From: Prosthecobacter sp.
GTDB taxonomy: Bacteria; Verrucomicrobiota; Verrucomicrobiia; Verrucomicrobiales; Verrucomicrobiaceae
Length of the DNA stretch: 64,000 nt
Assembly (NCBI GenBank): GCA_019186985.1
Contig: JABARQ010000015.1
Span: 1-64,000 of the forward strand
Reading direction: 5' to 3'
Shown here in pieces: positions 1 to 64,000 of the stretch (position 1 is its first letter; every line of letters begins with the position of its first letter). The position numbers were made by a program, and so were the translations under genes. The notes beneath the pieces were generated by a model that did not search any database, was not told where the DNA came from, and worked only from the letters and a program-made list of their open reading frames with translations.

Positions 1-6
1 CCCGTC

Positions 7-642
7 ATGATCAGGCTCATCCGCATACCCTTTCTTCTTTCCCTGACCGCCCTGGCCATGCTCGCCCAGCAGCCTGCTGGCGACCCTGATGCGCTGTTTC
101 GCGAGGGAGTTCAGATGTTCTTCGACGGGAAGCCCAAGGAGTCCGTCGCCGCCTTTGACAAACTCATCGCCCTGGAGCCGAGCGCCAAGCCGCAGCTTTG
201 GCAGCGCGGGCTGTCCCTCTATCTGGCAGGCGACTACAAAGGCGGGCGCGAGCAGTTTGAGGTTCATCAGACAGTCAACGGACACGACGTGGAAAACGCC
301 GCCTGGCACTTCATCTGCGTGACGCGTGCCGAAAACCTGGAGGCCGCCAGGAAGGCGCTCATTCCCATCGAGGGCGACACAAGGGTTCCGATGAAGGAGG
401 TTCATGACCTCTTTGCCGGCAGGGGCTCCGTGGAACAGGTGCTCAAGGCGGCGGAGAAGGGAGAAGGCGAGGACCTGCGCAATCACCGTTGTTACGCACA
501 TCTCTACCTGGGGCTTTATTTTGAAGCCCTCGGCGATGAGGCCCGCGCCAGGGAGCATCTGGTGAAGGCCGCGAGGGATCATCGCATGGACCATTACATG
601 GGCCGCTGCGCCCAGGTGCATGTGAAGGTGCGCGGCTGGTGA
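7..642 (+). CDS. Secreted TPR-repeat protein
   Basis: The 211-residue product starts with a hydrophobic signal peptide (about residues 1-20, ending near LAMLAQ) and lacks a lipobox cysteine, so it is probably periplasmic. Residues about 27-75 look like TPR helices (FREGVQMFFDGKPKESVAAFDKL), and another TPR-like pair lies near residues 160-190 (YLGLYFEALGDEARAREHL). TPR proteins are protein-protein scaffolds; no catalytic motif is visible. The gene converges on potD with only 10 bases between the stop codons. The overall shape resembles NlpI-like TPR proteins, but the true role is unknown. Start chosen: first ATG, which gives a complete signal peptide. Confidence 0.75.
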   Translation: MIRLIRIPFLLSLTALAMLAQQPAGDPDALFREGVQMFFDGKPKESVAAFDKLIALEPSAKPQLWQRGLSLYLAGDYKGGREQFEVHQTVNGHDVENAAWHFICVTRAENLEAARKALIPIEGDTRVPMKEVHDLFAGRGSVEQVLKAAEKGEGEDLRNHRCYAHLYLGLYFEALGDEARAREHLVKAARDHRMDHYMGRCAQVHVKVRGW

Positions 643-652
643 AGGGCCCGCG

Positions 653-1678
653 TCAGCGCGCCGCCTTGATCTCGTCCCAGATCTTCGTGTACTTCGGCAG
701 GTCCTTGCCGAGATCCCGGATCACCTCGCTCTTGGAGCGCACGCCTTCAGGAATGGCCACCGCCGGATTGGCCAGAAACTCCCGGCTCACACGCGCCATG
801 GCATCCTTGTTAGGGCAGACGTAGCCGGTCCACTCCATGTTTTCGGCGGCGACCACGCCATCGAGCAGGAAGTTGATGAAGGCGTGGGCCAGGGCCGGCT
901 GGCGGGCGCTGCGAGGGATGACGAACTCGTCGCAGGCCATCACCACGCCCTCCCCGGGCACCAGGATTCCCACCTGGTCGTTTTCCTCGACCACCTGGAA
1001 AAGGTCGCCGCTGTAGCCGTGAACCAGCACGAACTCGCCCGAGTCGATGGCGCTTTTGTACTGCTCGTTGTCAAACTTGGCCACCGCCTTCTTCCAGCGC
1101 TTCACGACCTCGCCGGCCCTGGCGAGCTGCCTTTCATCGCGGCTGTTGACGCTGTAGCCGAGGGAACGCAGCGCAGCCCCCATCGTCTCGCGCATGTCAT
1201 TGAGCACGCATGCCCTGCGCCTGACCTCCGCAGCCTCCAGCGCCGACCAGGAGGCGGGCGGGGACTTGAGACGATCTTTTCGATAGGCCAGGACGCCGTA
1301 GCTTGTGGCATAGGGGACGCTGTGGGACATCGCCGCGTCCTCCAGCTTCGCCAGGACCTCCGGGTCCACGTTGACGGCATTCGGGATCAGGCCGCGGTCC
1401 AGCTCACGGATCAGCCCCTGCTGCCACAGCAGGCCCACCATGTAGCTGCTCGGCACCAGGATGTCATAACCGGCCGCCCCGGCCCGCACCTTGGCATACA
1501 TGGACTCGTTGGAGTCAAAGGTGTCGACCACCACCTGGCAGCCATGCTTCTGCTCGAACTTTTCGATGAGCTCCGGCTTGATGTAGTCGGCCCAGATGTA
1601 GACATGCAGGGTTTCGCCGGCGGCCTGGAGCGACGCCGTCAGAAGGAGGGAGAGCAGGAGGGTGTTGAGAAGCTTCAT
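653..1678 (-). CDS. potD: Spermidine/putrescine ABC transporter substrate-binding protein
   Basis: The 341-residue periplasmic binding protein has a clear signal peptide (MKLLNTLLLSLLLTASLQA). After it comes the typical opening of the PotD/PotF family (LHVYIWADYIKPELIEKFE), followed by the family segment around YDILVPSSYMV. It should bind a polyamine and deliver it to the PotB/PotC membrane channel. It is the last gene of a potB-potC-potD run; its ATG overlaps the potC stop (ATGA, 1675-1678), indicating translational coupling. No ATPase (PotA) is encoded next to it. The exact polyamine (putrescine or spermidine) cannot be told from sequence alone. Confidence 0.9.
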   Translation of the reverse strand: MKLLNTLLLSLLLTASLQAAGETLHVYIWADYIKPELIEKFEQKHGCQVVVDTFDSNESMYAKVRAGAAGYDILVPSSYMVGLLWQQGLIRELDRGLIPNAVNVDPEVLAKLEDAAMSHSVPYATSYGVLAYRKDRLKSPPASWSALEAAEVRRRACVLNDMRETMGAALRSLGYSVNSRDERQLARAGEVVKRWKKAVAKFDNEQYKSAIDSGEFVLVHGYSGDLFQVVEENDQVGILVPGEGVVMACDEFVIPRSARQPALAHAFINFLLDGVVAAENMEWTGYVCPNKDAMARVSREFLANPAVAIPEGVRSKSEVIRDLGKDLPKYTKIWDEIKAAR

Positions 1679-2469
1679 GCGGACTTCGGCTTGAGGAAAC
1701 GATGGCCAAGGAGGGCCGTGAGCAGGGTGGCGAGGATGAGGATCGTGGAAAGCGCGTTGATGACCGGCATGTTGCGGCTGGTCCTGGCCATCGCATAGAC
1801 CTTTGCAGGCAGCGTGGCGCCTCCCGGGCCGGAGACGAAGAAGGTGATGACAAAGTCGTCCACGGACAGGATGAAGGCCATGAGGCCGGCCGCGATCATG
1901 CCGGGCAGCAGCACGGGCAGCACGATGCGCAGCGCCACCTGCACGGGCCCCGCGCCCAGGTCACGCGCGGCGTCGACAAGCTGCATGTCAAAGCCCTGCA
2001 GCCGCCCAACCATCAATGCGGTCACATAGCACAGGCAGAAGGTGACATGGGCCGCCAGCACCGTGCCGAAGCCAAGGTCCCAGCCCGCCTGGATGAAAAA
2101 GAGCTGGAGGGCCACGCCGATCCAGATGTCCGGCACGGCCAGCGGCAGCTCCGTCACCACCAGGTGCAGCGACTGCAGGCGCGACCGGTAACGATGCAGG
2201 CACCAGGCCGCCAGCGTGCCCAGCAGCGTCGAGGCGCCGGTCGCCAGCGCCGCGATCTTCAGGGTGTTGCCCAGGGCCGCCAGGGTCGCCTCATCCTGCC
2301 GGAGCTTTTCATACCAGCCCAGGGTGAAGCCGTCCCAGCGCCCGCCATACTTCGAGGCGTTGAAGGAGTTCACGACCAGCACGCCGAGCGGCAGGTAGAG
2401 GAACAGCAGCACTCCCAGGAACACCAGCCTGGAGAACCATGGACGACGCACCTTCCCTGCCATGCTCAT
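1675..2469 (-). CDS. potC: Polyamine ABC transporter permease, PotC type
   Basis: The 264-residue inner-membrane permease has about six hydrophobic segments. The conserved EAA loop of ABC permeases is visible as DAARDLGAGPVQVALRIVLP (about residues 165-184). It forms the channel with PotB and needs an ATPase to work. The start overlaps the potB stop by four bases (ATGA), and a perfect Shine-Dalgarno sequence sits inside the 3' end of potB at 2477-2484. It is followed, again by a four-base overlap, by potD. Confidence 0.9.
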   Translation of the reverse strand: MSMAGKVRRPWFSRLVFLGVLLFLYLPLGVLVVNSFNASKYGGRWDGFTLGWYEKLRQDEATLAALGNTLKIAALATGASTLLGTLAAWCLHRYRSRLQSLHLVVTELPLAVPDIWIGVALQLFFIQAGWDLGFGTVLAAHVTFCLCYVTALMVGRLQGFDMQLVDAARDLGAGPVQVALRIVLPVLLPGMIAAGLMAFILSVDDFVITFFVSGPGGATLPAKVYAMARTSRNMPVINALSTILILATLLTALLGHRFLKPKSA

Positions 2470-3320
2470 GTGAGCTCCTCCTTTCGACGCCTCAGGCTCA
2501 GCCAGACCAGCGGCATCGCGACCAGGGCCAGGCCCGACGCCAGGGCCGCGGCCTGCGGCAGGTTGCGGTCGGAGAAAAGACGCTGGCCGATCCTGCTGCC
2601 CAGCATTTCAGAATCGATCCCGCCCACCATCTCAGGCACGACGTAGGACCCCAGGCTGGGCACGCCCACCAGCAGGCAGGCGGCCACGATGCCTCCGCGC
2701 ACCGACGGAACAACCACCGACCAGAAGGCCCGGAGAGGACCCGCGCCGAGGTCGCGCGCGGCCTCATAGGTGCCGAAGTCAAACTTCTCCATCGCCGCAT
2801 GCAGCGGCAGCACCGCCAGAGGCAGATAGGTGTAGATCATCACCATCACCACCACGGGGGGATTGTAGAGCAGCATGCCGCCATCCTCCAGAAGACCCGC
2901 CTCCGTCAGCAGCGTGGCCACGGGTCCGGAGGACTGGAGCAGCGCCCGCCAGGAGAACACGCGCACCAAAAAGCTTGTCCAAAATGGCAGCACCAGCGCC
3001 AGCAGCAGCCAGGGACGGAGGGAAGGCCTGGCCAGCAGGATGCACCAGGCGGCAGGCAGCGCCAGCAGAACACAGCCTGCCGTGGTCGCCAGCGAGATGC
3101 CCAGGGTCCGCACCAGCACCTCCTGATGCCCTGGTTCGGCAAAAACCCGCCATGCCTCGGTCGTCCAGCCAGTCCCCACATCGCCGCTCACCTGCGCAGG
3201 CCGGAAGGAGATCAGGAACAGGTTCAGCGCCGGCACCGCAAAAAACACCGCCATCCAGAGCAGGGACGGCAGCGTCAGCCAGGTCTCATGGCGGCGGCTT
3301 GGGGTGGAAACTTCGGGCAT
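2466..3320 (-). CDS. potB: Polyamine ABC transporter permease, PotB type
   Basis: The 284-residue permease has multiple membrane segments and the EAA loop (EAARDLGAGPLRAFWSVVVP). The gene order potB-potC-potD matches the usual polyamine uptake operon apart from the missing potA. The start is set at the ATG at 3320 (MPEVSTPSRR). An in-frame TTG three codons upstream (3329) would add only three residues and has no better ribosome binding site. The ceramidase-like gene lies 82 bases upstream on the same strand and may be co-transcribed. Confidence 0.88.
   Translation of the reverse strand: MPEVSTPSRRHETWLTLPSLLWMAVFFAVPALNLFLISFRPAQVSGDVGTGWTTEAWRVFAEPGHQEVLVRTLGISLATTAGCVLLALPAAWCILLARPSLRPWLLLALVLPFWTSFLVRVFSWRALLQSSGPVATLLTEAGLLEDGGMLLYNPPVVVMVMIYTYLPLAVLPLHAAMEKFDFGTYEAARDLGAGPLRAFWSVVVPSVRGGIVAACLLVGVPSLGSYVVPEMVGGIDSEMLGSRIGQRLFSDRNLPQAAALASGLALVAMPLVWLSLRRRKEELT
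2477..2484 (-). promoter_or_regulatory. Shine-Dalgarno of potC inside potB
   Basis: On the minus strand AAAGGAGG lies seven bases before the potC ATG (2469). It is contained in the last codons of potB (Lys-Glu-Glu). It supports the potC start and coupled translation of the overlapping genes. Confidence 0.7.
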
Positions 3321-3402
3321 GGGAATCAACGGACGGCAACCCTACACAGCACATTGAAAGAACGCCAGCAGCTCCATCTTCATCAAGCACCACCAGCCGG
3401 CC

Positions 3403-4791
3403 TCATCCGCCCTTCCTCGCCTCGTTCAGCAGCCTCAGCGCGGCCTCGACAAGACGTTCGCCGCTGCCCGGGGCGCAGCGGGCGCTGACGACCTCGTAAT
3501 TGCCCTGCGGCCAGGCCTCCCGGTTCGGAATGTAGCCGATGCTGCCGTTCGCCAGCTCGGCGATGAAGGTGTGCCTGAAGGGCGAGGCCTTCTTCAGCGC
3601 CAGGCCGAGCTCGACAAAGATTTCCCCGGGCAGCGACACGACGGCCAGCTCGTCGCTGAAGGCGATGACCTGCACCTCGGCCGTCAGCGGCACTTTTTGT
3701 TTGTCCAGGGTCTCCATGATGCACACCGCCTCGGCCATCGGAACGGTGCCGAGGTTTTCGGTCATCATGCGCGAGACGACATCCCTGGCCTTCGCGGCCT
3801 GCGCATCGGAGACGGCGCGGCGTTCCAGCGTGACCTGGGTGGAAAGCACGCGTGGCGCGAAGGTGCGCAGAGGCTTCAGCTGAGGCCAGGCTGCGTCCAC
3901 CGCATCGGCCAGCGCCGTGCCAAGCTCCAGGGTGCTGCGGCGTCTGCCGGTGATGTAGTCGCCATGGTTGATGTTGCCGCAGCAGCCGTTGGCAAAGACG
4001 GAGATCATGCCGGGGCCGTGACGCTCGCTGACCAGGCGCGTGAAGACTCCCGGATAATCGGCGGAGATCCTGACGCCGCCGCCCACGGAGGTGGGATGCA
4101 TGGCAAAGTTCAGCAGGGAGGCCACCGGCGACGCATCAGCCCCGGCCCCCCCGAAGACCAGCACGCCGACCTCGGGATCGACGGGCCCCGCCGGCCTGTC
4201 GGTGGCGAGAAGTTTTTTCGGCTGCCAGACCGCCTCGGCCTGGCCTTCACGCAGGACCCGGCGGTTGAAGCTGATGCCTTCGGCGCGGCCGATGACGGCG
4301 GAGGCGGTGGCCGGGACAAGCCTGGCCTTCGCCTGTTTCACGGACTCGGCGATGAGCCCGGGAAGGGCGCTGATGTAGGCGACACCGGGAGGTGTGTTGA
4401 CCTTGGTGATGTCATCCATGAGCGAGCCGCGTGGTTGCTGGGGGCCGGTGTGGGTGTGCGTGCCGGAGATCAGCACATGGTCGCCCTCGATGCCGCACAG
4501 ATCCTGGACGGCCCTGCGCGCCGCCTCCACGACCGGCCGCACCGTTCCCGAGAGGTCGAGCACGACGACGGCCGCGCACACGCCGTCCTTTTCCATCACG
4601 AGGGTCTTTGCATAAAGCGGATCCAGCACTCCGGCGGAGCCGCGGAAGCGGTAGTAACCGCCGAGCGGCGTGCCGTCCCTGGGCGTGATGTCCACGCGTG
4701 CCGCACCGACACGAAACTCACCGGCCATGACAATGCCGGTCAGGCAGCAGAAGAAAGCCGGCAGAAGAAGCGAAGGGAGCCTGGAGCGCAT
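3403..4791 (-). CDS. Neutral/alkaline ceramidase-like secreted protein
   Basis: The predicted protein is 462 residues. It begins with a signal peptide (MRSRLPSLLLPAFFCCLTG, cleavage probably after VMA). The opening FRVGAARVDITPRDGTPLGG, the DPLYAKTLVME segment and the histidine motif SGTHTHTGPQ are hallmarks of the neutral/alkaline non-lysosomal ceramidase N-terminal domain; a second conserved histidine is in LNFAMHPTSVGG. Characterised ceramidases are about 650 residues, so this is a short form common in Planctomycetes and Verrucomicrobia, whose substrate may not be ceramide. The ATG at 4791 is preferred because the longer frame to 4884 would place 31 non-signal residues first and overlap the divergent HlyD gene. 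Confidence 0.8.
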   Translation of the reverse strand: MRSRLPSLLLPAFFCCLTGIVMAGEFRVGAARVDITPRDGTPLGGYYRFRGSAGVLDPLYAKTLVMEKDGVCAAVVVLDLSGTVRPVVEAARRAVQDLCGIEGDHVLISGTHTHTGPQQPRGSLMDDITKVNTPPGVAYISALPGLIAESVKQAKARLVPATASAVIGRAEGISFNRRVLREGQAEAVWQPKKLLATDRPAGPVDPEVGVLVFGGAGADASPVASLLNFAMHPTSVGGGVRISADYPGVFTRLVSERHGPGMISVFANGCCGNINHGDYITGRRRSTLELGTALADAVDAAWPQLKPLRTFAPRVLSTQVTLERRAVSDAQAAKARDVVSRMMTENLGTVPMAEAVCIMETLDKQKVPLTAEVQVIAFSDELAVVSLPGEIFVELGLALKKASPFRHTFIAELANGSIGYIPNREAWPQGNYEVVSARCAPGSGERLVEAALRLLNEARKGG

Positions 4792-4848
4792 GACCTCATA
4801 ACGTGCCCGGGAGGCGGCATCCTTCGTGACGCCACGGACGGCCGGCGG

Positions 4849-4877
4849 TTGCCAGGGCAGGATGGCGGGCGTATCAG
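4849..4877 (+). promoter_or_regulatory. Candidate sigma-70 promoter, leaderless start of HlyD-like gene
   Basis: TTGCCA (4849-4854) and TATCAG (4872-4877) are separated by 17 bases. The -10 ends five bases before the ATG at 4883, so transcription would begin at or next to the start codon. No Shine-Dalgarno precedes this ATG, which fits a leaderless mRNA. The evidence is the consensus match only. Confidence 0.4.
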
Positions 4878-4882
4878 CTCGC

Positions 4883-5839
4883 ATGAACGTCCTTCCCCGT
4901 CTCGTCCGTTACGGCAGCATTGCGCTGGCCGTGGCGGGTGTGTGGCAGATGACCCAGGTGATGGAGGTGATCCGCGCCCAGGAAACGCCCGTGACACCGC
5001 CGCCGGTGGCTCCACCGGAGAAGCCCTTCCCCCAGGGGCTGGCCGCCACGGGCATCCTGGAGGCGCTGGAGGAAAACATCAGCATCGGCCCGCCGGTCCC
5101 CGCCCTGGTGACCGAGGTGAAGGCGCGGGTCTGGCAGAAGGTGAAGGCAGGTGACCCGCTGCTTCAACTCGACGACCGCGAGCTTCAGGCGCAGCTGATC
5201 AGCCAGGAGGCGTCGATCACCGTGAACCAGGCCGCCCTGGAGATCGCCCAGGCGCAGCTGGTGAAGCAGCAGGACATGCTGGAGCGCCTGAAGTCCGTGC
5301 CCGACCAGCGCGCCATCACCCAGGATGAGCTGAAGAACCGAACCAACGATGTGGCCGTGGCCCGGGCCCAGGCCGCCCAGGCGCGGGCGCAGCTCGACGC
5401 CGCCCATGCAGCCGTCAGGCAGACGCAGCTTCTGATCGAGCGGATGACGGTCCGTGCACCGCGCGCCGCCACCATCCTGCAGGTCAACATCCGCCCGGGT
5501 GAATACGCCTCGCCGCAGAACAGGCAGCCGGCCATGGTGCTGGGCGAGATCGACACCCTGCAGGTGCGCGTTGACGTCGACGAGCAGAACGCCTCATCCG
5601 TGCGTGAAAAGATGCCCGCCAGAGCCTTCCTGAAGGGTGACGGCAAAAACGGCCATGACCTGGAGTTCGTGCGCATCGAGCCCTTTGTGATTCCCAAGCA
5701 GTCCCTGACCGGAGCCAGCACCGAGCGGGTGGACACAAGGGTGCTGCAGGTGATCTACCTCCTGAAGGCCCCTGACCATGCGAAACTTTATGTTGGGCAG
5801 CAGGTGGATGTGTTCCTGGGGGAAAAGCAGGCCCCCTGA
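4883..5839 (+). CDS. HlyD-family periplasmic adaptor (membrane fusion protein)
   Basis: The 318-residue protein has an N-terminal hydrophobic anchor or signal (about residues 8-20). A split biotinyl/lipoyl domain surrounds a long coiled coil rich in Ala and Gln (about residues 100-195, from LISQEASITVNQ to LLIERMTVRAP), followed by a beta-barrel region. Such adaptors link an inner-membrane ABC or RND pump to the outer-membrane channel. No pump or TolC-like gene is adjacent, so its partner is unknown. The ATG at 4883 is preferred to the upstream one at 4826 because it starts just before the hydrophobic segment. Confidence 0.85.
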   Translation: MNVLPRLVRYGSIALAVAGVWQMTQVMEVIRAQETPVTPPPVAPPEKPFPQGLAATGILEALEENISIGPPVPALVTEVKARVWQKVKAGDPLLQLDDRELQAQLISQEASITVNQAALEIAQAQLVKQQDMLERLKSVPDQRAITQDELKNRTNDVAVARAQAAQARAQLDAAHAAVRQTQLLIERMTVRAPRAATILQVNIRPGEYASPQNRQPAMVLGEIDTLQVRVDVDEQNASSVREKMPARAFLKGDGKNGHDLEFVRIEPFVIPKQSLTGASTERVDTRVLQVIYLLKAPDHAKLYVGQQVDVFLGEKQAP

Positions 5840-5896
5840 AGCGCCCGTGACGGCGCACGAACCCCTGATCCAGCGCTTTGACGCAAGGAGGGGGCG

Positions 5897-5902
5897 GGGA
5901 GG
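5897..5902 (+). promoter_or_regulatory. Ribosome binding site of cytochrome-WD40 gene
   Basis: GGGAGG lies six bases before the ATG at 5909, in a G-rich tract that begins at about 5885. It decides between the ATG at 5909 and the one at 5927. Confidence 0.6.
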
Positions 5903-5908
5903 CGGCGT

Positions 5909-7318
5909 ATGCTTCCACCCCGACCGATGCGCCTCCGCCACGCCCTGCCATCCCTTCTTTTCCTGCCCTGCCTCCTGATTTCCCCGGCCCAGGTGGCAGC
6001 GGCAAACGCCCCTGCCCCGGCCCCCGTCCCTGCCCCGGCCTCCGCAGCTCCACCGGCCGCCGACATCAAGCCTGCCCTGCGTGTTTTGCGCGATGAATGC
6101 GTCGGTTGTCACAAGCCCGGCAAGGCCAAGGGCGGCCTGCTGCTCACGACGCACGAAAAGATGATGAAGGGCGGCGACAACGGCGTGCCGCTGTTGCCCG
6201 GCAAGGCTGCTGAAAGCCTGCTCTACCAGCTCCTTTTGAAGGATGGCGACCCCCACATGCCGCCCAAGAAAGACCTCACAGCCCCGCAGATCACCGCAAT
6301 CAAGACCTGGATCGACAGCGGCGCATCCTGGGATGCCAGTGTCTTTGATGAAGCCCCCGCCGTCCGGCCCGTGAAGCTGACCGCCATGCCCGCAGGCTAC
6401 CAGCCAGTCCTCGCCCTGGCTCTTTCACCCGACGCCAAGACCCTGGCCGTCGCCCGCGCCAACAGCGTCCTGCTTGTGGACCTTGGCAAGCCGGAGCGCC
6501 CGGTCAGCGGCAGGCTGGAAGGGCACGCCGAACCGGTGAACGCGCTGGCCTGGAGCCGCGACGGCCGCTCGCTGGTGACGGGCGGTTTTCAAAAGATCAT
6601 CACCTGGGACATGACGACACGCCAGCAGACGAGGGTGATCACTGAAAGCCTGGTCGGCTCCATCACGGCGCTGGTCGTGGATGCCTCGGGGAAAACCCTG
6701 TTTGCCGCCGATGGTGAAACGGGAGGAGCGGGCTTCCTACGCCGCTTTGACCTTGCCTCCGGCAAGCTTCTCACCACCTGGAAGGCCCACGACGACAACG
6801 TGCTCTCCCTGCGACTGTCAGCCGATGGCAAGCTTCTTCTGAGCGGCGGCGCGGACAAGATGGCCAGGCTCTGGAACACCGAGAACGGCACCCTGAAGTC
6901 CTTTTACGAAGGCCACACCAACCATGTCTTGTCCGTCGCCTTCAACAAGGACGCCACCCGCATCGCCACCGCCGGAGCGGATCGTGAGGTGAAGGTCTGG
7001 GATGTGGCAAGCCGCGAGCAGGACGTCAGCCTCGGGGACAAGAAGATCGTCTTCTCCGGCGTGGACTGGACTGCGGACGGCGTGTCGCTGGCGGTCATCA
7101 CGGACAAGGGGACGGCAAGCGTTCACACCGACCTGAAAAAGCACGTGGGCGAGCAGCGCAGCGAAACCAGCAGGGAGAAGCGGCTGACAGGCGTTGGCGA
7201 GGCCCTGACCAGCGTGGTCATCACCCCGGATTCCAAGTGGGTGTTCGCCGGCAGCTTCGAGGGCAGGGTTCATGCCTGGGAGGTCTCCAGCGGCAAGGCC
7301 TCTGAAATCAAGCTGTAG
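5909..7318 (+). CDS. c-type cytochrome (PVC type) fused to WD40 repeats
   Basis: The 469-residue secreted protein has a signal peptide followed by an Ala/Pro-rich linker. A planctomycete-type cytochrome domain carries one heme motif (CVGCH, about residues 64-68) with KGGLLLTTHEKMMKGG after it. From about residue 160 to the end are WD40 repeats, the clearest being GHTNHVLSVAFNKDATRIAT and AHDDNVLSLRLSADGKLLLS. The domain pair is common in Planctomycetes and Verrucomicrobia and is thought to act in periplasmic electron transfer or complex assembly. The start is fixed by a purine-rich ribosome binding site (GGAGG six bases before the ATG). Confidence 0.88.
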   Translation: MLPPRPMRLRHALPSLLFLPCLLISPAQVAAANAPAPAPVPAPASAAPPAADIKPALRVLRDECVGCHKPGKAKGGLLLTTHEKMMKGGDNGVPLLPGKAAESLLYQLLLKDGDPHMPPKKDLTAPQITAIKTWIDSGASWDASVFDEAPAVRPVKLTAMPAGYQPVLALALSPDAKTLAVARANSVLLVDLGKPERPVSGRLEGHAEPVNALAWSRDGRSLVTGGFQKIITWDMTTRQQTRVITESLVGSITALVVDASGKTLFAADGETGGAGFLRRFDLASGKLLTTWKAHDDNVLSLRLSADGKLLLSGGADKMARLWNTENGTLKSFYEGHTNHVLSVAFNKDATRIATAGADREVKVWDVASREQDVSLGDKKIVFSGVDWTADGVSLAVITDKGTASVHTDLKKHVGEQRSETSREKRLTGVGEALTSVVITPDSKWVFAGSFEGRVHAWEVSSGKASEIKL

Positions 7319-7359
7319 CCCTGCTTGATCCGGCGGGGATGCTGGCCCAAAGGACGGAC

Positions 7360-8115
7360 ATGCCCGTGCCCGAGAGCCTTGTCCGCAGCCTCGAAGATCC
7401 GACCCTGACGCCGGAAACGCAGGCTGCCGTCGAGCTGCCGAAGCCGCTCCTGAAGCACCTGCGTCCGCTCGGCCATGAAGTCATCCTCTGGCAGTCCGCC
7501 GCAAGACAGCTTCTCGCCTGGCTGGACAAAGGGCGTTTTGCCGGAGATCCCGGTGCATTTCTCCAGCGCTGGAAACCGCGGACGGAACCTCCTGCGGAGA
7601 CGGCCGAGGGCCCTTTCACCCTTCTGCTGCACGAACACCCGGAGGGCTGGCGGCTGACGCAAAGTTCGCTAGGCTGGATGAACGACCCGGCCTGGGCCGC
7701 GCTGCTGCACCTCCCCGCGCTGCGGCCCGCCTGGTCATCGCTGATGCGTGCCAGCCATCTGGAGCATCTGCGCCAGATGCTTCCCCAGGCCTGGTTTCTG
7801 GACTCCGCAGCCCTGCCGCCTGGAAGCGTGATCGCAGGACTCGGAATCCCGGGATGGGCCGGACTGCCCGGACTTGGAAAAAGATTCCGCCTTCACCGGG
7901 CCGGCCGGGAGCTCACCGATCAGCTTCCCGCCGGGGAATGGAAGGCCGCCGTCGAACAGTCGCTGGCCACCGGAGAAGAGCTTCTTGTGACCCCGCCCCC
8001 CGTGGCTGCCGCCTGCCTGCTGGCGCGTTTCTCCCGCAACAAGGGCGGCACCCGGCTGGAATCCGCCTGGACCGCAGACACAGCTGGCCGCGCCTGCCTG
8101 GTCGCTGGCTTGTAA
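7360..8115 (+). CDS. Hypothetical protein
   Basis: The 251-residue protein is not recognised. It has no signal peptide or membrane segment and is rich in Leu, Ala, Pro and Trp. Its C-terminal part contains LLVTPPPVAAACLLARFSRN. It follows the cytochrome-WD40 gene by about 40 bases on the same strand and precedes the OmpA-domain gene, so it may be co-transcribed with either. The start at 7360 is favoured by AGGA five bases upstream; an in-frame ATG at 7339 would add seven residues. Codon use matches the neighbours. Confidence 0.6.
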   Translation: MPVPESLVRSLEDPTLTPETQAAVELPKPLLKHLRPLGHEVILWQSAARQLLAWLDKGRFAGDPGAFLQRWKPRTEPPAETAEGPFTLLLHEHPEGWRLTQSSLGWMNDPAWAALLHLPALRPAWSSLMRASHLEHLRQMLPQAWFLDSAALPPGSVIAGLGIPGWAGLPGLGKRFRLHRAGRELTDQLPAGEWKAAVEQSLATGEELLVTPPPVAAACLLARFSRNKGGTRLESAWTADTAGRACLVAGL

Positions 8116-8178
8116 AATGCGCCTTGGACACAGTGCCCGGGCATGGCATCTTTAATGCTGTCACCTGACAACGGCAAC

Positions 8179-9672
8179 ATGCTGATCCCCTGCCACTCCC
8201 GCCAACTGCGCCCTGCATTCTCCACCTCCGGCCGAGCCTTGCCGGTCGTGATTGTCGGACTGGCGCTGCTTGTCGCGGCGCTTGTCTTTTTCTTCATCAC
8301 CAAGCCGGCCCTGGACAAAAAAGCCGCCTCGGAATCGGCGGCGGTCAAGGACACGATGAAAACCACGCCAAACCCGGCTCCGGAGCCGGCCAGCCCCGCG
8401 TCCCCCAAGGCGATGACGCCCCCGCCAGCTCCCGCTCCTGCGCCGGCTGCGGCGACGCCGAGCTTCGGTTTCGCGCGTCCCATGGATCTCGGCAAGGAAA
8501 TGGCACGCAGCCTCGCGGCTGAAGACTTTGCCCGTGCAGGCAGCCTCGCCGCAGCCTCCGATCCCGCGCAGTCGGCTGCTGCGGCGGCCATGCTGGAAAA
8601 AATGGTCAAACAACTTGGAGCCAAGGTGGGCGGAGAAGATCAGGTGGAGATCCTGGGATTGGTGGAAAACAAGACCCGCCTGGCTCTGCCGCTGACCCTC
8701 CCCGGCCAGACGAGCCCGCTGAGGCTTCAGTTCGACCTCGAACGCGACGAACGCATGGGCTGGAAGATCACCCGGCTTGAGCTGCCCAGGGAACTGGCCG
8801 CCGCTCTTCCAGCAGCAGCCCCGGCCATGACCGCCAACGCGCCGGCTGCGGATGGAGGCAAGCCGGCCATGAAGTCACCCGCCCCGCCCGCCGCCGTGCC
8901 CGGCAAAAAAATCTTCACCGTCGCCGAGGGCGCCGATGCCCTGAGCTTTGGCAGCGATTTTGTCCGCGCCCTGCTGAGGCATGACTTTGCCGAAGCCCGG
9001 AAATATGTGGATGAGAAAAAGGTGCCCACGGAAAGGCTGGCAGGCCTGTGCATCGTCTTTGAGGAGGGGCGCTACGAGTTCAAGCCCACCAAGCCCCTCA
9101 TCATCACCGTCGCCAACCCCGAAGTTTCCTGGGTGATCGCCCAGGTGCAGTCGCCCAGCCTGCAGCAGAGCACTGAATTCGGCCTGGAACTTCAGCGAAC
9201 CGGACGGGACCAGCCCTGGCGCGTGGTGGGCCTGAACCTCTCGGAAATCCTCGGCTCCTACGCCGCCTCCGCCTCCAAGCTGGGAGTGCCCTACACCCCC
9301 ATCGTCAAGAATCCTTCAGGCGGAGAATCCCTCGCCCTGTATTTTGAATACGACCAGGCCCAGCTCCATCCACGAGCCCAGAAGCAGCTCGAGATCGTCG
9401 CCGGCCTGCTGAAGTCCGACCCCGGCAAGAAGCTGCACATCACAGGCCACACGGACGACAAGGGCACGGACGACTACAACATCCGCCTTTCACGCTCCCG
9501 GGCCGACACGGTGAAGCAGCAGCTCTCGGCGCTCGGCGTCTCTGAATCGCAGATCATCACCACGGCCGCCGGCAAGGCCCAGCCCCTGAGCCCTAACCAA
9601 AAGGCCGACGGCAGTGACGACCCCGAGGGACGCTCGAAAAACCGCCGCGCCGAGATCTTCCTGGACTTCTGA
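8179..9672 (+). CDS. OmpA-domain protein with N-terminal membrane anchor
   Basis: The 497-residue protein has one transmembrane segment (about residues 20-41, LPVVIVGLALLVAALVFFFI), then a Pro/Ala-rich linker. Two central alpha/beta domains follow, each resembling the other in outline (DFARAGSLAAAS and DFAEARKYVDEKK). The C-terminal OmpA-like peptidoglycan-binding domain (about residues 382-497) includes ALYFEYDQAQLHPRAQKQLE, ITGHTDDKGTDDYN and NRRAEIFLDF. It probably tethers the cell envelope to peptidoglycan. Start is uncertain: in-frame ATGs also occur at 8143 and 8155, and none has a good ribosome binding site. Confidence 0.82.
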   Translation: MLIPCHSRQLRPAFSTSGRALPVVIVGLALLVAALVFFFITKPALDKKAASESAAVKDTMKTTPNPAPEPASPASPKAMTPPPAPAPAPAAATPSFGFARPMDLGKEMARSLAAEDFARAGSLAAASDPAQSAAAAAMLEKMVKQLGAKVGGEDQVEILGLVENKTRLALPLTLPGQTSPLRLQFDLERDERMGWKITRLELPRELAAALPAAAPAMTANAPAADGGKPAMKSPAPPAAVPGKKIFTVAEGADALSFGSDFVRALLRHDFAEARKYVDEKKVPTERLAGLCIVFEEGRYEFKPTKPLIITVANPEVSWVIAQVQSPSLQQSTEFGLELQRTGRDQPWRVVGLNLSEILGSYAASASKLGVPYTPIVKNPSGGESLALYFEYDQAQLHPRAQKQLEIVAGLLKSDPGKKLHITGHTDDKGTDDYNIRLSRSRADTVKQQLSALGVSESQIITTAAGKAQPLSPNQKADGSDDPEGRSKNRRAEIFLDF

Positions 9673-9763
9673 GGCTTCAGGCCCGGATGCAAGTGCTGTG
9701 AGGCGGGCATGCCCTGCACCTGCCCTGAGCGAGGCTTTGGTCCTCGCGCCCCTGCGGCACTCC

Positions 9764-12700
9764 TCAGGAAGACAGGACAGGCTCCCCGGGCTCGTCCGCT
9801 GAAGCAGCCGCCTCAGACGGCCCGGAAGGCGCTGATTCCTCCGCCTCCAAGGCTTCCGCCGCCGAAGAGTCCAGGTGATGCGCCTCATCGGCGGCGACCT
9901 CCGCCTCAAGCTGCAGGCTCTCGTCCTTGGCCGACTTCCTCCTCCTGGCCTCGCCCTCGTCGGTCGTCATGCGGACACCCACAGGCTTGGACACGCCAAA
10001 CTCCTGCATGGTGACACCATAGATGACGTCCGCCCGGCCCATCGTGCGCTTGTTGTGCGTGACGATGATGAACTGGGAGTTGTCGATGAAGTTGTCCAGC
10101 ATCTTGAGGAATCGCGAGATGTTCGATTCATCAAGAGGAGCATCCAGCTCGTCCAGAACGCAGAACGGCGACGGCTTGACCTGGTAGATCGAGAACAGCA
10201 GCGCCACCGCCGTCATGCTGCGCTCACCGCCCGAAAGAAGGGTGATCGTCTGCAGCTTCTTGCCCGGCGGCTTGGCAATGATGTCGATGCCCGACTCCAG
10301 CGGATCCGCCTCGTCGATCAGCATGAGGTCGGCCTTCGCCGTAGGTCCGAACAGCTCGCGGAAGTTGTTCTGGAAGTTGATGCGCACCTGCTGGAAGGTT
10401 TCCGAGAACATCGTCTTCGTGGTCTCGTTGATCCTGGCGATCACCTCGAGCAGCTCCTCCTTCGACTTCACCAGGTCGTTGTACTGGTTGTCGAGGAAGT
10501 TGTGACGCTCCTCAAGCTCCTCAAACTCCTGGATGGCGTCCAGGTTCACCGGGCCGATGCCCTCCAGCTTCTGCCGCAGTTCGGAGACGACCTCCGTGAC
10601 AAAGTCCCAGTCAGGCTGGCCTTCCTCTCCCGGAAGCGTGATGGCATCCACATCGATCTCCTCCCCGGAACCGCTCGAAGGCACTTCAATGGAGGCCTCC
10701 TGACCTGCCTCGAAAGGCTCTGCGGCATTCTCAGTCACGGCTTCCGGCGCAGGCTCGCCTTCACCCGCAGCTTCGCGGGCCTCCATCGTGGCCTTGCGTT
10801 TTTCAACACGTCCCCGGCTGCCCTTCTGCTCATCGATGGTGAGCATGAGGGCGTGGTAGTCGGGCTCAAAGGCGCTGATGTGGAAGTTGTAGCGCTCCTG
10901 CACCTGGTTGATCAGGTTTTCGAGGCGCAGGTCCACACGCGTGAGCTGGACCTCGATGCGGTTGCGGCTTTCGCTGAGCCCCTGGGCCTGCTGACGAAGC
11001 TGCACAAGCTGGCTTTCCAGCAGGTTCACCCGTTCAAACGCGCCGGCGCGCTCCTCGGTCCTGATCTGAAGGTGCTCTTCAATCGCTGAAATGGCGCCGC
11101 GCTGCCCCTCCACCTGCTCGGCAAATCGGGCGTTCTCGGCCATGCTCTGCTCGATTCGGCCGCGCCAGGCGGCGATCTCGTTTTCAAAACGGTGCACCGT
11201 GTTCTCCAGCTCATGCAGACGGCTGGCCATGGGCGCCTTCTGACGCTCGATGGAATGCAGGCTGTTCTGCTCAAGGGCGAGGGCGTTGCGCAGCTCGCTC
11301 AGGCGTTCCTGGGACTCAAGTTCACGGCGGAGGAAGGCCTCCATCTCCACCTCAAGCTGCTGCTCGTGCTCACGCGCGCCGTCGAGCTGCTCGCGAGCCA
11401 CGCCGGCCTCCTGCTGCTGCCACTCGATCTGCGCCTCGGCCGCCTGGATGCGGTTGGTGATCTGGGACTGGTCCCACTCGATGCTCTCCAGCTTCGTCAC
11501 CGCCTGCTGAAGCGCCCGCTGCACCACGCTGACCTGGCCGGTCAGCTGCGAAAACTCCTCGCGGGAACGCTGCGACTGCTCGCGCAGGGACACCTCCTCG
11601 CGCTGCATCTCCTCCAGCTGTTGACGCATCTGGTCGGCAGCCTCCTCCTTTTCCAAAAGCTGGTATTCCAGGCCTTCAAGCTCGGCCTTGAGCGTACGGA
11701 CCTCGGCTTCCCTCCTCAAAGTCGAGGCACCCTCCTCCTTGGTCGCGCCGCCATGAATGATGCCGTCCGCGCCGACAAACTCACCCTTCATGGTGGCAAT
11801 GGCCACGTCGCGCAGCGTGCGCTTCATGCGCAGGGCGGCGTGCAGGTCCTCGACGATCAGCACGTTGCCGAGCAGGCGGTCCGTGATGTCCTGAACGCCC
11901 GGCCTGGCGCGCACCTTGTCGATCGCCCAGGCAACGGCACCCTCGGGCACCAGCTGGCGGTCGGGCTGCGGACGCATGGTGGCGAAGTCCGCAGGAATCA
12001 GCGCGGCCTTGCCGAGCTTGTGTTCCGCAAGCCGGTCAAGGATCTGCCCCGCAAGCTCGCTGTCCGTCAGCAGCACCGCCTGAAGATGATCACGCAGCGC
12101 CGCCTCAATGGGCGTGATGAACTGCGGCTCCACCTCGATGGACGAGGCCAGGATGCCGCGCACGCCGACGGAGTAGACTTCAGGATTGTCGAGCCCCTTC
12201 AGCACCTGCTGGGTGCCCTCGGCAAGGCCCTCGCCCTTCTGCAGCAGCTGCTCGATGATCTCGATGCGGCTGCGACGCTGGGTGACCGCACGCTGCAGTT
12301 CGTTGAGCTGCTCCATCAGCTCATCGCGCTGACGGCGCTTCTCGATGATGTCACGGGCACAGGTCTTGGCGCGTTCGTCCAGGTCGTTCCGGTTCTGCTC
12401 CAGCTCGGCGATCATCTGCTGCAGATGGTCAAACTCGACCTGGCTGGACTCACGGGCCTGTGCGGCGTTTTGAATGTCATGCGCCAGGGTTTCCTGACGC
12501 TGACGGTCGTTGGTGATCTGGCTGTTCAGGCTCTGCACCCGCGACTCGGCAGCGGCGATCTGACCTTCAAACTGGCGGATCATCTCACGCACCGCACGGC
12601 GGTCGTCATCCAGTCGTGAGCGGTCAGGCACGATGCTGTTGTGCACGGTGAGATGCTCGTTCAGGGCCTGCTGGCGCGTCTCGATGGCGGAGCGCAGCAG

Positions 12701-13741
12701 GTCCATCTGCTCGTCGGCACTGAGCATCTCACGACGCTGCTGCTCCAGGGTGTCGCGCCCGCGCTCGATCTGCTCCTCGTTCTGGCGGATGCGCGTCTGC
12801 AGCTCCTCGTTGCGCTCGTTGTTGAAGCCGATGCGCCCCTCCGCGCTCTGGATCTGGCTTCTCAGCTCCTGGGCCTGGCCGCGCAGCTGGTTGATCTGGG
12901 ATTCGATGCTGTGATAGGCCTCGCGGGTCTCCAGCGCCTCATGCTCGGCGATGGCAAGGCGCGCCTGCACCGAGTCCAGCTGCTCGGTGATCATGCGCAC
13001 ATGATTCTCCGCCTCGGACTTCTCCGCGCTGAAGTCGGTGTAGTGCTTGTGCGCAAGGTGCGTGTCCAGCATCCGCGAGTCATCCAGCAGCACCTGGTAG
13101 CGCTTGGCCTTCGCGGCCTGCCGCTGCAGCGAGCCCATCTGGCGCTTCACCTCCGCGATCACGTCCTGCACGCGCAGAAGGTTCGCCTCGGTGTATTCCA
13201 GCTTGCGCAGCGCCTCGCGCTTCTGGCCCTTGAACTTGGTGATGCCGGCGGCCTCCTCGAACACCGTGCGGCGGTCCTCGGGCTTCGAGCTGAGCAGCAT
13301 GTCAATCTGACCCTGCGCCATGATCGAGTAGGCGGCGCGGCCGACGCCCGTGCCGGCGAACAGGTCATGGATGTCCTTCAGACGGCAGACCGTGCCGTTC
13401 AGGCGGTACTCGCTGCGTCCGTCACGAAACACACGGCGGCAGATCGCGACCTCATTGTAATCCACGCCCAGCGACACTTCACAGTCGGCCATGACCAGCG
13501 TCACCTCCGCCATGCCGACCGGCTTGCGCTTGTCCGTGCCGTTGAAGATGACGTCCGCCATCTCCTCGCCACGCAGAGCCTTCGCGGAGGTTTCCCCGAG
13601 CACCCAGCGGATGGCGTCGACCACGTTCGACTTGCCGCAGCCGTTGGGACCGACGATGCCCGTCACTCCCTTGTGAAACTCAAAGTTGGTCTTGTCCGCA
13701 AAGGACTTGAAGCCGTGGATGGTGAGAGTCTTGAGATACAT
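9764..13741 (-). CDS. smc: Chromosome segregation ATPase SMC
   Basis: The 1,325-residue protein is a full SMC. The N-terminal head has Walker A (GPNGCGKS, residues 31-38) after MYLKTLTIHGFKSFADKT. Two long coiled coils flank a hinge at about residues 515-670. The C-terminal head has the signature LSGGERS (about 1168) and Walker B VLDELDAPLDE (about 1193). SMC condenses and segregates chromosomes with ScpA/ScpB, which are not encoded here. Two unusual parts are an acidic low-complexity insertion near residues 985-1043 and an approximately 60-residue acidic Ala/Glu-rich C-terminal tail. The ATG at 13741 matches the family start exactly. Confidence 0.97.
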   Translation of the reverse strand: MYLKTLTIHGFKSFADKTNFEFHKGVTGIVGPNGCGKSNVVDAIRWVLGETSAKALRGEEMADVIFNGTDKRKPVGMAEVTLVMADCEVSLGVDYNEVAICRRVFRDGRSEYRLNGTVCRLKDIHDLFAGTGVGRAAYSIMAQGQIDMLLSSKPEDRRTVFEEAAGITKFKGQKREALRKLEYTEANLLRVQDVIAEVKRQMGSLQRQAAKAKRYQVLLDDSRMLDTHLAHKHYTDFSAEKSEAENHVRMITEQLDSVQARLAIAEHEALETREAYHSIESQINQLRGQAQELRSQIQSAEGRIGFNNERNEELQTRIRQNEEQIERGRDTLEQQRREMLSADEQMDLLRSAIETRQQALNEHLTVHNSIVPDRSRLDDDRRAVREMIRQFEGQIAAAESRVQSLNSQITNDRQRQETLAHDIQNAAQARESSQVEFDHLQQMIAELEQNRNDLDERAKTCARDIIEKRRQRDELMEQLNELQRAVTQRRSRIEIIEQLLQKGEGLAEGTQQVLKGLDNPEVYSVGVRGILASSIEVEPQFITPIEAALRDHLQAVLLTDSELAGQILDRLAEHKLGKAALIPADFATMRPQPDRQLVPEGAVAWAIDKVRARPGVQDITDRLLGNVLIVEDLHAALRMKRTLRDVAIATMKGEFVGADGIIHGGATKEEGASTLRREAEVRTLKAELEGLEYQLLEKEEAADQMRQQLEEMQREEVSLREQSQRSREEFSQLTGQVSVVQRALQQAVTKLESIEWDQSQITNRIQAAEAQIEWQQQEAGVAREQLDGAREHEQQLEVEMEAFLRRELESQERLSELRNALALEQNSLHSIERQKAPMASRLHELENTVHRFENEIAAWRGRIEQSMAENARFAEQVEGQRGAISAIEEHLQIRTEERAGAFERVNLLESQLVQLRQQAQGLSESRNRIEVQLTRVDLRLENLINQVQERYNFHISAFEPDYHALMLTIDEQKGSRGRVEKRKATMEAREAAGEGEPAPEAVTENAAEPFEAGQEASIEVPSSGSGEEIDVDAITLPGEEGQPDWDFVTEVVSELRQKLEGIGPVNLDAIQEFEELEERHNFLDNQYNDLVKSKEELLEVIARINETTKTMFSETFQQVRINFQNNFRELFGPTAKADLMLIDEADPLESGIDIIAKPPGKKLQTITLLSGGERSMTAVALLFSIYQVKPSPFCVLDELDAPLDESNISRFLKMLDNFIDNSQFIIVTHNKRTMGRADVIYGVTMQEFGVSKPVGVRMTTDEGEARRRKSAKDESLQLEAEVAADEAHHLDSSAAEALEAEESAPSGPSEAAASADEPGEPVLSS

Positions 13742-13973
13742 GGCGGCAGAAGGGTTGAAGCTGGCCAAGGAACCCGGCCCACCCCTGTTCGGGCAAGCAG
13801 GAAGGTTTGTTTTTCCCTTATCTTGGGGATGATTAACAAAGCTTAAACAAGATATGGGCCTGATGAAAAACCCGAACCTGTGAATAAGAAACGCTCCTGT
13901 GAACAAAGGCTTTCGACGAAAAATGCCAGGTTGCCAAGGCTTTCCGCATCGCTAAGCGCGACCTCATCATCCC
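13742..13973. other. Divergent intergenic region smc / ArsC family
   Basis: This 232-base stretch lies between two divergent start codons and is more AT-rich in its middle (about 13808-13900). It should contain promoters for both genes. I found no convincing -35/-10 pair, operator or small gene in it. Confidence 0.5.
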
Positions 13974-14330
13974 ATGCTGAAAGTTTACACCTACCAGGGC
14001 TGCTCCACCTGCCGCAACGCCATCAAGTGGCTGAAGTCGCAGGGCGTTCCCCATGCTGAATTTGCGATTCGCGAAACCCCGCCGGATCTCACTGAGCTCA
14101 GGGCCATGCTGAAGGCTCGAGGCCAGCTCCGCCTCTTGTTCAACACCTCCGGCCAGGATTATCGGGCCCTGAACCTCAAGGACAAGCTGCCCGCCATGAG
14201 TGAGGCCGAGGCGCTGGAACTGCTCTCCCGCAACGGCAACCTGGTGAAGCGCCCCTTTGCCATCGGTGCCGTACAAAAGGTGTTTCTCACCGGCTTCAAC
14301 GAGGTGGAATGGGGCAAGGCGCTGGCTTGA
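13974..14330 (+). CDS. ArsC/Spx-family thioredoxin-fold protein
   Basis: The 118-residue protein has the family fold start MLKVYTYQGCSTCRNAIKWL with a CxxC at C10 and C13. The NLVKRPF segment (about residue 90) is the conserved RP motif of arsenate reductase-like proteins. The family includes arsenate reductases, Spx/MgsR regulators and YffB-like proteins; the CxxC and short length fit the Spx/MgsR/YffB branch better than a true ArsC. No arsenic-resistance gene is nearby. The stop lies 32 bases before the NUDIX gene start, so the two are probably co-transcribed. Confidence 0.85.
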   Translation: MLKVYTYQGCSTCRNAIKWLKSQGVPHAEFAIRETPPDLTELRAMLKARGQLRLLFNTSGQDYRALNLKDKLPAMSEAEALELLSRNGNLVKRPFAIGAVQKVFLTGFNEVEWGKALA

Positions 14331-14362
14331 ATCTGGAAACGAGCTGCGGCACAGGAAGGAGC

Positions 14363-14926
14363 ATGTCCGCCGACTCCACCGCCGCTGAAACCAATCCCTG
14401 GACCACGCTCAGCACGCGGGAGGCCTACCTGAATCCCTGGATCCGCGTGAGGGAGGACCAGGTCATCAATCCAAGCGGCGGCCGGGGAATCTACGGCGTT
14501 GTGGAATATCGCAACCGTGCCGTCGGAGTGGTGCCCGTGGATGACGAAGGCTTCACCTGGCTGGTCGGCCAGTGGCGCTACTGCCATGACCGCTATGAAT
14601 GGGAGATTCCCGAGGGCGGCTGCCCGCCCGGCGAATCCCCCGAGGAATGCGCCCGACGCGAACTGCTCGAGGAAACAGGACTGCGGGCCGCCATCATCGA
14701 ACCGCTGCTCACCGGCCTCCAGCTCTCCAACTCCACGACGAACGAAGTCTGCGACCTGTTCATCGCACGCGGCCTGACACCGGGTGAATCCAGCCCCGAG
14801 GAGACGGAGAAGCTGCGGGTGCTGCGCCTGCCGCTCAGCGAGGCCGTCGCGATGGCTCGTGACGGCCGCATCAAGGACAGCCCCAGCGTGCTGGCGCTGC
14901 TGGAACTCGCCCTTCGGATGGGATGA
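14363..14926 (+). CDS. NUDIX hydrolase, ADP-ribose pyrophosphatase-like
   Basis: The 187-residue protein contains a complete Nudix box matching GX5EX7REUXEEXGU (GGCPPGE ... RELLEETGL, about residues 92-114). The upstream segment NPWIRVREDQVINPSGGRG is typical of ADP-ribose/ADP-sugar pyrophosphatases. It should cleave ADP-ribose or a related nucleotide sugar in the cytoplasm using Mg2+. The ATG at 14363 is chosen because AGGAAGGAG lies directly before it; a longer frame starting within the upstream gene (14309) is unlikely. Confidence 0.88.
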   Translation: MSADSTAAETNPWTTLSTREAYLNPWIRVREDQVINPSGGRGIYGVVEYRNRAVGVVPVDDEGFTWLVGQWRYCHDRYEWEIPEGGCPPGESPEECARRELLEETGLRAAIIEPLLTGLQLSNSTTNEVCDLFIARGLTPGESSPEETEKLRVLRLPLSEAVAMARDGRIKDSPSVLALLELALRMG

Positions 14927-14969
14927 CGGAAAGGACGGGGGCGGTTGATCACGTTGTGAGCTGACCGCC

Positions 14970-16337
14970 ATGACTCCCGCCAGCCAAGCACCCTCCCGCC
15001 GCCGTTTTCTTCAGCAGTGCGCCAGTGCTGCGGCAGTCACCGGATTCCCCACCTACATCCCCGCCTCAGCGCTGGGGAAGGATGGTCGCCCAGCCCCCTC
15101 CAACCGCACCACCCTGGCGCTCATCGGCTGCGGCGGGCGCGGCACGGACGTGCTGAAAAATTTCCTCCAGGATGAACGAGTGCAGGTCATCACCGTCTGC
15201 GATGTCGAGCGCGAGTCCGACCGGTATAACAAAGGCATCATCAAGAAGGCCGGCAGCCTCGGACGTGAACCCGCGCGCAGGCTGGTGGACGAAACCTACG
15301 GCACGAAGGGCTGCGGCGTGCATGAGGACTTCCGCGAGGTGCTGGCGCGGGCCGACGTGGATGCCGTCCAGATCGCCACGCCCGACCACTGGCACGCCCT
15401 GCAGGCCGTGGCCGCCGCCCGCGCCGGCAAGCACATCTACTGCGAAAAGCCGCTCAGCCTCACCGTGGCCCAGGGCCGCTTCATGAGCGATGTCGTGCGC
15501 AGGAGCGGCGTCATCTGGCAGACCGGCAGCCAGCAGCGCAGCGACATCCACTTCCGCATGGCCTGCGAATACGTCCGCAACGGCCGCATCGGCAGGCTCA
15601 AACAGATCCGTGTCGGCCTCGCCAGCGACAACCGCGACAACAACGGCCATGCCGCCAAGACCGCCCCCGCCCCGGTGCCGGAGGGCCTCAACTACGACCT
15701 CTGGCTCGGCCCCGCTCCTGAAGCCCCCTTCTGCCCGGCCAGGCTGCATTCCAACTGGCGCTGGTTTTACGACTACTCCGGAGGCAACGTCACCGACTTC
15801 GGCGCGCATCATCTCGACATCGTCCAGTGGGCGCTCGACCAGAACGAGGGCGGCCCCGTGGAGTTCTTCGACCTTGAGGCGGAATGGCCGGCACCCGGCA
15901 GCCTCTACAACACCTGCCCGCACTTTTCGTTCGCCTACCGCTACGCCGACGGCACGACCGTGCGCGTGAAGGACAGGCAGGACTTCGGCGCAGGCATCGC
16001 CTTCGAGGGAGAGCTGGGCAGCATCCTCTGCTCGCGTGGCATGCTGAAAATCCAGCCTGACGCGTTGCGCAAGCCCCTGGCCGAGGGCGATGTGCGCCTC
16101 TACGAAAGCAAGGACCACTTCCGCAACTTCATCGACGCCGTCCGCGACGGCGTGCAGCCGGCGGCTCCCATTGAGTACGCCCACCGCAGCATCACCATCG
16201 CTCACCTCGCCAACATCGGCCTGCGCCTTGGCCGCAGGAAGGTCCGCTGGAACCCCGCGACTGAACAGATCCTCGACGACGCAGAGGCCTCGGCCATGCT
16301 CAGCCGCCCGATGCGCGGACCCTGGCAGCTCGCCTGA
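14970..16337 (+). CDS. Gfo/Idh/MocA-family oxidoreductase, Tat-exported
   Basis: The 455-residue protein starts with a twin-arginine signal (PSRRRFLQQ followed by a hydrophobic stretch to about residue 34), so it is exported folded with its cofactor. The Rossmann motif is LALIGCGGRGTDVL, and the family motif CEKPLSLT carries the catalytic-region lysine. Tat-exported Gfo/Idh/MocA proteins are numerous in Verrucomicrobia and Planctomycetes and are believed to oxidise sugars or glycosides; the substrate cannot be inferred. It converges on a second, cytoplasmic Gfo/Idh/MocA gene with 27 bases between the stops. Confidence 0.92.
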   Translation: MTPASQAPSRRRFLQQCASAAAVTGFPTYIPASALGKDGRPAPSNRTTLALIGCGGRGTDVLKNFLQDERVQVITVCDVERESDRYNKGIIKKAGSLGREPARRLVDETYGTKGCGVHEDFREVLARADVDAVQIATPDHWHALQAVAAARAGKHIYCEKPLSLTVAQGRFMSDVVRRSGVIWQTGSQQRSDIHFRMACEYVRNGRIGRLKQIRVGLASDNRDNNGHAAKTAPAPVPEGLNYDLWLGPAPEAPFCPARLHSNWRWFYDYSGGNVTDFGAHHLDIVQWALDQNEGGPVEFFDLEAEWPAPGSLYNTCPHFSFAYRYADGTTVRVKDRQDFGAGIAFEGELGSILCSRGMLKIQPDALRKPLAEGDVRLYESKDHFRNFIDAVRDGVQPAAPIEYAHRSITIAHLANIGLRLGRRKVRWNPATEQILDDAEASAMLSRPMRGPWQLA

Positions 16338-16364
16338 GGCAGGACCTAAAAACCTAACCAAGGT

Positions 16365-17435
16365 TCAGCCCACGAGTGGCAGGGTCCTCTTCTGCTGCGC
16401 GCTGAGAAAGGCCGTGTCGACGATCTGCTGGCCGATGCGGCTGACCTCCAGCGTCAGCGGCCCGATCAGCGGCGCCCCAGTCTCCAGATGATGGATCAGA
16501 TGCTCAATCGGGTTGCGGTTAGGCGCCTTGACCTCATCGGCGGGCACTTCGCAACCTTCCGGGCGCACCCGTGTCTGGACGCGCACAAACGGCTCATAAT
16601 CGTAGCAGCTCAGCGTTCCCTCGCTGCCACGGATGACAAAGCCGCACTTCGGCTGCGGCTGGTGCGTCCAGGGATCGGTGAACGTCCCCCAGCGTGTCTC
16701 GCTGCGGCTCAGGCCGTGCTTGTAGCGGATGACGGCAACCGCATGCTCGTCCACTTCGAGTCCGGGCGCGGCGTGCCAGGTGCAAGTCACCTCCTCGGGC
16801 ACCTTCGCACCCAGATGCCAGGTGCCCAGGGTGGTGCCGTAGCCCATGTAGTCGAGCAGCGATCCCCCGCCCTGAGCCGCGCTGTAAAACCAGCTAGCCG
16901 ACTTCTCCCCGGCCGTCGGCTCCTTTTCAATCTTGTCCGCCCCATGATAAAGCGGGCCGCGGTTGCCGCCGCAGTGCTGAAACTCCAGAGGTTCTCCAAT
17001 CAGCCCCTCCAGAATCAGCCGATGCGCCGTCTGCTGGCCGGCATCCCACACCAGCGGCCAGTTGATCGCAAGCACTCGGCCGGTTGGTTTCATCGCGGCG
17101 ACCATCCGGTCAGCCTCCGCCACGCTGCCAGCAAACGGCTTCTCCATCAGGATGTGCGTGCCAAACGGCGCCACCTTCTCCACCCACTCGCCATGCTTCG
17201 ACGCCGCCGGGCAGAGCACGACGATGTCCGGCTTCGCCTGCTCCAGGCAGGCCCGGTGATCGGTGAACACCTGGTCGGGGCGCAGGCTGAAGTTTCTCGC
17301 CGCCTCCGTCATGCGCTCAGGCTGCTCGTCGCAGATGGCGACGATCTCCGCGTTCGGATGCTCGGCCGCCTGCCGGAGCAGGTCGCCCATGTGAAAGTGG
17401 TCAAAGTTGATGCCTGCGATGCGCCAGCGTTTCAT
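16365..17435 (-). CDS. Gfo/Idh/MocA-family oxidoreductase, cytoplasmic
   Basis: The 356-residue protein has no export signal. Its N-terminal Rossmann fold starts at once (RIAGINFDHFHMGDLL), and the family lysine motif is LMEKPFAGS. It shares little obvious sequence with the convergent Tat-exported homologue, so the pair is not a recent duplication. The ATG at 17435 (MKRWRIAG) gives the normal family start. It overlaps no gene and diverges from the MmcQ/YjbR gene. Substrate unknown; sugar or inositol-type compounds are the usual substrates. Confidence 0.9.
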   Translation of the reverse strand: MKRWRIAGINFDHFHMGDLLRQAAEHPNAEIVAICDEQPERMTEAARNFSLRPDQVFTDHRACLEQAKPDIVVLCPAASKHGEWVEKVAPFGTHILMEKPFAGSVAEADRMVAAMKPTGRVLAINWPLVWDAGQQTAHRLILEGLIGEPLEFQHCGGNRGPLYHGADKIEKEPTAGEKSASWFYSAAQGGGSLLDYMGYGTTLGTWHLGAKVPEEVTCTWHAAPGLEVDEHAVAVIRYKHGLSRSETRWGTFTDPWTHQPQPKCGFVIRGSEGTLSCYDYEPFVRVQTRVRPEGCEVPADEVKAPNRNPIEHLIHHLETGAPLIGPLTLEVSRIGQQIVDTAFLSAQQKRTLPLVG

Positions 17436-17526
17436 GAAGGATCGTTGGTTGGGGAGTTGCGCTACGATTCTCGGGCGCCCGTCCTTGCCCGCAACGGCCT
17501 TTTTGCGGAGTATGCCGCCCGCCGCC

Positions 17527-17880
17527 ATGCACCTTGCCGACTTCTGCGCCCACTGCCTGTCCCTGCCTCACGTCGAGGAGACCACGCCCTTCGGGCCCGA
17601 CGTGCTGGTCTACAAGGTGGGCGGCAAGATGTTCGCCCTCACCGTGCCCGACGACCACCCCGCCACCGCCAACCTGAAATGTGACCCAGACCGCGCCATC
17701 GACCTGCGCGACCGTTACGAGGATGTACAACCCGGCTACCACATGAACAAGCGCCACTGGAACACCCTCACGCTCGAAGGCCGCCTGTCCAACGCATTGA
17801 TCGTCGAGCTCATCCGCCACTCCTATGACCTCGTTGTCGCCTCGCTGCCGAAGAAGCTGCGGGCGGAAATCACCCAGTAA
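17527..17880 (+). CDS. MmcQ/YjbR family protein
   Basis: The 117-residue protein has the family pattern: an opening helix (HLADFCAHCLSLPHVEETTPF), a GGKMFALT strand, then RYEDVQPGYHMNKRHWNTLTL and a C-terminal helix (LIRHSYDLVVASLPKK). The MmcQ/YjbR fold resembles DNA-binding CyaY-like domains, but its function is not established. The start at 17527 matches family length. An upstream ATG at 17512 would add five residues, and longer frames would overlap the divergent oxidoreductase. Confidence 0.85.
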   Translation: MHLADFCAHCLSLPHVEETTPFGPDVLVYKVGGKMFALTVPDDHPATANLKCDPDRAIDLRDRYEDVQPGYHMNKRHWNTLTLEGRLSNALIVELIRHSYDLVVASLPKKLRAEITQ

Positions 17881-17942
17881 ACTCGAAGTCCGAAGTTCCG
17901 ACCATGATCCAGCGTTTGTTTTCACCCCTTGATCCCCGCCCC

Positions 17943-20663
17943 ATGTTTCTGCGCCTTGCCACCCTGCCCCTGGTCACCGCCGGCCTCCTGGCCGCCGAAC
18001 CTTTTCCCGCCATCTTCAACACTGAAAAAGGCAGCCCGATGCCCGCCGAGGAGGCCGCGAGGACCATGCAGCTTCCGCCGGGCTTCAAGTGCGTGGTGTT
18101 TGCCGCCGAACCCGATGTTCAGCAGCCCATCGGCATGGCCTGGGATTCCAAGGGCCGCCTCTGGGTCGCCGAATGCTACACCTACGCCGAAAACCCGGAC
18201 CGCTGGGACACAAAGCTGCGTGATCGTGTCATCATCCTCGAGGACAAGGACGGCGATGGAAAGCACGACAGCCGCAGGGTCTTCTGGAACCAGGGATCCT
18301 ATCTCACCAGCGTCGAGGTCGGCCATGGCGGTGTGTGGATCCTGAACAACGGCACCCTCAGCTTCATCGCCGACAAGAACGGCGATGACATCCCTGACGG
18401 CGAGCCCGAAGTGCTTCTCGACGGCTTCAACACCAAGACCATCGGTCATAACATCGTCAACGGCCTGCGCTGGGGGCCCGACGGCTGGCTCTACGGCCGC
18501 CACGGCATCACCGACACCTCGGCGGCCGGAGCGCCCGGCACGCCGGTCGAAAAGCGCGTGCGCATGAACTGCGCGATCTGGCGCTACCACCCCGGCAGCA
18601 AGGCGCTGGAAACCGTCGCCCACGGCGGCACCAACTCCTGGGGCCATGACTGGAACGCCGAGGGCGAGCTGTTCATGATCAACACCGTCATCGGCCATCT
18701 CTGGCACGTCATCCCCGGAGCCTACTACCGCCGCATGTTCGGCACGCACCTCAACCCGCATGTCTATGAGATCATCGAGCAGACCGCCGACCACTTTCAC
18801 TGGGACACCGGCTCCGAGAAATGGAGCGACATCCGCAACGGCATCAGCGGCAAAACCAAGGAGCTTGGCGGCGGCCATGCCCACGTCGGCATGCTGATCT
18901 ACCAGGGCGGCCTGTGGCCGAAGGAATACCACAGCGCCATGCTCGCCTGCAACCTGCACGGCAACCGCATCAACGTGGACAGGCTCGTCCGCGAAGGCTG
19001 CGGCTACACCGGCAGGCACGCGCCCGACTTCATGCAGGCCAAGGACACCTGGTTCCGCGGCATCGACCTTCTCACCGGCCCCGACGGCAACGTCTTCGTC
19101 GCCGACTGGTCAGACAGCGGCGAATGCCACGACAACGACGGCGTGCACCGGACAAGCGGACGCATTTACAAGATTGTGTATGAAGCGGGGAAAAAGGTCC
19201 CCCAGGAGCAGAACAACTGGTGGGCCAGGATGGAGCTTCAAAAGGCCCACGAATCCGGCACCGGGCCCAAGCCGAGGAAGATGCGCCCCCTGGTGGACGC
19301 CAAAAGCAGCGACGGCCTCGACAGGCTTCATGCCGCCTCTGACCTGCAGCGTCTGGAGCTCAAAGAGCGCTGGCCTGTGGCCACCGTCCTGGCGGCGCAT
19401 GAGGAGGATGCAAACGACCGCCAGCAGCCTCTCATGATCTGGTATGGCATCGAGCCCGCCGTCGCGGCAGACCCCATGAAGGGCGTGGCGTTCATCGCCA
19501 GCGCGAAGATTCCCACCGTGCGGCGGCTCGTCGCCCGTCGCATTGCCGAGGACATCGAGAAAAACCCGGCGGCCGTCGATGCCCTGGTGGCCTTGATGAC
19601 GAAGGACACCGTGGGACGCAGCGACGTTCTCACCGGCATGGCCGCAGGCCTGGACGGCATGAGCAAGGCGGCAAGGCCGAAAGGCTGGGAGGAGTTTGCA
19701 TCAAACGCCAAAAACGTGGACACCAGCCTCCTGCAAAAGCTTTCCCTCGTCTTCGGCAGCGGCCGCGCGGTCGAGGAGCTCATCGCCCTCGTCAAGGACA
19801 CGGAAGGTGACGCCAACGCCCGCCGGAACGCCTTTGCCAGCCTCACCCGCAACACCAGCCCGGAGCTTTTCAAGGTCGTGCGCGGCCTGATCAACGACAA
19901 GGTGCTGGGCACGGTCGCCCGCAGCGCCCTGGCCGCCTACGACGATCCGAACATCCCGAAGGCCCTGCTCAACCCCTGGCCGCAGCGCAGCGAGGAGCAG
20001 CAGGCCGCCACGGTCGCCACCCTGGTCACCCGCCCCGCCTTCGCCCATGCCCTGCTGGACGCCGTGAAGTCAGGCCAGGTGCCGAAGACGCTCATCACGC
20101 CCTACCAGGCCCGCGCCATCCGCAGCCTGAACGACGCCGACCTAACCAACAAGCTGACCAGCGTGTGGGGCGAGCTGCGCGACACGCCCGAGGCCAAGAA
20201 GGCCGAGCTCGCCGGCTGGATGGCGAAGCTCACCGAGGCCCGCCTGGCCTCCGGCGACGCCGTCAAGGGCAAGACGCTCTTCACCTCCGTCTGCGGCGCC
20301 TGCCACAAGCTTTACGGCGAAGGCGGCCAGCTCGGCCCCGACCTCACCGGCGGCGACCGCCACAAGCTCACCTTCCTCCTGGAAAACATCATCGACCCCA
20401 GCGCCATCGTGCCTGCGGACTACCGCATGAGCGTCTTCAAGCTCAAGGACGGCCGCACGATCACCGGCGTGATCCCGCAGCAGACGGAGAAATCCCTCAC
20501 CATCCAGACGCCTGCGGAAAAGCTGGTGGTGGAGAAATCGCAGATCACCGAACAGCAGCAGCTTCCCATGTCGCTGATGCCCGAAGGTCTTCTCACCGCC
20601 CTTGGCGAGGAGAACGTGGCCCACCTGTTCAAGTATCTCATGAGCACCGGACCGGTGAAGTGA
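17943..20663 (+). CDS. PVC-type heme-binding CxxCH protein with dehydrogenase beta-propeller
   Basis: The predicted protein is 906 residues and secreted (signal MFLRLATLPLVTAGLLAAEP). Residues about 30-430 form a beta-propeller of the 'putative membrane-bound dehydrogenase' type, with QQPIGMAWDSKGRLWVAECY and EDKDGDGKHD. A helical HEAT-like region follows (about 430-760). The C-terminal 'Pirellula/Verrucomicrobium type' heme domain carries CGACHKLYGEGGQLGPDLTG (CxxCH about 784-788). The family is nearly restricted to the PVC superphylum and is thought to oxidise carbohydrates and pass electrons via the heme. An alternative start at 17904 adds 13 residues before the signal peptide. Confidence 0.92.
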   Translation: MFLRLATLPLVTAGLLAAEPFPAIFNTEKGSPMPAEEAARTMQLPPGFKCVVFAAEPDVQQPIGMAWDSKGRLWVAECYTYAENPDRWDTKLRDRVIILEDKDGDGKHDSRRVFWNQGSYLTSVEVGHGGVWILNNGTLSFIADKNGDDIPDGEPEVLLDGFNTKTIGHNIVNGLRWGPDGWLYGRHGITDTSAAGAPGTPVEKRVRMNCAIWRYHPGSKALETVAHGGTNSWGHDWNAEGELFMINTVIGHLWHVIPGAYYRRMFGTHLNPHVYEIIEQTADHFHWDTGSEKWSDIRNGISGKTKELGGGHAHVGMLIYQGGLWPKEYHSAMLACNLHGNRINVDRLVREGCGYTGRHAPDFMQAKDTWFRGIDLLTGPDGNVFVADWSDSGECHDNDGVHRTSGRIYKIVYEAGKKVPQEQNNWWARMELQKAHESGTGPKPRKMRPLVDAKSSDGLDRLHAASDLQRLELKERWPVATVLAAHEEDANDRQQPLMIWYGIEPAVAADPMKGVAFIASAKIPTVRRLVARRIAEDIEKNPAAVDALVALMTKDTVGRSDVLTGMAAGLDGMSKAARPKGWEEFASNAKNVDTSLLQKLSLVFGSGRAVEELIALVKDTEGDANARRNAFASLTRNTSPELFKVVRGLINDKVLGTVARSALAAYDDPNIPKALLNPWPQRSEEQQAATVATLVTRPAFAHALLDAVKSGQVPKTLITPYQARAIRSLNDADLTNKLTSVWGELRDTPEAKKAELAGWMAKLTEARLASGDAVKGKTLFTSVCGACHKLYGEGGQLGPDLTGGDRHKLTFLLENIIDPSAIVPADYRMSVFKLKDGRTITGVIPQQTEKSLTIQTPAEKLVVEKSQITEQQQLPMSLMPEGLLTALGEENVAHLFKYLMSTGPVK

Positions 20664-20670
20664 CGCCTGA

Positions 20671-20741
20671 TCCAGCCTTGAGGCAGGCGTCCAAAGGCCC
20701 GGCCTTCCCCCACGCACTCGAAGGCGTATTCCAGCCTTGAG
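20671..20741 (+). repeat. 12-base direct repeat between cytochrome gene and dnaG
   Basis: TCCAGCCTTGAG occurs at 20671-20682 and again at 20730-20741, in the 116-base gap between the cytochrome gene and dnaG. The first copy is the loop of a small hairpin (CGCCTG ... CAGGCG, about 20665-20690) just after the stop codon. No T-run follows. Its meaning is unknown. Confidence 0.4.
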
Positions 20742-20779
20742 TTCGGGCAAAACCGCGCCTCCATCCCTGCCCGCCGCCC

Positions 20780-22597
20780 ATGACCCGAGTCCCCGAAGAA
20801 ACCCTCCAGCAGATCCTGGCTGCCACGGACATCGTGGACCTGGTCGGCCGGTCGGTGAAGCTCACGCGCCGGGGCACCAACTGGGTCGGCCTGTGCCCGT
20901 TCCACAACGAGAAAAGCCCCTCCTTCAACGTCAGGCCGTCCACCAACTCGTATCACTGCTTCGGCTGCGGCGCGGGCGGCAACGCCTTCCGCTTCCTGAT
21001 GAACCACGACGGCATGACCTTCATGGAGGCCGTCAAGCGTCTCGCCGACTCGGCGGGCATCCGCATTCAGGAGGATGTCTGGGACGCCAATGCGGAAAAG
21101 GAGGCCAAGCACCGCACTCTTCTGCTGCGCATTCATCAGGAGATCACGGACTGGTTCCACCAGATCCTCATGAAGAGCCCGCTCGCCGCACCGGCCCGCG
21201 ACTACCTCAAGGGCCGCGGCATCAATTCCGACATCGCGAAGAACTGGCAGCTCGGCTTCGCCCCCGGCAGCGGCCAGCTCCTCCGGCAATGGGCTGCGGA
21301 AAACAAGTTCGGCCAGCAGGCCCTTCTCGACGCCGGCATTCTGAAGCAGAACGAACGAGGCCTCTACCCGACCTTCCGCGACCGGCTGATGTTTCCCATC
21401 CGCAACGACAACGGCGAGGTGATCGCCTTCAGCGGACGCCTGCTTCAAGCGGATGCCAAGACCGCGAAGTACCTCAATTCACCGGAGACCGCCATCTTCA
21501 GCAAAAGCCGCGTGCTGTTCGGCTTCGACCGCGCCAAGCGCGCCATCTCCAAGGCCGGTCAGGCCATCGTCTGCGAGGGTCAGATCGACACCCTCATGAT
21601 TCATGAAGCGGGCTTCACCAACGCCGTCGCCGGCCAGGGCACCGCCTTCACCGAAGTCCATGCCAAGACACTCAAGCGTCTCGCCGATGAAGTGGTGCTC
21701 TGCTACGACTCCGACAACGCGGGCATCGAGGCGGCCGTGAAGGCCTTCAAGATCCTCGCACCGACGGGCCTGCTGGTGAAGGTGGCCGCCCTGCCAGCGG
21801 GCGAGGATCCTGATTCACTGATCCGCAAGCAGGGCCCGGAAGCCTTCAGGAAGCTGCTGAACGCAGCCCAGGAGTTCCTCGACTACCGCATCGAAAAGGC
21901 CGCGTCACAGCGTGACATGAGCGAGATGCGCGAGCGGGTGCGCTTCGCCGGCGAGCTTGCCGAACACATCACCCTGCTGGAAAACCCCGTGGCGCGTGAA
22001 ACCGCCATCCAGCGCGGCGCCGTGCGGCTTTCCATCCCTGAGGAAACGCTGCGCCAGCTCGTCACCCAGGCGGCGAAAAAAGCCGCCTATGGCAGCAAGG
22101 ACAAGGCGCAGGACACCGCGCGCCCGGAGAGCTCCGGACAGCAGCTCATCGCCGCGCAGAACCGCAACGCCCTGCTTCTGGCCCGTCTGGCTCTTGCCGA
22201 CGCCCAGGTGCTCGAGTGGCTGCGCCGGCAGGAGCACGACGAAGTCCTGCATGACGTGCCCGGCACCGAGCTGCTCGCGCAGATCTGGCACAGCAGCTTC
22301 AATCCCGTGGACCCCGTGGCGGTGAACGTCTTCCTCACCACGCTGCAGCCGGACGAGGAGGCGGCGCTGAACCAATTGTTGCACGAAGCACGCGCCGGAG
22401 GCGGTGTCGAGGCGGCGGAGCACGCGCTGCGCGCCCTGGAGATCACCCGGCTGCAGATGATGAAGCAGCGCCTGCAGGCACAGCTCAAGCAGCCCGGCAT
22501 CGACGCCGAGCATGCCGCCGACCTGCAGCGAGAGATCATGGCCCTGCACCAGGAGATCACCTCCGCCCAACAAAAGATGGTGACACGTCCGGCCTGA
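20780..22597 (+). CDS. dnaG: DNA primase
   Basis: The 605-residue protein is a standard DnaG. The N-terminal CHC2 zinc finger is CPFHNEKSPSFNV ... YHCFGCGAGG (about residues 39-68). The Toprim domain has the catalytic glutamate in VCEGQIDTLM (about 264-273) and the aspartates in CYDSDNAG (about 309-314). The C-terminal helical region should bind the replicative helicase. It makes RNA primers at the fork. No rpoD follows it, unlike the classical rpsU-dnaG-rpoD operon; the next gene converges from the other strand with an eight-base gap. Confidence 0.96.
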   Translation: MTRVPEETLQQILAATDIVDLVGRSVKLTRRGTNWVGLCPFHNEKSPSFNVRPSTNSYHCFGCGAGGNAFRFLMNHDGMTFMEAVKRLADSAGIRIQEDVWDANAEKEAKHRTLLLRIHQEITDWFHQILMKSPLAAPARDYLKGRGINSDIAKNWQLGFAPGSGQLLRQWAAENKFGQQALLDAGILKQNERGLYPTFRDRLMFPIRNDNGEVIAFSGRLLQADAKTAKYLNSPETAIFSKSRVLFGFDRAKRAISKAGQAIVCEGQIDTLMIHEAGFTNAVAGQGTAFTEVHAKTLKRLADEVVLCYDSDNAGIEAAVKAFKILAPTGLLVKVAALPAGEDPDSLIRKQGPEAFRKLLNAAQEFLDYRIEKAASQRDMSEMRERVRFAGELAEHITLLENPVARETAIQRGAVRLSIPEETLRQLVTQAAKKAAYGSKDKAQDTARPESSGQQLIAAQNRNALLLARLALADAQVLEWLRRQEHDEVLHDVPGTELLAQIWHSSFNPVDPVAVNVFLTTLQPDEEAALNQLLHEARAGGGVEAAEHALRALEITRLQMMKQRLQAQLKQPGIDAEHAADLQREIMALHQEITSAQQKMVTRPA

Positions 22598-22605
22598 CCT
22601 GCGGC

Positions 22606-23490
22606 TCAGGTCGCCGCAATCCAGCGCTGCCAGAGCCTCAGCAGGGGCGGCAGCACCGCAAAGCCGAACGCCGCAGGCAGGGACACCTGGCTGACGGCCA
22701 GCGCATCCACCAGCGGAATGCCTGCCAGCAGCAGCCCCACCGCCTGGCCGATCGCCGGCCCGCCCCGCTTCATCACGCGCATGGCGTAAAGCAGCCACAG
22801 GGCGAACAGCCCGGTCAGCATCGAGGGGGCAAGCTGGCTGAGGTCGCCCAGGATCATCACCCGCTTCATGGCCAGGTTCACGATGCCGGCCATGGACACC
22901 AGCGCAGGAATCCACAGCAGAGCCAGGGCGGTGCAGCGGCTTGGCAGGGGCACGGCACCTCCACGAGCCTCCTGCCTTGCCACCAGGGTCAGCCCGACCA
23001 CATAGGAGCCTAAAATGAGCGCGGGCTGGCGGTGATAGCTCCAGACATCTTCGGCTGACGCCGCCATCAGAAGCAGCAGCACCCGGCACAGGCCCATGAC
23101 CCAGACCGCACCGCTCCAGGGCTTGTGACACAGATCGTAAAACAGGATGCAGGCCACAAGCGCTGTTGTGATCACCACGCTGGCGTCACCGGCGAAGACC
23201 GCCAGCAGCCAGCCTGCGCCAAGCATGGCCAGCCCGACCATCCAGGCCGTCATCAAACGCACACGTCCTCCGGGGATCGGCCGTTCCTTCCGGTGCTCCC
23301 TGTCAAACCCGGCGTCTGCCGCGTCATTGAGGATCATGCCGCCGGTGTAGAGAAGCGAGCCCGCCAGCAACAGCCACAGCAGCAGCGGATTTTTCAAGTC
23401 GCCCCCCGCCAGCAGCCAGCCGGCGGTCACGTTCGTCCAGACCGTCGGCAGGTTGGAGATGCGGGCGAGTTCAAGCCAGGCGCGGAGCAT
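22606..23490 (-). CDS. UbiA-family prenyltransferase, EboC-like
   Basis: The 294-residue integral membrane protein has about eight to nine hydrophobic helices. The first aspartate motif of UbiA enzymes is intact (NDAADAGFD, N55-D63) and is followed by RPIPGGRV. The second region is YDLCHKPW ... MGLCRVLLLLMAAS, which resembles the MGxCRxLNxLLGxS segment of EboC-type proteins more than UbiA or MenA. It should transfer a prenyl group to an aromatic or polar acceptor in the membrane. An eboE gene lies at the far end of the window, about 40 kb away, so a link is only a guess. The ATG at 23490 sits just before the first family-like residues. Confidence 0.82.
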   Translation of the reverse strand: MLRAWLELARISNLPTVWTNVTAGWLLAGGDLKNPLLLWLLLAGSLLYTGGMILNDAADAGFDREHRKERPIPGGRVRLMTAWMVGLAMLGAGWLLAVFAGDASVVITTALVACILFYDLCHKPWSGAVWVMGLCRVLLLLMAASAEDVWSYHRQPALILGSYVVGLTLVARQEARGGAVPLPSRCTALALLWIPALVSMAGIVNLAMKRVMILGDLSQLAPSMLTGLFALWLLYAMRVMKRGGPAIGQAVGLLLAGIPLVDALAVSQVSLPAAFGFAVLPPLLRLWQRWIAAT

Positions 23491-23553
23491 GAGGGCCACA
23501 CAGGCCGCATCCTCGCAGTTCCGGCAAGATTTTTCATCCTGCACGCCGCCCGT

Positions 23554-23583
23554 TTGACACTCCGCCCGCCTTCCCTGTATGAA
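23554..23583 (+). promoter_or_regulatory. Candidate promoter for sensor kinase gene
   Basis: A perfect TTGACA (23554-23559) is followed after 18 bases by TATGAA (23578-23583). The predicted transcript would start within about six bases of the ATG at 23596, giving almost no leader. Confidence 0.4.
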
Positions 23584-23595
23584 TGACGCCGCCGC

Positions 23596-24777
23596 ATGAG
23601 ATCCGCCTTCATCGACAAGCTGCTGAAACGCATGGACCGCCTGGAACCGGGCGAGGTGCAGAGCGTGGTGCTCGAACTGCTGAAGGAGAAGGGCTTCCTC
23701 GAAAAGGTCTTCCAGACACTCCAGGAGGGCGTCATCCTTCTCGACCCCGAGGGCTCCGTCACCTACGTCAACCAGGCCGCCTGCACCTTCTTCGGCCTCA
23801 GCGCCGAACAAGTGATCGGTCAAAAGCTGACCCAGGGCATGCGCGGCCTGGACTGGAACGAGCTGCTGAAGCCCGGGACCGTCGTCAGCCGCGACCTCGA
23901 GGTCTTCTATCCGGAGAACCGCTACCTGAACTTCTACATCACCAGCATCGACGACGCCCAGCCGCTGGGCTTTGTCATGCTTATCCGCGACGTCACCGAG
24001 TCCAGGAAGCGCACCGAGCAGCAGATGGAGAGCGAGCGCCTCAACGCCTTCACCCTCCTCGCCGCCGGCGTGGCTCATGAGCTGGGAAACCCGCTGAACT
24101 CCCTGACCATCCACCTGCAGCTGCTGGAGCGGCGGCTCAGGAAGCTCGGCAAGGGCGGCGACGCCCTGCGCGAGCATCTCGACATCGCCACCGGCGAGAT
24201 CAAGCGCATGGACACGATCATCAGCCAGTTCCTGGCCGCCATCCGCCCCACCAAGCCCCAGCTCCAGCGCAGCAGGATCGCCGAACTCGTCGAGGAAAGC
24301 GTGCGCTTCCTGAAGCCCGAGCTCGACCAGGCGAAGGTGAAGGTGAAGATGGACCTGCGCGCCGACATGCCAGCCATGCCGCTGGATCCCGACCAGATGA
24401 AGCAGGCGATGTACAACCTCATCCGCAACGCCGCCCAGGCCATGCCCAAGGGCGGCATCCTCACCATCAGCGGCAGCTACACGGACTTCGAGGTGAGGCT
24501 GAGCTTCGAGGACACCGGCAAGGGCATCTCGCCCGAGCAGATGGGCCGGCTGTTCCAGCCCTTCTCCACCACGCGCCCCACCGGCACCGGTCTCGGCCTG
24601 CTGATCGTTCGCCGCATCATCCGCGAACATGGCGGCGAGATCGACATCGAGTCCAGGATCGGCCTGGGCACCCGCGTCAGCCTCTGGCTGCCCCTGGTCG
24701 AACGAAAAGTGCGTCTGCTGGGCGAGGGCGAGGAGGATCCGGGAAAACCTGCATCATCACCCGACGTCAAGGCGTGA
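23596..24777 (+). CDS. PAS-domain sensor histidine kinase, NtrB-like
   Basis: The 393-residue protein has no membrane segment, so it senses a cytoplasmic signal. A PAS domain covers about residues 35-145 (LQEGVILLDPEGSVTYVNQAA). The phosphoacceptor H-box is VAHELGNPLNSL (His about 161). The ATPase domain shows the N box NLIRNAAQAM (about 275), DTGKGIS and GTGLGLLIVRRI. The layout is that of NtrB/AtoS-type kinases, which usually pair with a sigma-54 activator. No response regulator is adjacent. The 3' end overlaps tilS, on the opposite strand, by 11 bases. Confidence 0.88.
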   Translation: MRSAFIDKLLKRMDRLEPGEVQSVVLELLKEKGFLEKVFQTLQEGVILLDPEGSVTYVNQAACTFFGLSAEQVIGQKLTQGMRGLDWNELLKPGTVVSRDLEVFYPENRYLNFYITSIDDAQPLGFVMLIRDVTESRKRTEQQMESERLNAFTLLAAGVAHELGNPLNSLTIHLQLLERRLRKLGKGGDALREHLDIATGEIKRMDTIISQFLAAIRPTKPQLQRSRIAELVEESVRFLKPELDQAKVKVKMDLRADMPAMPLDPDQMKQAMYNLIRNAAQAMPKGGILTISGSYTDFEVRLSFEDTGKGISPEQMGRLFQPFSTTRPTGTGLGLLIVRRIIREHGGEIDIESRIGLGTRVSLWLPLVERKVRLLGEGEEDPGKPASSPDVKA

Positions 24778-25720
24778 GGCCTTCCCGTTCCAGCCACAAC
24801 CTGCCCGCCTTCCGGCGCAGGTGATGTCCACCGGGCAGGTTGATCTTCGCCGGTCCGCCGGGGTGAAGCATCTCCAGGACAAGCTCGACCTCGTCAAGCC
24901 CGATCCCGGGCAGCTCCAGAACCTTGACCAGCCACTGACGCAGCAGCCTGGAGGCGACCGCTTCTGGAACCTGCGCGAGAGGCCGGAACCTCAGGGCCCG
25001 GTCAGGATCAAGGCAGTCATCCAGCCTCTGAAGCGCCAGCCCGGTCAGCGCTTCCTCATCCCGCTCCGCCTGCCTGCCCAGCCGGACGATCTGCGGCACC
25101 ACGTCACGGTCAAAGACCCGGTTGAGCATCGGCAGCACGTCGAGCCTGAGCCGGTTGCGGCGCGGCCCCCGGCTCGTGTTGCTGGAGTCCTCACGAAACC
25201 TCAGCCCGTGCTCCCGAGCATAACCATTGATGTCTGAACGCCGCCAGTTCAGCAGCGGACGGCGAAGCTCAAACGAATGCGCGCCATGCTGCAGCACGGA
25301 CGCCTCCCTCATGCCGCCCAGGCCGTTCAGTCCAGCGCCCCGGCACAGGTTCGCCAGAATGGTCTCCGCCTGATCATCCGCGTGATGGGCCAGGTAGATC
25401 CGTCCGGCGCCATGCTTCAGGGCCGCCTCCGCCAGGAACTGATGCCGAAGCCTCCGGCCCGCGGTTTCGACCGAGATCCTCTGCCGGCGCGCAAGGGCCG
25501 CCACATCCTCGCGCCCCACCTCGCAGGCAAGGCAGAGACCTGCCGCCAGCCGGCGGACAAAGGCAGCATCCTGCCCGGATTCACGGCCTCGCAGACCGTG
25601 GTTCAAATGGCAGACCACCAGCCTTTCGGAGGAGTTCCGGACCAGCCAGTGCAGCAGGACCACGGAATCCCGCCCGCCGGAAACGGCGACAAGCGAGGGC
25701 AATGGACACGAAGGCTGCAT
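24767..25720 (-). CDS. tilS: tRNA(Ile)-lysidine synthase
   Basis: The 317-residue protein has the PP-loop ATP motif SGGRDS at residues 14-19, the family segment CHLNHGLRGRES and LAHHADDQAETILANLCRGAGLNGLGGM. TilS attaches lysine to the wobble cytidine of the AUA-reading tRNA(Ile). The length matches short TilS proteins (Aquifex type) lacking the large C-terminal domain of the E. coli enzyme. The ATG at 25720 gives the normal distance to the PP-loop. It diverges from the lipid operon start (25866) and overlaps the kinase gene tail-to-tail. Confidence 0.93.
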   Translation of the reverse strand: MQPSCPLPSLVAVSGGRDSVVLLHWLVRNSSERLVVCHLNHGLRGRESGQDAAFVRRLAAGLCLACEVGREDVAALARRQRISVETAGRRLRHQFLAEAALKHGAGRIYLAHHADDQAETILANLCRGAGLNGLGGMREASVLQHGAHSFELRRPLLNWRRSDINGYAREHGLRFREDSSNTSRGPRRNRLRLDVLPMLNRVFDRDVVPQIVRLGRQAERDEEALTGLALQRLDDCLDPDRALRFRPLAQVPEAVASRLLRQWLVKVLELPGIGLDEVELVLEMLHPGGPAKINLPGGHHLRRKAGRLWLEREGLTP

Positions 25721-25865
25721 GAGACCGATGGTACACAACGCCTGCCGACAAAAAAGCTCCTGTTTCAGGGCATTTTCCCCGGAAAACCCGCCGTCCCTCC
25801 AAATGCACTGAATCCAGAACGGCACGGCGGACGAACCAAGCAGTCGTTTTTCATCCAGCACGCGA
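25721..25865. promoter_or_regulatory. Divergent control region tilS / lipid operon
   Basis: These 145 bases hold the promoters of tilS and the six-gene lipid operon. A 14-base inverted repeat, TTTTCC-CC-GGAAAA, lies at 25773-25786 and is a possible operator. On the minus strand TACCAT lies seven bases before the tilS ATG and could act as a -10 element. No other clear sigma-70 boxes were found. Confidence 0.35.
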
Positions 25866-27158
25866 ATGCCCCTTCCCCGTCTCGCCATCGTTGGTTCAGG
25901 CATCTCCGGCCTGGGCTGCGCCCACTTCCTGCACCGCAGGTTCGACATCACCGTCTTCGAGGCGGCGGACTATGTCGGCGGGCACACCAACACCGTGACG
26001 GTGACCGAGGACGGGCGCGAGCTGCCCGTCGACACGGGCTTCATGGTCTTCAACCACCACACCTACCCGTTGCTATGCCGTTTGTTCGGCGAGCTGGGCG
26101 TCGGGACGAAGCGCACGGACATGTCCTTCAGCATGTCCCACCAGGCCAGCGGCTACGAATGGAACGGAGGGGGCCTGTCCCGCGTCTTCGGCCAGCGCCG
26201 GAACCTCGTCGACCCGCGCTTCTGGCGCTTCGTCCTGCAGATCCACCGGTTCAACGGCCAGTGCATCGCAGCGATGAACGACCCGCGATTCGAGAGGATG
26301 ACCCTTGGCGAGTTCGCCCGGGCCTGCGGCTACGGCCAGGATTTCCTCGACCTCTACATCGTGCCCATGGGCAGCGCCGTCTGGTCCACGCCGCCGGACC
26401 GGATGCTGGACTTCCCGGCGCGCACGTTGATGCACTTTTGGTTCAACCATGGCTTCCTGGCGATGGACACCCGGCATCCCTGGTGGACCGTCTGCGACGG
26501 CTCGCGGCAGTATGTCCGCAGGCTGATCCCGCCCTTTGCCGACCGCATCCGGCTGAAAAGCCCGGTGGCCCGGATCGAACGGCGGGACGGCAGGGTGCTC
26601 GTGCAGCCGGTGAACGGCCCGGCGGAGGCCTTTGACCATGTCATCCTCGCCTCGCACGCACCCGCAAGCCTGCGCATGCTGGCGGACGCCACGCCCCTGG
26701 AGACGGAGGTGCTGTCAGCCTTCAACTACCAGCCGAACATGGCGGCCCTGCACACGGACGCCTCGGTCATGCCGCGCACACGACGCTGCTGGGCCTCCTG
26801 GAACTACCGGGTCGAAGCGGATGAGGCAGGCAGGATCGTGCCAAGCACCCACTACTGGATGAACAACCTTCAGGGTGTTTCCGACAAGGTGAACTATTTC
26901 GTCTCCATCAATCCTCCGGACAACCTGGACGAGTCGAAGGTGCTGCGTCGCATCGACTATGAGCACCCGCTGTTTGACCTGGCTGCGATTGACGCCCAGA
27001 AACGCCTGCCCGAGCTGCGGAGGGAGTCGGGACGAACGCGCACCCTGTTCTGCGGCGCCTGGGGACGCTACGGCTTTCACGAAGACGGCTTCATGTCCGC
27101 GGTCGAGACCTGCGGGCACCTCCTGGGCGGTGATCCCTGGACCCTGAGAAACCCCTGA
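25866..27158 (+). CDS. FAD-dependent oxidoreductase of fatty-acid modification loci
   Basis: The 430-residue protein is a flavin amine-oxidase-like enzyme. The dinucleotide-binding motif is IVGSGISGLGCAHFL (about residues 7-21), then VFEAADYVGGHTNTV. The motif VDTGFMVFNHHTYPLLCRLF is characteristic of oxidoreductases encoded beside DUF1365 and CFA-type methyltransferases. In such loci it is believed to reduce or desaturate a methylated acyl chain; in plants the same domain is fused to cyclopropane synthase. It is the first gene of a six-gene operon and overlaps or abuts the DUF1365 gene at its stop. Confidence 0.88.
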   Translation: MPLPRLAIVGSGISGLGCAHFLHRRFDITVFEAADYVGGHTNTVTVTEDGRELPVDTGFMVFNHHTYPLLCRLFGELGVGTKRTDMSFSMSHQASGYEWNGGGLSRVFGQRRNLVDPRFWRFVLQIHRFNGQCIAAMNDPRFERMTLGEFARACGYGQDFLDLYIVPMGSAVWSTPPDRMLDFPARTLMHFWFNHGFLAMDTRHPWWTVCDGSRQYVRRLIPPFADRIRLKSPVARIERRDGRVLVQPVNGPAEAFDHVILASHAPASLRMLADATPLETEVLSAFNYQPNMAALHTDASVMPRTRRCWASWNYRVEADEAGRIVPSTHYWMNNLQGVSDKVNYFVSINPPDNLDESKVLRRIDYEHPLFDLAAIDAQKRLPELRRESGRTRTLFCGAWGRYGFHEDGFMSAVETCGHLLGGDPWTLRNP

Positions 27159-27181
27159 TGCCTCCGAGGCACGCACAGACC

Positions 27182-27982
27182 ATGACCTCCTTCGAATCTT
27201 CGCTCTACGAATGTGAGGTCGTGCATGAGCGGCTGCTGCCGAGGCGGCATCGTTTCAGTTATGCCATGTTTTACCTGGACCTCTGGCTCGACGAGCTGCC
27301 CGGGCTGGACCGTGAGCTGCGCCTGTTCAGCGTGGACCGCCTCAACGTCTTCACCTTCCGGGACTCCGACCACCTCGACCTGGGGGCGGGACACCTGCGG
27401 CTGAATCTCGAAAAGTGGCTCCATGAGCAGCATGGCATCCGGCTCGCTGAAGATTCGCGAATCCGCCTCGTCACCCTGCCTCGTATCGGCGGCTACATCT
27501 TCAATCCCGCATGCTTCTACTTCATCCACGACTCCTCAGGCAGAGCCGTGCACGCCATCTGCGAGGTGACCAACACCTTTCACGAGATGAAGCCCTATCT
27601 GCTGCCGAAGGCCTCGGAAGACGGCGTTTTCGAGCATGTCCAGCCGAAGAACTTCTACGTCTCGCCCTTCTCCAATCTCGACACCCGCTTTCACTTCAGG
27701 CTGTCAGTCCCGGGGGAGCGGCTGCGACTGCACATCGACGAGCTCGAGGACGGGCGGCGCACGCTGGCAAGCTGGGTGCACGGCGTCAGAAAACCGCTCA
27801 ACGACCGCACCCTGACCCGATGCATCATTCGTTATCCTGCGCTGACGCTGCAGGTCATCCTCAAGATCCACTGGCAGGCCTTCCGCCTCTGGGCGCGTGG
27901 ATTCGGCTTCATCCGCAAAAGCGCCGGCAGACATCTGCAGACCGGCCTCTACCGGCCTCATCCCAGCCTGACTGATCCCTGA
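27182..27982 (+). CDS. DUF1365 family protein
   Basis: The 266-residue protein matches the DUF1365 pattern: LYECEVVHERLLPRRHRFSY near the start, PRIGGYIFNPACFYFIHD in the middle and KNFYVSPFSNLDTRFHF later. The function is unknown, but the family is nearly always encoded between an FAD oxidoreductase and a CFA-type methyltransferase. An alternative ATG at 27158 shares a base with the upstream stop (TGATG) and would add eight residues; the ATG at 27182 fits the family start better. Confidence 0.88.
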   Translation: MTSFESSLYECEVVHERLLPRRHRFSYAMFYLDLWLDELPGLDRELRLFSVDRLNVFTFRDSDHLDLGAGHLRLNLEKWLHEQHGIRLAEDSRIRLVTLPRIGGYIFNPACFYFIHDSSGRAVHAICEVTNTFHEMKPYLLPKASEDGVFEHVQPKNFYVSPFSNLDTRFHFRLSVPGERLRLHIDELEDGRRTLASWVHGVRKPLNDRTLTRCIIRYPALTLQVILKIHWQAFRLWARGFGFIRKSAGRHLQTGLYRPHPSLTDP

Positions 27983-27988
27983 ACCTTC

Positions 27989-29299
27989 ATGAACCCCACA
28001 GCCGTCCTGCCCTCCTCCAGCCCGCTGGAAATGACTGCTTCCTGCAACCGCTGGGCCCTGGTCGTTTCACGCCGCTGCCTGCACCGCTGGCTGGTCATGC
28101 GGACATTGCGCACCTTCAGCCGGGGACGCCTTCAGATGGACCTGCCGGGAGGTGAGCGCTTCTTCTTTGGAGACGCGACGCTCGGCCAGCCCACCGCCCA
28201 CATCCAGGTCAGGCACCCGCTATCGTTCTTCGTTCATCTGGCCCGTTATGGCGGCGTCGGGCTGGGAGAGGCCTACACGGAAGGCTGGTGGGATACGCCG
28301 GACCTGCGCGCCGTGCTCGACTGGTTCATCATCAACATCCAGTCCAGGCCGTCGTTGAAAGGCTCATCCCAGGGCTTCAAGCTCATCGGCTTCCTGCGCT
28401 GGTTGAACCGCATCCGGCATCTGATGCGGCCCAATTCACTGAAGACCAGCCGGCGCAACATTGCCGAACATTACGACCTGGGGAATGACTTCTACAAGCT
28501 CTGGCTGGATCCTTCGATGACCTATTCCGCAGCCAGGTTTACGCGGGAGGATCAGAGCCTTGAGGAGGCTCAGGCCGCCAAGTATGAGGCCTTGTGTGAG
28601 AAGCTCCGCCTCAGGCCCGAGGATCACGTGCTGGAAATCGGCTGCGGCTGGGGCGGCTTCAGCATCCACGCCGTCAAAAACCACGGCTGCCGGGTCACCG
28701 CCGTGACACTTTCGCAGGAGCAGCACCGAGAGGCGACCAGGCGTGTGAAGGAGGCCGGGCTGGAGGACCGCGTCGAGATCCGCCTGCAGGACTACCGCCA
28801 TGTCACCGGCCGGTTCGACAAGATCGCCTCCATCGAGATGCTGGAGGCTGTGGGTGAAAAGTATCTGGAGACCTACTTTGCCAAGTGCGCCGAGGTGCTG
28901 GCGCCGCACGGCATTCTCGCCGTGCAGATGATCACGGTGCCTGATCATCACTATCGCAGGCTGGCCAGGGGGGTGGACTGGATTCAAAAGCACATCTTTC
29001 CGGGGTCGCTGCTGCTGGCCGTCGGTCGTGTCAACGAAGCCATCCGAAGGACAAGCGCCCTGTCCCCGATGGCCCTTGAAGACCTGGGAGGCGACTACGC
29101 CCGGACGTTGAGCGAATGGCATGTCAACTTCAACGCCAGGCTTCGGGAAGTGCGTGAGCTGGGCTTTGACGAGCCCTTCATCCGCAAGTGGAGCTATTAC
29201 CTCAAGTACTGCGAATCCGCCTTTGCCATGCGTAACATCAGCGTCGTCCAGGCATCCTGGGCCCGGTACAGCCACCAGGTGATGCAGCCTGCCGCCTGA
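27989..29299 (+). CDS. CFA-type fatty-acyl-phospholipid methyltransferase (first copy)
   Basis: The 436-residue cytoplasmic or membrane-associated enzyme has an N-terminal lipid-binding region (FFFGDATLGQPTAHIQV) and an SAM domain with VLEIGCGWGGFSIHAV (about residues 214-229). The conserved cysteine near the end is kept (YYLKYCESAF). Three side chains that hold bicarbonate in E. coli Cfa appear changed: YSC is YSA, the LLH histidine is Gln (VQMIT), and the WY tyrosine is His (WHVNF). It may therefore methylate or methylenate acyl chains rather than form a cyclopropane ring. It starts six bases after the DUF1365 gene. Confidence 0.9.
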   Translation: MNPTAVLPSSSPLEMTASCNRWALVVSRRCLHRWLVMRTLRTFSRGRLQMDLPGGERFFFGDATLGQPTAHIQVRHPLSFFVHLARYGGVGLGEAYTEGWWDTPDLRAVLDWFIINIQSRPSLKGSSQGFKLIGFLRWLNRIRHLMRPNSLKTSRRNIAEHYDLGNDFYKLWLDPSMTYSAARFTREDQSLEEAQAAKYEALCEKLRLRPEDHVLEIGCGWGGFSIHAVKNHGCRVTAVTLSQEQHREATRRVKEAGLEDRVEIRLQDYRHVTGRFDKIASIEMLEAVGEKYLETYFAKCAEVLAPHGILAVQMITVPDHHYRRLARGVDWIQKHIFPGSLLLAVGRVNEAIRRTSALSPMALEDLGGDYARTLSEWHVNFNARLREVRELGFDEPFIRKWSYYLKYCESAFAMRNISVVQASWARYSHQVMQPAA

Positions 29300-29330
29300 C
29301 CGGTCCGAAAGCGTCCCAACAGCACACGGC

Positions 29331-29669
29331 ATGATCCTCATCCTGCGCCTTTTCTTCATGCTCATGCTTGCCTCCATGATCGGAGTCACCGGCTGGGCCA
29401 GCCTGGAGTGCGCCTTGTGGAGGATTCCGGGGGAAGTGGCCTCGAATCCCTGGTTCATCGCCACGCTTGCAGACACCTGCTGGGCCTTCCTGACCTTCTA
29501 TGCCTGGCTCGCCTACAAGGAGACATCGTGGAGATCGCGGCTTGCCTGGCTGCTCGCGATCCTGGCCCTCGGAACCATGGCTGTCGCCGCCTACATGCTG
29601 CACCAGTTGTTCCAGGTGAATGCGAGCGCCGGCGTTGAGGAGGTTCTTCTCCGGAGGAAAAACTCGTGA
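29331..29669 (+). CDS. DUF1475 family small membrane protein
   Basis: The 112-residue protein has three hydrophobic helices. The block GVTGWASLECALWRIPGEVA, NPWFIATLADTCWAF and LTFYAWLAYKE matches the DUF1475 family, which was first described from plants. The function is unknown. Its place inside a lipid operon, overlapping the DUF1295 gene start by four bases, suggests a role at the membrane with that enzyme. Confidence 0.78.
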   Translation: MILILRLFFMLMLASMIGVTGWASLECALWRIPGEVASNPWFIATLADTCWAFLTFYAWLAYKETSWRSRLAWLLAILALGTMAVAAYMLHQLFQVNASAGVEEVLLRRKNS

Positions 29670-30439
29670 GCCTGCTGATTTCCGCCCTGATCCTGGTCCT
29701 CATGTTTTTTGCGACCTGGCGGTTCAGCGTCCGCTCCGGCAACTATTCCTGGGTGGATGTCACCTGGGCGCTCAGCTTCACGCCCGCCGTGCTCTGCCAT
29801 GCCTGGCCCGCAGACGGCTGGGCGCCGCGGCGCTTCGCCATCGCCCTGATGATGTCCGCCTGGAGCCTGCGCCTTGGCCTGCATCTGTGGCGGCGGGTCT
29901 CCCGTCACCATCCGCATGAAGATGCGCGCTATGCCGTGCTGCGGAAGCGATGGAAGGCGGATGTTCCAAGGGCCTTTCTGGTTTTCTTCCTGGCCCAGGC
30001 ATTCCTTGTCTGGCTGCTGCTGCTGCCGGCCCACCTGATCGCCAACCATGCAGGCAGCGGCTTCAGCCTGACGGAACTCGCAGGCCTGGCCGTGTGGTTC
30101 TTGGCGCTCATCGGTGAAGCCATCGCCGACCGGCAGCTTTCCTCCTTCAGCCGTGAGCCAGGCTCCACGAACCAAGTTTGCCGCAGGGGGCTGTGGCGCT
30201 GGAGCCGGCATCCCAACTACTTTTTCCAGTCACTGCTTTGGTGGGGGCTTTTCCTGATGGCGCTTCCGGCCCCCTGGGGCTGGGCCTCCATCGCCGCCCC
30301 GCTGGCCATGCTGCACTTCCTGCTGAACGTCACCGGCATTCCCCTGACGGAAAGGCTGTCCGTGGAAAAGCGTGGCGACGCCTACCGGGACTATCAGCGC
30401 ACCACGAGCGCTTTTGTGCCCTGGTTTCCCAAGAGTTGA
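29666..30439 (+). CDS. DUF1295 family membrane reductase-like protein
   Basis: The 257-residue integral membrane protein has about six helices. The C-terminal motif [20 protein letters not shown] and the ending ...[20 protein letters not shown] are the DUF1295/steroid 5-alpha-reductase-like and isoprenylcysteine methyltransferase-like signature. The start is GTG, overlapping the DUF1475 stop (GTGA). Relatives use NADPH or SAM on lipids. In this operon a reduction of an unsaturated or methylene-bearing acyl chain is plausible but not shown. Confidence 0.88.
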
Positions 30440-30459
30440 ACTCAACACATCCATGCCTC

Positions 30460-31500
30460 ATGCCTGACATCAACGCACTCCTCGCCAGGGACATCCTGCC
30501 TGACTTCCTGATCCGTATCGGCATCCGTCGGAGGCTGGCCTCGGTGCTGCGCAAGCACCGGCGGCCGGACATTGAAACGCAGCAGGCGGCCTTGATGCAG
30601 CATGTGCACGGTCTGAAGGCCATGCCGGTCGCCATCGCCACCCAGGAGGCGAACGAGCAGCACTACGAGGTGCCCACACGTTTCTACCAGCTCTGCCTGG
30701 GGAAGCACCTGAAGTACAGCAGCGGCTGGTGGGACAAGGACGCGGAGACCCTGGACAAGTCGGAGGCGGCGATGCTGCGCCTGACCTGTGAAAGGGCGCA
30801 GATTGCGGACGGCCAGCGGATTCTGGAGCTTGGCTGCGGATGGGGATCCCTGTCGCTTTGGATGGCCGAGCATTATCCGCAGGCCAGGATCACCAGTGTT
30901 TCCAATTCCCGAACCCAGAAGCAGCACATCGACGCCGAGGCAGCACGAAGGGGGGTGTCAAACCTCGAGGTCATCACGGCCAACATGATTGAGTTCGAAG
31001 GCGTCGGCGAGGCCGTCTTCGACCGCTGCGTCTCGGTGGAGATGTTTGAGCACATGAAGAACTACCAGGAGTTGCTGCGCCGGGTTGCCCGCTGGCTGAA
31101 GCCCGGGGGCAGGCTGTTCGTGCACATCTTCACACACCGCGAACTGGCCTATCATTTTGAGGCGACCGGCGCATCCGACTGGATGGCCAGGTACTTTTTC
31201 ACGGGCGGCCAGATGCCGAGCGACGACCTGCTGCTGCATTTCCAGGACGACCTCAGGATCGAGGACCACTGGTGTGTCAGCGGGCTTCACTACAGCCGCA
31301 CGTCGGAGGCATGGCTGCGCAACATGGACGCCCACAAGGACGAGATCATGGCGCTGTTCCGCGAAACCTACGGCACGGATCAGGCCGTGAAATGGTGGAG
31401 CTACTGGCGCATCTTCTACATGGCCTGCGCCGAGCTCTGGGGATACAGGAATGGCGAGGAGTGGATCGTCAGCCACTACCGCTTCAGCAGGCCGGCATGA
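30460..31500 (+). CDS. CFA-family SAM methyltransferase (second, shorter copy)
   Basis: The 346-residue protein belongs to the cyclopropane synthase superfamily but lacks the large N-terminal lipid domain of the first copy. SAM motif: [20 protein letters not shown]. Conserved family parts are [29 protein letters not shown] and the C-terminal cysteine in YMACAELWG. It keeps the histidine (LFVHIFTH) that is replaced in the first copy, but has YSSGWW instead of YSC. It resembles the branch containing plant coclaurine N-methyltransferase-like proteins, so the acceptor might be an amine head group instead of an acyl chain. It is the last gene of the operon. Confidence 0.85.
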
Positions 31501-31514
31501 CGACGACATGAATA

Positions 31515-31542
31515 GGGCAGGCGCGGAGACCCACGCCTGCCC
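31515..31542. terminator. Bidirectional hairpin between convergent operons
   Basis: A perfect nine-base-pair stem, GGGCAGGCG ... CGCCTGCCC, with a ten-base loop lies between the stop of the second CFA gene (31500) and the stop of hpf (31570). No long T-run follows on either strand, so termination may be weak or assisted. The position suits a shared terminator. Confidence 0.6.
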
Positions 31543-31569
31543 AGGCTTTGAGAGGATGTGTGTAGCGGC

Positions 31570-32157
31570 TTAGTTCCTGTCCTCGGGCTCGATCAGGCCG
31601 TAGTCGCCGTCCTTGCGGCGGTACAGGATGGCAAGCCTGTCGGATTTCTGGTCATGGAAGACGACGAAGGGGCGGTCGCTCAGCTCCAGGTCCATGATGG
31701 CCTCGTCGGCGTAGAGCGGACGCACCTTGTACTTCTCGTGGTGGACGTAGGACGGGTCGACATGCTCCTCCTCGGTGGTGTGGAGCACCTCGGCGTGGAA
31801 AACCTTTTCCTCGATGTGGCGGATGCTGCCCTCCTTGCGCGGACGATGGCTCTTGAGGAGGCGGGTCTTGTACTTCCGCATCCTGCGGGCGATCTTGGCG
31901 ATGGACTCGTCGATGGAGGCATAGATGTCCTCAGTGGTGCTCTTCACCTCAATCACGATGTGGTCGGCGCAGAAGAGGATGATCTCGGCGATCTGACGAT
32001 GGCCCTGGACATCCAGGATGACCTTGGCCTCGATGATGCGCGGATAGTCGAGGTGGAGGCTCTCGACCTTCTTGTGGGCGTAGTCACGGATGGCTTCGGT
32101 GATTTCGACGTGTCGTCCGGTGACGACGATGGGCAGGTTGACGTTGTGCTTTTGCAT
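31570..32157 (-). CDS. hpf: Ribosome hibernation promoting factor, long form
   Basis: The 195-residue protein has an N-terminal HPF/RaiA domain (about residues 8-105; LPIVVTGRHVEITEAIRDYA). After a linker, a C-terminal dimerisation domain (about 130-190) has VRPLYADEAIMDLELSDRPF and YRRKDGDYGLIEP. Long HPF alone forms 100S ribosome dimers in stationary phase. It ends the kdsA-lptC-lptA-lptB run. In E. coli the order is lptB-rpoN-hpf, but no rpoN is present here. A perfect Shine-Dalgarno precedes the start. Confidence 0.95.
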   Translation of the reverse strand: MQKHNVNLPIVVTGRHVEITEAIRDYAHKKVESLHLDYPRIIEAKVILDVQGHRQIAEIILFCADHIVIEVKSTTEDIYASIDESIAKIARRMRKYKTRLLKSHRPRKEGSIRHIEEKVFHAEVLHTTEEEHVDPSYVHHEKYKVRPLYADEAIMDLELSDRPFVVFHDQKSDRLAILYRRKDGDYGLIEPEDRN

Positions 32158-32166
32158 TTTGGGTTT

Positions 32167-32173
32167 CCTCCTT
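32167..32173 (-). promoter_or_regulatory. Strong Shine-Dalgarno of hpf
   Basis: AAGGAGG on the minus strand lies nine bases before the hpf ATG at 32157. It is one of the few perfect anti-16S matches in the window and suggests high translation of hpf relative to the genes before it. Confidence 0.75.
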
Positions 32174-32211
32174 GGTTGGGGGGTGATTGTTGGCTGGGGG
32201 GCGCGGTCCGG

Positions 32212-33057
<846 letters not shown>

Positions 33058-33079
33058 GCTGGGAAGAATAACAAAAGGG

Positions 33080-34099
33080 TCAGTTGCTGCCGGAGGACGG
33101 TCTCTGCGGGGGCTGGTCGTCACTGAGGATGACGGTACGCGGGCGGCCGTTGGTGGACAGGCGGCCTTCCTTGTCGAAGACCATGGTGGTGTCCGCCGTG
33201 GTGGCGATGTGAAGCACGTTGCCTTTCTGAACCTGGGGATAGTCGCTCAGGGTGATGTTGCGGGTGCTCCCGTCATATTCGAGGCGCCTGCAACGCCCCT
33301 GCTGGACATCGCCCTCCAGGCTGCGCTTTTCAATGATGACCATGGGCCCGCGCGCAATGGCCTTGCGGATGGGCGGTGCCTTGTCCTCCTTCTTCCCCTT
33401 TCCGGCACCCGTGGCGATGATGGGATCCTGCCGCGGAGCGGCCTTGGGCCTGTCCGCCCCTTTTTTGGACTTTTCCTCGTCCTCCTTGATCATGTGGACC
33501 TCCAGCTCCTCGCATTCAATGTAGAAGTCGGGATGACGGGCCTTGACGTGGCCGGAGTAGATGAAGACGGCGTTGTTCAGGTCGAAGTCGCTCCGGTCCG
33601 CCTCGATGATGACGTTGGGCGTGCCCCGGGCTGCGTCGATGGACGCGGCTCCGAGTGGCTGCAGGGCGCCGGGCACGGGTCCTGAAGGCGCGGCAGGCGG
33701 CTGGTCCTGAACCTTCGGCGTGGAAGCCGGGGGAGAGGAGGCAGCGGCACCTTCTGCGGGCTGCCCGCCGCTCAGCAACCCCTGAACCTGGGGAGCCATG
33801 CTGCCCACGGCGGCCTTGGCAGCCTCCAGGGCTTGCTGACGTTTTTCGGGGGACTGGACGGCGGCCTTGGCGGCGTCCGTGACACCCGGGGGGAGGTTTT
33901 TGATCAGCTCCCTGGCCTTGGACCTGGCCTGGTCCAGTTCTCCGCTGCTTTGCGCCTGACGAAGCCGGTCAGCGGCCTCCTGGAGCTGCTTCTTGGAATC
34001 ACCGCCCGCATTCGGCACATTCAGCCGGCTGGCACCCTGCCCATGGGCGGAAGCCACCCAGGCAAGCGCCGGCAGAAGGATGAATCGGATTGTTTTCAT
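33080..34099 (-). CDS. lptA: LptA-like periplasmic LPS transport protein with long extension
   Basis: The 339-residue protein has a signal peptide (MKTIRFILLPALAWVASAHG). Residues about 20-155 are a helical Ala/Gln-rich then Pro-rich extension not found in E. coli LptA (185 residues). The LptA/OstA domain follows (about 160-335): VIIEADRSDFDLNNAVFIYS, then a Lys/Glu-rich insertion, then GRCRRLEYDGSTRNITLSDY. LptA bridges the periplasm and carries LPS to LptD. Its place between lptC-like and lptB genes supports the name. The start at 34099 gives a clean signal peptide. Confidence 0.78.
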   Translation of the reverse strand: MKTIRFILLPALAWVASAHGQGASRLNVPNAGGDSKKQLQEAADRLRQAQSSGELDQARSKARELIKNLPPGVTDAAKAAVQSPEKRQQALEAAKAAVGSMAPQVQGLLSGGQPAEGAAASSPPASTPKVQDQPPAAPSGPVPGALQPLGAASIDAARGTPNVIIEADRSDFDLNNAVFIYSGHVKARHPDFYIECEELEVHMIKEDEEKSKKGADRPKAAPRQDPIIATGAGKGKKEDKAPPIRKAIARGPMVIIEKRSLEGDVQQGRCRRLEYDGSTRNITLSDYPQVQKGNVLHIATTADTTMVFDKEGRLSTNGRPRTVILSDDQPPQRPSSGSN

Positions 34100-34124
34100 G
34101 TCATTTGGACGCCCGGGGGGCGGG

Positions 34125-34634
34125 TTAGTCATTCTTCCTGCTGGTCTCGTTCGAGACTGCGCCGGTGTCAAAGATCAATGTTCGTACCCGACCAGTCATG
34201 GACCCCATGGAGGTGCGTGAATCAAACACCATGGAGTCACCGGACGTTTCAAAATCAGCGCGGCTCACGGTGCTGCGCGTGTCACTGCGCAGAATGCGGT
34301 CCTGCAGATAGAAAAAGGCCTCGGGCAGGGCCACTGTCATGTTTTGTGCGGGATTCCTGGCAAGGAGGTCGATGACCACGGATTCCGCCCTGAGGCGTTG
34401 TTCATCCAGCCGGACCACCGTCTCGGCGCGCATTTCGGAGGATTTTCTGCCCTGGCGGTCAAAGGATGGAATGACCACCCCGCGATTGACGAAACCCGCC
34501 GGGATCATCCTGCCAAAGGTCGCCAGTTCATCCTCAGGAGCGGAGCTCTGGGCAAGCAGGACGCCGACAGAAAGGCATGCGGAGGCCAGAAAGAACCTGA
34601 AGTTGCGTGGGGGAAAATAAGGGAACCACCTCAT
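34125..34634 (-). CDS. lptC: LptC-like LPS export protein
   Basis: The 169-residue protein has a single hydrophobic N-terminal segment (NFRFFLASACLSVGVLLAQ). A beta-rich periplasmic part follows, including VVIPSFDRQGRKSSEMRAE and FYLQDRILRSDTRSTVSRAD. Similarity to LptC is weak; the name rests on size, topology and place directly between kdsA and lptA, the normal Gram-negative order. The ATG lies one base after the kdsA stop (TGACATG), so translation is coupled. Confidence 0.6.
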   Translation of the reverse strand: MRWFPYFPPRNFRFFLASACLSVGVLLAQSSAPEDELATFGRMIPAGFVNRGVVIPSFDRQGRKSSEMRAETVVRLDEQRLRAESVVIDLLARNPAQNMTVALPEAFFYLQDRILRSDTRSTVSRADFETSGDSMVFDSRTSMGSMTGRVRTLIFDTGAVSNETSRKND

Positions 34635-34635
34635 G

Positions 34636-35466
34636 TCAGGACGCGTGCTGGACGAGGGCATGGATTTTACGAAGCTGTTCGAGAACGGAGGCGAGCTCTG
34701 GGAGAGGAATCTGGTTGGGGCCGTCAGACAAGGCCTTGGAAGGGTCAGGATGCGTCTCCATGAACACCCCGTCGCAGCCGGCGGCCACGGCGGCCCGGGC
34801 AAGGACGGGGGCCAGCCTGCCGTCACCTCCGGTCGCCGTGCCAAGGCCGCCTGGTCTCTGAACGGAATGGGTGGCATCAAAGATGACCCGGTAGCCCAGC
34901 TCACGCATCCAATGGAGGGAACGCATGTCGGCGACCAGGTTCTGATAACCAAAAGTTGTGCCGCGTTCGGTGAACAGGAAGTTCTGGCAGCCAACGGAAC
35001 GGAGCTTCTCAGCGATGTTCTTCACATCCCAGGGCGCCATGAACTGGCCTTTTTTGACATTCACGGCGCGGCCGGTTTCACCCGCCGCAAGGATCAGGTC
35101 GGTCTGGCGGCTCAGAAAGGCCGGGATTTGCAGAAGATCAATGTACTCGGCGGCGACACGGGCCTCCTGCTCCGTGTGAATGTCCGTGGTGACGGGAACG
35201 CCCAGCCTGTCCCCCACCTGGCGAAGCAGCTTGCAGCCGGCATGAACCCCGACACCCCGGTAGGAAGAGCCCGCACTGCGGTTGGCCTTGTCATAGGAAG
35301 CCTTGAAAATCCACTTCAGACGCAGGCTGTGGGCGATGACACCCAGGCGTTCGGCCACCTCCCAGATGAAGTCATCACTCTCGATGACGCAGGGACCTAG
35401 GATGAAAAGAGGCTCGGAACCGTCTACCGACACCGTGCCGACCTGAACCACCGGAAGCGAAAACAT
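34636..35466 (-). CDS. kdsA: 3-deoxy-8-phosphooctulonate synthase
   Basis: The 276-residue cytoplasmic enzyme joins phosphoenolpyruvate and arabinose 5-phosphate to make Kdo 8-phosphate for the LPS core. Family motifs are FILGPCVIES, FKASYDKANRSAGSSYRG, PAFLSRQTDLI, NVKKGQF, FTERGTTFGYQNLV and METHPDPSKALSDGP. It is the first gene of the LPS export run. The ATG at 35466 gives the usual N-terminus. An in-frame GTG at 35484 would lie inside the terminator stem upstream. No Shine-Dalgarno is visible; the bases just before the ATG are the terminator's T-run. Confidence 0.96.
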   Translation of the reverse strand: MFSLPVVQVGTVSVDGSEPLFILGPCVIESDDFIWEVAERLGVIAHSLRLKWIFKASYDKANRSAGSSYRGVGVHAGCKLLRQVGDRLGVPVTTDIHTEQEARVAAEYIDLLQIPAFLSRQTDLILAAGETGRAVNVKKGQFMAPWDVKNIAEKLRSVGCQNFLFTERGTTFGYQNLVADMRSLHWMRELGYRVIFDATHSVQRPGGLGTATGGDGRLAPVLARAAVAAGCDGVFMETHPDPSKALSDGPNQIPLPELASVLEQLRKIHALVQHAS

Positions 35467-35470
35467 GCGT

Positions 35471-35509
35471 AAAAAAGCTGCCACGCCCGCTTCATGCAGG
35501 GCGTGACAG
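35471..35509 (-). terminator. Intrinsic terminator of the giant gene, directly before kdsA
   Basis: Read on the minus strand, CTGTCACGCCC pairs with GGGCGTGGCAG (35499-35509 with 35478-35488; 11 pairs, one G-U) around a ten-base loop. One C and a run of six T (35471-35476) follow. It lies 71 bases after the stop of the giant gene and ends four bases before the kdsA ATG. It is a textbook intrinsic terminator. Confidence 0.8.
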
Positions 35510-35579
35510 GGATGCTAGCGGGAGATGCCCGGCTGACAACCGCCAACCAAGGCAAACCGCATTTTGACCGGGAACCGGA

Positions 35580-38500
35580 TCAGGGACCCACGGGGGCCAG
35601 AATGACCATGCCCGAGAGCCGCGGGGTGTCCTTGGTGGTCGTGGCGGGCGTGCCGCCAGAGGCAGGCTGCGGGAGCTGGTCGTTGAGGAAGTAGCCCATG
35701 CCCACGAGGCTGGTTCCACCTCCGACCAGCCTTTCGCGGATGATCAGTCCCTGGTAGGTCACAGGCCGTTTCACCGGATTTGGCTTCTGACCAGCGACAG
35801 GGTTGTTGTCGACCAGTTCAAACTTGCCGCTGAAGGCACCGGACGCCGCCGTCGCCGTAAGCGTGGTTCCCGCCGTGTTCACGGTGGTCGTCTTCTTCGG
35901 CACGGTGACCTTGCTGGCGGCACCGATGCTGATGACGACATTGGGGTTGGTACCGGTCACGATGTCATCTTCGCCATCCTCGAGGAAGGTGAGCTCCGCG
36001 TTGTTGGAGCCCGGATCCACACCAAGCAGGACCTTGGTGTCGGTCTTCGCAGGAGCAATGTAGCGGCCACCCACGACGGTGAGGACAACCGGTGTCGTGA
36101 CCGAGGTGGCTGGAACACCGGAGATGACCTGCGTGGAACCAAAGCCGGCGCGGTAGACGCGTGCCTTGGTGGCGGCGGCGGGGTCAGGCGGACGGACATG
36201 GGAGACGACCCCGGTGACATCATTGTCCGTGTCATTCGGAGTGCTGCGCGTGTCAATCAACAGGGTTTCAATGACCGGTGTGGCCGGATCATCGCTGAGG
36301 ATCGACCCCTTGGTGGTGGTCTTGTAGAGGACCTGGAACAGGAACATCTGGCCCGACGGGCCGACAAAGGAGCTTGCCGTCAGCGTCTCACCATCGGCAG
36401 TGCGTCCGGCAAGCTTGCAATTGCCGGAGCTTTCAACCTTGCCTGAGGCATAACCAGCGCCCTGCGGCACATCGGTGTTGGCGACCAGGGAGCTGGCGTC
36501 CGGCAGGCCGAAGGCGATGTTGTAAAGGCCCAGGTATTCGGTCGGCACGGCCGAGATGTTGGCCACGGCCTTGGCAGCCCAGCCGTTTCTCCAGCCGGTA
36601 AACGCCACCGAGGAGGCTCCGCTGGTGATGGTGGCATTTGTGATCAGCACGGAGGGAGGAGCCTTCACCGCAGGAGGCAGGACATCGGCCGAGGGAGTGA
36701 TGCCAAGGTCGAACTCAACCGTGACCGCAGGTTCGGTCTTGGTGGCCGGGACCACGAAGGAGCCGGAGGGAGCCTCAAGCAGCGTCCCCGAAGCATCCAC
36801 GTTCATGGCAAGCTCGCCCTTGAAGGAGCGGCTTGTGCCTGAGCCGAGGGTCAGCTTGCCAGAGAAGAGGCCAAGGCTGGTGACCGTCATCTCAAAGCGA
36901 CCGCCCAGGTTGCCATTGAGGGCTGAGCTGCGGGCGACAGGACCGGCGAAGTTTCCGGCAACACCGGCAGGCACGTCGAAGATCTGCAGGGTGGAGGTCA
37001 CCTTGTTCGAATCCCCGGCCTGATTGGTGGCCCAGGTGATGATTGAATAAATGCCAGCCTTGGTCGGACGTCCGCTGATGACCCCCGTGGCCTTGTTGAA
37101 GGTGAGGCCGGCAGGCATCTTGGACGAGGTGCTGAAGGTCACCGCCGTCTTGTTCCTGTCGCCGGCCAGGGTGACTGCGTCGCTGTAATAACCGCCGATG
37201 ACACCGGGTTTGAAGGCGGCCGGAGTGGTGTTCTCAGGGGCCGTGTCATAGACACGCACATCGTAGAAGCAGCCCGCGACCTCGGTGTTGTCAGAACCCT
37301 TGACCTTGCAGACATAAAGGCCGTCGTCGGCCATCACGGCGTTGCCGACCCTCAGGGTGGCCAGGGCGGCACCCGTGTATTCGGCACCGACAAACCTTGA
37401 GTCATTCGTGGGGATCGGAGTGTCCACGGCAACGATGACATCCTGGTCAGGAGCACCATCCTCACCAGGAATGGTCTGGGTTTCAAAGGTGCGGCGGAAC
37501 CACTTGTAGGTGGCGCTGCTCTTGGCGTTTTTACCGACGTTGGCCGTCAGGGTGAAGCTCGTCGCGTTCTTGAAGACCGGCAGCAGCCTTGTGGTGTTGT
37601 CCACAACGATGACATCAGCGGGCCCGGCCGTCTTCTTGGTGCTGGTCGAGTTTGAAACCTCACAGGTGTAGACCCCTCCATGGGTCATGGAGACCGGGTC
37701 CATTGTGTAGGTGGCTGAAGTCGCTCCGGTGACAGGCTTGCCGTCCTTTTTCCAGGCATACTTGAGAGTCGGGCGTCCGCTTGCGACCACGTTCATGGCA
37801 AGCGAAGCGCCGGCCAGGACGGTGCGTGCGGACACGGTGGAGGAATCGATGACAGGCACCGGGCTGAGGACAGGCAGGCTGACCGAGTTGCTGTCCGCCG
37901 AGTTCACGTTGTTGGTGACACGGCAGAAGTAGACATCCGGCACCGGCAGGATGGCTGAATTGGTAACCTTCAGCGTGGCGCTGTTCGAGTCGGGGATCTC
38001 CGTGCCGTTCCTGAACCACCTGTAAGTCAGCGGTGCGTCTCCATTCGCAGTCACGGAGAAGGTGATGGTCTCACCCTGGTAGGTGTTGCCCGGATAACGG
38101 GTCCGGGTGGCGACCACGTTGGCGACAGCCTTGCGGACCGAGAGGATCGCAGGGTTGCTGGTGACGCTGAGGCTCTCATTCACCGTGGAAATGAAGCGGC
38201 AGGCATACTGTCCATCCTCGGCCTCGGTGATCTCCTCCAGCGTGAACGAGCTGGTGAACCTGTTGCTCTGGTCGACAACAGCCGTGGCCGGCCCGGTCTG
38301 CAAGGGCACCTCGGTGCCGCCATCCACCCTCAGCCACACGGCGGTGTAAGGGCCGGGGCCGGTGACCGTGGAGGTGAATGTGGTGGACGAAGGAGCACCC
38401 GGGAGGCTGGGGTCGACCGTGCGGGATGTCGGCTGCCCGGAGGCGAGGATGATCGGCGTGTCGTTGACGTTCACCGTCACCGCGCTGCTGGTGACGCTGC

Positions 38501-41500
38501 CGCCGGCGTTCTGGGCACGGACCTGGAAGCTGCCCTTGGTTGCCGAGCTGGCGACCAGGGTGAAGGTGGCCGTGACACCTGCGCCCGCCGGAATCCGGTC
38601 GGTCGGATTGTAGGTGACCGTGTAGAGGTCGCTGGAAAGCGGCGCGCCGTCGCGAACCAGGGCAAAATCGATCACAGACGGCGGCACGGTGTTTGCATCA
38701 GCCCTGCAGGTGATGGTGAAGGTCACGCCCGGCTCGAGGGTGCCTGTCGCAGGCGAACGGGTGGGTGCCTGGGGAATCGTCGGCGGCGTCGGCAGGCTGG
38801 AGGCGCCTTCCTGGGTGACCACCAGCAGCACGCCAAGGGTGTTCAGCAGGCTGGTGTCCCAGCGGAAGTTGCCGCCCAGTTCAAACAGGGTCAGGTCAGT
38901 GCCGGCCTCGGTGCCGGTGCGGATCGTGTCACCCACGTTGACCTGGCCCAGGACGCCGTTCGTGCCGTTGGCTCCTGCCTTGAGCAGGTGGAACACGTCG
39001 CCGGCACGCGGGGTGTAGCCTTCGTTGATCAGGGTGATCTTGGAACCCGAAACAAAGGTCAGGGTGCCCGGGCCGGTGAGGCTGGTGACATTGATCATGT
39101 CATGCTGCTCCGAGGTGACGAGGTCACTCAGCGCGTGGGAGAACTCGTCGGAGGCGAGACCATTCCTCCAGGAGATGTAATTGCTGTCGCTCACGTCCAC
39201 CGAGCCTGGGGCGTTGTAAGTGGGAAGACGCACCTGGAGAAGCGCCTCAGCCCCGGCCTGGAAGATGGCATTGCCGCTGACGTTGAGGGTGCCGACATCG
39301 CGGCCGGACATGTCGCCGGGGGCGACGAACGCACCGGACTGGACATTCAGTGCGTTAAGGGCGGCTCCGCCCTGGATCCAGCCTGTTCCGGCGAGGGTGG
39401 CCCCCGCCTTCACCGTCGTGCCAAGGGCGTTGATGCCTCCTGTGTCACCAATGCCGCCACGCCCCACCTGGAGGATGCCGGCATTCACCACCGTGGTGCC
39501 GGTGTAATCATTGTCATGGGTCAGGACCGCCCATCCAACCCCGTCCTTCACCAGGTTCAGGGCGCTGCCGGAGAGATGTGAATTGGTGCCGACGGCGAAG
39601 AACTGGCTGTTGGGCACGCCGTCACGGAACAGGGCGTCCCAGGACGCCTCGAAGGTGGAAGGCGTGCTCTGATGGATGGTCAGCGTGCCCATGACCGATG
39701 CGGCATTCTCGATGATCTCCGTCCCGCCGTTCGTGGAGGCTCCGACCGTTCCGACATTGCCCGTGAAGGGGCCGTTGCCTCCGGCGGTGACAAGGTTGCC
39801 GATGGTGACGCTCCTGCCCCCGGACTGAAGGATGGAGTTGTAGTTCATCGTCACGTCATTGGCCGCCGTCAGGGCCTGGTTGTGGCCGAAGCGCAGGATC
39901 GTGGTCTTGTCGAAGTCGTTGGTGAGGTTGGCGCTGATGGAAATGTCGCCCGTCCAGGCGCTGTTGTTGCCGTTGAGGACGAGGTAGCCGGCCATGCGTC
40001 CGTTGGCGTTGTCGTTGGCCGCACCCGCGCCCGGGCCGGAGGAATCGCTGACCTGGATGTTGATGTTGCCGCTGGTGACCGCACCGTCACGCAGGCTGCC
40101 GTTCAGGTTCAGCACCGTCTGCTCGCCGCCGCTCGAGATGCCGCCGTCCTGGATGAGCAGGGCGAGGCTGTCGTTGAGGGTGATGTTGCCGTCAAAGGAC
40201 ACCCGGCTGCCGTTGGAGGTGTTGTCCACGCCGAGACGCTTCGTCTGTGCCGGGTTGTAGGCCACATCGATGTCATGCTTGATGTCGAACACCCAGTTGT
40301 GAATGCCGTCCGGATTGTTGATCATCAGCTGGGCCACGCCTCCACGGTCGGCATCTCCAAGCTTGATGGTCTTGCCATTGAGATAGCCGGTGCCGAGCGC
40401 ATCGCCCTGGTTGGAGGCGTAGACGGTGCCCTGTTTGATCACAAGCCCCCCGCGCCACTCCATGCTGTTGCCGCGGAACTCGAGCTGTCCGAGACCGTCC
40501 TTGACGATGTCCCCGGAGCCCATGATGTAGCCCTGGCCGTTCGTGAACCGGACGATGCTGACGTTGGCGGCGTTGACCGTGGGCAGGGCGTTGATGTTGG
40601 TCAGGGCACCGACGTCAAAGGTGGTGGTGCCTGCGAAGTTGATGGCTCCGAAGAGGTTGAGCGGGCGGCGGCTGCCCAGGTTGAGCTGCCCGTCAAGGGA
40701 GGCGGGCAGGCCGAGGTTGGCGTTGATGTCGAGCAGGCCGCTGTAAGTGAAGGTGTTGTTGCCCTCGAAGGTCAGGAACTCCTCGATGTTCCAGTCACCA
40801 CCATTGTTGCCGTTGCCGAGGAAGGCCTGGAAGCTAGTGCCCTGGCGGAAGACGGTGCCGTCGGCCCAGGAGCGGTTGGTGCCAAGGATGGTCGTGGTTC
40901 CCGTGTTGTTGTTGCCGGGATCGGCGACATCCGCCATGACCACCAGCGACCCCTGCCGGATGTCCAGCAGGCCCTGGAAGCTGCCGTTGTAAGCGTTGCC
41001 TCCGCTCATGAATGTCAGGGTACCCGGACCCGTCTTGATCAGGTCACCCCGGAACTGGTCTTCAGAAACGAGCGCTGGCTGGGCGACACTGATCGCATTG
41101 CCAAGAATCAGGTTGCCGTCCGGCCTGGCCACCTCGATGACGCCGCCATTGCCCTGCACGGTGACACCGCGGTTGCCCAGGCTTTCGATGCCGCCGGTCC
41201 AGCGCAGAGTACCGCCGTTCAGGGTGAGCTGCGAGTTGGTGTTCGATGTCGGGTTCGTCCCCAGGGCCGAGGTGGAGGCGACCTCAAGCACGGCTCCGTT
41301 GACGTAGGTGGTGCCCGTGTAGGTGTTGGCCCCGGTAAGCTTGACCGTGCCCGTCGTGTTGAACTGGGAGGGCAGCGTGGTGGATGGACCGGCGATCGTG
41401 AGGGATCCCGTGCCCGTGATCACGGCGCCGATGGTCAGGTTGCCCTGGCCGTATTGATGAACCACCAGGTCGGTCGAGTTGCTGATCGTGCCGTTGGCGA

Positions 41501-44500
41501 TGGTCTTGCTGGCAGCCCCTGTGGCCGTGCTTGCCAGAATGCCCCCCGCCACGCCGTCGCCGGCGATGGTGAGGGTGTTTCCGCCCAGCGAAACGAAGCT
41601 GTCGCTCATCGTGTCAAAACGGAGCGTGTTGATGCTCAGGCTCCCGCCAAGGGTGCCGCCGAAGCCCGCCCCGCCGTTTTCACTCACATTCTGCCCGGCC
41701 GCCCAGGTTGCGACATTGTTGTTCAGCTCGGCGCCAGAGCGCAGTGCCGTGGCCGTGGTGACACGGTTGCTGGTGTTCACCCTGGCAAAGTCGAGGGCGG
41801 TGCGGCTGGCGTTGCCATAGGTCGCCCAGGAGATGATCCGGTCACGCACCAGGGCGGTGCTGGTGCCGAACTGAAGGTTGATGGCTGCCGTGCCGCCGGC
41901 GGCCTGGTTTTCGATGAAGGACACGGCGGCGCCGGCGGTCCTGGTGATCACCCCGTTGGTGGCATTGGTGTTGCCCAGGTTGATGGTCAGGCTCTGGGCC
42001 GCCATGGTGCGGGCCTCGATCTCCGAGACGCCCGCCGTGAAGGCGACCGTGCGCACGGCGGCCGTGTCGGTGCTGTAGTTGGCCGTGAAGGCGGCGTTGG
42101 TCCTGCCCAGGCTCACCATGCTGCCGCCTCGGAAGGTGAAGTTGCCGGCAGCGCCAAGTCGCGCCACGTTGGCCCCGTTGTGGTCGATCGTGAGAGTACC
42201 GCCGCCCAGCTCAAAGCTGCCAACGTCGCCCGCTGTCGCCAGACTGGCGTTCATGAGGACGACATTTCCCCGTCCGGTCTTGAGGATGCTCTGGGTGCTT
42301 CCGCTCAGGCGCATGTTGAGGTTCACCGTTCCCCCGGCCATGGCATACAGCCTCGCCTGCTTGGCAAGGGTCAACGTGCCGTTGCCGGTGCCGTAGGAGA
42401 CCGATCCCGTTTCATTGATGCCGCCCATGTAGGTGGTGTTGCCGGAATTGATCGTCCAGCTGGTCATGTTGAAGGACTGTCCGGAGACACCGTTTGCCCC
42501 AGGCTGGCCGAGGAAGATGGCGGTGTTGCCTGCGCCGCCGATGTTGAAGCCATGCTGAGTGGTGTTGCCGTTGGTCGCCTGCACCCCGTTGGAGTCCCCC
42601 CCGGCAATGCGGCTGATGGCCGTGTTGGTCCAGAAGCCCGTGCCATCGTTGCCTGCGGCGGAAGGGTCATAGCTGATGTAGAGCACGCCCTGGTCCAGCA
42701 GCAGCCTGCCGGCGGCGTTGGTCTGCCTTTCCATGATCACATTGAGGTCATTGTTCCCCGTGACAGTGAAGCGGAACACCTCATTCTGATTGGTGACCGT
42801 GCTTCCAACCGCCGGCCCTGTGGAAAGGACCGTTCCCGTTGGATAGGACGCCACAACTCCGGAAACCGGAATGGCGTTGCCATTGGCATCCAGCCGGTCG
42901 CCAAGCTGGCCGCGCAGGATGACGAAAGCGTTGGCGGAACCACTGAGGTTCAAAATCCTGGAGGAGCTGGCCACCGTGTCATTGACGATCGGCGTCGATC
43001 CGCCGGTGATGTTGCCGTCGACGATCAGGACCGAGTTGCCGCCGGAGGCGGACATGAGCGGAATAAACACGGCCTGACCGGCGGCGTCGACATTGTCGAC
43101 GGTGATGTTGCCGTAGAGGTAGTTCAGGTCATTGCTGGAGTTCATCACAATCTGGTTGCCCGTAAGGGGGCCGACCAGGATGTCCTTCCTTGCCCCGGGG
43201 GCCCCCACGACGATGCCGTTGCCGGTGAGCAGCTGACCGCTGCCCGTGATGTAAATGTGGTTGCCAGGACCGCCGGCACCGGCAGCAGAGCGACCATTGC
43301 GCAGGAGCAGGTTGCCCTCGCCCACGTAGGTGACGCCTGTGTAGGTGTTGTAGCCGTCAAGCACGACCTGGCCGATGCCTGTCTTGGTCAGGCCGCCGGA
43401 GCCGGTGATGTCCGAGCGGATGTTAAAGCTGTTGCCGACCTGGACGGTGCCATCCGTGAAGCGAACCACCGCGTTCTGGTTGTTGATGATCGCCTCACGC
43501 GAGCCAAAGGCCAGGGTGCCGCCGGCGATCACCGTGTCATTGATGAACGCATTGTTGCCGTTGGTGCTGTCGCCCATGGCGAAGTAGGCGCTTGACACCA
43601 TGCCCGAGGCGACCGTCAGGCGGCCGTCAATGAAGAGGTTGGTGACATAGGGCGTGCTGTAGCTGGTCAGGGTGGTGCCGTTGTTGATGGCAGCGGCGGT
43701 CCCGACATTGTCACCCCTGCTGTCTGAAAGCGGGCCGAAACGCAGCGAGTTCACCGTCATGTCCTGCCGGACGATGGCGTTGACCACGTTCAGGTTGACG
43801 TTCTGACCGGCGCCGTTCAAGGCATCCAGGACACCATCCGCAGGCGTGTAATACTCCGAATCATCCAGCGGTCGGAGATAGCCTCCTTCGAGGGTCATGA
43901 AATGGCTGCCGGTGGCATACTGCAGGTTTCTGCCCTGGTTGTACAGGTCGGAGGCGTTGGCATTGTTATAGCCAAGGTCGCGCAGGTCGGCGAGGTAGGT
44001 GTGCGGCATGATGCCGCCGAACACACCGGCCACGACGGCCTTGTTCGTGGCGCTGGTGCCGGAGCCGTACTGGGAGATGCCCGTGGTGCTGTTCAGGAGC
44101 ACCCTCACGCTGTCCACACCCTCGGAAGGCTCGGCACTCCCGAAGGTTGAGGTCGCGTCCAGGTTGCGGATGCGGAGCACGGCGCCGGGGCTGCGCTCGA
44201 TCCTGCCGATCGTCAGCGTCATCGGCTGGCCGGCCCCATCCAGCGGCCAGAGGTCGATCATGTTGGTGCTCGAGGCGACCCGGACCGCAGCACCGGCCTC
44301 CGTGGCGATCTTCTCGGTGTTGGGCGCCGTGCCGCCATGGATCCGCAGCCAGCCGTTGTTCATGTTGAAGGTGCCGGCATCGTTGATGCGGTTGTTGTTG
44401 TTTCCACCGACAACGTTTGAGGTGGCATCAAGGCGTCCGGTGTTGTCCAGGGTCAGCATGCCGCGCCGCTGAAGATTGATCGCCGACACGCCAGAAAGCT

Positions 44501-47500
44501 GGGCGTTCACCCCGGTCAGCGTCACCCCCCATTCCGCCCAGCCTTCGGCCTCGCCGTAGGTCTGGTAGTTCACCCCGTTGATGGCAACCGTGTTGCTCTG
44601 CCAGTCGACCGCCGCGGTTCCGTGACGGAGGATGTTCATCTCACCGGTGAAGGTGTTGTTGTTGGTCAGGCGCAGTTCGCGGTAGCCGGTCTTCGTGAAA
44701 CCGCCGGCACCGGTGATCTGCCCGCCGACGATCAGCTTCGACTGGATGGATCCTGTAAGGTTGCCCTGCTCGACAATCGAAACATCAAAGCCTGATCCAG
44801 AAGCATCAATGTGGAAGATGTTCCTGGCGGCCTCACCGAGCACCGTGATGTTGCCGTCCAGGTAGGTCCTTGGGTTGGGAAGGGTGTCGTTGCCGAAGTC
44901 GATGTAGTTTGCCCCGCCTCCGCGCAGGTCGGCGGCCCCTCCCCTGGCGACCACGCCGTTCATGGTGATGGGCACCGAGTGATGGACGTTGAAGTTGCGG
45001 TAAAGGTTCAGCCTGGCGCCGACATTGGGGCTGTTGCCCGAAGCGGGGGTCGTGTAATCCGTGAAGGTGGCCCCGGCATAGGCGATCTCAATGCCACCGG
45101 TCACGTCGGCGGCGCCGATGCCGCCCCAAAGGCCCGCGGAATTCACCGGAGCGTCCATTTCAAGTCGGAGGATGCCTTCCTGGACGGTGATCTTGCCAAG
45201 GGCGGAGGTGAAGGTGGGCTGGTGAAGCACCACGCCGCCGCCCTGGCTGGCTCCCTTCACCGTCAGTTCGTGGCCGTTGCCGGCAAGGGTCGGGAAAACG
45301 CGCGTGAAGTTGCCATCAAGCGTGGAGCCCGTGTTGGTGTTGATGTCGTACGAAGCCAGGTCCAGCCTCGACCCGTTGGCAAATCCACCGCCGCTGAGCG
45401 TGGCGTTGCCGCTGAAGACAAGGTGCGAGAAGGTGCCCGTTCCGGAGGTGTTGCGCAGGGCGCCCGTGCCGTTGACCCCGGAACCCTGGACTTCGATGAA
45501 CTTGCGGAACGGGTCCGAGTCATCGACATAAGCCGTGGCCTGGCCCCTCAGGTCAAGGGTGGCGCCTGAGGCCACCGTGACCCTGCTGGCAAAGCCGGAG
45601 GCACCGAGCGCGCGTGCGTTGCCGACACGGATTTCGCCCGCGTTAAGCAGGATCTGCCCCCGGAGGGTGGCATCCGCATTGGCAGCCGTGAAGCCGTCGA
45701 GCACGCCCGAGAAATTGCTGGCGCTGAGGGTCAGGATGCCATTGCCGTTCTTGGTGAAGCCGTTCCCGGCGTCGATCAGGCCGGAGACCGTCAGGGCTGA
45801 ACCTGCGGGCAGGTTGATGACGGCCCCTGCCGGGGTGCTGTTGGCCAGCGTCATCCTGCCGCTGATGGTCGCCCCGGTGGCGGCCGCAAGCAGGGCGATG
45901 GTCGAGTTCTGATTCATGGTGATCAGCTCACCCGTGCTGCGGTTGTCATTGATCTGGAGCGTTCCGCCGGCGTTGATCGTGGTCCGGCCGCGGTTGGAAC
46001 CGAGGGCGTTGTTGTTGCCCGAAATCTGGAGCACCCCGCCGCTGATGACAATCTCACCCGCGAAGCTGCCGCTGTCAGACGAGAGCAGCACGGGCTTGAG
46101 GTTGCCCGCCGCGAGGGTGATGGTTCCTCCGCCCTGGACAACGCCAAGCGTCTGAAGCGCGGTGTCCGACGAGAGGAATGTCAGAGCGGCCCCCTGGCTC
46201 ATGTTGACGGGCAGGGCGGTGCTGCCACCCAGGGTCGCGGCGGTGGCCGTGCTGGGCGCGGCGGCCGTGCCGCCCACCTGGATCTCGCCCTCATTGATGT
46301 TGACGGCGCCGGTCTGGGTGTTGATCGCGTTGAGGAAGACCTTGCCGGCACCCGACTTGGTGATCTGATGGGCGCTGGTGTTGTTCTGGATCACCGAGTT
46401 GATCTGCAGATGACCGCTGATGTTGTGCTGGTGAAGGATGACAGCGTCCAGGCTGGCGGCGGCGGAGTTGTTCTGGATGGCGTTGCCCGTGATGATCACA
46501 TGATTGGCGCCGACGTTTGGCGTCACCAGGATGCCTGCGCCTTCCAGGGACAGCAGCCCGCCGAGGGTCAGCGTCGTTGCCTGATTCTGGTTAAACCTGA
46601 GCGTGAAGGCGGTGGCTGCGCCCGAGGTCGACGGGGCAGCGCCGGAAACATCCGTGTTGCTGCCGGAAGTGTAGCTGTTTGAAGCATACAAGTTGCTGGC
46701 GAGGGCGGTGATCTTGATGTCGCTGCCGGTGTTCGACGTCACAGCCCAGCTGGTCTTGCCGACGGTGGCATAGGCCCCCACGGCAGCCCCGGCCGCGCCG
46801 CCGGAGGTGGCGAGAATGCCGCCGTTGACATCATTGAAGTTGTTGGTCGTCGCAATCTCGGCGGCGGAGAAGTCGATGGTTGCACCGCTTCCGGCTGCGC
46901 GCGTGATGTTTTCGAGGTTGATGGTCGCCGTGCTTCCCGCGGCACGCCGGATTTCACTGGCCCCCTGGGAAAGCGTCAGGCTGCCGATCTGCTCAACATA
47001 GTTGTTGCCACCGCCAACCAGGTTGATGGCTCCCCCTGTCGTGCCAAAGATGTTGGTCTGTCCGGAGACGTTGTCATCCACGCCGGGGAGGGTCAGCACA
47101 CCGGCTGTTCCCAGGGTCAGCGCAGCACCGTCGGGAAGCTTGCTGTTTTCACCCGTGGCATAGTTCAGTTCCAGCGTGCCACCCCGGACCTGCACGGCCC
47201 CGGTCCAGCCTGCCGTGTTGGCACCGGAAAGCACCAGGGTGCCGGCGCCAGACTTGATCAGCGTGCCGGACCCCGTCACGGAGGAGGCCGCGTTGCTCAG
47301 GTTCAGCGAGGCGCCACTGTCAACGGCAACGCCCATGTTCGCCGTCAGCGTGACCAGGCCAGAAAGGGTGTTCGAACCGCTGCGCACCTGGATGCCACCG
47401 CTGGCCGTGGAGTTGGTGATGTTGTTGGCCATCGAGATGCCGCCCGCACCACCGCGGATTTCAAGACCGACACCGCCGCCGCCGTTGATCGTCACCAATC

Positions 47501-50500
47501 CCGTGCCAAGGGCCGAACCATGGCTTACGGCCAGGGTTCCGGCCGTGATGGTGGTGCCGCCTGAATAGGTGTTGTTGTTGCTCAGGATCCACAAGCCGCC
47601 CTCGATCTTGGAGAGGCTGGTGATGTCAGCCCCATTGTCCGTCAGCCTTGGGGCCATGAGGTTGTCAGCAATCGTCGCGCCACGAAGCACCAGCGTGCGG
47701 TTGCCCGAACCCGTGAATGCAACGTCGCCCGTGTTGGTGAACTCAATCTTGGGAGCCGCAGTGCCCCCGATCACCGTGCCGTCGGCCCAGATGTTCGCAG
47801 CGCTGGTGCCGGCCCCGATGGTGAAGAGCCTGTCCGTGGACTGATCGGCGAAGCCAAGCCAGCGAAGGCCGCCTCCGCCCGTGCCGGTGTTCAGCACCAG
47901 GTTGGCGGCGTCCGCCGCAGCCGAACCAATGCCGCTTGCCTGCCCTGCGTTGGCCAGATGGTAGACGTCAATGCGGTTGGCGACCAGGTTGGTGCCGTTG
48001 GTTGTGATGGTGGTTGGCCCGGTGTAGGTGTTCCTGTTGGGCAGGATCGACACGCGTGCATTGGTGTCGTTGTTCGTGCGGGTGAGCCCGCCCCCCCCGC
48101 TGATGATGCCCGAGTAGGTCTGGTTGGCGTTCCGGACGGTGAGGATGGCATTTTCATCCAGGATGACACCCGTGCCAACGGCGCCGGCCAGCCCGCCGAT
48201 GGTTTCGCTGCCACGAAGCCTGAACGTCGCCACGCCGACGGACGAGCCGTCGGAGCCGGCGTTGGCCAGGCTGACGATGGAATCATCTCCAATCGATCCG
48301 ACATGGGCGTTGGCAGGAGTCCCGCCTCCGTCGAAGCTGGCTCCACCGGCCACCTCCAGGGTTCCGCGGTTGACCGTGACGGTGCCGGTCATGGTGTTCG
48401 TCGTGGAGTTCAGCACCCATTTGCCCGGGCCGTCCTTCTGAATGCCAACAACCGCCGCACCGGCCCCCTTCGAGATGACCCCGTTGATGATGTTGTCCCC
48501 GGTGTTCGTGCCGTCCAGAATCCAGCTGCGGTTGCCGTCGGCACCGGAGGTCAGGCTGCCATTGATCACCACTGTCTTCGTGCCGTTGTTACTGATGCGT
48601 CCACTGCCTGGATTGGTCGTGCTGCTGAAGCTCTGGGTGAACGAAATGTTGGAGCCGAGGTTGAGCACGCCGGGGTTCGGGTCATTGAAGATGATGCTGC
48701 CGGTGGAAGCCGCTCCGCCACCTGCGCCCAGGCCGTCGCCGCCACCGGTGAAGGCATAGCGACGTCCGTTGAAATCATTGGTGCCAAGATCGATGGTGCG
48801 CGCGGCGGTGAGATCGCCCATGACGCCGGTGGTGTTGGTGCCGTTGCCAAGGTTGCCGGCAAACTCAAGGGCGCCGACATTCACGGTGATGCTGCCGCTG
48901 AAGTTGTTGTTCGCGTTGGAGATGGTCCACCGGCCGTGCCCATACTGGTCGTTGTCAGCAACCTTCGGGTTGGCGACGAGCGAAAGCACCGCGCCGCCCT
49001 GGTCAATCATGCCCCGGATCTCGTTGCCCACGGTCTGGCCGTGAAGGATGAGCGTCTTGTTGGAAAGGTTGGTGATCCTGATCCTGCCGTTGCTGCCAGA
49101 TGAGCTCGAATCCGAGCCGATGATGAGCGGGGCGATGGCGTTGGAGCCAATGCGCACCGTCGCCGCCTGGCTGGCATCCTCGACAACGATGGGCTGTCCG
49201 GCCTCGATGCCGCCGGGAAGCGTGCTGAAGCTCAGGGTGATCGTGTTCAGGCCGGCGTTGATGCCCGTGACCCTCGAACCTGGGGCGATGTTCGGGCCGC
49301 TGACGGCCATGTTCAGAGCCAGGCCGGTCACATCATTCAGCTTGATGACGTTGGTGGGGTCGCCGACCGCCTCCGCAAGCGTCCGGTTTTCCAGGGTGGC
49401 CGAGGCGGACAGGTTGAAGTCCCGGGTGGTGACATGCGGCGTCGTGCTGCGGCTCACATATTCCAGACGCGCCTCCTGCGGCGTGTTGCCCAGCACACCG
49501 CCGACGCCGAGGGTGATCTCCTGGGCAAGGCCGAGGCCGCTGCCGTAGCCCAGGTCAGCAACGCGGGCCGTCGTGATCTGGGAAGTGCTGCCGATCACCG
49601 CAGGCCCCGTCAGCGACGACGCCCCGTAGAGGCCATACCAGGCTGCTGCGTTCAACGCGGAGAAGAGCACGGTCCCGTCACCGGTGAAGTTTCCGCGCAC
49701 CACATGGTTGTTGTTGCCGCTGATGCCGTTGTCGATGGTCAGCACCACGCCGGTGGGGACGGCGATGGTGGATCCCGACTGGGCGCGCAGTTCACCGATG
49801 GTTTCAGACCGGTTGAACTGAAGCATGGCCCCGCGAAGGAGGTAGATGTTGGCGTCGTTGTTGATGCCGTCCGGCACCTGGGAGGCGTTGGCCGCATCCG
49901 GGTCGCTGAGATAGGTGTGGTCGACGACAAGGCTGCCGCGCTGGATGTAGACCACGTTGCGGCGGTTGGTGCCGCCCGTGCTGGCGAAGTTGTTGTAGCC
50001 CTTCAGCGTGGTCGTCCCCGTGTTGCGGAAGATCGTGTTGGCGGTGGTGTTGTCCGAGTTGTTGCCAAGGAAACGGCCCCAGAGCGTGTTGCTGGCCGTA
50101 CCGGCAATCTCGATGACCGAGTTGCTCACCGGCTGGAAGTTCAGCCTGTTGTCCTCGCCGTTGACGACGGGACCCGCGATGGTCAGGACGCCGCCGGGCT
50201 CGGACTGGAGAAGAGCGCGCTGGGTGAATGGATTCTGCCCGGGCTGGGAATGGCTGCCCGCCGTCAGCGTTCCCGCAATCGTCACCGACCCGAGCCCCAT
50301 GCGGTGGAACAGGGCGTTGAAGGCGCCCGTGGTGCCGTTGCTCCAGGGGTTCAGCGTGATGTTGTTGTTCAATGTGACGTTGCGCAGGGTCTGGTAGCGC
50401 AGGCTCGATCCTGCGCCGCTGGACGACTGAACGATGATGGCCCCACCGCCCAGCCTGCCGTCGTAGTTCTCGCCGCCGACACGGACGTCAGCGTTGACGT

Positions 50501-53500
50501 TGAAGCTGTTTGGGTTGCCGCCGATGAAGGTTGTGCCCGCGTAGGTGTTGTTTCCGGTCACATGGATGACGTTCCGGTAGAGGGACAGGCTGCCCGAGCC
50601 GGAGATGTTGTTGGCGAGGGCAAAGTGGGTGTCGTTCATGTTCACCGTGATGGTGCCGTTGTTGGTCACGGCACCCCTGCCAAGGCTGCCGGCGGCACCG
50701 CCGCCCAGAGGAGCCCCGCCGACATAGATGTTGGTTGACGACTGCACCTGTCCAAGGACGGACTGGCTGGTGTTGAACACCATGGTGCCGGTGCCGGTCA
50801 GGGTCAGCGCAGCCCCCGGACGGGTGATGATCGGCGCGGCGAAGGTGAGAGCGCTGCCGCTGAAGTTCGAGCGCAGGGAGCTGCTTTCACCGACAAGAAC
50901 CGGGGAACGGAAGAGCGCGCCGCCGGAAAGAGCCGAGAGCATGCCGCCGCGAAGGTAGATGGTCTCCACGGTGCTCAGGCCGTTGGCGCCGATGGCGAGG
51001 GTTCCGCCGGGCGCCACGGAGGTCAGGCCGGCGGTGGCCCCCAGGCCCGTGCCGCCCTGGCTGGTGGAGTTGTTCACCTGCAAGGTGCCTGAGACCACAT
51101 AAGTTCCGCCAAGGAAGGAGCTGTTGGCCCCGCTCAGCACCTCGGTCGCGCCGCTTTCCACCCGAAGCGATCCAATGCCGCTGATCTGGCTGTAAAGGTA
51201 GGAGGTCAGGTTGATGCCGTGCTTGAGGCTCAGCCAGCCGTTGTTGAGGATGGTCGAGCTGCTGCCCAGGCTGCCGGTAAACTGACTCCCGTCGCCAACC
51301 TGCAGGACACCGTCGAGAATGTTGGTCGTGCCGCTGTACTCGTTGTCCTTGACCAGCACCACCTTGCCCTTGCCGGCCTTGGTGAGGCTCAGGTCGGCCA
51401 CATAGGGGTTGTAGGGGTTGTTCACCAGGGTGGTTTCCATGGTGAGGGTCCCGAGGGTGTTGTGCTGGTGGATGACCAGTTCGTTCGCGACGATGTCGCC
51501 ACTGCCTCCCGAAAGGCTGGCTTTGCCGGTGAACAGGATGTCGTTGTCCCCGAAGTTCTTGGTGACCAGAATGCCTCCGGATTCAATGATGCGCATGTCC
51601 GTATGCTCGCCGACCATGTCCACCAGGAGCAGGCTGGAGGCGGGGGCGGGGGCCGTGTTGAAGCGCAGGGAGCCCGTGTCCGAGGAGAACGAAAAATCAC
51701 CCTTCACGTCGGAACTGGCACCAATGGCCGGAGGGTTGCTGGCATTGACCGTGAGGTAGCTGATGTCCGGAAGCCCTGAGATCGTCTTAAGAAGCCCATC
51801 GGGGCTGCCCACGGCCCAGGTGGTGACCGCCGCGCCGGTCGCGCCATAGGTTGCGTAGCCACCCAGGATTCCCATGCCCAGGACCGGATCGTTTTCAGTG
51901 ATCGTGGAAGCCGCCGTTCCGAAAACCTGCAGTACGCTTCCCGATTCGCTGCCCGTGCTGAGGGAACGGACGATGCTGCCGAGGTTGATCCGGCCCGCCA
52001 TGCCGGGGAGCTGGGTGATGGAGCTTGCACCGGCACCGAGCCGGGTCACGGTGACATTTTCCACCACGGCGCTGGTCGAGCCACCGGCAAGCTCAAGCGT
52101 GCCGCCCATCAGGCGCAGGTTGCCGGGGATGATGTTGTTCACCCCGCCCCCGCCGTAGCTCAGGGTCATGCGCGAGCCGCCGGAAACCGTCGTGTCGCCT
52201 GTATAGCCCTGGTTCGTGCTCATCAGGAGGCGCGCACGGTTTTCGAGGATGAGCCCGCCTCCGCCGGACGACGTTCCAGACCAGCCGGCCGTGGAGGCCC
52301 CGCCCTGGGGTGCCGACGTAAGAACCAGGTTGAATCCTGCATCAAGCACCAGGTTTCCGCTGCCGCTCAGCGAACCTGTCGTGTCACTGCGGTTGACCCG
52401 CAGCTGCGCACCGGAGCCAATCCTGACATGAACCGTGTCACCAATGCTGCCAAGGGTGCCTTCCAGGATGACCTGACCGCCATTGATGTTGAGATTGCCC
52501 CTGTGGACGATGTTGTTGTTCACGGAGGCTGCGGAGGTGTCGGCCGTGAGCCTCCATCCATCGGCATGGGTGGCGTTCACGTTGATGGTTCCCAGACCGC
52601 TGAGGGCGCCGTCGAAGAACCCGTTTGAGGCGGTGCCAGCGACGTTGTTGATGTTGATCACACCGCCGCCGAAGTTCAGGGTCTTGGTGCCGCCACTGTT
52701 CAGGCTTGTCAGGGCAATGACGGTCTGGGTGGAGCCATTGAGGTTGAAAATGGCGTTGGCGTTGACTGAACCGGCCAAGCCCGCCTGAAGCCTGAGCGCG
52801 GTCGTGGCCGGAAGCTGCCCGTAACCACCTGTCCCGGAAGGCGCTCCGACCCCGGAAGAAGCACCATAAGCCCCGATGGTCAGCACGCTGTTGACATTGC
52901 TTGCGACACCAGCCGCCGGGCGCACAAGCGTGACCCCTTCGTAACTGGAGACCCCTCGAAGCTCAAGGGTGTTGTTCCCTTGCTTGTCGATGCCTCCCAC
53001 GCCCGTCAGGGCTCCACCGTAGACATACTGCGCCGCCGTTGCCGTGCTGGTCAGCGCCAGACCGCTTCCAACATCAATCGTGCCGCCGCCTCCGGAAAGG
53101 AAGTTGCCAGTAAGCGCACCTGTGACGCCGTTTGGAAACACGCGCGTGGCACCACGGCCGCCCCCGGAAATAAAGGTAAGGCTTTCTCCCTGCGAACTGG
53201 AGACCCCGAGGGTGAGCTTCGCCCCTGGAGCATTGGAAACCACCACGTTGGATCCCGCACCAAGTCCTTCCGTGCCGTTGGAGATCATCTCTCCCCTTTC
53301 GACCCAGACAGTGCCGTCCAAGGCGGTGGCGGCATCGTTGTTGGTCCAGGTGAAAACACCGCTCCCTTCCTTGAGGAGCAAGGAGTTCGAAGTGCCGGTG
53401 ATGCGCCCCCGGTAGGTCGAATCCTGGTTGTTGGCACCAACGGCCAGGACTCCCGAACTGTTGAAACCCGTCAGGCTGACAATCGCCACGCCCGGGTTTC

Positions 53501-56500
53501 CAACCGAGCCATCCCCAAGATGCCCGCCACCGAGGCTGCCGATGCGTTCAAAAGGAGCCAGGTTGAGGCCGTTGGAGGCGAGGATGAACGAAGGACTGCC
53601 ACTGTCACCAAGAACTACCGAAGTCAGGTTCCCGACGGTGTCCTGGATGATGTTCCTGCCGCCCACGTTGACTCCGCCCGCGATCACGGCGCCGTCCGCA
53701 ATCGTCATGGTGCCGGAAAGGTTGCCAGGGCCAGCCAGGACGACATTGCCGCCGCCAAGCTTGGTCCAGCTGCCTGCGCCGGAGATTCCGCCCAGCATCT
53801 GGTCCACTTCGCGGAAGGTGAAGTTTTTCCCTGAGCTGCTCGTGGTGGCGATCGGGGTGTTGCTCAGCAGGACCTGGTTGTGATTGATGATCTGAACGAT
53901 GTACGTGCCGGTGGCGAGGTCCGGGTTTCCATCGGTCGCCGAGACGATCATGCCCACCTTCAGTCCGTCGGTGCCGCCCGGGACGGTCATGACCCTTGTG
54001 CTGGCATGCGCCTTGGCCGAACGAACGACCGAGGCCGAGGCATGGTTGGTGGTGAGCGTCGCTCCCGAAGCAATCAAGAGCGTGCTGTCGGCCGCCGTGT
54101 TAAGCCGTCCGATGGTCTCGGAAGAAGCAACCGAGAGGACCGTGCCTGCGTTGCCAAGCCTGACGTCCACGGAGCTGCTCAATGCCTGGCCGCCCGGCCG
54201 GGCAAGGACAACGCCGCCGCCGGTGATGTCGAGCAGGCCGCTGAAGCTGCTCTGGCCGGTCAGGGTGAGAACGCCGTTGCCCTGTTTGGTCAGGAAGGCG
54301 TTTGTCCCAAGGATGGCACCGCCAAAGACCGTGCTCGTTCCATCCGAGCCAACAAGCAGGTGGCCGCCCGATCCGAGCTGCACCTGGCCTCCTGACGCCC
54401 CGCCTCCGGAGAGCGAACCAACCGTCTCCGTCCTGCCATCAAGCACCACCTGCACTCCGGCCGCATTGCCAAGAATCAGGGCCGAGCGATCCGGGATAAG
54501 CTCGCTCAAGGATGCCGGAGCAAGGCGCAGGATGCCGCCACTGACAGTTGTCGTGCCATTGTGCGAGAGTGAAGAGGCGAGCGTCCAGTCTGCGGAACCA
54601 CCCTTCTCAAGGTTGAGTTCGCCACCAAGGGAAGTTCCTGTGGTCAGGATGGAACCGCTGATGGTCTTGGTCCCCGAGTCATTGAAGATCAGGGTGGTGG
54701 AACCACCCAGGCTGGCACCACCGCCCACCGGGCCGATCAAAATCTGGCTTCCAGCCTCCAGGGCCAGGGCGTCAAACCGGTAGGTTGCTCCGCTGCTGAC
54801 CTGGATGTTTCCTGCATTCAGGCTGATGGAGCCGGCAAACTGGCTGTTGTTGCCGGTCAGCACGAGGTTGGAAGTGGGGCTGTTCTGCACGACCCCAGAC
54901 ACATCGAGCCCCAGGTTGCCCTGAATGGTCGTGGTTCCCGTGCCGGAGCCGTTGTTGATGATGGAACCGCCGGAGTTGATCACGGCGGAGGAAACCGTGA
55001 TGACCTGGGTGTTGTTGGCGGAGAGGGTGACGTCGCCGCCGTTCAGCAGGCTGCCGCTGATCGTCAGGGCTCCAGTGCCGTTGTTGTTGAAGCTGAGGCT
55101 GCCGGTGTTGGTGTAGCTGCCGCTCATGCTGGTCGCAGCTCCCGTCTGGGTCATGACGGCCGAAAGGTTGCCTGCAAGGTTGCCCGTGTTGGCGGTTGAA
55201 AGGCTGGCGACCGTCAACGTCGCCGCCGTGGCGCTGCTGTTGGAGATGGTGCCAGGCCCGGTCAGTGTAAAGGTTCCGTTCAAGGACTGATTGTTGCCAT
55301 TCAGGTCAAACACCCCGGAACTGATGGTGAAGGCGGAAGCGGAAGGCAGGCTGCCACCGGCTCCGAGACGCAGAAGCCCGGGGCCGCTGATGGTTGTCGC
55401 CCCGGTGTAGGAGGAGGAGCCAAAGACGGTCAGCGTGCCGCTGCCGCCATAGGTGAATGCCGTTGCTCCTGGCGCTGTCGCCAGAAGCTGCCCGGTGATC
55501 TCGACGTTGCCGTTGCCGGTGATGCTTGCGGTTCCCGAAGTGGTGCTGGCCAGATTAAAGACACCCACGCTCAAAACGGCGTCAGAGGCCTGGACACGGT
55601 TGACGGTGAGGGTGGAGGCCACGGTGCTGTTGAGGGTTCCGACGCTCAGCCTGCTGGTGCTGCCAGGCATGCCATGCAGGGTGATCGTCCTGCCCGCCGT
55701 CATGGTCATGGTGCTGCCTGCGCCAAGGTCAAGGCTGTTGGTGGCCCCGAAGCTGATGTTGTTGCCCAGGGTGATCGCCCTGCCGCCAACCAGGGTGATG
55801 GGCGCACCGCTGGTGTTGTCAAAGGCAGCGGCATTAAGCGTCAGCGCTCCAGTGCCGATCGCCGAGGCATGGTTGATGTTCAAAACACCGCCGTTGAGGG
55901 TAGTCATGCCATTGTAGGTGTTCTCGCCGCCCAGGGTCAAAATGCCGGCGGTAAGCGTCAGGTTCAGGTTGTTTTCATTGATTCCGGCCCCGCCGATGAC
56001 ACCATTGAAAACCGAAGGGGTTCCCGGCACACCATTGTAGGTCAGAGTTCCAGACGCACCCGCCCCGCCTGCCTTGATCTGGTTGGCGGTTCCGGTGCCC
56101 GAGGTCATCAGGCCGGTGAAGGTCGCACTGCGAGCATTGGCACCATCACCAAGAACCAGAACACCTGAAGTTGCCCCATTGCCAAGCACCAGGGTACTGG
56201 TTAAGGGCAGGGCTCCCGCCGAACCCCCGATTTGCATGACGCCGTCCTGCACCTGGGTGAAGGCTCCCGTATAGCCGGACGGGGGGGTGCTGGCACCGGT
56301 CAGGAGAAGTGTTCCCGCCCCCTTTTTGATGAGGTTGCCAGGGCCGCCGATGGTTCCGCTGACCGTATGGGTGGCTCCGCCGTTCACCTCGATGGTGCCG
56401 CCCCCCAGACCGAGAGTCACCACACGTGCGCTGCTGAAGGTGCCGCTGATCTGCAGCGTGCCATTGTTCAAGATCAGGGCGCCAGCCCCAAGCGCTGTAT

Positions 56501-59500
56501 TGTTCGGAATGCTCAGCGTGGAACCGCCGGTGACATAGGTGACGCCCGTGTAGGTGTTGGCGCCGGTGAGAGTTGTGACGCCCGGCCCGCTCACGGTCAG
56601 GGGGGAGGTCCCGGTCCCGTTGGCAATCACGGCCGAGATGGTCAGGCCGCCCGTGCCATAGTTATGGATGATCAGGTCCGTGGCAGTGCCGCTATTGCTG
56701 CGCACCGAACCAGTCCCGGCCACCGTAAAGGCGCCTGAGCCGGTATAAAGCAGGCCACCGCTGGTCAGGGTCAGGATTTGTCCGCTGTTGAGAGTGAGGC
56801 TCTGCGCGGTTCCGGAGCTGTTCAGTTGCAGGGCGTTGGCGGCCACATTGCCGGTCACCGTAACACTGGTGTCATTCACGATGTAGTTGGTACCAGCCAC
56901 ACCCCCTGAGGCTGGCAGCGTGGTGGCGATGTTCAGGCCCGAGATCACATTGTCACCCGAGGAGGTGGTCAGTGTAGCAAACCGGGTGTTGCCGGACACA
57001 TCCGTGAAAGTGATCGCCCCGCGAGCCCCCATCAGGCCATTGACCAGGGCGGAGGCAGCCAACGTGGTGGTGACCGTGGGGGAGTTTCCACCCACCAGAC
57101 GGATGTTCAAAGCCGCTTGTGTGGCTGTGCCCAAGGTGAAACCAGCTCCCGACGCGGTTCCGAAGTTCAAGGCCGAAGTGCCCGAAGTGCCGCCGGTGAC
57201 CAGGATGGAGGAACCACCCGCCCCAAGGGTCACGTTCCCAAGGCGCTGGCTGCTTCCAGCGGCTGCCCCCAGGTAATGAAAGGTGCCGCCTGCAAAGGTG
57301 GTAGCCGAGGCCGGCTGAAGGGTGGCGGTGCCACCGGCCGCATTCAAGCGCACCGTGCCCGCATTGAACGTCGTCGCCCCAGTGTAGGTGCTGGCACCAT
57401 TCAAAGTAATGGTGCCGGCATTGGAAAACACGACGCTGGCACCGGACGGCGCGGTGGGCGTTATGCCACCCGTGATGATCAGGTTGCCGTTGCCGGCGAT
57501 GGTTCCCGGCGAGGCGGTGCTGGTGGAGTTGAAGGCGGCGACGCGAAGCGTTGAATTGGATCCAGGCACAGCATTGACCGTGGTGGTCGAGCTGGGGTAG
57601 CTGTTCACCCAGTTGCCGAAGGAGAGGGTTTTGCCAGCATCTCCCATCAGGGTGACCGTGCGTGCTGCCGCCGAAGTGACGACACCCGTTCCAAAGCTCA
57701 GGTTGCCTGTGCCGCCAAAGGTGAAGGCGGTTCCACCGAAAGTAACGGCGTTGTTGGCTGTCAGGGCCACATCACCACCACTGGTGTTGTCGATCATGCC
57801 GGCCGTCAGGGTCAGGCCGCCCGTGCCCAGGGCCGTGTTGCTGTCGATGTTCAGCCTGCCCTGCGTCAGGGTCGTCGTCCCGGTGTGGGTGTTGTTCCCG
57901 GAAAGGGTCACCTGACCGCCCGCCGTGGTGTTGACGGTCACGCCAAGGGTGGCCGTGCCCCCATTGATCAGATTGCCAGCCAGGACGGAATTGATCCCGG
58001 GCCCTGGAGTCAACGTGATCGTCGAGGCTGTGGCGCTACGGTTTTCAACCGTCGTGCCGGCCGCGCTTTGAATCGACTGCACCGAGATGTTCTGGCCGTT
58101 CGTGCTGAGCACGCCAAGTCCGTTCAGCACGGCGTTGGCCACGGCCGTTGCTCCAAGCGCCGTCGCATTGCCCAGCTGCACCCGGCCGGAATTGACCACG
58201 GTGGCCTTGCCCTGGGTGTTGGCGCTGCTCAGCGTCAGCAGCCCGTTGCCATTCATGACAATCCCGCCGCCACCGCTGACGGCACCTGCCAGCGTCACGT
58301 CACCAGCGCCTGAAACCGTGGTGTCGAAGCCATTGTTGTTGAACGTGCTGTTCAGGGTGAACCTGGAACCCGCACCCACCACCAGGCTGGTCGCACCCGT
58401 CGCCGTCGCCGCGCCAAAACGCACATCCGCCGTCAGGCTCGCGACATTGGCACCGGCCGAAACCGTGTAGGTGTTGGCTCCGATGGATGTCAGCGCGCCC
58501 AGGGTGTGGGTGACGGCAGCACCGGAGGTCGCACGGTCAGGCACAAGGTTCACATTGCCGAAAACCGTCGTGGGATAGGCGTTCGTGCTCGCATCGCTGG
58601 AAAGCTGCATCGTCGTTCCACCGGCAAGAAACAGAGGAGCGGTGGCAGCACCCAGTCCTGCGGCTGTCCCCTGAACGACCCTGCCCTCGTAAATCACGCT
58701 GGCCGCAGTGGCATTGGCACGCGTGCTGGTTCCGACCAGGGTCAGCGTTCCGGCACCCGACTTGTAAATGGAATTATTGCCGGTCATGGCTCCAAGCGTC
58801 AGGTTGGCCCCGCTTCCAACGTCAAAACGGGTGCCATTCGCCGTCAGGGCCGTCGCTCCAAAGGTCACGCCTGCCGTTCCACTGGTCACATTCGGACCTG
58901 CCTGGGCCGACAAGGTCTGTCCGCCGATGCTCAAGGTGCCGAGGGAATGGGTGACTCCAGCTCCGGCACTGACCCGGTCGGAGGCAATCACCACCGGCCC
59001 CAGCACCACCGTGTTGTTGCCAAAGGCGGTGCCCGTGTCTCCCTGAAGGTTCAGCTGTCCGCCGATGAGGCGAAGCTGCCCCGTGCCCAGCGCCTTCGCC
59101 TGCCCTGAAGCCACGAGGATGCCATTGTTCAAAATGACATTGCCCGTCAGACCCGTGTTGTCCGCGTCCAGGATCAAAGTCCCCAGGCCGTCCTTTTGCA
59201 AACCTCCGGTGCCCGTCATCACGGAAGAAATCCTGGCCGTGCTTCCATCTCCCACGCTCACCCCACCCAGGGACAGGCTCAAATCCCCCCCTTGCAGGGT
59301 GTAATCGTCATTGAACCGCAGACTGCGTGCCGTCGAGCCACTGCCAAGGTTGATGGTCCCAGGGCTTGCCAGAGAACCCGGATTCGGAATCGGTGAATTA
59401 AAGCCGACGTCATCCAGAAACTGCGGCAGACCTCCCCGCCAGTTGGCTGAATTCGCCCAGTTGAAATCCGTGCCGCTGCCTGCCGTCCAGGTCAAGGAGG

Positions 59501-59615
59501 CTGCCTGCAAGGGCTGGGCAACCTGCCAGAGACCCATTTCTGCGGCCAAAAAACAAGTCAGCCAGTAACGATGGCGACGAAGCTGGCGCAAAAAAGGAGA
59601 AGAACGCGATTTCAT
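35580..59615 (-). CDS. Giant autotransporter-associated beta-strand repeat (PATR) surface protein
   Basis: One uninterrupted gene of about 24 kb encodes some 8,011 residues. A long basic signal peptide (MKSRSSPFLRQLRRHRYWL..., cleavage near PLQA) directs export. Residues about 45-6,900 are PATR-type beta-helix repeats, seen in phrases like GAGTLTLVGTST and ANTYTGTTYVNGAVLEV. The end of the passenger (DNDYTGTTVVNAGILQVG) leads into Ig-like domains (about 6,936-7,459), a He_PIG-like domain (GLTFNKATGVISGRPTKAG, about 7,460-7,549) and a C-terminal domain to residue 8,011. I see no beta-barrel, LPXTG or PEP-CTERM anchor. The role is probably adhesion or a surface layer. The ATG at 59615 is preferred over the one at 59642 and a TTG at 59663 because it gives the shortest pre-signal region. 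Confidence 0.9.
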   Translation of the reverse strand: MKSRSSPFLRQLRRHRYWLTCFLAAEMGLWQVAQPLQAASLTWTAGSGTDFNWANSANWRGGLPQFLDDVGFNSPIPNPGSLASPGTINLGSGSTARSLRFNDDYTLQGGDLSLSLGGVSVGDGSTARISSVMTGTGGLQKDGLGTLILDADNTGLTGNVILNNGILVASGQAKALGTGQLRLIGGQLNLQGDTGTAFGNNTVVLGPVVIASDRVSAGAGVTHSLGTLSIGGQTLSAQAGPNVTSGTAGVTFGATALTANGTRFDVGSGANLTLGAMTGNNSIYKSGAGTLTLVGTSTRANATAASVIYEGRVVQGTAAGLGAATAPLFLAGGTTMQLSSDASTNAYPTTVFGNVNLVPDRATSGAAVTHTLGALTSIGANTYTVSAGANVASLTADVRFGAATATGATSLVVGAGSRFTLNSTFNNNGFDTTVSGAGDVTLAGAVSGGGGIVMNGNGLLTLSSANTQGKATVVNSGRVQLGNATALGATAVANAVLNGLGVLSTNGQNISVQSIQSAAGTTVENRSATASTITLTPGPGINSVLAGNLINGGTATLGVTVNTTAGGQVTLSGNNTHTGTTTLTQGRLNIDSNTALGTGGLTLTAGMIDNTSGGDVALTANNAVTFGGTAFTFGGTGNLSFGTGVVTSAAARTVTLMGDAGKTLSFGNWVNSYPSSTTTVNAVPGSNSTLRVAAFNSTSTASPGTIAGNGNLIITGGITPTAPSGASVVFSNAGTITLNGASTYTGATTFNAGTVRLNAAGGTATLQPASATTFAGGTFHYLGAAAGSSQRLGNVTLGAGGSSILVTGGTSGTSALNFGTASGAGFTLGTATQAALNIRLVGGNSPTVTTTLAASALVNGLMGARGAITFTDVSGNTRFATLTTSSGDNVISGLNIATTLPASGGVAGTNYIVNDTSVTVTGNVAANALQLNSSGTAQSLTLNSGQILTLTSGGLLYTGSGAFTVAGTGSVRSNSGTATDLIIHNYGTGGLTISAVIANGTGTSPLTVSGPGVTTLTGANTYTGVTYVTGGSTLSIPNNTALGAGALILNNGTLQISGTFSSARVVTLGLGGGTIEVNGGATHTVSGTIGGPGNLIKKGAGTLLLTGASTPPSGYTGAFTQVQDGVMQIGGSAGALPLTSTLVLGNGATSGVLVLGDGANARSATFTGLMTSGTGTANQIKAGGAGASGTLTYNGVPGTPSVFNGVIGGAGINENNLNLTLTAGILTLGGENTYNGMTTLNGGVLNINHASAIGTGALTLNAAAFDNTSGAPITLVGGRAITLGNNISFGATNSLDLGAGSTMTMTAGRTITLHGMPGSTSRLSVGTLNSTVASTLTVNRVQASDAVLSVGVFNLASTTSGTASITGNGNVEITGQLLATAPGATAFTYGGSGTLTVFGSSSYTGATTISGPGLLRLGAGGSLPSASAFTISSGVFDLNGNNQSLNGTFTLTGPGTISNSSATAATLTVASLSTANTGNLAGNLSAVMTQTGAATSMSGSYTNTGSLSFNNNGTGALTISGSLLNGGDVTLSANNTQVITVSSAVINSGGSIINNGSGTGTTTIQGNLGLDVSGVVQNSPTSNLVLTGNNSQFAGSISLNAGNIQVSSGATYRFDALALEAGSQILIGPVGGGASLGGSTTLIFNDSGTKTISGSILTTGTSLGGELNLEKGGSADWTLASSLSHNGTTTVSGGILRLAPASLSELIPDRSALILGNAAGVQVVLDGRTETVGSLSGGGASGGQVQLGSGGHLLVGSDGTSTVFGGAILGTNAFLTKQGNGVLTLTGQSSFSGLLDITGGGVVLARPGGQALSSSVDVRLGNAGTVLSVASSETIGRLNTAADSTLLIASGATLTTNHASASVVRSAKAHASTRVMTVPGGTDGLKVGMIVSATDGNPDLATGTYIVQIINHNQVLLSNTPIATTSSSGKNFTFREVDQMLGGISGAGSWTKLGGGNVVLAGPGNLSGTMTIADGAVIAGGVNVGGRNIIQDTVGNLTSVVLGDSGSPSFILASNGLNLAPFERIGSLGGGHLGDGSVGNPGVAIVSLTGFNSSGVLAVGANNQDSTYRGRITGTSNSLLLKEGSGVFTWTNNDAATALDGTVWVERGEMISNGTEGLGAGSNVVVSNAPGAKLTLGVSSSQGESLTFISGGGRGATRVFPNGVTGALTGNFLSGGGGTIDVGSGLALTSTATAAQYVYGGALTGVGGIDKQGNNTLELRGVSSYEGVTLVRPAAGVASNVNSVLTIGAYGASSGVGAPSGTGGYGQLPATTALRLQAGLAGSVNANAIFNLNGSTQTVIALTSLNSGGTKTLNFGGGVININNVAGTASNGFFDGALSGLGTINVNATHADGWRLTADTSAASVNNNIVHRGNLNINGGQVILEGTLGSIGDTVHVRIGSGAQLRVNRSDTTGSLSGSGNLVLDAGFNLVLTSAPQGGASTAGWSGTSSGGGGLILENRARLLMSTNQGYTGDTTVSGGSRMTLSYGGGGVNNIIPGNLRLMGGTLELAGGSTSAVVENVTVTRLGAGASSITQLPGMAGRINLGSIVRSLSTGSESGSVLQVFGTAASTITENDPVLGMGILGGYATYGATGAAVTTWAVGSPDGLLKTISGLPDISYLTVNASNPPAIGASSDVKGDFSFSSDTGSLRFNTAPAPASSLLLVDMVGEHTDMRIIESGGILVTKNFGDNDILFTGKASLSGGSGDIVANELVIHQHNTLGTLTMETTLVNNPYNPYVADLSLTKAGKGKVVLVKDNEYSGTTNILDGVLQVGDGSQFTGSLGSSSTILNNGWLSLKHGINLTSYLYSQISGIGSLRVESGATEVLSGANSSFLGGTYVVSGTLQVNNSTSQGGTGLGATAGLTSVAPGGTLAIGANGLSTVETIYLRGGMLSALSGGALFRSPVLVGESSSLRSNFSGSALTFAAPIITRPGAALTLTGTGTMVFNTSQSVLGQVQSSTNIYVGGAPLGGGAAGSLGRGAVTNNGTITVNMNDTHFALANNISGSGSLSLYRNVIHVTGNNTYAGTTFIGGNPNSFNVNADVRVGGENYDGRLGGGAIIVQSSSGAGSSLRYQTLRNVTLNNNITLNPWSNGTTGAFNALFHRMGLGSVTIAGTLTAGSHSQPGQNPFTQRALLQSEPGGVLTIAGPVVNGEDNRLNFQPVSNSVIEIAGTASNTLWGRFLGNNSDNTTANTIFRNTGTTTLKGYNNFASTGGTNRRNVVYIQRGSLVVDHTYLSDPDAANASQVPDGINNDANIYLLRGAMLQFNRSETIGELRAQSGSTIAVPTGVVLTIDNGISGNNNHVVRGNFTGDGTVLFSALNAAAWYGLYGASSLTGPAVIGSTSQITTARVADLGYGSGLGLAQEITLGVGGVLGNTPQEARLEYVSRSTTPHVTTRDFNLSASATLENRTLAEAVGDPTNVIKLNDVTGLALNMAVSGPNIAPGSRVTGINAGLNTITLSFSTLPGGIEAGQPIVVEDASQAATVRIGSNAIAPLIIGSDSSSSGSNGRIRITNLSNKTLILHGQTVGNEIRGMIDQGGAVLSLVANPKVADNDQYGHGRWTISNANNNFSGSITVNVGALEFAGNLGNGTNTTGVMGDLTAARTIDLGTNDFNGRRYAFTGGGDGLGAGGGAASTGSIIFNDPNPGVLNLGSNISFTQSFSSTTNPGSGRISNNGTKTVVINGSLTSGADGNRSWILDGTNTGDNIINGVISKGAGAAVVGIQKDGPGKWVLNSTTNTMTGTVTVNRGTLEVAGGASFDGGGTPANAHVGSIGDDSIVSLANAGSDGSSVGVATFRLRGSETIGGLAGAVGTGVILDENAILTVRNANQTYSGIISGGGGLTRTNNDTNARVSILPNRNTYTGPTTITTNGTNLVANRIDVYHLANAGQASGIGSAAADAANLVLNTGTGGGGLRWLGFADQSTDRLFTIGAGTSAANIWADGTVIGGTAAPKIEFTNTGDVAFTGSGNRTLVLRGATIADNLMAPRLTDNGADITSLSKIEGGLWILSNNNTYSGGTTITAGTLAVSHGSALGTGLVTINGGGGVGLEIRGGAGGISMANNITNSTASGGIQVRSGSNTLSGLVTLTANMGVAVDSGASLNLSNAASSVTGSGTLIKSGAGTLVLSGANTAGWTGAVQVRGGTLELNYATGENSKLPDGAALTLGTAGVLTLPGVDDNVSGQTNIFGTTGGAINLVGGGNNYVEQIGSLTLSQGASEIRRAAGSTATINLENITRAAGSGATIDFSAAEIATTNNFNDVNGGILATSGGAAGAAVGAYATVGKTSWAVTSNTGSDIKITALASNLYASNSYTSGSNTDVSGAAPSTSGAATAFTLRFNQNQATTLTLGGLLSLEGAGILVTPNVGANHVIITGNAIQNNSAAASLDAVILHQHNISGHLQINSVIQNNTSAHQITKSGAGKVFLNAINTQTGAVNINEGEIQVGGTAAAPSTATAATLGGSTALPVNMSQGAALTFLSSDTALQTLGVVQGGGTITLAAGNLKPVLLSSDSGSFAGEIVISGGVLQISGNNNALGSNRGRTTINAGGTLQINDNRSTGELITMNQNSTIALLAAATGATISGRMTLANSTPAGAVINLPAGSALTVSGLIDAGNGFTKNGNGILTLSASNFSGVLDGFTAANADATLRGQILLNAGEIRVGNARALGASGFASRVTVASGATLDLRGQATAYVDDSDPFRKFIEVQGSGVNGTGALRNTSGTGTFSHLVFSGNATLSGGGFANGSRLDLASYDINTNTGSTLDGNFTRVFPTLAGNGHELTVKGASQGGGVVLHQPTFTSALGKITVQEGILRLEMDAPVNSAGLWGGIGAADVTGGIEIAYAGATFTDYTTPASGNSPNVGARLNLYRNFNVHHSVPITMNGVVARGGAADLRGGGANYIDFGNDTLPNPRTYLDGNITVLGEAARNIFHIDASGSGFDVSIVEQGNLTGSIQSKLIVGGQITGAGGFTKTGYRELRLTNNNTFTGEMNILRHGTAAVDWQSNTVAINGVNYQTYGEAEGWAEWGVTLTGVNAQLSGVSAINLQRRGMLTLDNTGRLDATSNVVGGNNNNRINDAGTFNMNNGWLRIHGGTAPNTEKIATEAGAAVRVASSTNMIDLWPLDGAGQPMTLTIGRIERSPGAVLRIRNLDATSTFGSAEPSEGVDSVRVLLNSTTGISQYGSGTSATNKAVVAGVFGGIMPHTYLADLRDLGYNNANASDLYNQGRNLQYATGSHFMTLEGGYLRPLDDSEYYTPADGVLDALNGAGQNVNLNVVNAIVRQDMTVNSLRFGPLSDSRGDNVGTAAAINNGTTLTSYSTPYVTNLFIDGRLTVASGMVSSAYFAMGDSTNGNNAFINDTVIAGGTLAFGSREAIINNQNAVVRFTDGTVQVGNSFNIRSDITGSGGLTKTGIGQVVLDGYNTYTGVTYVGEGNLLLRNGRSAAGAGGPGNHIYITGSGQLLTGNGIVVGAPGARKDILVGPLTGNQIVMNSSNDLNYLYGNITVDNVDAAGQAVFIPLMSASGGNSVLIVDGNITGGSTPIVNDTVASSSRILNLSGSANAFVILRGQLGDRLDANGNAIPVSGVVASYPTGTVLSTGPAVGSTVTNQNEVFRFTVTGNNDLNVIMERQTNAAGRLLLDQGVLYISYDPSAAGNDGTGFWTNTAISRIAGGDSNGVQATNGNTTQHGFNIGGAGNTAIFLGQPGANGVSGQSFNMTSWTINSGNTTYMGGINETGSVSYGTGNGTLTLAKQARLYAMAGGTVNLNMRLSGSTQSILKTGRGNVVLMNASLATAGDVGSFELGGGTLTIDHNGANVARLGAAGNFTFRGGSMVSLGRTNAAFTANYSTDTAAVRTVAFTAGVSEIEARTMAAQSLTINLGNTNATNGVITRTAGAAVSFIENQAAGGTAAINLQFGTSTALVRDRIISWATYGNASRTALDFARVNTSNRVTTATALRSGAELNNNVATWAAGQNVSENGGAGFGGTLGGSLSINTLRFDTMSDSFVSLGGNTLTIAGDGVAGGILASTATGAASKTIANGTISNSTDLVVHQYGQGNLTIGAVITGTGSLTIAGPSTTLPSQFNTTGTVKLTGANTYTGTTYVNGAVLEVASTSALGTNPTSNTNSQLTLNGGTLRWTGGIESLGNRGVTVQGNGGVIEVARPDGNLILGNAISVAQPALVSEDQFRGDLIKTGPGTLTFMSGGNAYNGSFQGLLDIRQGSLVVMADVADPGNNNTGTTTILGTNRSWADGTVFRQGTSFQAFLGNGNNGGDWNIEEFLTFEGNNTFTYSGLLDINANLGLPASLDGQLNLGSRRPLNLFGAINFAGTTTFDVGALTNINALPTVNAANVSIVRFTNGQGYIMGSGDIVKDGLGQLEFRGNSMEWRGGLVIKQGTVYASNQGDALGTGYLNGKTIKLGDADRGGVAQLMINNPDGIHNWVFDIKHDIDVAYNPAQTKRLGVDNTSNGSRVSFDGNITLNDSLALLIQDGGISSGGEQTVLNLNGSLRDGAVTSGNINIQVSDSSGPGAGAANDNANGRMAGYLVLNGNNSAWTGDISISANLTNDFDKTTILRFGHNQALTAANDVTMNYNSILQSGGRSVTIGNLVTAGGNGPFTGNVGTVGASTNGGTEIIENAASVMGTLTIHQSTPSTFEASWDALFRDGVPNSQFFAVGTNSHLSGSALNLVKDGVGWAVLTHDNDYTGTTVVNAGILQVGRGGIGDTGGINALGTTVKAGATLAGTGWIQGGAALNALNVQSGAFVAPGDMSGRDVGTLNVSGNAIFQAGAEALLQVRLPTYNAPGSVDVSDSNYISWRNGLASDEFSHALSDLVTSEQHDMINVTSLTGPGTLTFVSGSKITLINEGYTPRAGDVFHLLKAGANGTNGVLGQVNVGDTIRTGTEAGTDLTLFELGGNFRWDTSLLNTLGVLLVVTQEGASSLPTPPTIPQAPTRSPATGTLEPGVTFTITCRADANTVPPSVIDFALVRDGAPLSSDLYTVTYNPTDRIPAGAGVTATFTLVASSATKGSFQVRAQNAGGSVTSSAVTVNVNDTPIILASGQPTSRTVDPSLPGAPSSTTFTSTVTGPGPYTAVWLRVDGGTEVPLQTGPATAVVDQSNRFTSSFTLEEITEAEDGQYACRFISTVNESLSVTSNPAILSVRKAVANVVATRTRYPGNTYQGETITFSVTANGDAPLTYRWFRNGTEIPDSNSATLKVTNSAILPVPDVYFCRVTNNVNSADSNSVSLPVLSPVPVIDSSTVSARTVLAGASLAMNVVASGRPTLKYAWKKDGKPVTGATSATYTMDPVSMTHGGVYTCEVSNSTSTKKTAGPADVIVVDNTTRLLPVFKNATSFTLTANVGKNAKSSATYKWFRRTFETQTIPGEDGAPDQDVIVAVDTPIPTNDSRFVGAEYTGAALATLRVGNAVMADDGLYVCKVKGSDNTEVAGCFYDVRVYDTAPENTTPAAFKPGVIGGYYSDAVTLAGDRNKTAVTFSTSSKMPAGLTFNKATGVISGRPTKAGIYSIITWATNQAGDSNKVTSTLQIFDVPAGVAGNFAGPVARSSALNGNLGGRFEMTVTSLGLFSGKLTLGSGTSRSFKGELAMNVDASGTLLEAPSGSFVVPATKTEPAVTVEFDLGITPSADVLPPAVKAPPSVLITNATITSGASSVAFTGWRNGWAAKAVANISAVPTEYLGLYNIAFGLPDASSLVANTDVPQGAGYASGKVESSGNCKLAGRTADGETLTASSFVGPSGQMFLFQVLYKTTTKGSILSDDPATPVIETLLIDTRSTPNDTDNDVTGVVSHVRPPDPAAATKARVYRAGFGSTQVISGVPATSVTTPVVLTVVGGRYIAPAKTDTKVLLGVDPGSNNAELTFLEDGEDDIVTGTNPNVVISIGAASKVTVPKKTTTVNTAGTTLTATAASGAFSGKFELVDNNPVAGQKPNPVKRPVTYQGLIIRERLVGGGTSLVGMGYFLNDQLPQPASGGTPATTTKDTPRLSGMVILAPVGP
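36970..38810 (-). other. Ig-like domain series of the giant protein
   Basis: About five Ig-like segments and one He_PIG-like domain follow the repeats. The Ig strand-F pattern Y-x-C is visible in QYACRFIS, VYFCRVTN, VYTCEVSN and LYVCKVKG, with the strand-C tryptophan in LTYRWFRNG and LKYAWKKDG. Such domains usually act as spacers or binding modules in secreted bacterial proteins. Confidence 0.75.
38900..59480 (-). repeat. PATR beta-helix repeat region of the giant gene
   Basis: Across about 20 kb the protein repeats a degenerate unit of roughly 30-60 residues with the core G-(A/S)-G-(T)-L-x-(L/K)-x-G-x-N-T-Y-x-G-x-T-x-(V/I)-x-x-G-x-L. Units are diverged, not recently copied. One larger duplicated block is visible near the N-terminal end (about 58350-58600 and 58790-59000). 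The strong compositional bias leaves long open frames on the opposite strand. Confidence 0.85.
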
Positions 59616-59708
59616 GGCTGCAAAAGGTTGATTTTCAATCATCTGGCAGTTACGGCTGATCAAATTTGACCTGGTCGGGCTTTATTTTGTTTTATTTATT
59701 TACCGTCC

Positions 59709-59737
59709 ATTTTGGCAGCCTGGCTGTTCAATGTAAA
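59709..59737 (-). promoter_or_regulatory. Candidate promoter of the giant gene
   Basis: On the minus strand TTTACA (59732-59737) and CAAAAT (59709-59714) are 17 bases apart. The -35 box overlaps one arm of the palindrome at 59732-59752. The expected leader to the ATG at 59615 is about 87 bases. The -10 match is only four of six. Confidence 0.4.
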
Positions 59738-59752
59738 TACATTTGATTTACA
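59732..59752. promoter_or_regulatory. 21-base palindrome, candidate operator
   Basis: TGTAAAT (59732-59738) and ATTTACA (59746-59752) are perfect seven-base inverted arms around ACATTTG. The symmetry and size suit a dimeric helix-turn-helix regulator. Its position between divergent genes, over the putative -35 of the giant gene, would let one protein control both. Confidence 0.5.
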
Positions 59753-59825
59753 CAAAGGCTTGGAACTGAGTGTGAAATAATCGGGTCAAATATTACGACT
59801 TTCCCCTCGTTCATACCCGCTCTTC

Positions 59826-60605
59826 ATGGCTGTTTTAGACCTCTTCAACCTGTCAGGCCGTCGTGCCCTGATCACTGGAGGATCCCGTGGTCTCGGCCTG
59901 GAAATGGCCCGAGCCTTGGGCGAAGCCGGAGCTGAAGTCATCATTTCCGGCTCGAACCACGATCATCTGGCCCGAGCCTGTGAGGACTTGTGCAGCGAAG
60001 ACCTTCATGTCAGCTCGATTCAGGCTGACTTATCGAGCCCCAATCAAGCGGAACGCCTCTGTGAAATCATTTTACGCGATCACGCCCCGATTGACATTCT
60101 GATTAATAACGTAGGCGGCCGTCGCCTCAACACACCTACAGAAAATCTTGATCTTAAAGACTGGCAACGCATTATTGACCTAAATCTAACTCAAGCCTTT
60201 CTCCTCACCAAGCACTTGGGTGCCGCCATGATCCCCCGGAAATGGGGTCGCATCATCAACATTGCCTCCATCAATGCCCTCTGGCCGGGAAAAGCCATGC
60301 GCGGACGTAGCTATGAAACCGCCAAGGCTGCCCTGACCATGTTCACCAAGGCCGTCGCTGCCGACTGGGCGGTCCATGGCATCACGGTCAACGCCATCGC
60401 CCCCGGCCCGTTCCTCACCGATGCCAACCGGCGCTGGATCGGTGAGCGCCCCGAATTTGAAGGGGAGGTGGCTTCCAGCATCCCCATGGGTCGCTGGGGC
60501 AGGCCGGAAGAGATCGGCCCCCTCGCCCTCTACCTGGCCAGCGAAGCCAGCAGTTACATGACCGGCAGTGTGCTCGTCATCGACGGTGGCAGGCTGCTCT
60601 GGTAA
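59826..60605 (+). CDS. SDR-family dehydrogenase, gluconate 5-dehydrogenase-like
   Basis: The 259-residue cytoplasmic enzyme is a classical short-chain dehydrogenase. The cofactor motif is TGGSRGLG (about residues 17-24), then NNVGG, the catalytic Ser in INIASINAL, and the YxxxK in SYETAKAAL. The opening LFNLSGRRALITGG resembles gluconate 5-dehydrogenase-type SDRs, so a sugar acid or polyol is a likely substrate. It is the first gene of a five-gene operon that reaches the window end. Its first 400 bases are much lower in GC than the rest of the gene. Confidence 0.88.
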   Translation: MAVLDLFNLSGRRALITGGSRGLGLEMARALGEAGAEVIISGSNHDHLARACEDLCSEDLHVSSIQADLSSPNQAERLCEIILRDHAPIDILINNVGGRRLNTPTENLDLKDWQRIIDLNLTQAFLLTKHLGAAMIPRKWGRIINIASINALWPGKAMRGRSYETAKAALTMFTKAVAADWAVHGITVNAIAPGPFLTDANRRWIGERPEFEGEVASSIPMGRWGRPEEIGPLALYLASEASSYMTGSVLVIDGGRLLW

Positions 60606-60618
60606 TTTCCCTCTTTTC

Positions 60619-61527
60619 ATGCCCTCCCGACACAAACTCCGAGGCGTTCTGCCCGTCTTTCAAACCCCCTGGCTCCCGGACGAAACACTCGACCTCGACA
60701 CCCTCGAACGCGAAATCGACTGGCTCTACGACTGCGGTGCCAACGGCGTCGTGATGGCCATGGTGTCCGAAACCCTGCGCCTCGACAGCGAGGAGCGCGA
60801 CCAGCTCGCCTCAGCCGCCTGCCGCTTCAGCCAGGGACGCGGAGCCGTCGTCATCAGCGTCGGCGCTGAATCCTCCAAGACCGCCGAGCGCCACGCCCGC
60901 CATGCGGAGAGCGTCGGTGCCGAGGCCGTCATGGCCATCCCCCCCGTTTCCATCGGCATCGGGGAGCCCGAACTGCTGAGCTATTACACCCGCATCATCC
61001 AGTCGATCCAGATCCCCGTCATCGTCCAGGATGCGAGCGGCTATGTCGGCAAACCCATGCCCATCGCCATGCAGGCCCGCCTCCTCGACGAATTCGGCCC
61101 GGAGCGTGTCCAGTACAAGCCCGAAGCCTCCCCCATCGGCCCCAAGCTCTCCGAACTGCGCGACGCCACCCAGGGCCGCGCACGCGTCTTCGAAGGCACC
61201 GGAGGCATCGCCCTGGTTGATTCCTTCAAGCGTGGCATCGTCGGCACCATGCCAGGCGCCGACCTGATCCGGGGACTCGTGCCTCTCTGGAGGGCCCTGG
61301 AGGCGGGTGACACCGAAAAGGCCGACCGCATCCACGGCCCGCTCTCCGCCCTGATCTCGATGCAGACCAGCCTGGACGGCTTCCTCGCCGTTGAAAAACA
61401 CCTGCTTGTCCGTCAGGGCATCTTCAAAAACCCCCTCGTCCGCGGCCCCGTCGGCTTCAGGCTCGATGAGGAAACCCGGCACGAGGTGGATCGACAGTTT
61501 GACCGGATGATCGCGGCGGCAGGCTGA
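60619..61527 (+). CDS. DapA-family (dihydrodipicolinate synthase/aldolase) protein
   Basis: The 302-residue TIM-barrel enzyme follows the family pattern: LRGVLPVFQTPW at the start, GANGVVMAMVSE, and the Schiff-base lysine in VQYKPEASP (about residue 174). Members include lysine-biosynthetic DapA, N-acetylneuraminate lyase and sugar-acid aldolases or dehydratases; the context of dehydrogenases favours a sugar-acid or keto-acid role over lysine synthesis. It starts 13 bases after the SDR gene. Confidence 0.88.
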   Translation: MPSRHKLRGVLPVFQTPWLPDETLDLDTLEREIDWLYDCGANGVVMAMVSETLRLDSEERDQLASAACRFSQGRGAVVISVGAESSKTAERHARHAESVGAEAVMAIPPVSIGIGEPELLSYYTRIIQSIQIPVIVQDASGYVGKPMPIAMQARLLDEFGPERVQYKPEASPIGPKLSELRDATQGRARVFEGTGGIALVDSFKRGIVGTMPGADLIRGLVPLWRALEAGDTEKADRIHGPLSALISMQTSLDGFLAVEKHLLVRQGIFKNPLVRGPVGFRLDEETRHEVDRQFDRMIAAAG

Positions 61528-61602
61528 GCCTTTCACCAGCCCGCTCATTCTCTTTCTGAAAGCACCGGCTTCCTTGCAGCGAGTTAGGGAAGCCCGCTCA
61601 TC

Positions 61603-62460
61603 ATGATCATCGACGTCCACTCCCACGCCTGGAACTTCCCCGCCGACTTTTCGGAAGACTTCATCACCCAGGCCGGACGTGCCCGTCCCGGAGTGAAGGT
61701 GGACATGAGCGCCACCTATGAAGCCTATCGTGCGACCGCCCCTGAAGACACCCGCACCCTCGTCTTTGGCGGCAAGGCAAGGCTAAGCGGCCTTTGGGTC
61801 GATGACCGGACCATCGCCGACTATGTCGCCCGGGATGCCGGACGCCTGATCGGGTTTCTCTCCGTCGATCCCACGCAGGAAGGCTGGGAGCGCGAGCTGC
61901 GAACAGGCCATGAGGAGCTTGGCCTGCGCGGCATCAAGCTTCTGCCCATGTATGCCGGCTTCAGCCCCGATGATCCAAAGCTCGCCCCCCTGTGGCGTTA
62001 TGCGGAGAAAAACGGACTTCCCGTGCTGCTGCACATGGGCACCACCTTCATCGCCCAGGCCCCCCTCGCCTTCACCCTGCCCCGCCTGATCGAGCCCGTG
62101 GCGCTGAAGCATCCAGGCCTGAAGATCATCCTGGCCCACCTCGGCCATCCCTATGAAGGCGAATGCCTGGTGACGATCCGCAAGCATGAAAACGTCTTCG
62201 CCGATGTCAGCGCCCTGCATTACCGCCCCTGGCAGCTCTACAACTCCCTCATGCTCGCCCAGGAGTACGGCGTCTGGCATAAGATTTTGTTCGGCACCGA
62301 CTTCCCCTTCACCACCGTCAACGCCTCCATCGACGGCATCCGCAAACTCAACGACATGCTCGAAGGCACCAGACTGCCGAGGCTCGACCCTGCCCAGATC
62401 GAGGCCATGATCCACCGCGACAGCCTGAAGCTGCTCGGCCTGGAGCGGGGCCACGCCTGA
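61603..62460 (+). CDS. Amidohydrolase family protein (amidohydrolase_2 type)
   Basis: The 285-residue TIM-barrel metal hydrolase starts with MIIDVHSHAWNF, which carries the HxH metal ligands. Later motifs are IKLLPMYAGFSP, VLLHMGTTF, IILAHLGHPYEGE and ILFGTDFPFTT (the conserved aspartate). The amidohydrolase_2 group includes lactonases and decarboxylases. Together with the SDR and DapA-type genes, a lactone or acid-processing step is plausible. It starts 75 bases after the DapA-type gene. Confidence 0.87.
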   Translation: MIIDVHSHAWNFPADFSEDFITQAGRARPGVKVDMSATYEAYRATAPEDTRTLVFGGKARLSGLWVDDRTIADYVARDAGRLIGFLSVDPTQEGWERELRTGHEELGLRGIKLLPMYAGFSPDDPKLAPLWRYAEKNGLPVLLHMGTTFIAQAPLAFTLPRLIEPVALKHPGLKIILAHLGHPYEGECLVTIRKHENVFADVSALHYRPWQLYNSLMLAQEYGVWHKILFGTDFPFTTVNASIDGIRKLNDMLEGTRLPRLDPAQIEAMIHRDSLKLLGLERGHA

Positions 62461-62512
62461 TCACAGGTGGAGCTTGCCTCTCCGCCATCCCTTTTCATCC
62501 TCCGCCCCCGCC

Positions 62513-63631
62513 ATGAAAGCCCTCGTCCTCACCGCCCCCTCCGAGTTCAACTATGACATCGGTTTCCCCGACCCCGTGCCCGCCGCCGGCGAGGTGCTGG
62601 TGAAGATCAAGGCCTGCGGCATCTGCGGCAGCGACATCCATGGCATGGACGGCCGCAGCGGACGCCGCCAGCCGCCCATCGTCATGGGCCATGAGGCCGC
62701 GGGTGAAATCATCGCCCTGGGCGAAGGCGTCACCGACTGGCAGCTTGGCGACCGCGTCACCTTTGACTCCACCGAATACTGCGGCGAATGCGACGAATGC
62801 CAGTCCGGCTACGTCAACCTGTGCCCGAGGCGCAAGGTCCTCGGCGTCTCCCCCGGCGAGTACCGCCGCCATGGCTGCTTCGCTGAAAAGATCGTGCTGC
62901 CCACGCGCATCCTCTACCGCATCCCCGAGTCCCTGCCTTTTGAAAAGGCCGCCTTTGCCGAGCCGGTGTCCATCGCCCTGCACGCCGTCAACCTCGCGGA
63001 TGGCATCGAGGTGGGTGAAGCCTTTGCCGAAGCCGAGGAGGAAGGGGCATCCTGCGGCCATGGTTGTGAATGCCACGGCGACGAGGCCAAGGGCGGCACC
63101 GCCGTCGTGGTCGGCGCCGGCCTGATCGGCCTGCTGGTCATCCAGGCGCTGAAGGCCCGCGGCTGGGAGCGCGTCATCGCCGTGGACCTGGATGAAAAGC
63201 GTCTCGAGCTCGCGAAGCAGCTCGGCGCCGAAGCCGCCTTCAATGCGAAGCAGGAAGGCCTGGCCCTGCACCTGCGCGAACTCTGCGGCGGGGATGGAGC
63301 GGACGCCAGCTTTGAAGTCGTCGGCGCCGCCGCCCCGCTCGACCTCGCCATCCGCAGCGTGCGCAAGGGCGGCCAGGTGATCCTGGTCGGCAACCTCCAG
63401 CCCAACACGCCCTTCCCCCTCCAGGAAGTCGTCACCCGTCAGCTCACCATCCGCGGCTCATGCTCCTGCGCCGGTGAATATCCCGAGGCCATCCGCCGCA
63501 TTGAGGACGGCAGCATCCAGGTGCAGCCCCTGCTCAGCGCCGTCGCTCCGCTGGAAGAAGGCGCCGGCTGGTTCCAGCGCCTCTATGACAACAAGGAAGG
63601 CCTGCTGAAGGTGGTGCTGAAGCCCGAGTGA
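62513..63631 (+). CDS. Zinc-dependent medium-chain dehydrogenase with Cys/His-rich insertion
   Basis: The 372-residue enzyme resembles sorbitol/threonine-type dehydrogenases. Catalytic zinc region: CGICGSDIHG (residues 35-44) and GHEAAGE; structural zinc lobe: CGECDECQSGYVNLC. The NAD-binding motif is VVGAGLIGLLV. Between the two domains is an unusual insertion of about 28 residues, acidic then Cys/His-rich (SCGHGCECHGD, with C181, H183, C185, C187 and H188), which could bind an extra metal. The ATG at 62513 gives the family start. It precedes eboE by 12 bases. Confidence 0.9.
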   Translation: MKALVLTAPSEFNYDIGFPDPVPAAGEVLVKIKACGICGSDIHGMDGRSGRRQPPIVMGHEAAGEIIALGEGVTDWQLGDRVTFDSTEYCGECDECQSGYVNLCPRRKVLGVSPGEYRRHGCFAEKIVLPTRILYRIPESLPFEKAAFAEPVSIALHAVNLADGIEVGEAFAEAEEEGASCGHGCECHGDEAKGGTAVVVGAGLIGLLVIQALKARGWERVIAVDLDEKRLELAKQLGAEAAFNAKQEGLALHLRELCGGDGADASFEVVGAAAPLDLAIRSVRKGGQVILVGNLQPNTPFPLQEVVTRQLTIRGSCSCAGEYPEAIRRIEDGSIQVQPLLSAVAPLEEGAGWFQRLYDNKEGLLKVVLKPE

Positions 63632-63643
63632 CCCCCCGCCTCC

Positions 63644-64000
63644 ATGCAGCTCCAGCACGGCATCCATCTCGGTTACTGCACCAACATCCACCGCGGCGAA
63701 ACCTGGGGGGAGACCTGGCGTGGCCTGCGCGAGCACACCCTGCGGGTCAGGGAACGTGTCTGCGCCGACCAGCCCTATGGCATCGGCCTGCGCCTCGGAG
63801 CCCAGGCCGCCGCCGAGCTCAGCCAGCCGGACAGGCTCCTGGAGTTCCAGCGCTGGCTGGACGCCAGCAACTGCTACGTCTTCACCATCAACGGCTTCCC
63901 CTACGGCTCCTTCCACGGCACCCGGGTGAAGGAGCAGGTCTTCAAGCCCGACTGGAGCACCCGCGAACGGCTCGACTACACCAACCAATTGTTTGACCTG
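63644..64000 (+). CDS. eboE: Metabolite traffic protein EboE, 5' part
   Basis: Only the first 119 codons lie in the window; the full protein is normally about 400 residues. The segments LGYCTNIHRGETWGETW, YGIGLRLGAQAAAEL, CYVFTINGFPYGSFHG and VKEQVFKPDW are typical of EboE, a xylose-isomerase-like TIM-barrel protein. The ebo cluster is known from cyanobacteria (needed to export the scytonemin monomer), Pseudomonas and Bacteroidetes, and from eustigmatophyte plastids; its biochemical product is not established. More ebo genes probably lie downstream. Confidence 0.82.
   Translation, partial: MQLQHGIHLGYCTNIHRGETWGETWRGLREHTLRVRERVCADQPYGIGLRLGAQAAAELSQPDRLLEFQRWLDASNCYVFTINGFPYGSFHGTRVKEQVFKPDWSTRERLDYTNQLFDL

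What the first reader, a model, noticed from the sequence alone, without database searches (positions are those of the whole stretch)
25866..31500. Six-gene lipid operon with two different CFA-type methyltransferases
FAD oxidoreductase, DUF1365, CFA, DUF1475, DUF1295 and a second CFA-like enzyme are packed with overlaps or small gaps. The first three are a known module of bacterial fatty-acid modification loci, some induced by singlet oxygen. Having DUF1475, DUF1295 and a second divergent methyltransferase in the same unit suggests a longer pathway producing a branched, cyclopropane or furan-like acyl chain, or modifying both chain and head group.
Basis: partly seen in the sequence, partly recalled or inferred. 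Interest (0 to 1): 0.7.

Follow-up and report, generated by a model that had tools for sequence, protein, structure and literature searches.

The report
Furan fatty acid gene cluster, Verrucomicrobiota
Six neighbouring genes in a Verrucomicrobiota bacterium look like a complete kit for making furan fatty acids, which are antioxidant membrane lipids, and two of them are uncharacterised genes that travel with this pathway and so become candidates for missing parts of it, possibly in plants too.

Summary
The six genes are real and co-directional, with overlaps or short gaps. The best reading is a dimethyl-furan-fatty-acid operon. Genes 1-3 match UfaD (FAD desaturase), UfaO (DUF1365 oxygenase) and UfaM (methyltransferase) of Rhodobacter/Rhodopseudomonas. 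The "second CFA" belongs with FufM, which adds the ring's second methyl group; it is far closer to plant coclaurine N-methyltransferase (293 bits) than to CFA synthase (99 bits). The "first CFA" lacks two bicarbonate ligands of CFA synthase; 94 of 94 aligned sequences of its type carry Gln for His266.

In 240 phylum genomes, DUF1295 occurs in 49, of which 48 carry DUF1365; DUF1475 occurs in 19, all with FufM, and in none of 197 without FufM. Of 80 DUF1475 loci fetched from named contigs, 44 exceed 17 kb; 42 of those hold DUF1295 and 40 FufM. The usual order is desaturase-UfaD-UfaO-UfaM-DUF1475-(DUF2062)-DUF1295-FufM.

The core pathway is published. New here are the DUF1475 and DUF1295 association, the residue signatures, and alkaloid N-methyltransferases nesting among FufM. 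DUF1295 models as a sterol-reductase/ICMT fold; its reaction and DUF1475's are unknown. No lipid was measured.

The parts
25866..27158 (+). UfaD-like FAD oxidoreductase, 430 aa: predicted desaturase of the methylated acyl chain
   Evidence: Pfam Amino_oxidase; best solved relative LkcE amine oxidase, 118 bits; found near UfaO in most loci examined
27158..27982 (+). UfaO-like DUF1365 protein, 274 aa: predicted O2-dependent furan-forming oxygenase
   Evidence: DUF1365 231 bits; natural UfaO-UfaM fusions in 4 relatives (one of them checked with Pfam)
27989..29299 (+). UfaM-like methyltransferase, 436 aa: predicted first acyl-chain methylation, no cyclopropane expected
   Evidence: CMAS; Ala for C139 and Gln for H266 of E. 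coli Cfa, E239/I268/Y317 kept
29331..29669 (+). DUF1475 membrane protein, 112 aa, predicted small helical bundle; accessory, function unknown
   Evidence: Pfam DUF1475 40 bits; model pLDDT 89.3, main helices 2-26, 40-63, 67-80, 82-94; in 240 genomes found only with FufM, 19 of 19
29666..30439 (+). DUF1295 membrane protein, 257 aa, sterol-reductase/ICMT fold; accessory, predicted NADPH-type reductase
   Evidence: DUF1295 217 bits, Steroid_dh 24.4 bits over its cut-off of 22.6; model pLDDT 93.8; fold matches 4quv Z 15.2, 7c83 Z 14.8, ICMT Z 12.3
30460..31500 (+). FufM-like methyltransferase, 346 aa: predicted second methylation, on the furan ring
   Evidence: Coclaurine N-methyltransferase 6gkv 292.6 bits against Cfa 6bqc 99.1; tree; start ATG 30460
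25721..25865. Stretch before gene 1, facing the start of a divergent tilS-like gene on the - strand (name from reading the frame; its start near 25720 is inferred); the promoter is expected here
   Evidence: Sequence read; no TGATC in 25691-25880 on the + strand (that this is part of the ECF11 promoter element is recalled)

Best explanation
The operon encodes a dimethyl furan fatty acid pathway that works on phospholipid acyl chains. UfaM methylates a mono-unsaturated chain; UfaD adds a second, conjugated double bond; UfaO inserts oxygen from O2 and closes the furan ring; FufM methylates the ring a second time. DUF1295 and DUF1475 are membrane accessories of this pathway. DUF1295 is most likely an NADPH-dependent reductase of the sterol-reductase type acting on a pathway lipid; DUF1475 is a small helical membrane protein that may hold or hand over the lipid. 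SHOWN here: the genes, their relatives, their co-occurrence and residue signatures. INFERRED: every enzymatic step in this organism, carried over from alphaproteobacteria. GUESSED: the roles of DUF1295 and DUF1475. The stated confidence is for the core four-enzyme pathway, not for these two roles.
For: The pathway UfaM-UfaD-UfaO-FufM was established biochemically in R. sphaeroides and R. palustris (PMC7380195, abstract, sections 4, 8, 9 and passages). Gene 6 groups with FufM-type sequences and plant CNMT, not with Cfa (split supported 100/100). Gene 3 carries E239-A240-Q266, as do 94 of 94 aligned UfaM-type sequences (window included); 112 of 112 FufM-type sequences keep E239-H240-H266 and have F268 (the unnamed-genome and named-contig sets may share species). 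In 240 genomes: FufM 43, all with DUF1365; DUF1295 49, 48 with DUF1365; DUF1475 19, all with FufM. In the 80 DUF1475 loci kept, DUF1295 is seen in 73, UfaM 68, FufM 63, UfaO 62, UfaD 55, many loci being cut short; in the 44 longer than 17 kb: 42, 40, 40, 40, 36. In 6 of 6 plasmid records opened, DUF1295 sits directly before the FufM-type gene, and UfaD and UfaO are close by. An acyl desaturase, a likely source of the substrate, is in 29 of the 44; in the window's genome a desaturase of that type lies elsewhere (C14, 351 bits). The genome has no further strong CFA-type gene; a third match over the cut-off has 30 bits.
Against: No lipid data: two searches for papers joining the phylum with furan or 11-methyl acids gave nothing on point (judged by title and abstract start). 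The R. sphaeroides and R. palustris protein sequences were not held, so orthology to them is by family, signature and neighbourhood only. No ChrR anti-sigma was found in the own genome and no TGATC upstream, so singlet-oxygen control is not shown. DUF1295 is not needed for the core steps elsewhere: UfaM alone gives the methylated product in E. coli (PMC12089945, passages) and FufM alone works in vitro. 6 of 54 DUF1365 genomes lack DUF1295 and 24 of 43 FufM genomes lack DUF1475. Around the 43 FufM genes the partners are not always close: DUF1295 in the fetched stretch in 31, UfaO 33, UfaD 32, UfaM 24, DUF1475 18 (some contigs end nearby).
Confidence: 0.85

Rival explanations
1. The pathway stops short of furan: UfaM and DUF1295 (as a reductase) make a saturated methyl-branched acyl chain, and the other genes make a minor product.
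For: In eight genomes the pathway is split into FufM-UfaD-UfaO and (desaturase)-DUF1295-UfaM, so DUF1295 can pair with the first methyltransferase. Its fold is that of C=C reductases.
Against: DUF1365 and FufM are mostly present with it: 48 of 49 and 41 of 49 genomes; a branched chain would need neither.
Confidence: 0.1
2. The two methyltransferases are both cyclopropane synthases with different substrates.
For: Both match Pfam CMAS, and cyclic acids were also detected on ufaM overexpression in E. coli, which has its own cfa and had them in the control too (PMC12089945, passages).
Against: Gene 3 lacks the C139 and H266 ligands. Gene 6 is far from Cfa and close to N-methyltransferases.
Confidence: 0.04
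3. DUF1295 is a SAM-dependent membrane methyltransferase (ICMT/PEMT-like) acting on a lipid, perhaps the head group, rather than a reductase.
For: ICMT structures match at Z 12.0-12.3; Pfam PEMT and ICMT give weak matches, below cut-off; in the profile search of the PDB, ICMT 4a2n scores E = 0.068, ahead of the reductase.
Against: Reductases rank higher by fold (15.2, 14.8, 13.6), and Pfam Steroid_dh passes its cut-off (24.4 against 22.6). An ungapped 68-column match to human 5-alpha-reductase 2 aligns D, N and E, but only at E = 0.11, and the window's own residue at the E is Q.
Confidence: 0.25
4. Gene 6 has left lipids and N-methylates a small molecule, like its plant relatives.
For: Closest solved structures are alkaloid N-methyltransferases.
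Against: Its position-266 residue is His as in Cfa, where the five N-methyltransferase alignments printed (two are variants of one protein) show Glu; it sits in one gene row with the furan genes in its relatives.
Confidence: 0.05

Closest known systems
Furan fatty acid pathway of Rhodobacter sphaeroides and Rhodopseudomonas palustris (UfaM, UfaD, UfaO, FufM)
   Same: All four enzyme types of the R. palustris pathway, here in one operon
   Different: In those hosts the genes are in two places by locus number (RSP2144 and RSP1090-1091; RPA2569-2571 and RPA0924, PMC7380195). Here DUF1475 and DUF1295 lie inside the operon (what RPA0923, next to fufM, encodes I could not find out), and no ChrR was found in the genome.
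Acinetobacter piscicola plasmid pYH12207-1 cluster (L027)
   Same: Desaturase-FAD-DUF1365-CFA-DUF1295-FufM type in the same order as the common Verrucomicrobiota operon
   Different: No DUF1475; a sensor kinase follows
Arabidopsis AtUFAMD1, AtUFAO1, AtFUFM1/LIME1 on lipid droplets
   Same: Same enzyme set, proposed by homology (PMC10940516, passages)
   Different: UfaM and UfaD are one protein in the plant; the plant DUF1475 family may be a doubled version of the bacterial unit, inferred from bacterial proteins matching either half of the Pfam model
Chlamydomonas SAK1-dependent singlet-oxygen genes
   Same: CFA1, CFA2 (also named as coclaurine N-methyltransferase), DUF1365 and DUF1295 are induced together (PMC4067076, passages)
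   Different: Regulated genes of an alga, not an operon; no furan product in the passages seen
Coclaurine and pavine N-methyltransferases
   Same: Nearest solved structures to gene 6
   Different: They act on alkaloid nitrogen (recalled); Glu for His at position 266

Membership tests
Furan fatty acid pathway | UfaM-type methyltransferase | tested here: met
   E239-A240-Q266 signature in 94 of 94 aligned sequences, including 4 proteobacterial ones near UfaD/UfaO; direct comparison with RSP2144 not possible
Furan fatty acid pathway | UfaD-type FAD protein | tested here: met
   Amino_oxidase family and place beside DUF1365; RSP1091 itself not compared
Furan fatty acid pathway | UfaO, a DUF1365 protein | tested here: met
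   231 bits
Furan fatty acid pathway | FufM for the dimethyl product | tested here: met
   FufM/CNMT group; that this group holds FufM rests on PMC10940516, where FufM is 38% identical to AT4G33110, and on neighbourhood; RPA0924 sequence not held
Furan fatty acid pathway | Furan acyl chains in the phospholipids | not testable with these tools
   Needs lipid mass spectrometry
ECF11/ChrR singlet-oxygen regulon | RpoE-ChrR pair in the genome | tested here: not met
   No TIGR02451 match in a 96% complete genome; furan genes are part of the core regulon where it exists (PMC6852236, passages)
Cyclopropane fatty acid synthase (gene 3) | Bicarbonate ligands C139, E239, H266, I268, Y317 (recalled) | tested here: not met
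   C139 is Ala, H266 is Gln in the window protein
Cyclopropane fatty acid synthase (gene 6) | Same ligands and closest to Cfa | tested here: not met
   C139 Ser, I268 Phe, H266 kept; 99 bits against 293 for CNMT
Sterol/steroid 5-alpha reductases (DUF1295) | Fold and NADPH-binding residues | tested here: inconclusive
   Fold Z 13.6-15.2, but no Foldseek E-value under 0.001; Steroid_dh just over cut-off; residue match only at E = 0.11
ICMT-type methyltransferases (DUF1295) | Fold and SAM-binding residues | tested here: inconclusive
   Z 12.0-12.3; E = 0.068 for 4a2n
Plant DUF1475 family | Match over the curated score | tested here: met
   40.3 bits, cut-off 22.3; covers one half of the model

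The most novel reading that the evidence does not exclude
DUF1295, helped by DUF1475, makes the furan lipid a reusable singlet-oxygen quencher: it reduces the ene-dione left when a furan chain takes up singlet oxygen to a 1,4-diketone, which can close again to a furan. The same pair would serve the furan lipids of plant lipid droplets.
Probability: 0.1. Interest if true: 0.85.

Novelty: new variant of a known kind. Interest (0 to 1): 0.5.

Why it matters
Furan fatty acids occur in plants, fish and microbes, and the enzymes that make them were worked out in two alphaproteobacteria (PMC7380195). This operon gives one compact gene set for the dimethyl form in another phylum, names two uncharacterised families as pathway partners, and offers residue signatures to tell UfaM, FufM and Cfa apart in annotation. 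It also suggests that alkaloid N-methyltransferases of plants came from a furan-lipid methyltransferase lineage, which is directly testable.

Tried and rejected
Rejected: cyclopropane synthesis as the main function of either enzyme. Rejected: chance neighbourhood. Not found: ChrR in this genome. Rejected: the 30178 start of gene 6.

Led nowhere: DUF1475 had two Foldseek matches, both at E 9.8, and one of Z 2.3 on the second look; a missing match is not evidence of a new fold. P0005 alone has no PDB sequence match. DUF1475 has no match in plasmid records. The own-genome DUF2062 gene at C9 is not the operon type (8.6 bits).

Rows dropped before counts: 8 of 51 genomes whose best match to gene 6 was 5.7e-26 to 6.0e-23 (taken as UfaM/Cfa paralogues; the 43 kept have E of 1.0e-100 or less); genome G156 (below cut-off, two stops inside, not found by the better profile). 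G217 was missed, found and confirmed. DUF1295 and DUF1365 were counted at E of 1e-15 or less. Of 334 DUF1475 relatives in named genomes only the best 80 were kept by the tool, so other phyla cannot be judged. Of 316 plasmid records 40 were listed and 6 opened. The score limits of my own profiles were set by me.
Full report
WHAT IS THERE. Six genes on the + strand, 25866-31500, are packed with overlaps of 1 and 4 bases and gaps of 6, 31 and 20 bases. Pfam names them Amino_oxidase, DUF1365, CMAS, DUF1475, DUF1295 and CMAS. Gene 6 starts at ATG 30460. The two CMAS genes are the only strong ones in the 5.9 Mb, 96% complete genome; a third match over the cut-off has only 30 bits. That the window is from Verrucomicrobiota is inferred: the best-matching named DUF1475 loci are Prosthecobacter, Brevifollis and other Verrucomicrobiaceae.

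KNOWN CHEMISTRY. In R. sphaeroides, UfaM methylates cis-vaccenate chains, UfaD makes the conjugated methyl-diene, UfaO (DUF1365) inserts O2-derived oxygen to give the monomethyl furan, and in R. palustris FufM adds the second methyl group (PMC7380195: abstract, sections 4, 8 and 9 and passages). RSP1087-1089 were not needed. The paper lists a deletion of RPA0923, the neighbour of fufM by number, but the passages I saw give no result for it, and I could not identify that gene.

THE FIRST METHYLTRANSFERASE IS OF UfaM TYPE. Against E. coli Cfa, gene 3 has Ala at C139 and Gln at H266, with E239, I268 and Y317 kept. Of 94 aligned sequences (the window's included; unnamed-genome and named-contig sets may share species), 94 have Gln at 266 and Ala at 240; position 139 is Ser 41, Ala 38, Gly 8, Cys 7. 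That C139, E239, H266, I268 and Y317 hold the bicarbonate of Cfa is recalled. Losing part of the site that takes the last proton in ring closure fits an enzyme that leaves a double bond instead. I did not have the R. sphaeroides UfaM sequence as a positive control; four proteobacterial sequences near UfaD and UfaO (L026, L027, L028, L031) stand in for it.

THE SECOND METHYLTRANSFERASE IS OF FufM TYPE. Gene 6 matches coclaurine N-methyltransferase 6gkv at 292.6 bits, pavine N-methyltransferase at 251.8, and Cfa 6bqc at 99.1. The link from this group to FufM rests on a published 38% identity of FufM to AT4G33110 (PMC10940516, passages) and on gene neighbours; I had no FufM sequence of R. palustris. 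In a tree of 49 FufM-type, 28 UfaM-type, E. coli Cfa and two plant N-methyltransferases, FufM plus the N-methyltransferases are split from UfaM plus Cfa with 100/100 support. The N-methyltransferases lie inside the FufM group (FufM alone is one side of a branch in 0% of bootstrap trees); their exact partner is weakly supported (82/78) on a long branch, and the root is by midpoint. Position 266 is His in 112 of 112 FufM-type sequences and Glu in the five N-methyltransferase alignments printed, two of which are variants of one protein.

CO-OCCURRENCE. In 240 genomes of the phylum: DUF1365 in 54, DUF1295 in 49, FufM in 43, DUF1475 in 19. FufM with DUF1365 43 of 43; DUF1295 with DUF1365 48 of 49; DUF1475 with FufM 19 of 19 and with none of the 197 genomes lacking FufM. 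Collapsed to 131 genera (both, first only, second only, neither) the tables stay one-sided: 36/0/3/92 for DUF1295 and DUF1365, 14/0/16/101 for DUF1475 and FufM. These tests do not correct for descent. Against: 6 of 54 DUF1365 genomes lack DUF1295, 24 of 43 FufM genomes lack DUF1475.

NEIGHBOURHOOD. Around the 43 FufM genes, in stretches of up to 19.5 kb, DUF1475 is present in 18 (in G085 it is on another contig), DUF1295 in 31, UfaO in 33, UfaD in 32 and UfaM in 24; some contigs end nearby. In G047 DUF1475, DUF1295 and FufM are together while the other three are elsewhere. The scan of named genomes with a DUF1475 profile found 334 relatives; the best 80 were kept. Among the 80: DUF1295 73, UfaM 68, FufM 63, UfaO 62, UfaD 55, DUF2062-like 52, desaturase 39, TPR protein 34. 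Among the 44 over 17 kb: DUF1295 42, UfaM 40, UfaO 40, FufM 40, UfaD 36, desaturase 29, DUF2062 29, TPR 22 (one member each of DUF2062, desaturase and TPR checked in Pfam). The commonest order, 17 of 80, is desaturase-UfaD-UfaO-UfaM-DUF1475-DUF2062-DUF1295-FufM-TPR. The window has no desaturase directly upstream and no room for DUF2062 between its overlapping genes 4 and 5; an operon-type desaturase is on contig C14. In eight genomes the pathway is split into FufM-UfaD-UfaO and DUF1295-UfaM, in two of them with a desaturase before DUF1295 (G001, G015, G023, G093, G157, G186, G189, G204). Four relatives have UfaO fused to UfaM (L168, L169, L173, L178). In six plasmid records of Burkholderia, Acinetobacter, Caballeronia, Rhizobium, Shinella and Mesorhizobium, DUF1295 directly precedes the FufM-type gene in 6 of 6, a sigma and anti-sigma pair is near in 5 of 6, and none is annotated with DUF1475 (a tblastn for DUF1475 in plasmids was empty). 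A full UfaM is in 4 of the 6 (L029 has a fragment, L030 none).

DUF1295. The model (pLDDT 93.8) matches delta-14 sterol reductase 4quv (Z 15.2, rmsd 3.7, 233 aligned), PbSRD5A 7c83 (14.8, 3.0, 189), SRD5A2 7bw1 (13.6, 3.4, 190) and ICMT (12.0-12.3). The tool warns that for helical bundles Z under about 13 may be only a common arrangement, and no Foldseek E-value was under 0.001. Pfam Steroid_dh passes its cut-off (24.4 against 22.6), PEMT and ICMT do not. A profile search aligned D, N and E of SRD5A2 without gaps over 68 columns but at E = 0.11, and ICMT at 0.068; that D and N bind NADPH in SRD5A2 is recalled. So the cofactor is undecided; I lean to NADPH. DUF1295 is not required for the known steps, and its place next to UfaM in split loci speaks somewhat against an end-of-pathway role.

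DUF1475. The model is a confident small helical bundle (pLDDT 89.3; main helices 2-26, 40-63, 67-80, 82-94) with no useful match in the PDB search; that it sits in the membrane is read from its hydrophobic helices. P40, W41, A44, D48, F53, F56, W73, G81 and Y88 are invariant in both alignments; the window copy has DTCW and GTM where the consensus has DTYW and GNI. Bacterial proteins match either half of the Pfam model, which suggests that the plant family is the same unit doubled. In the library only two papers mention DUF1475, both plant infection transcriptomes by title (passages of one read).

NOVEL READING. That singlet oxygen turns furans into ene-diones, that 5-alpha-reductases reduce enones, and that 1,4-diketones can close to furans is recalled chemistry. 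Together with the DUF1295 fold it suggests furan recycling. Nothing here tests it; I give it 0.1.

IN PRINT. The core pathway, and the proposal that it spreads to other bacteria and plants, are published (PMC7380195, PMC10940516). Full-text searches found no paper with both DUF1295 and furan, none with coclaurine N-methyltransferase and furan fatty acid, and none of the five with Verrucomicrob- and furan fatty acid is, by title and abstract start, about synthesis in the phylum. The library holds only open-licence papers, so this is not proof of absence.

Noticed in passing
35580-59663, - strand: Open frame of 8027 aa rich in Ser, Thr, Gly and Asn repeats; by eye it looks like a giant repetitive surface or autotransporter-type protein.
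   Followed up: no
L168, L169, L173, L178: UfaO (DUF1365) and UfaM fused in one open frame of 653-1068 aa, a different fusion from the plant UfaD-UfaM protein.
   Followed up: partly
L027 (the only Acinetobacter record opened; more are listed): A plasmid typed as mobilizable carries a full desaturase-UfaD-UfaO-UfaM-DUF1295-FufM set with photolyase and lipocalin genes nearby, so the pathway may be mobile.
   Followed up: partly
L029-L031 and PMC4067076 Table 5 (passages): The bacterial sigma/ChrR clusters also hold DUF2177, and L031 a fasciclin-domain and a heme-binding protein; DUF2177, FAS2 and SOUL heme-binding genes are in the Chlamydomonas SAK1 singlet-oxygen list too.
   Followed up: no
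L032-L074 and the window: Recurrent neighbours of FufM in other Verrucomicrobiota: acyl desaturase (15 loci), DUF2062 (13), chalcone-isomerase-like (10), TPR (9), SnoaL-like (9), ECF sigma (6); also one that reads like glutathione peroxidase (4, not checked in Pfam).
   Followed up: partly
L118, L107, L113: DUF1475 operon in contigs titled Blastocatellia, Proteobacteria and 'bacterium'; either transfer or mislabelled bins.
   Followed up: no
L037: In G140 about 12.8 kb with two very large frames separates DUF1475 from DUF1295-FufM.
   Followed up: no
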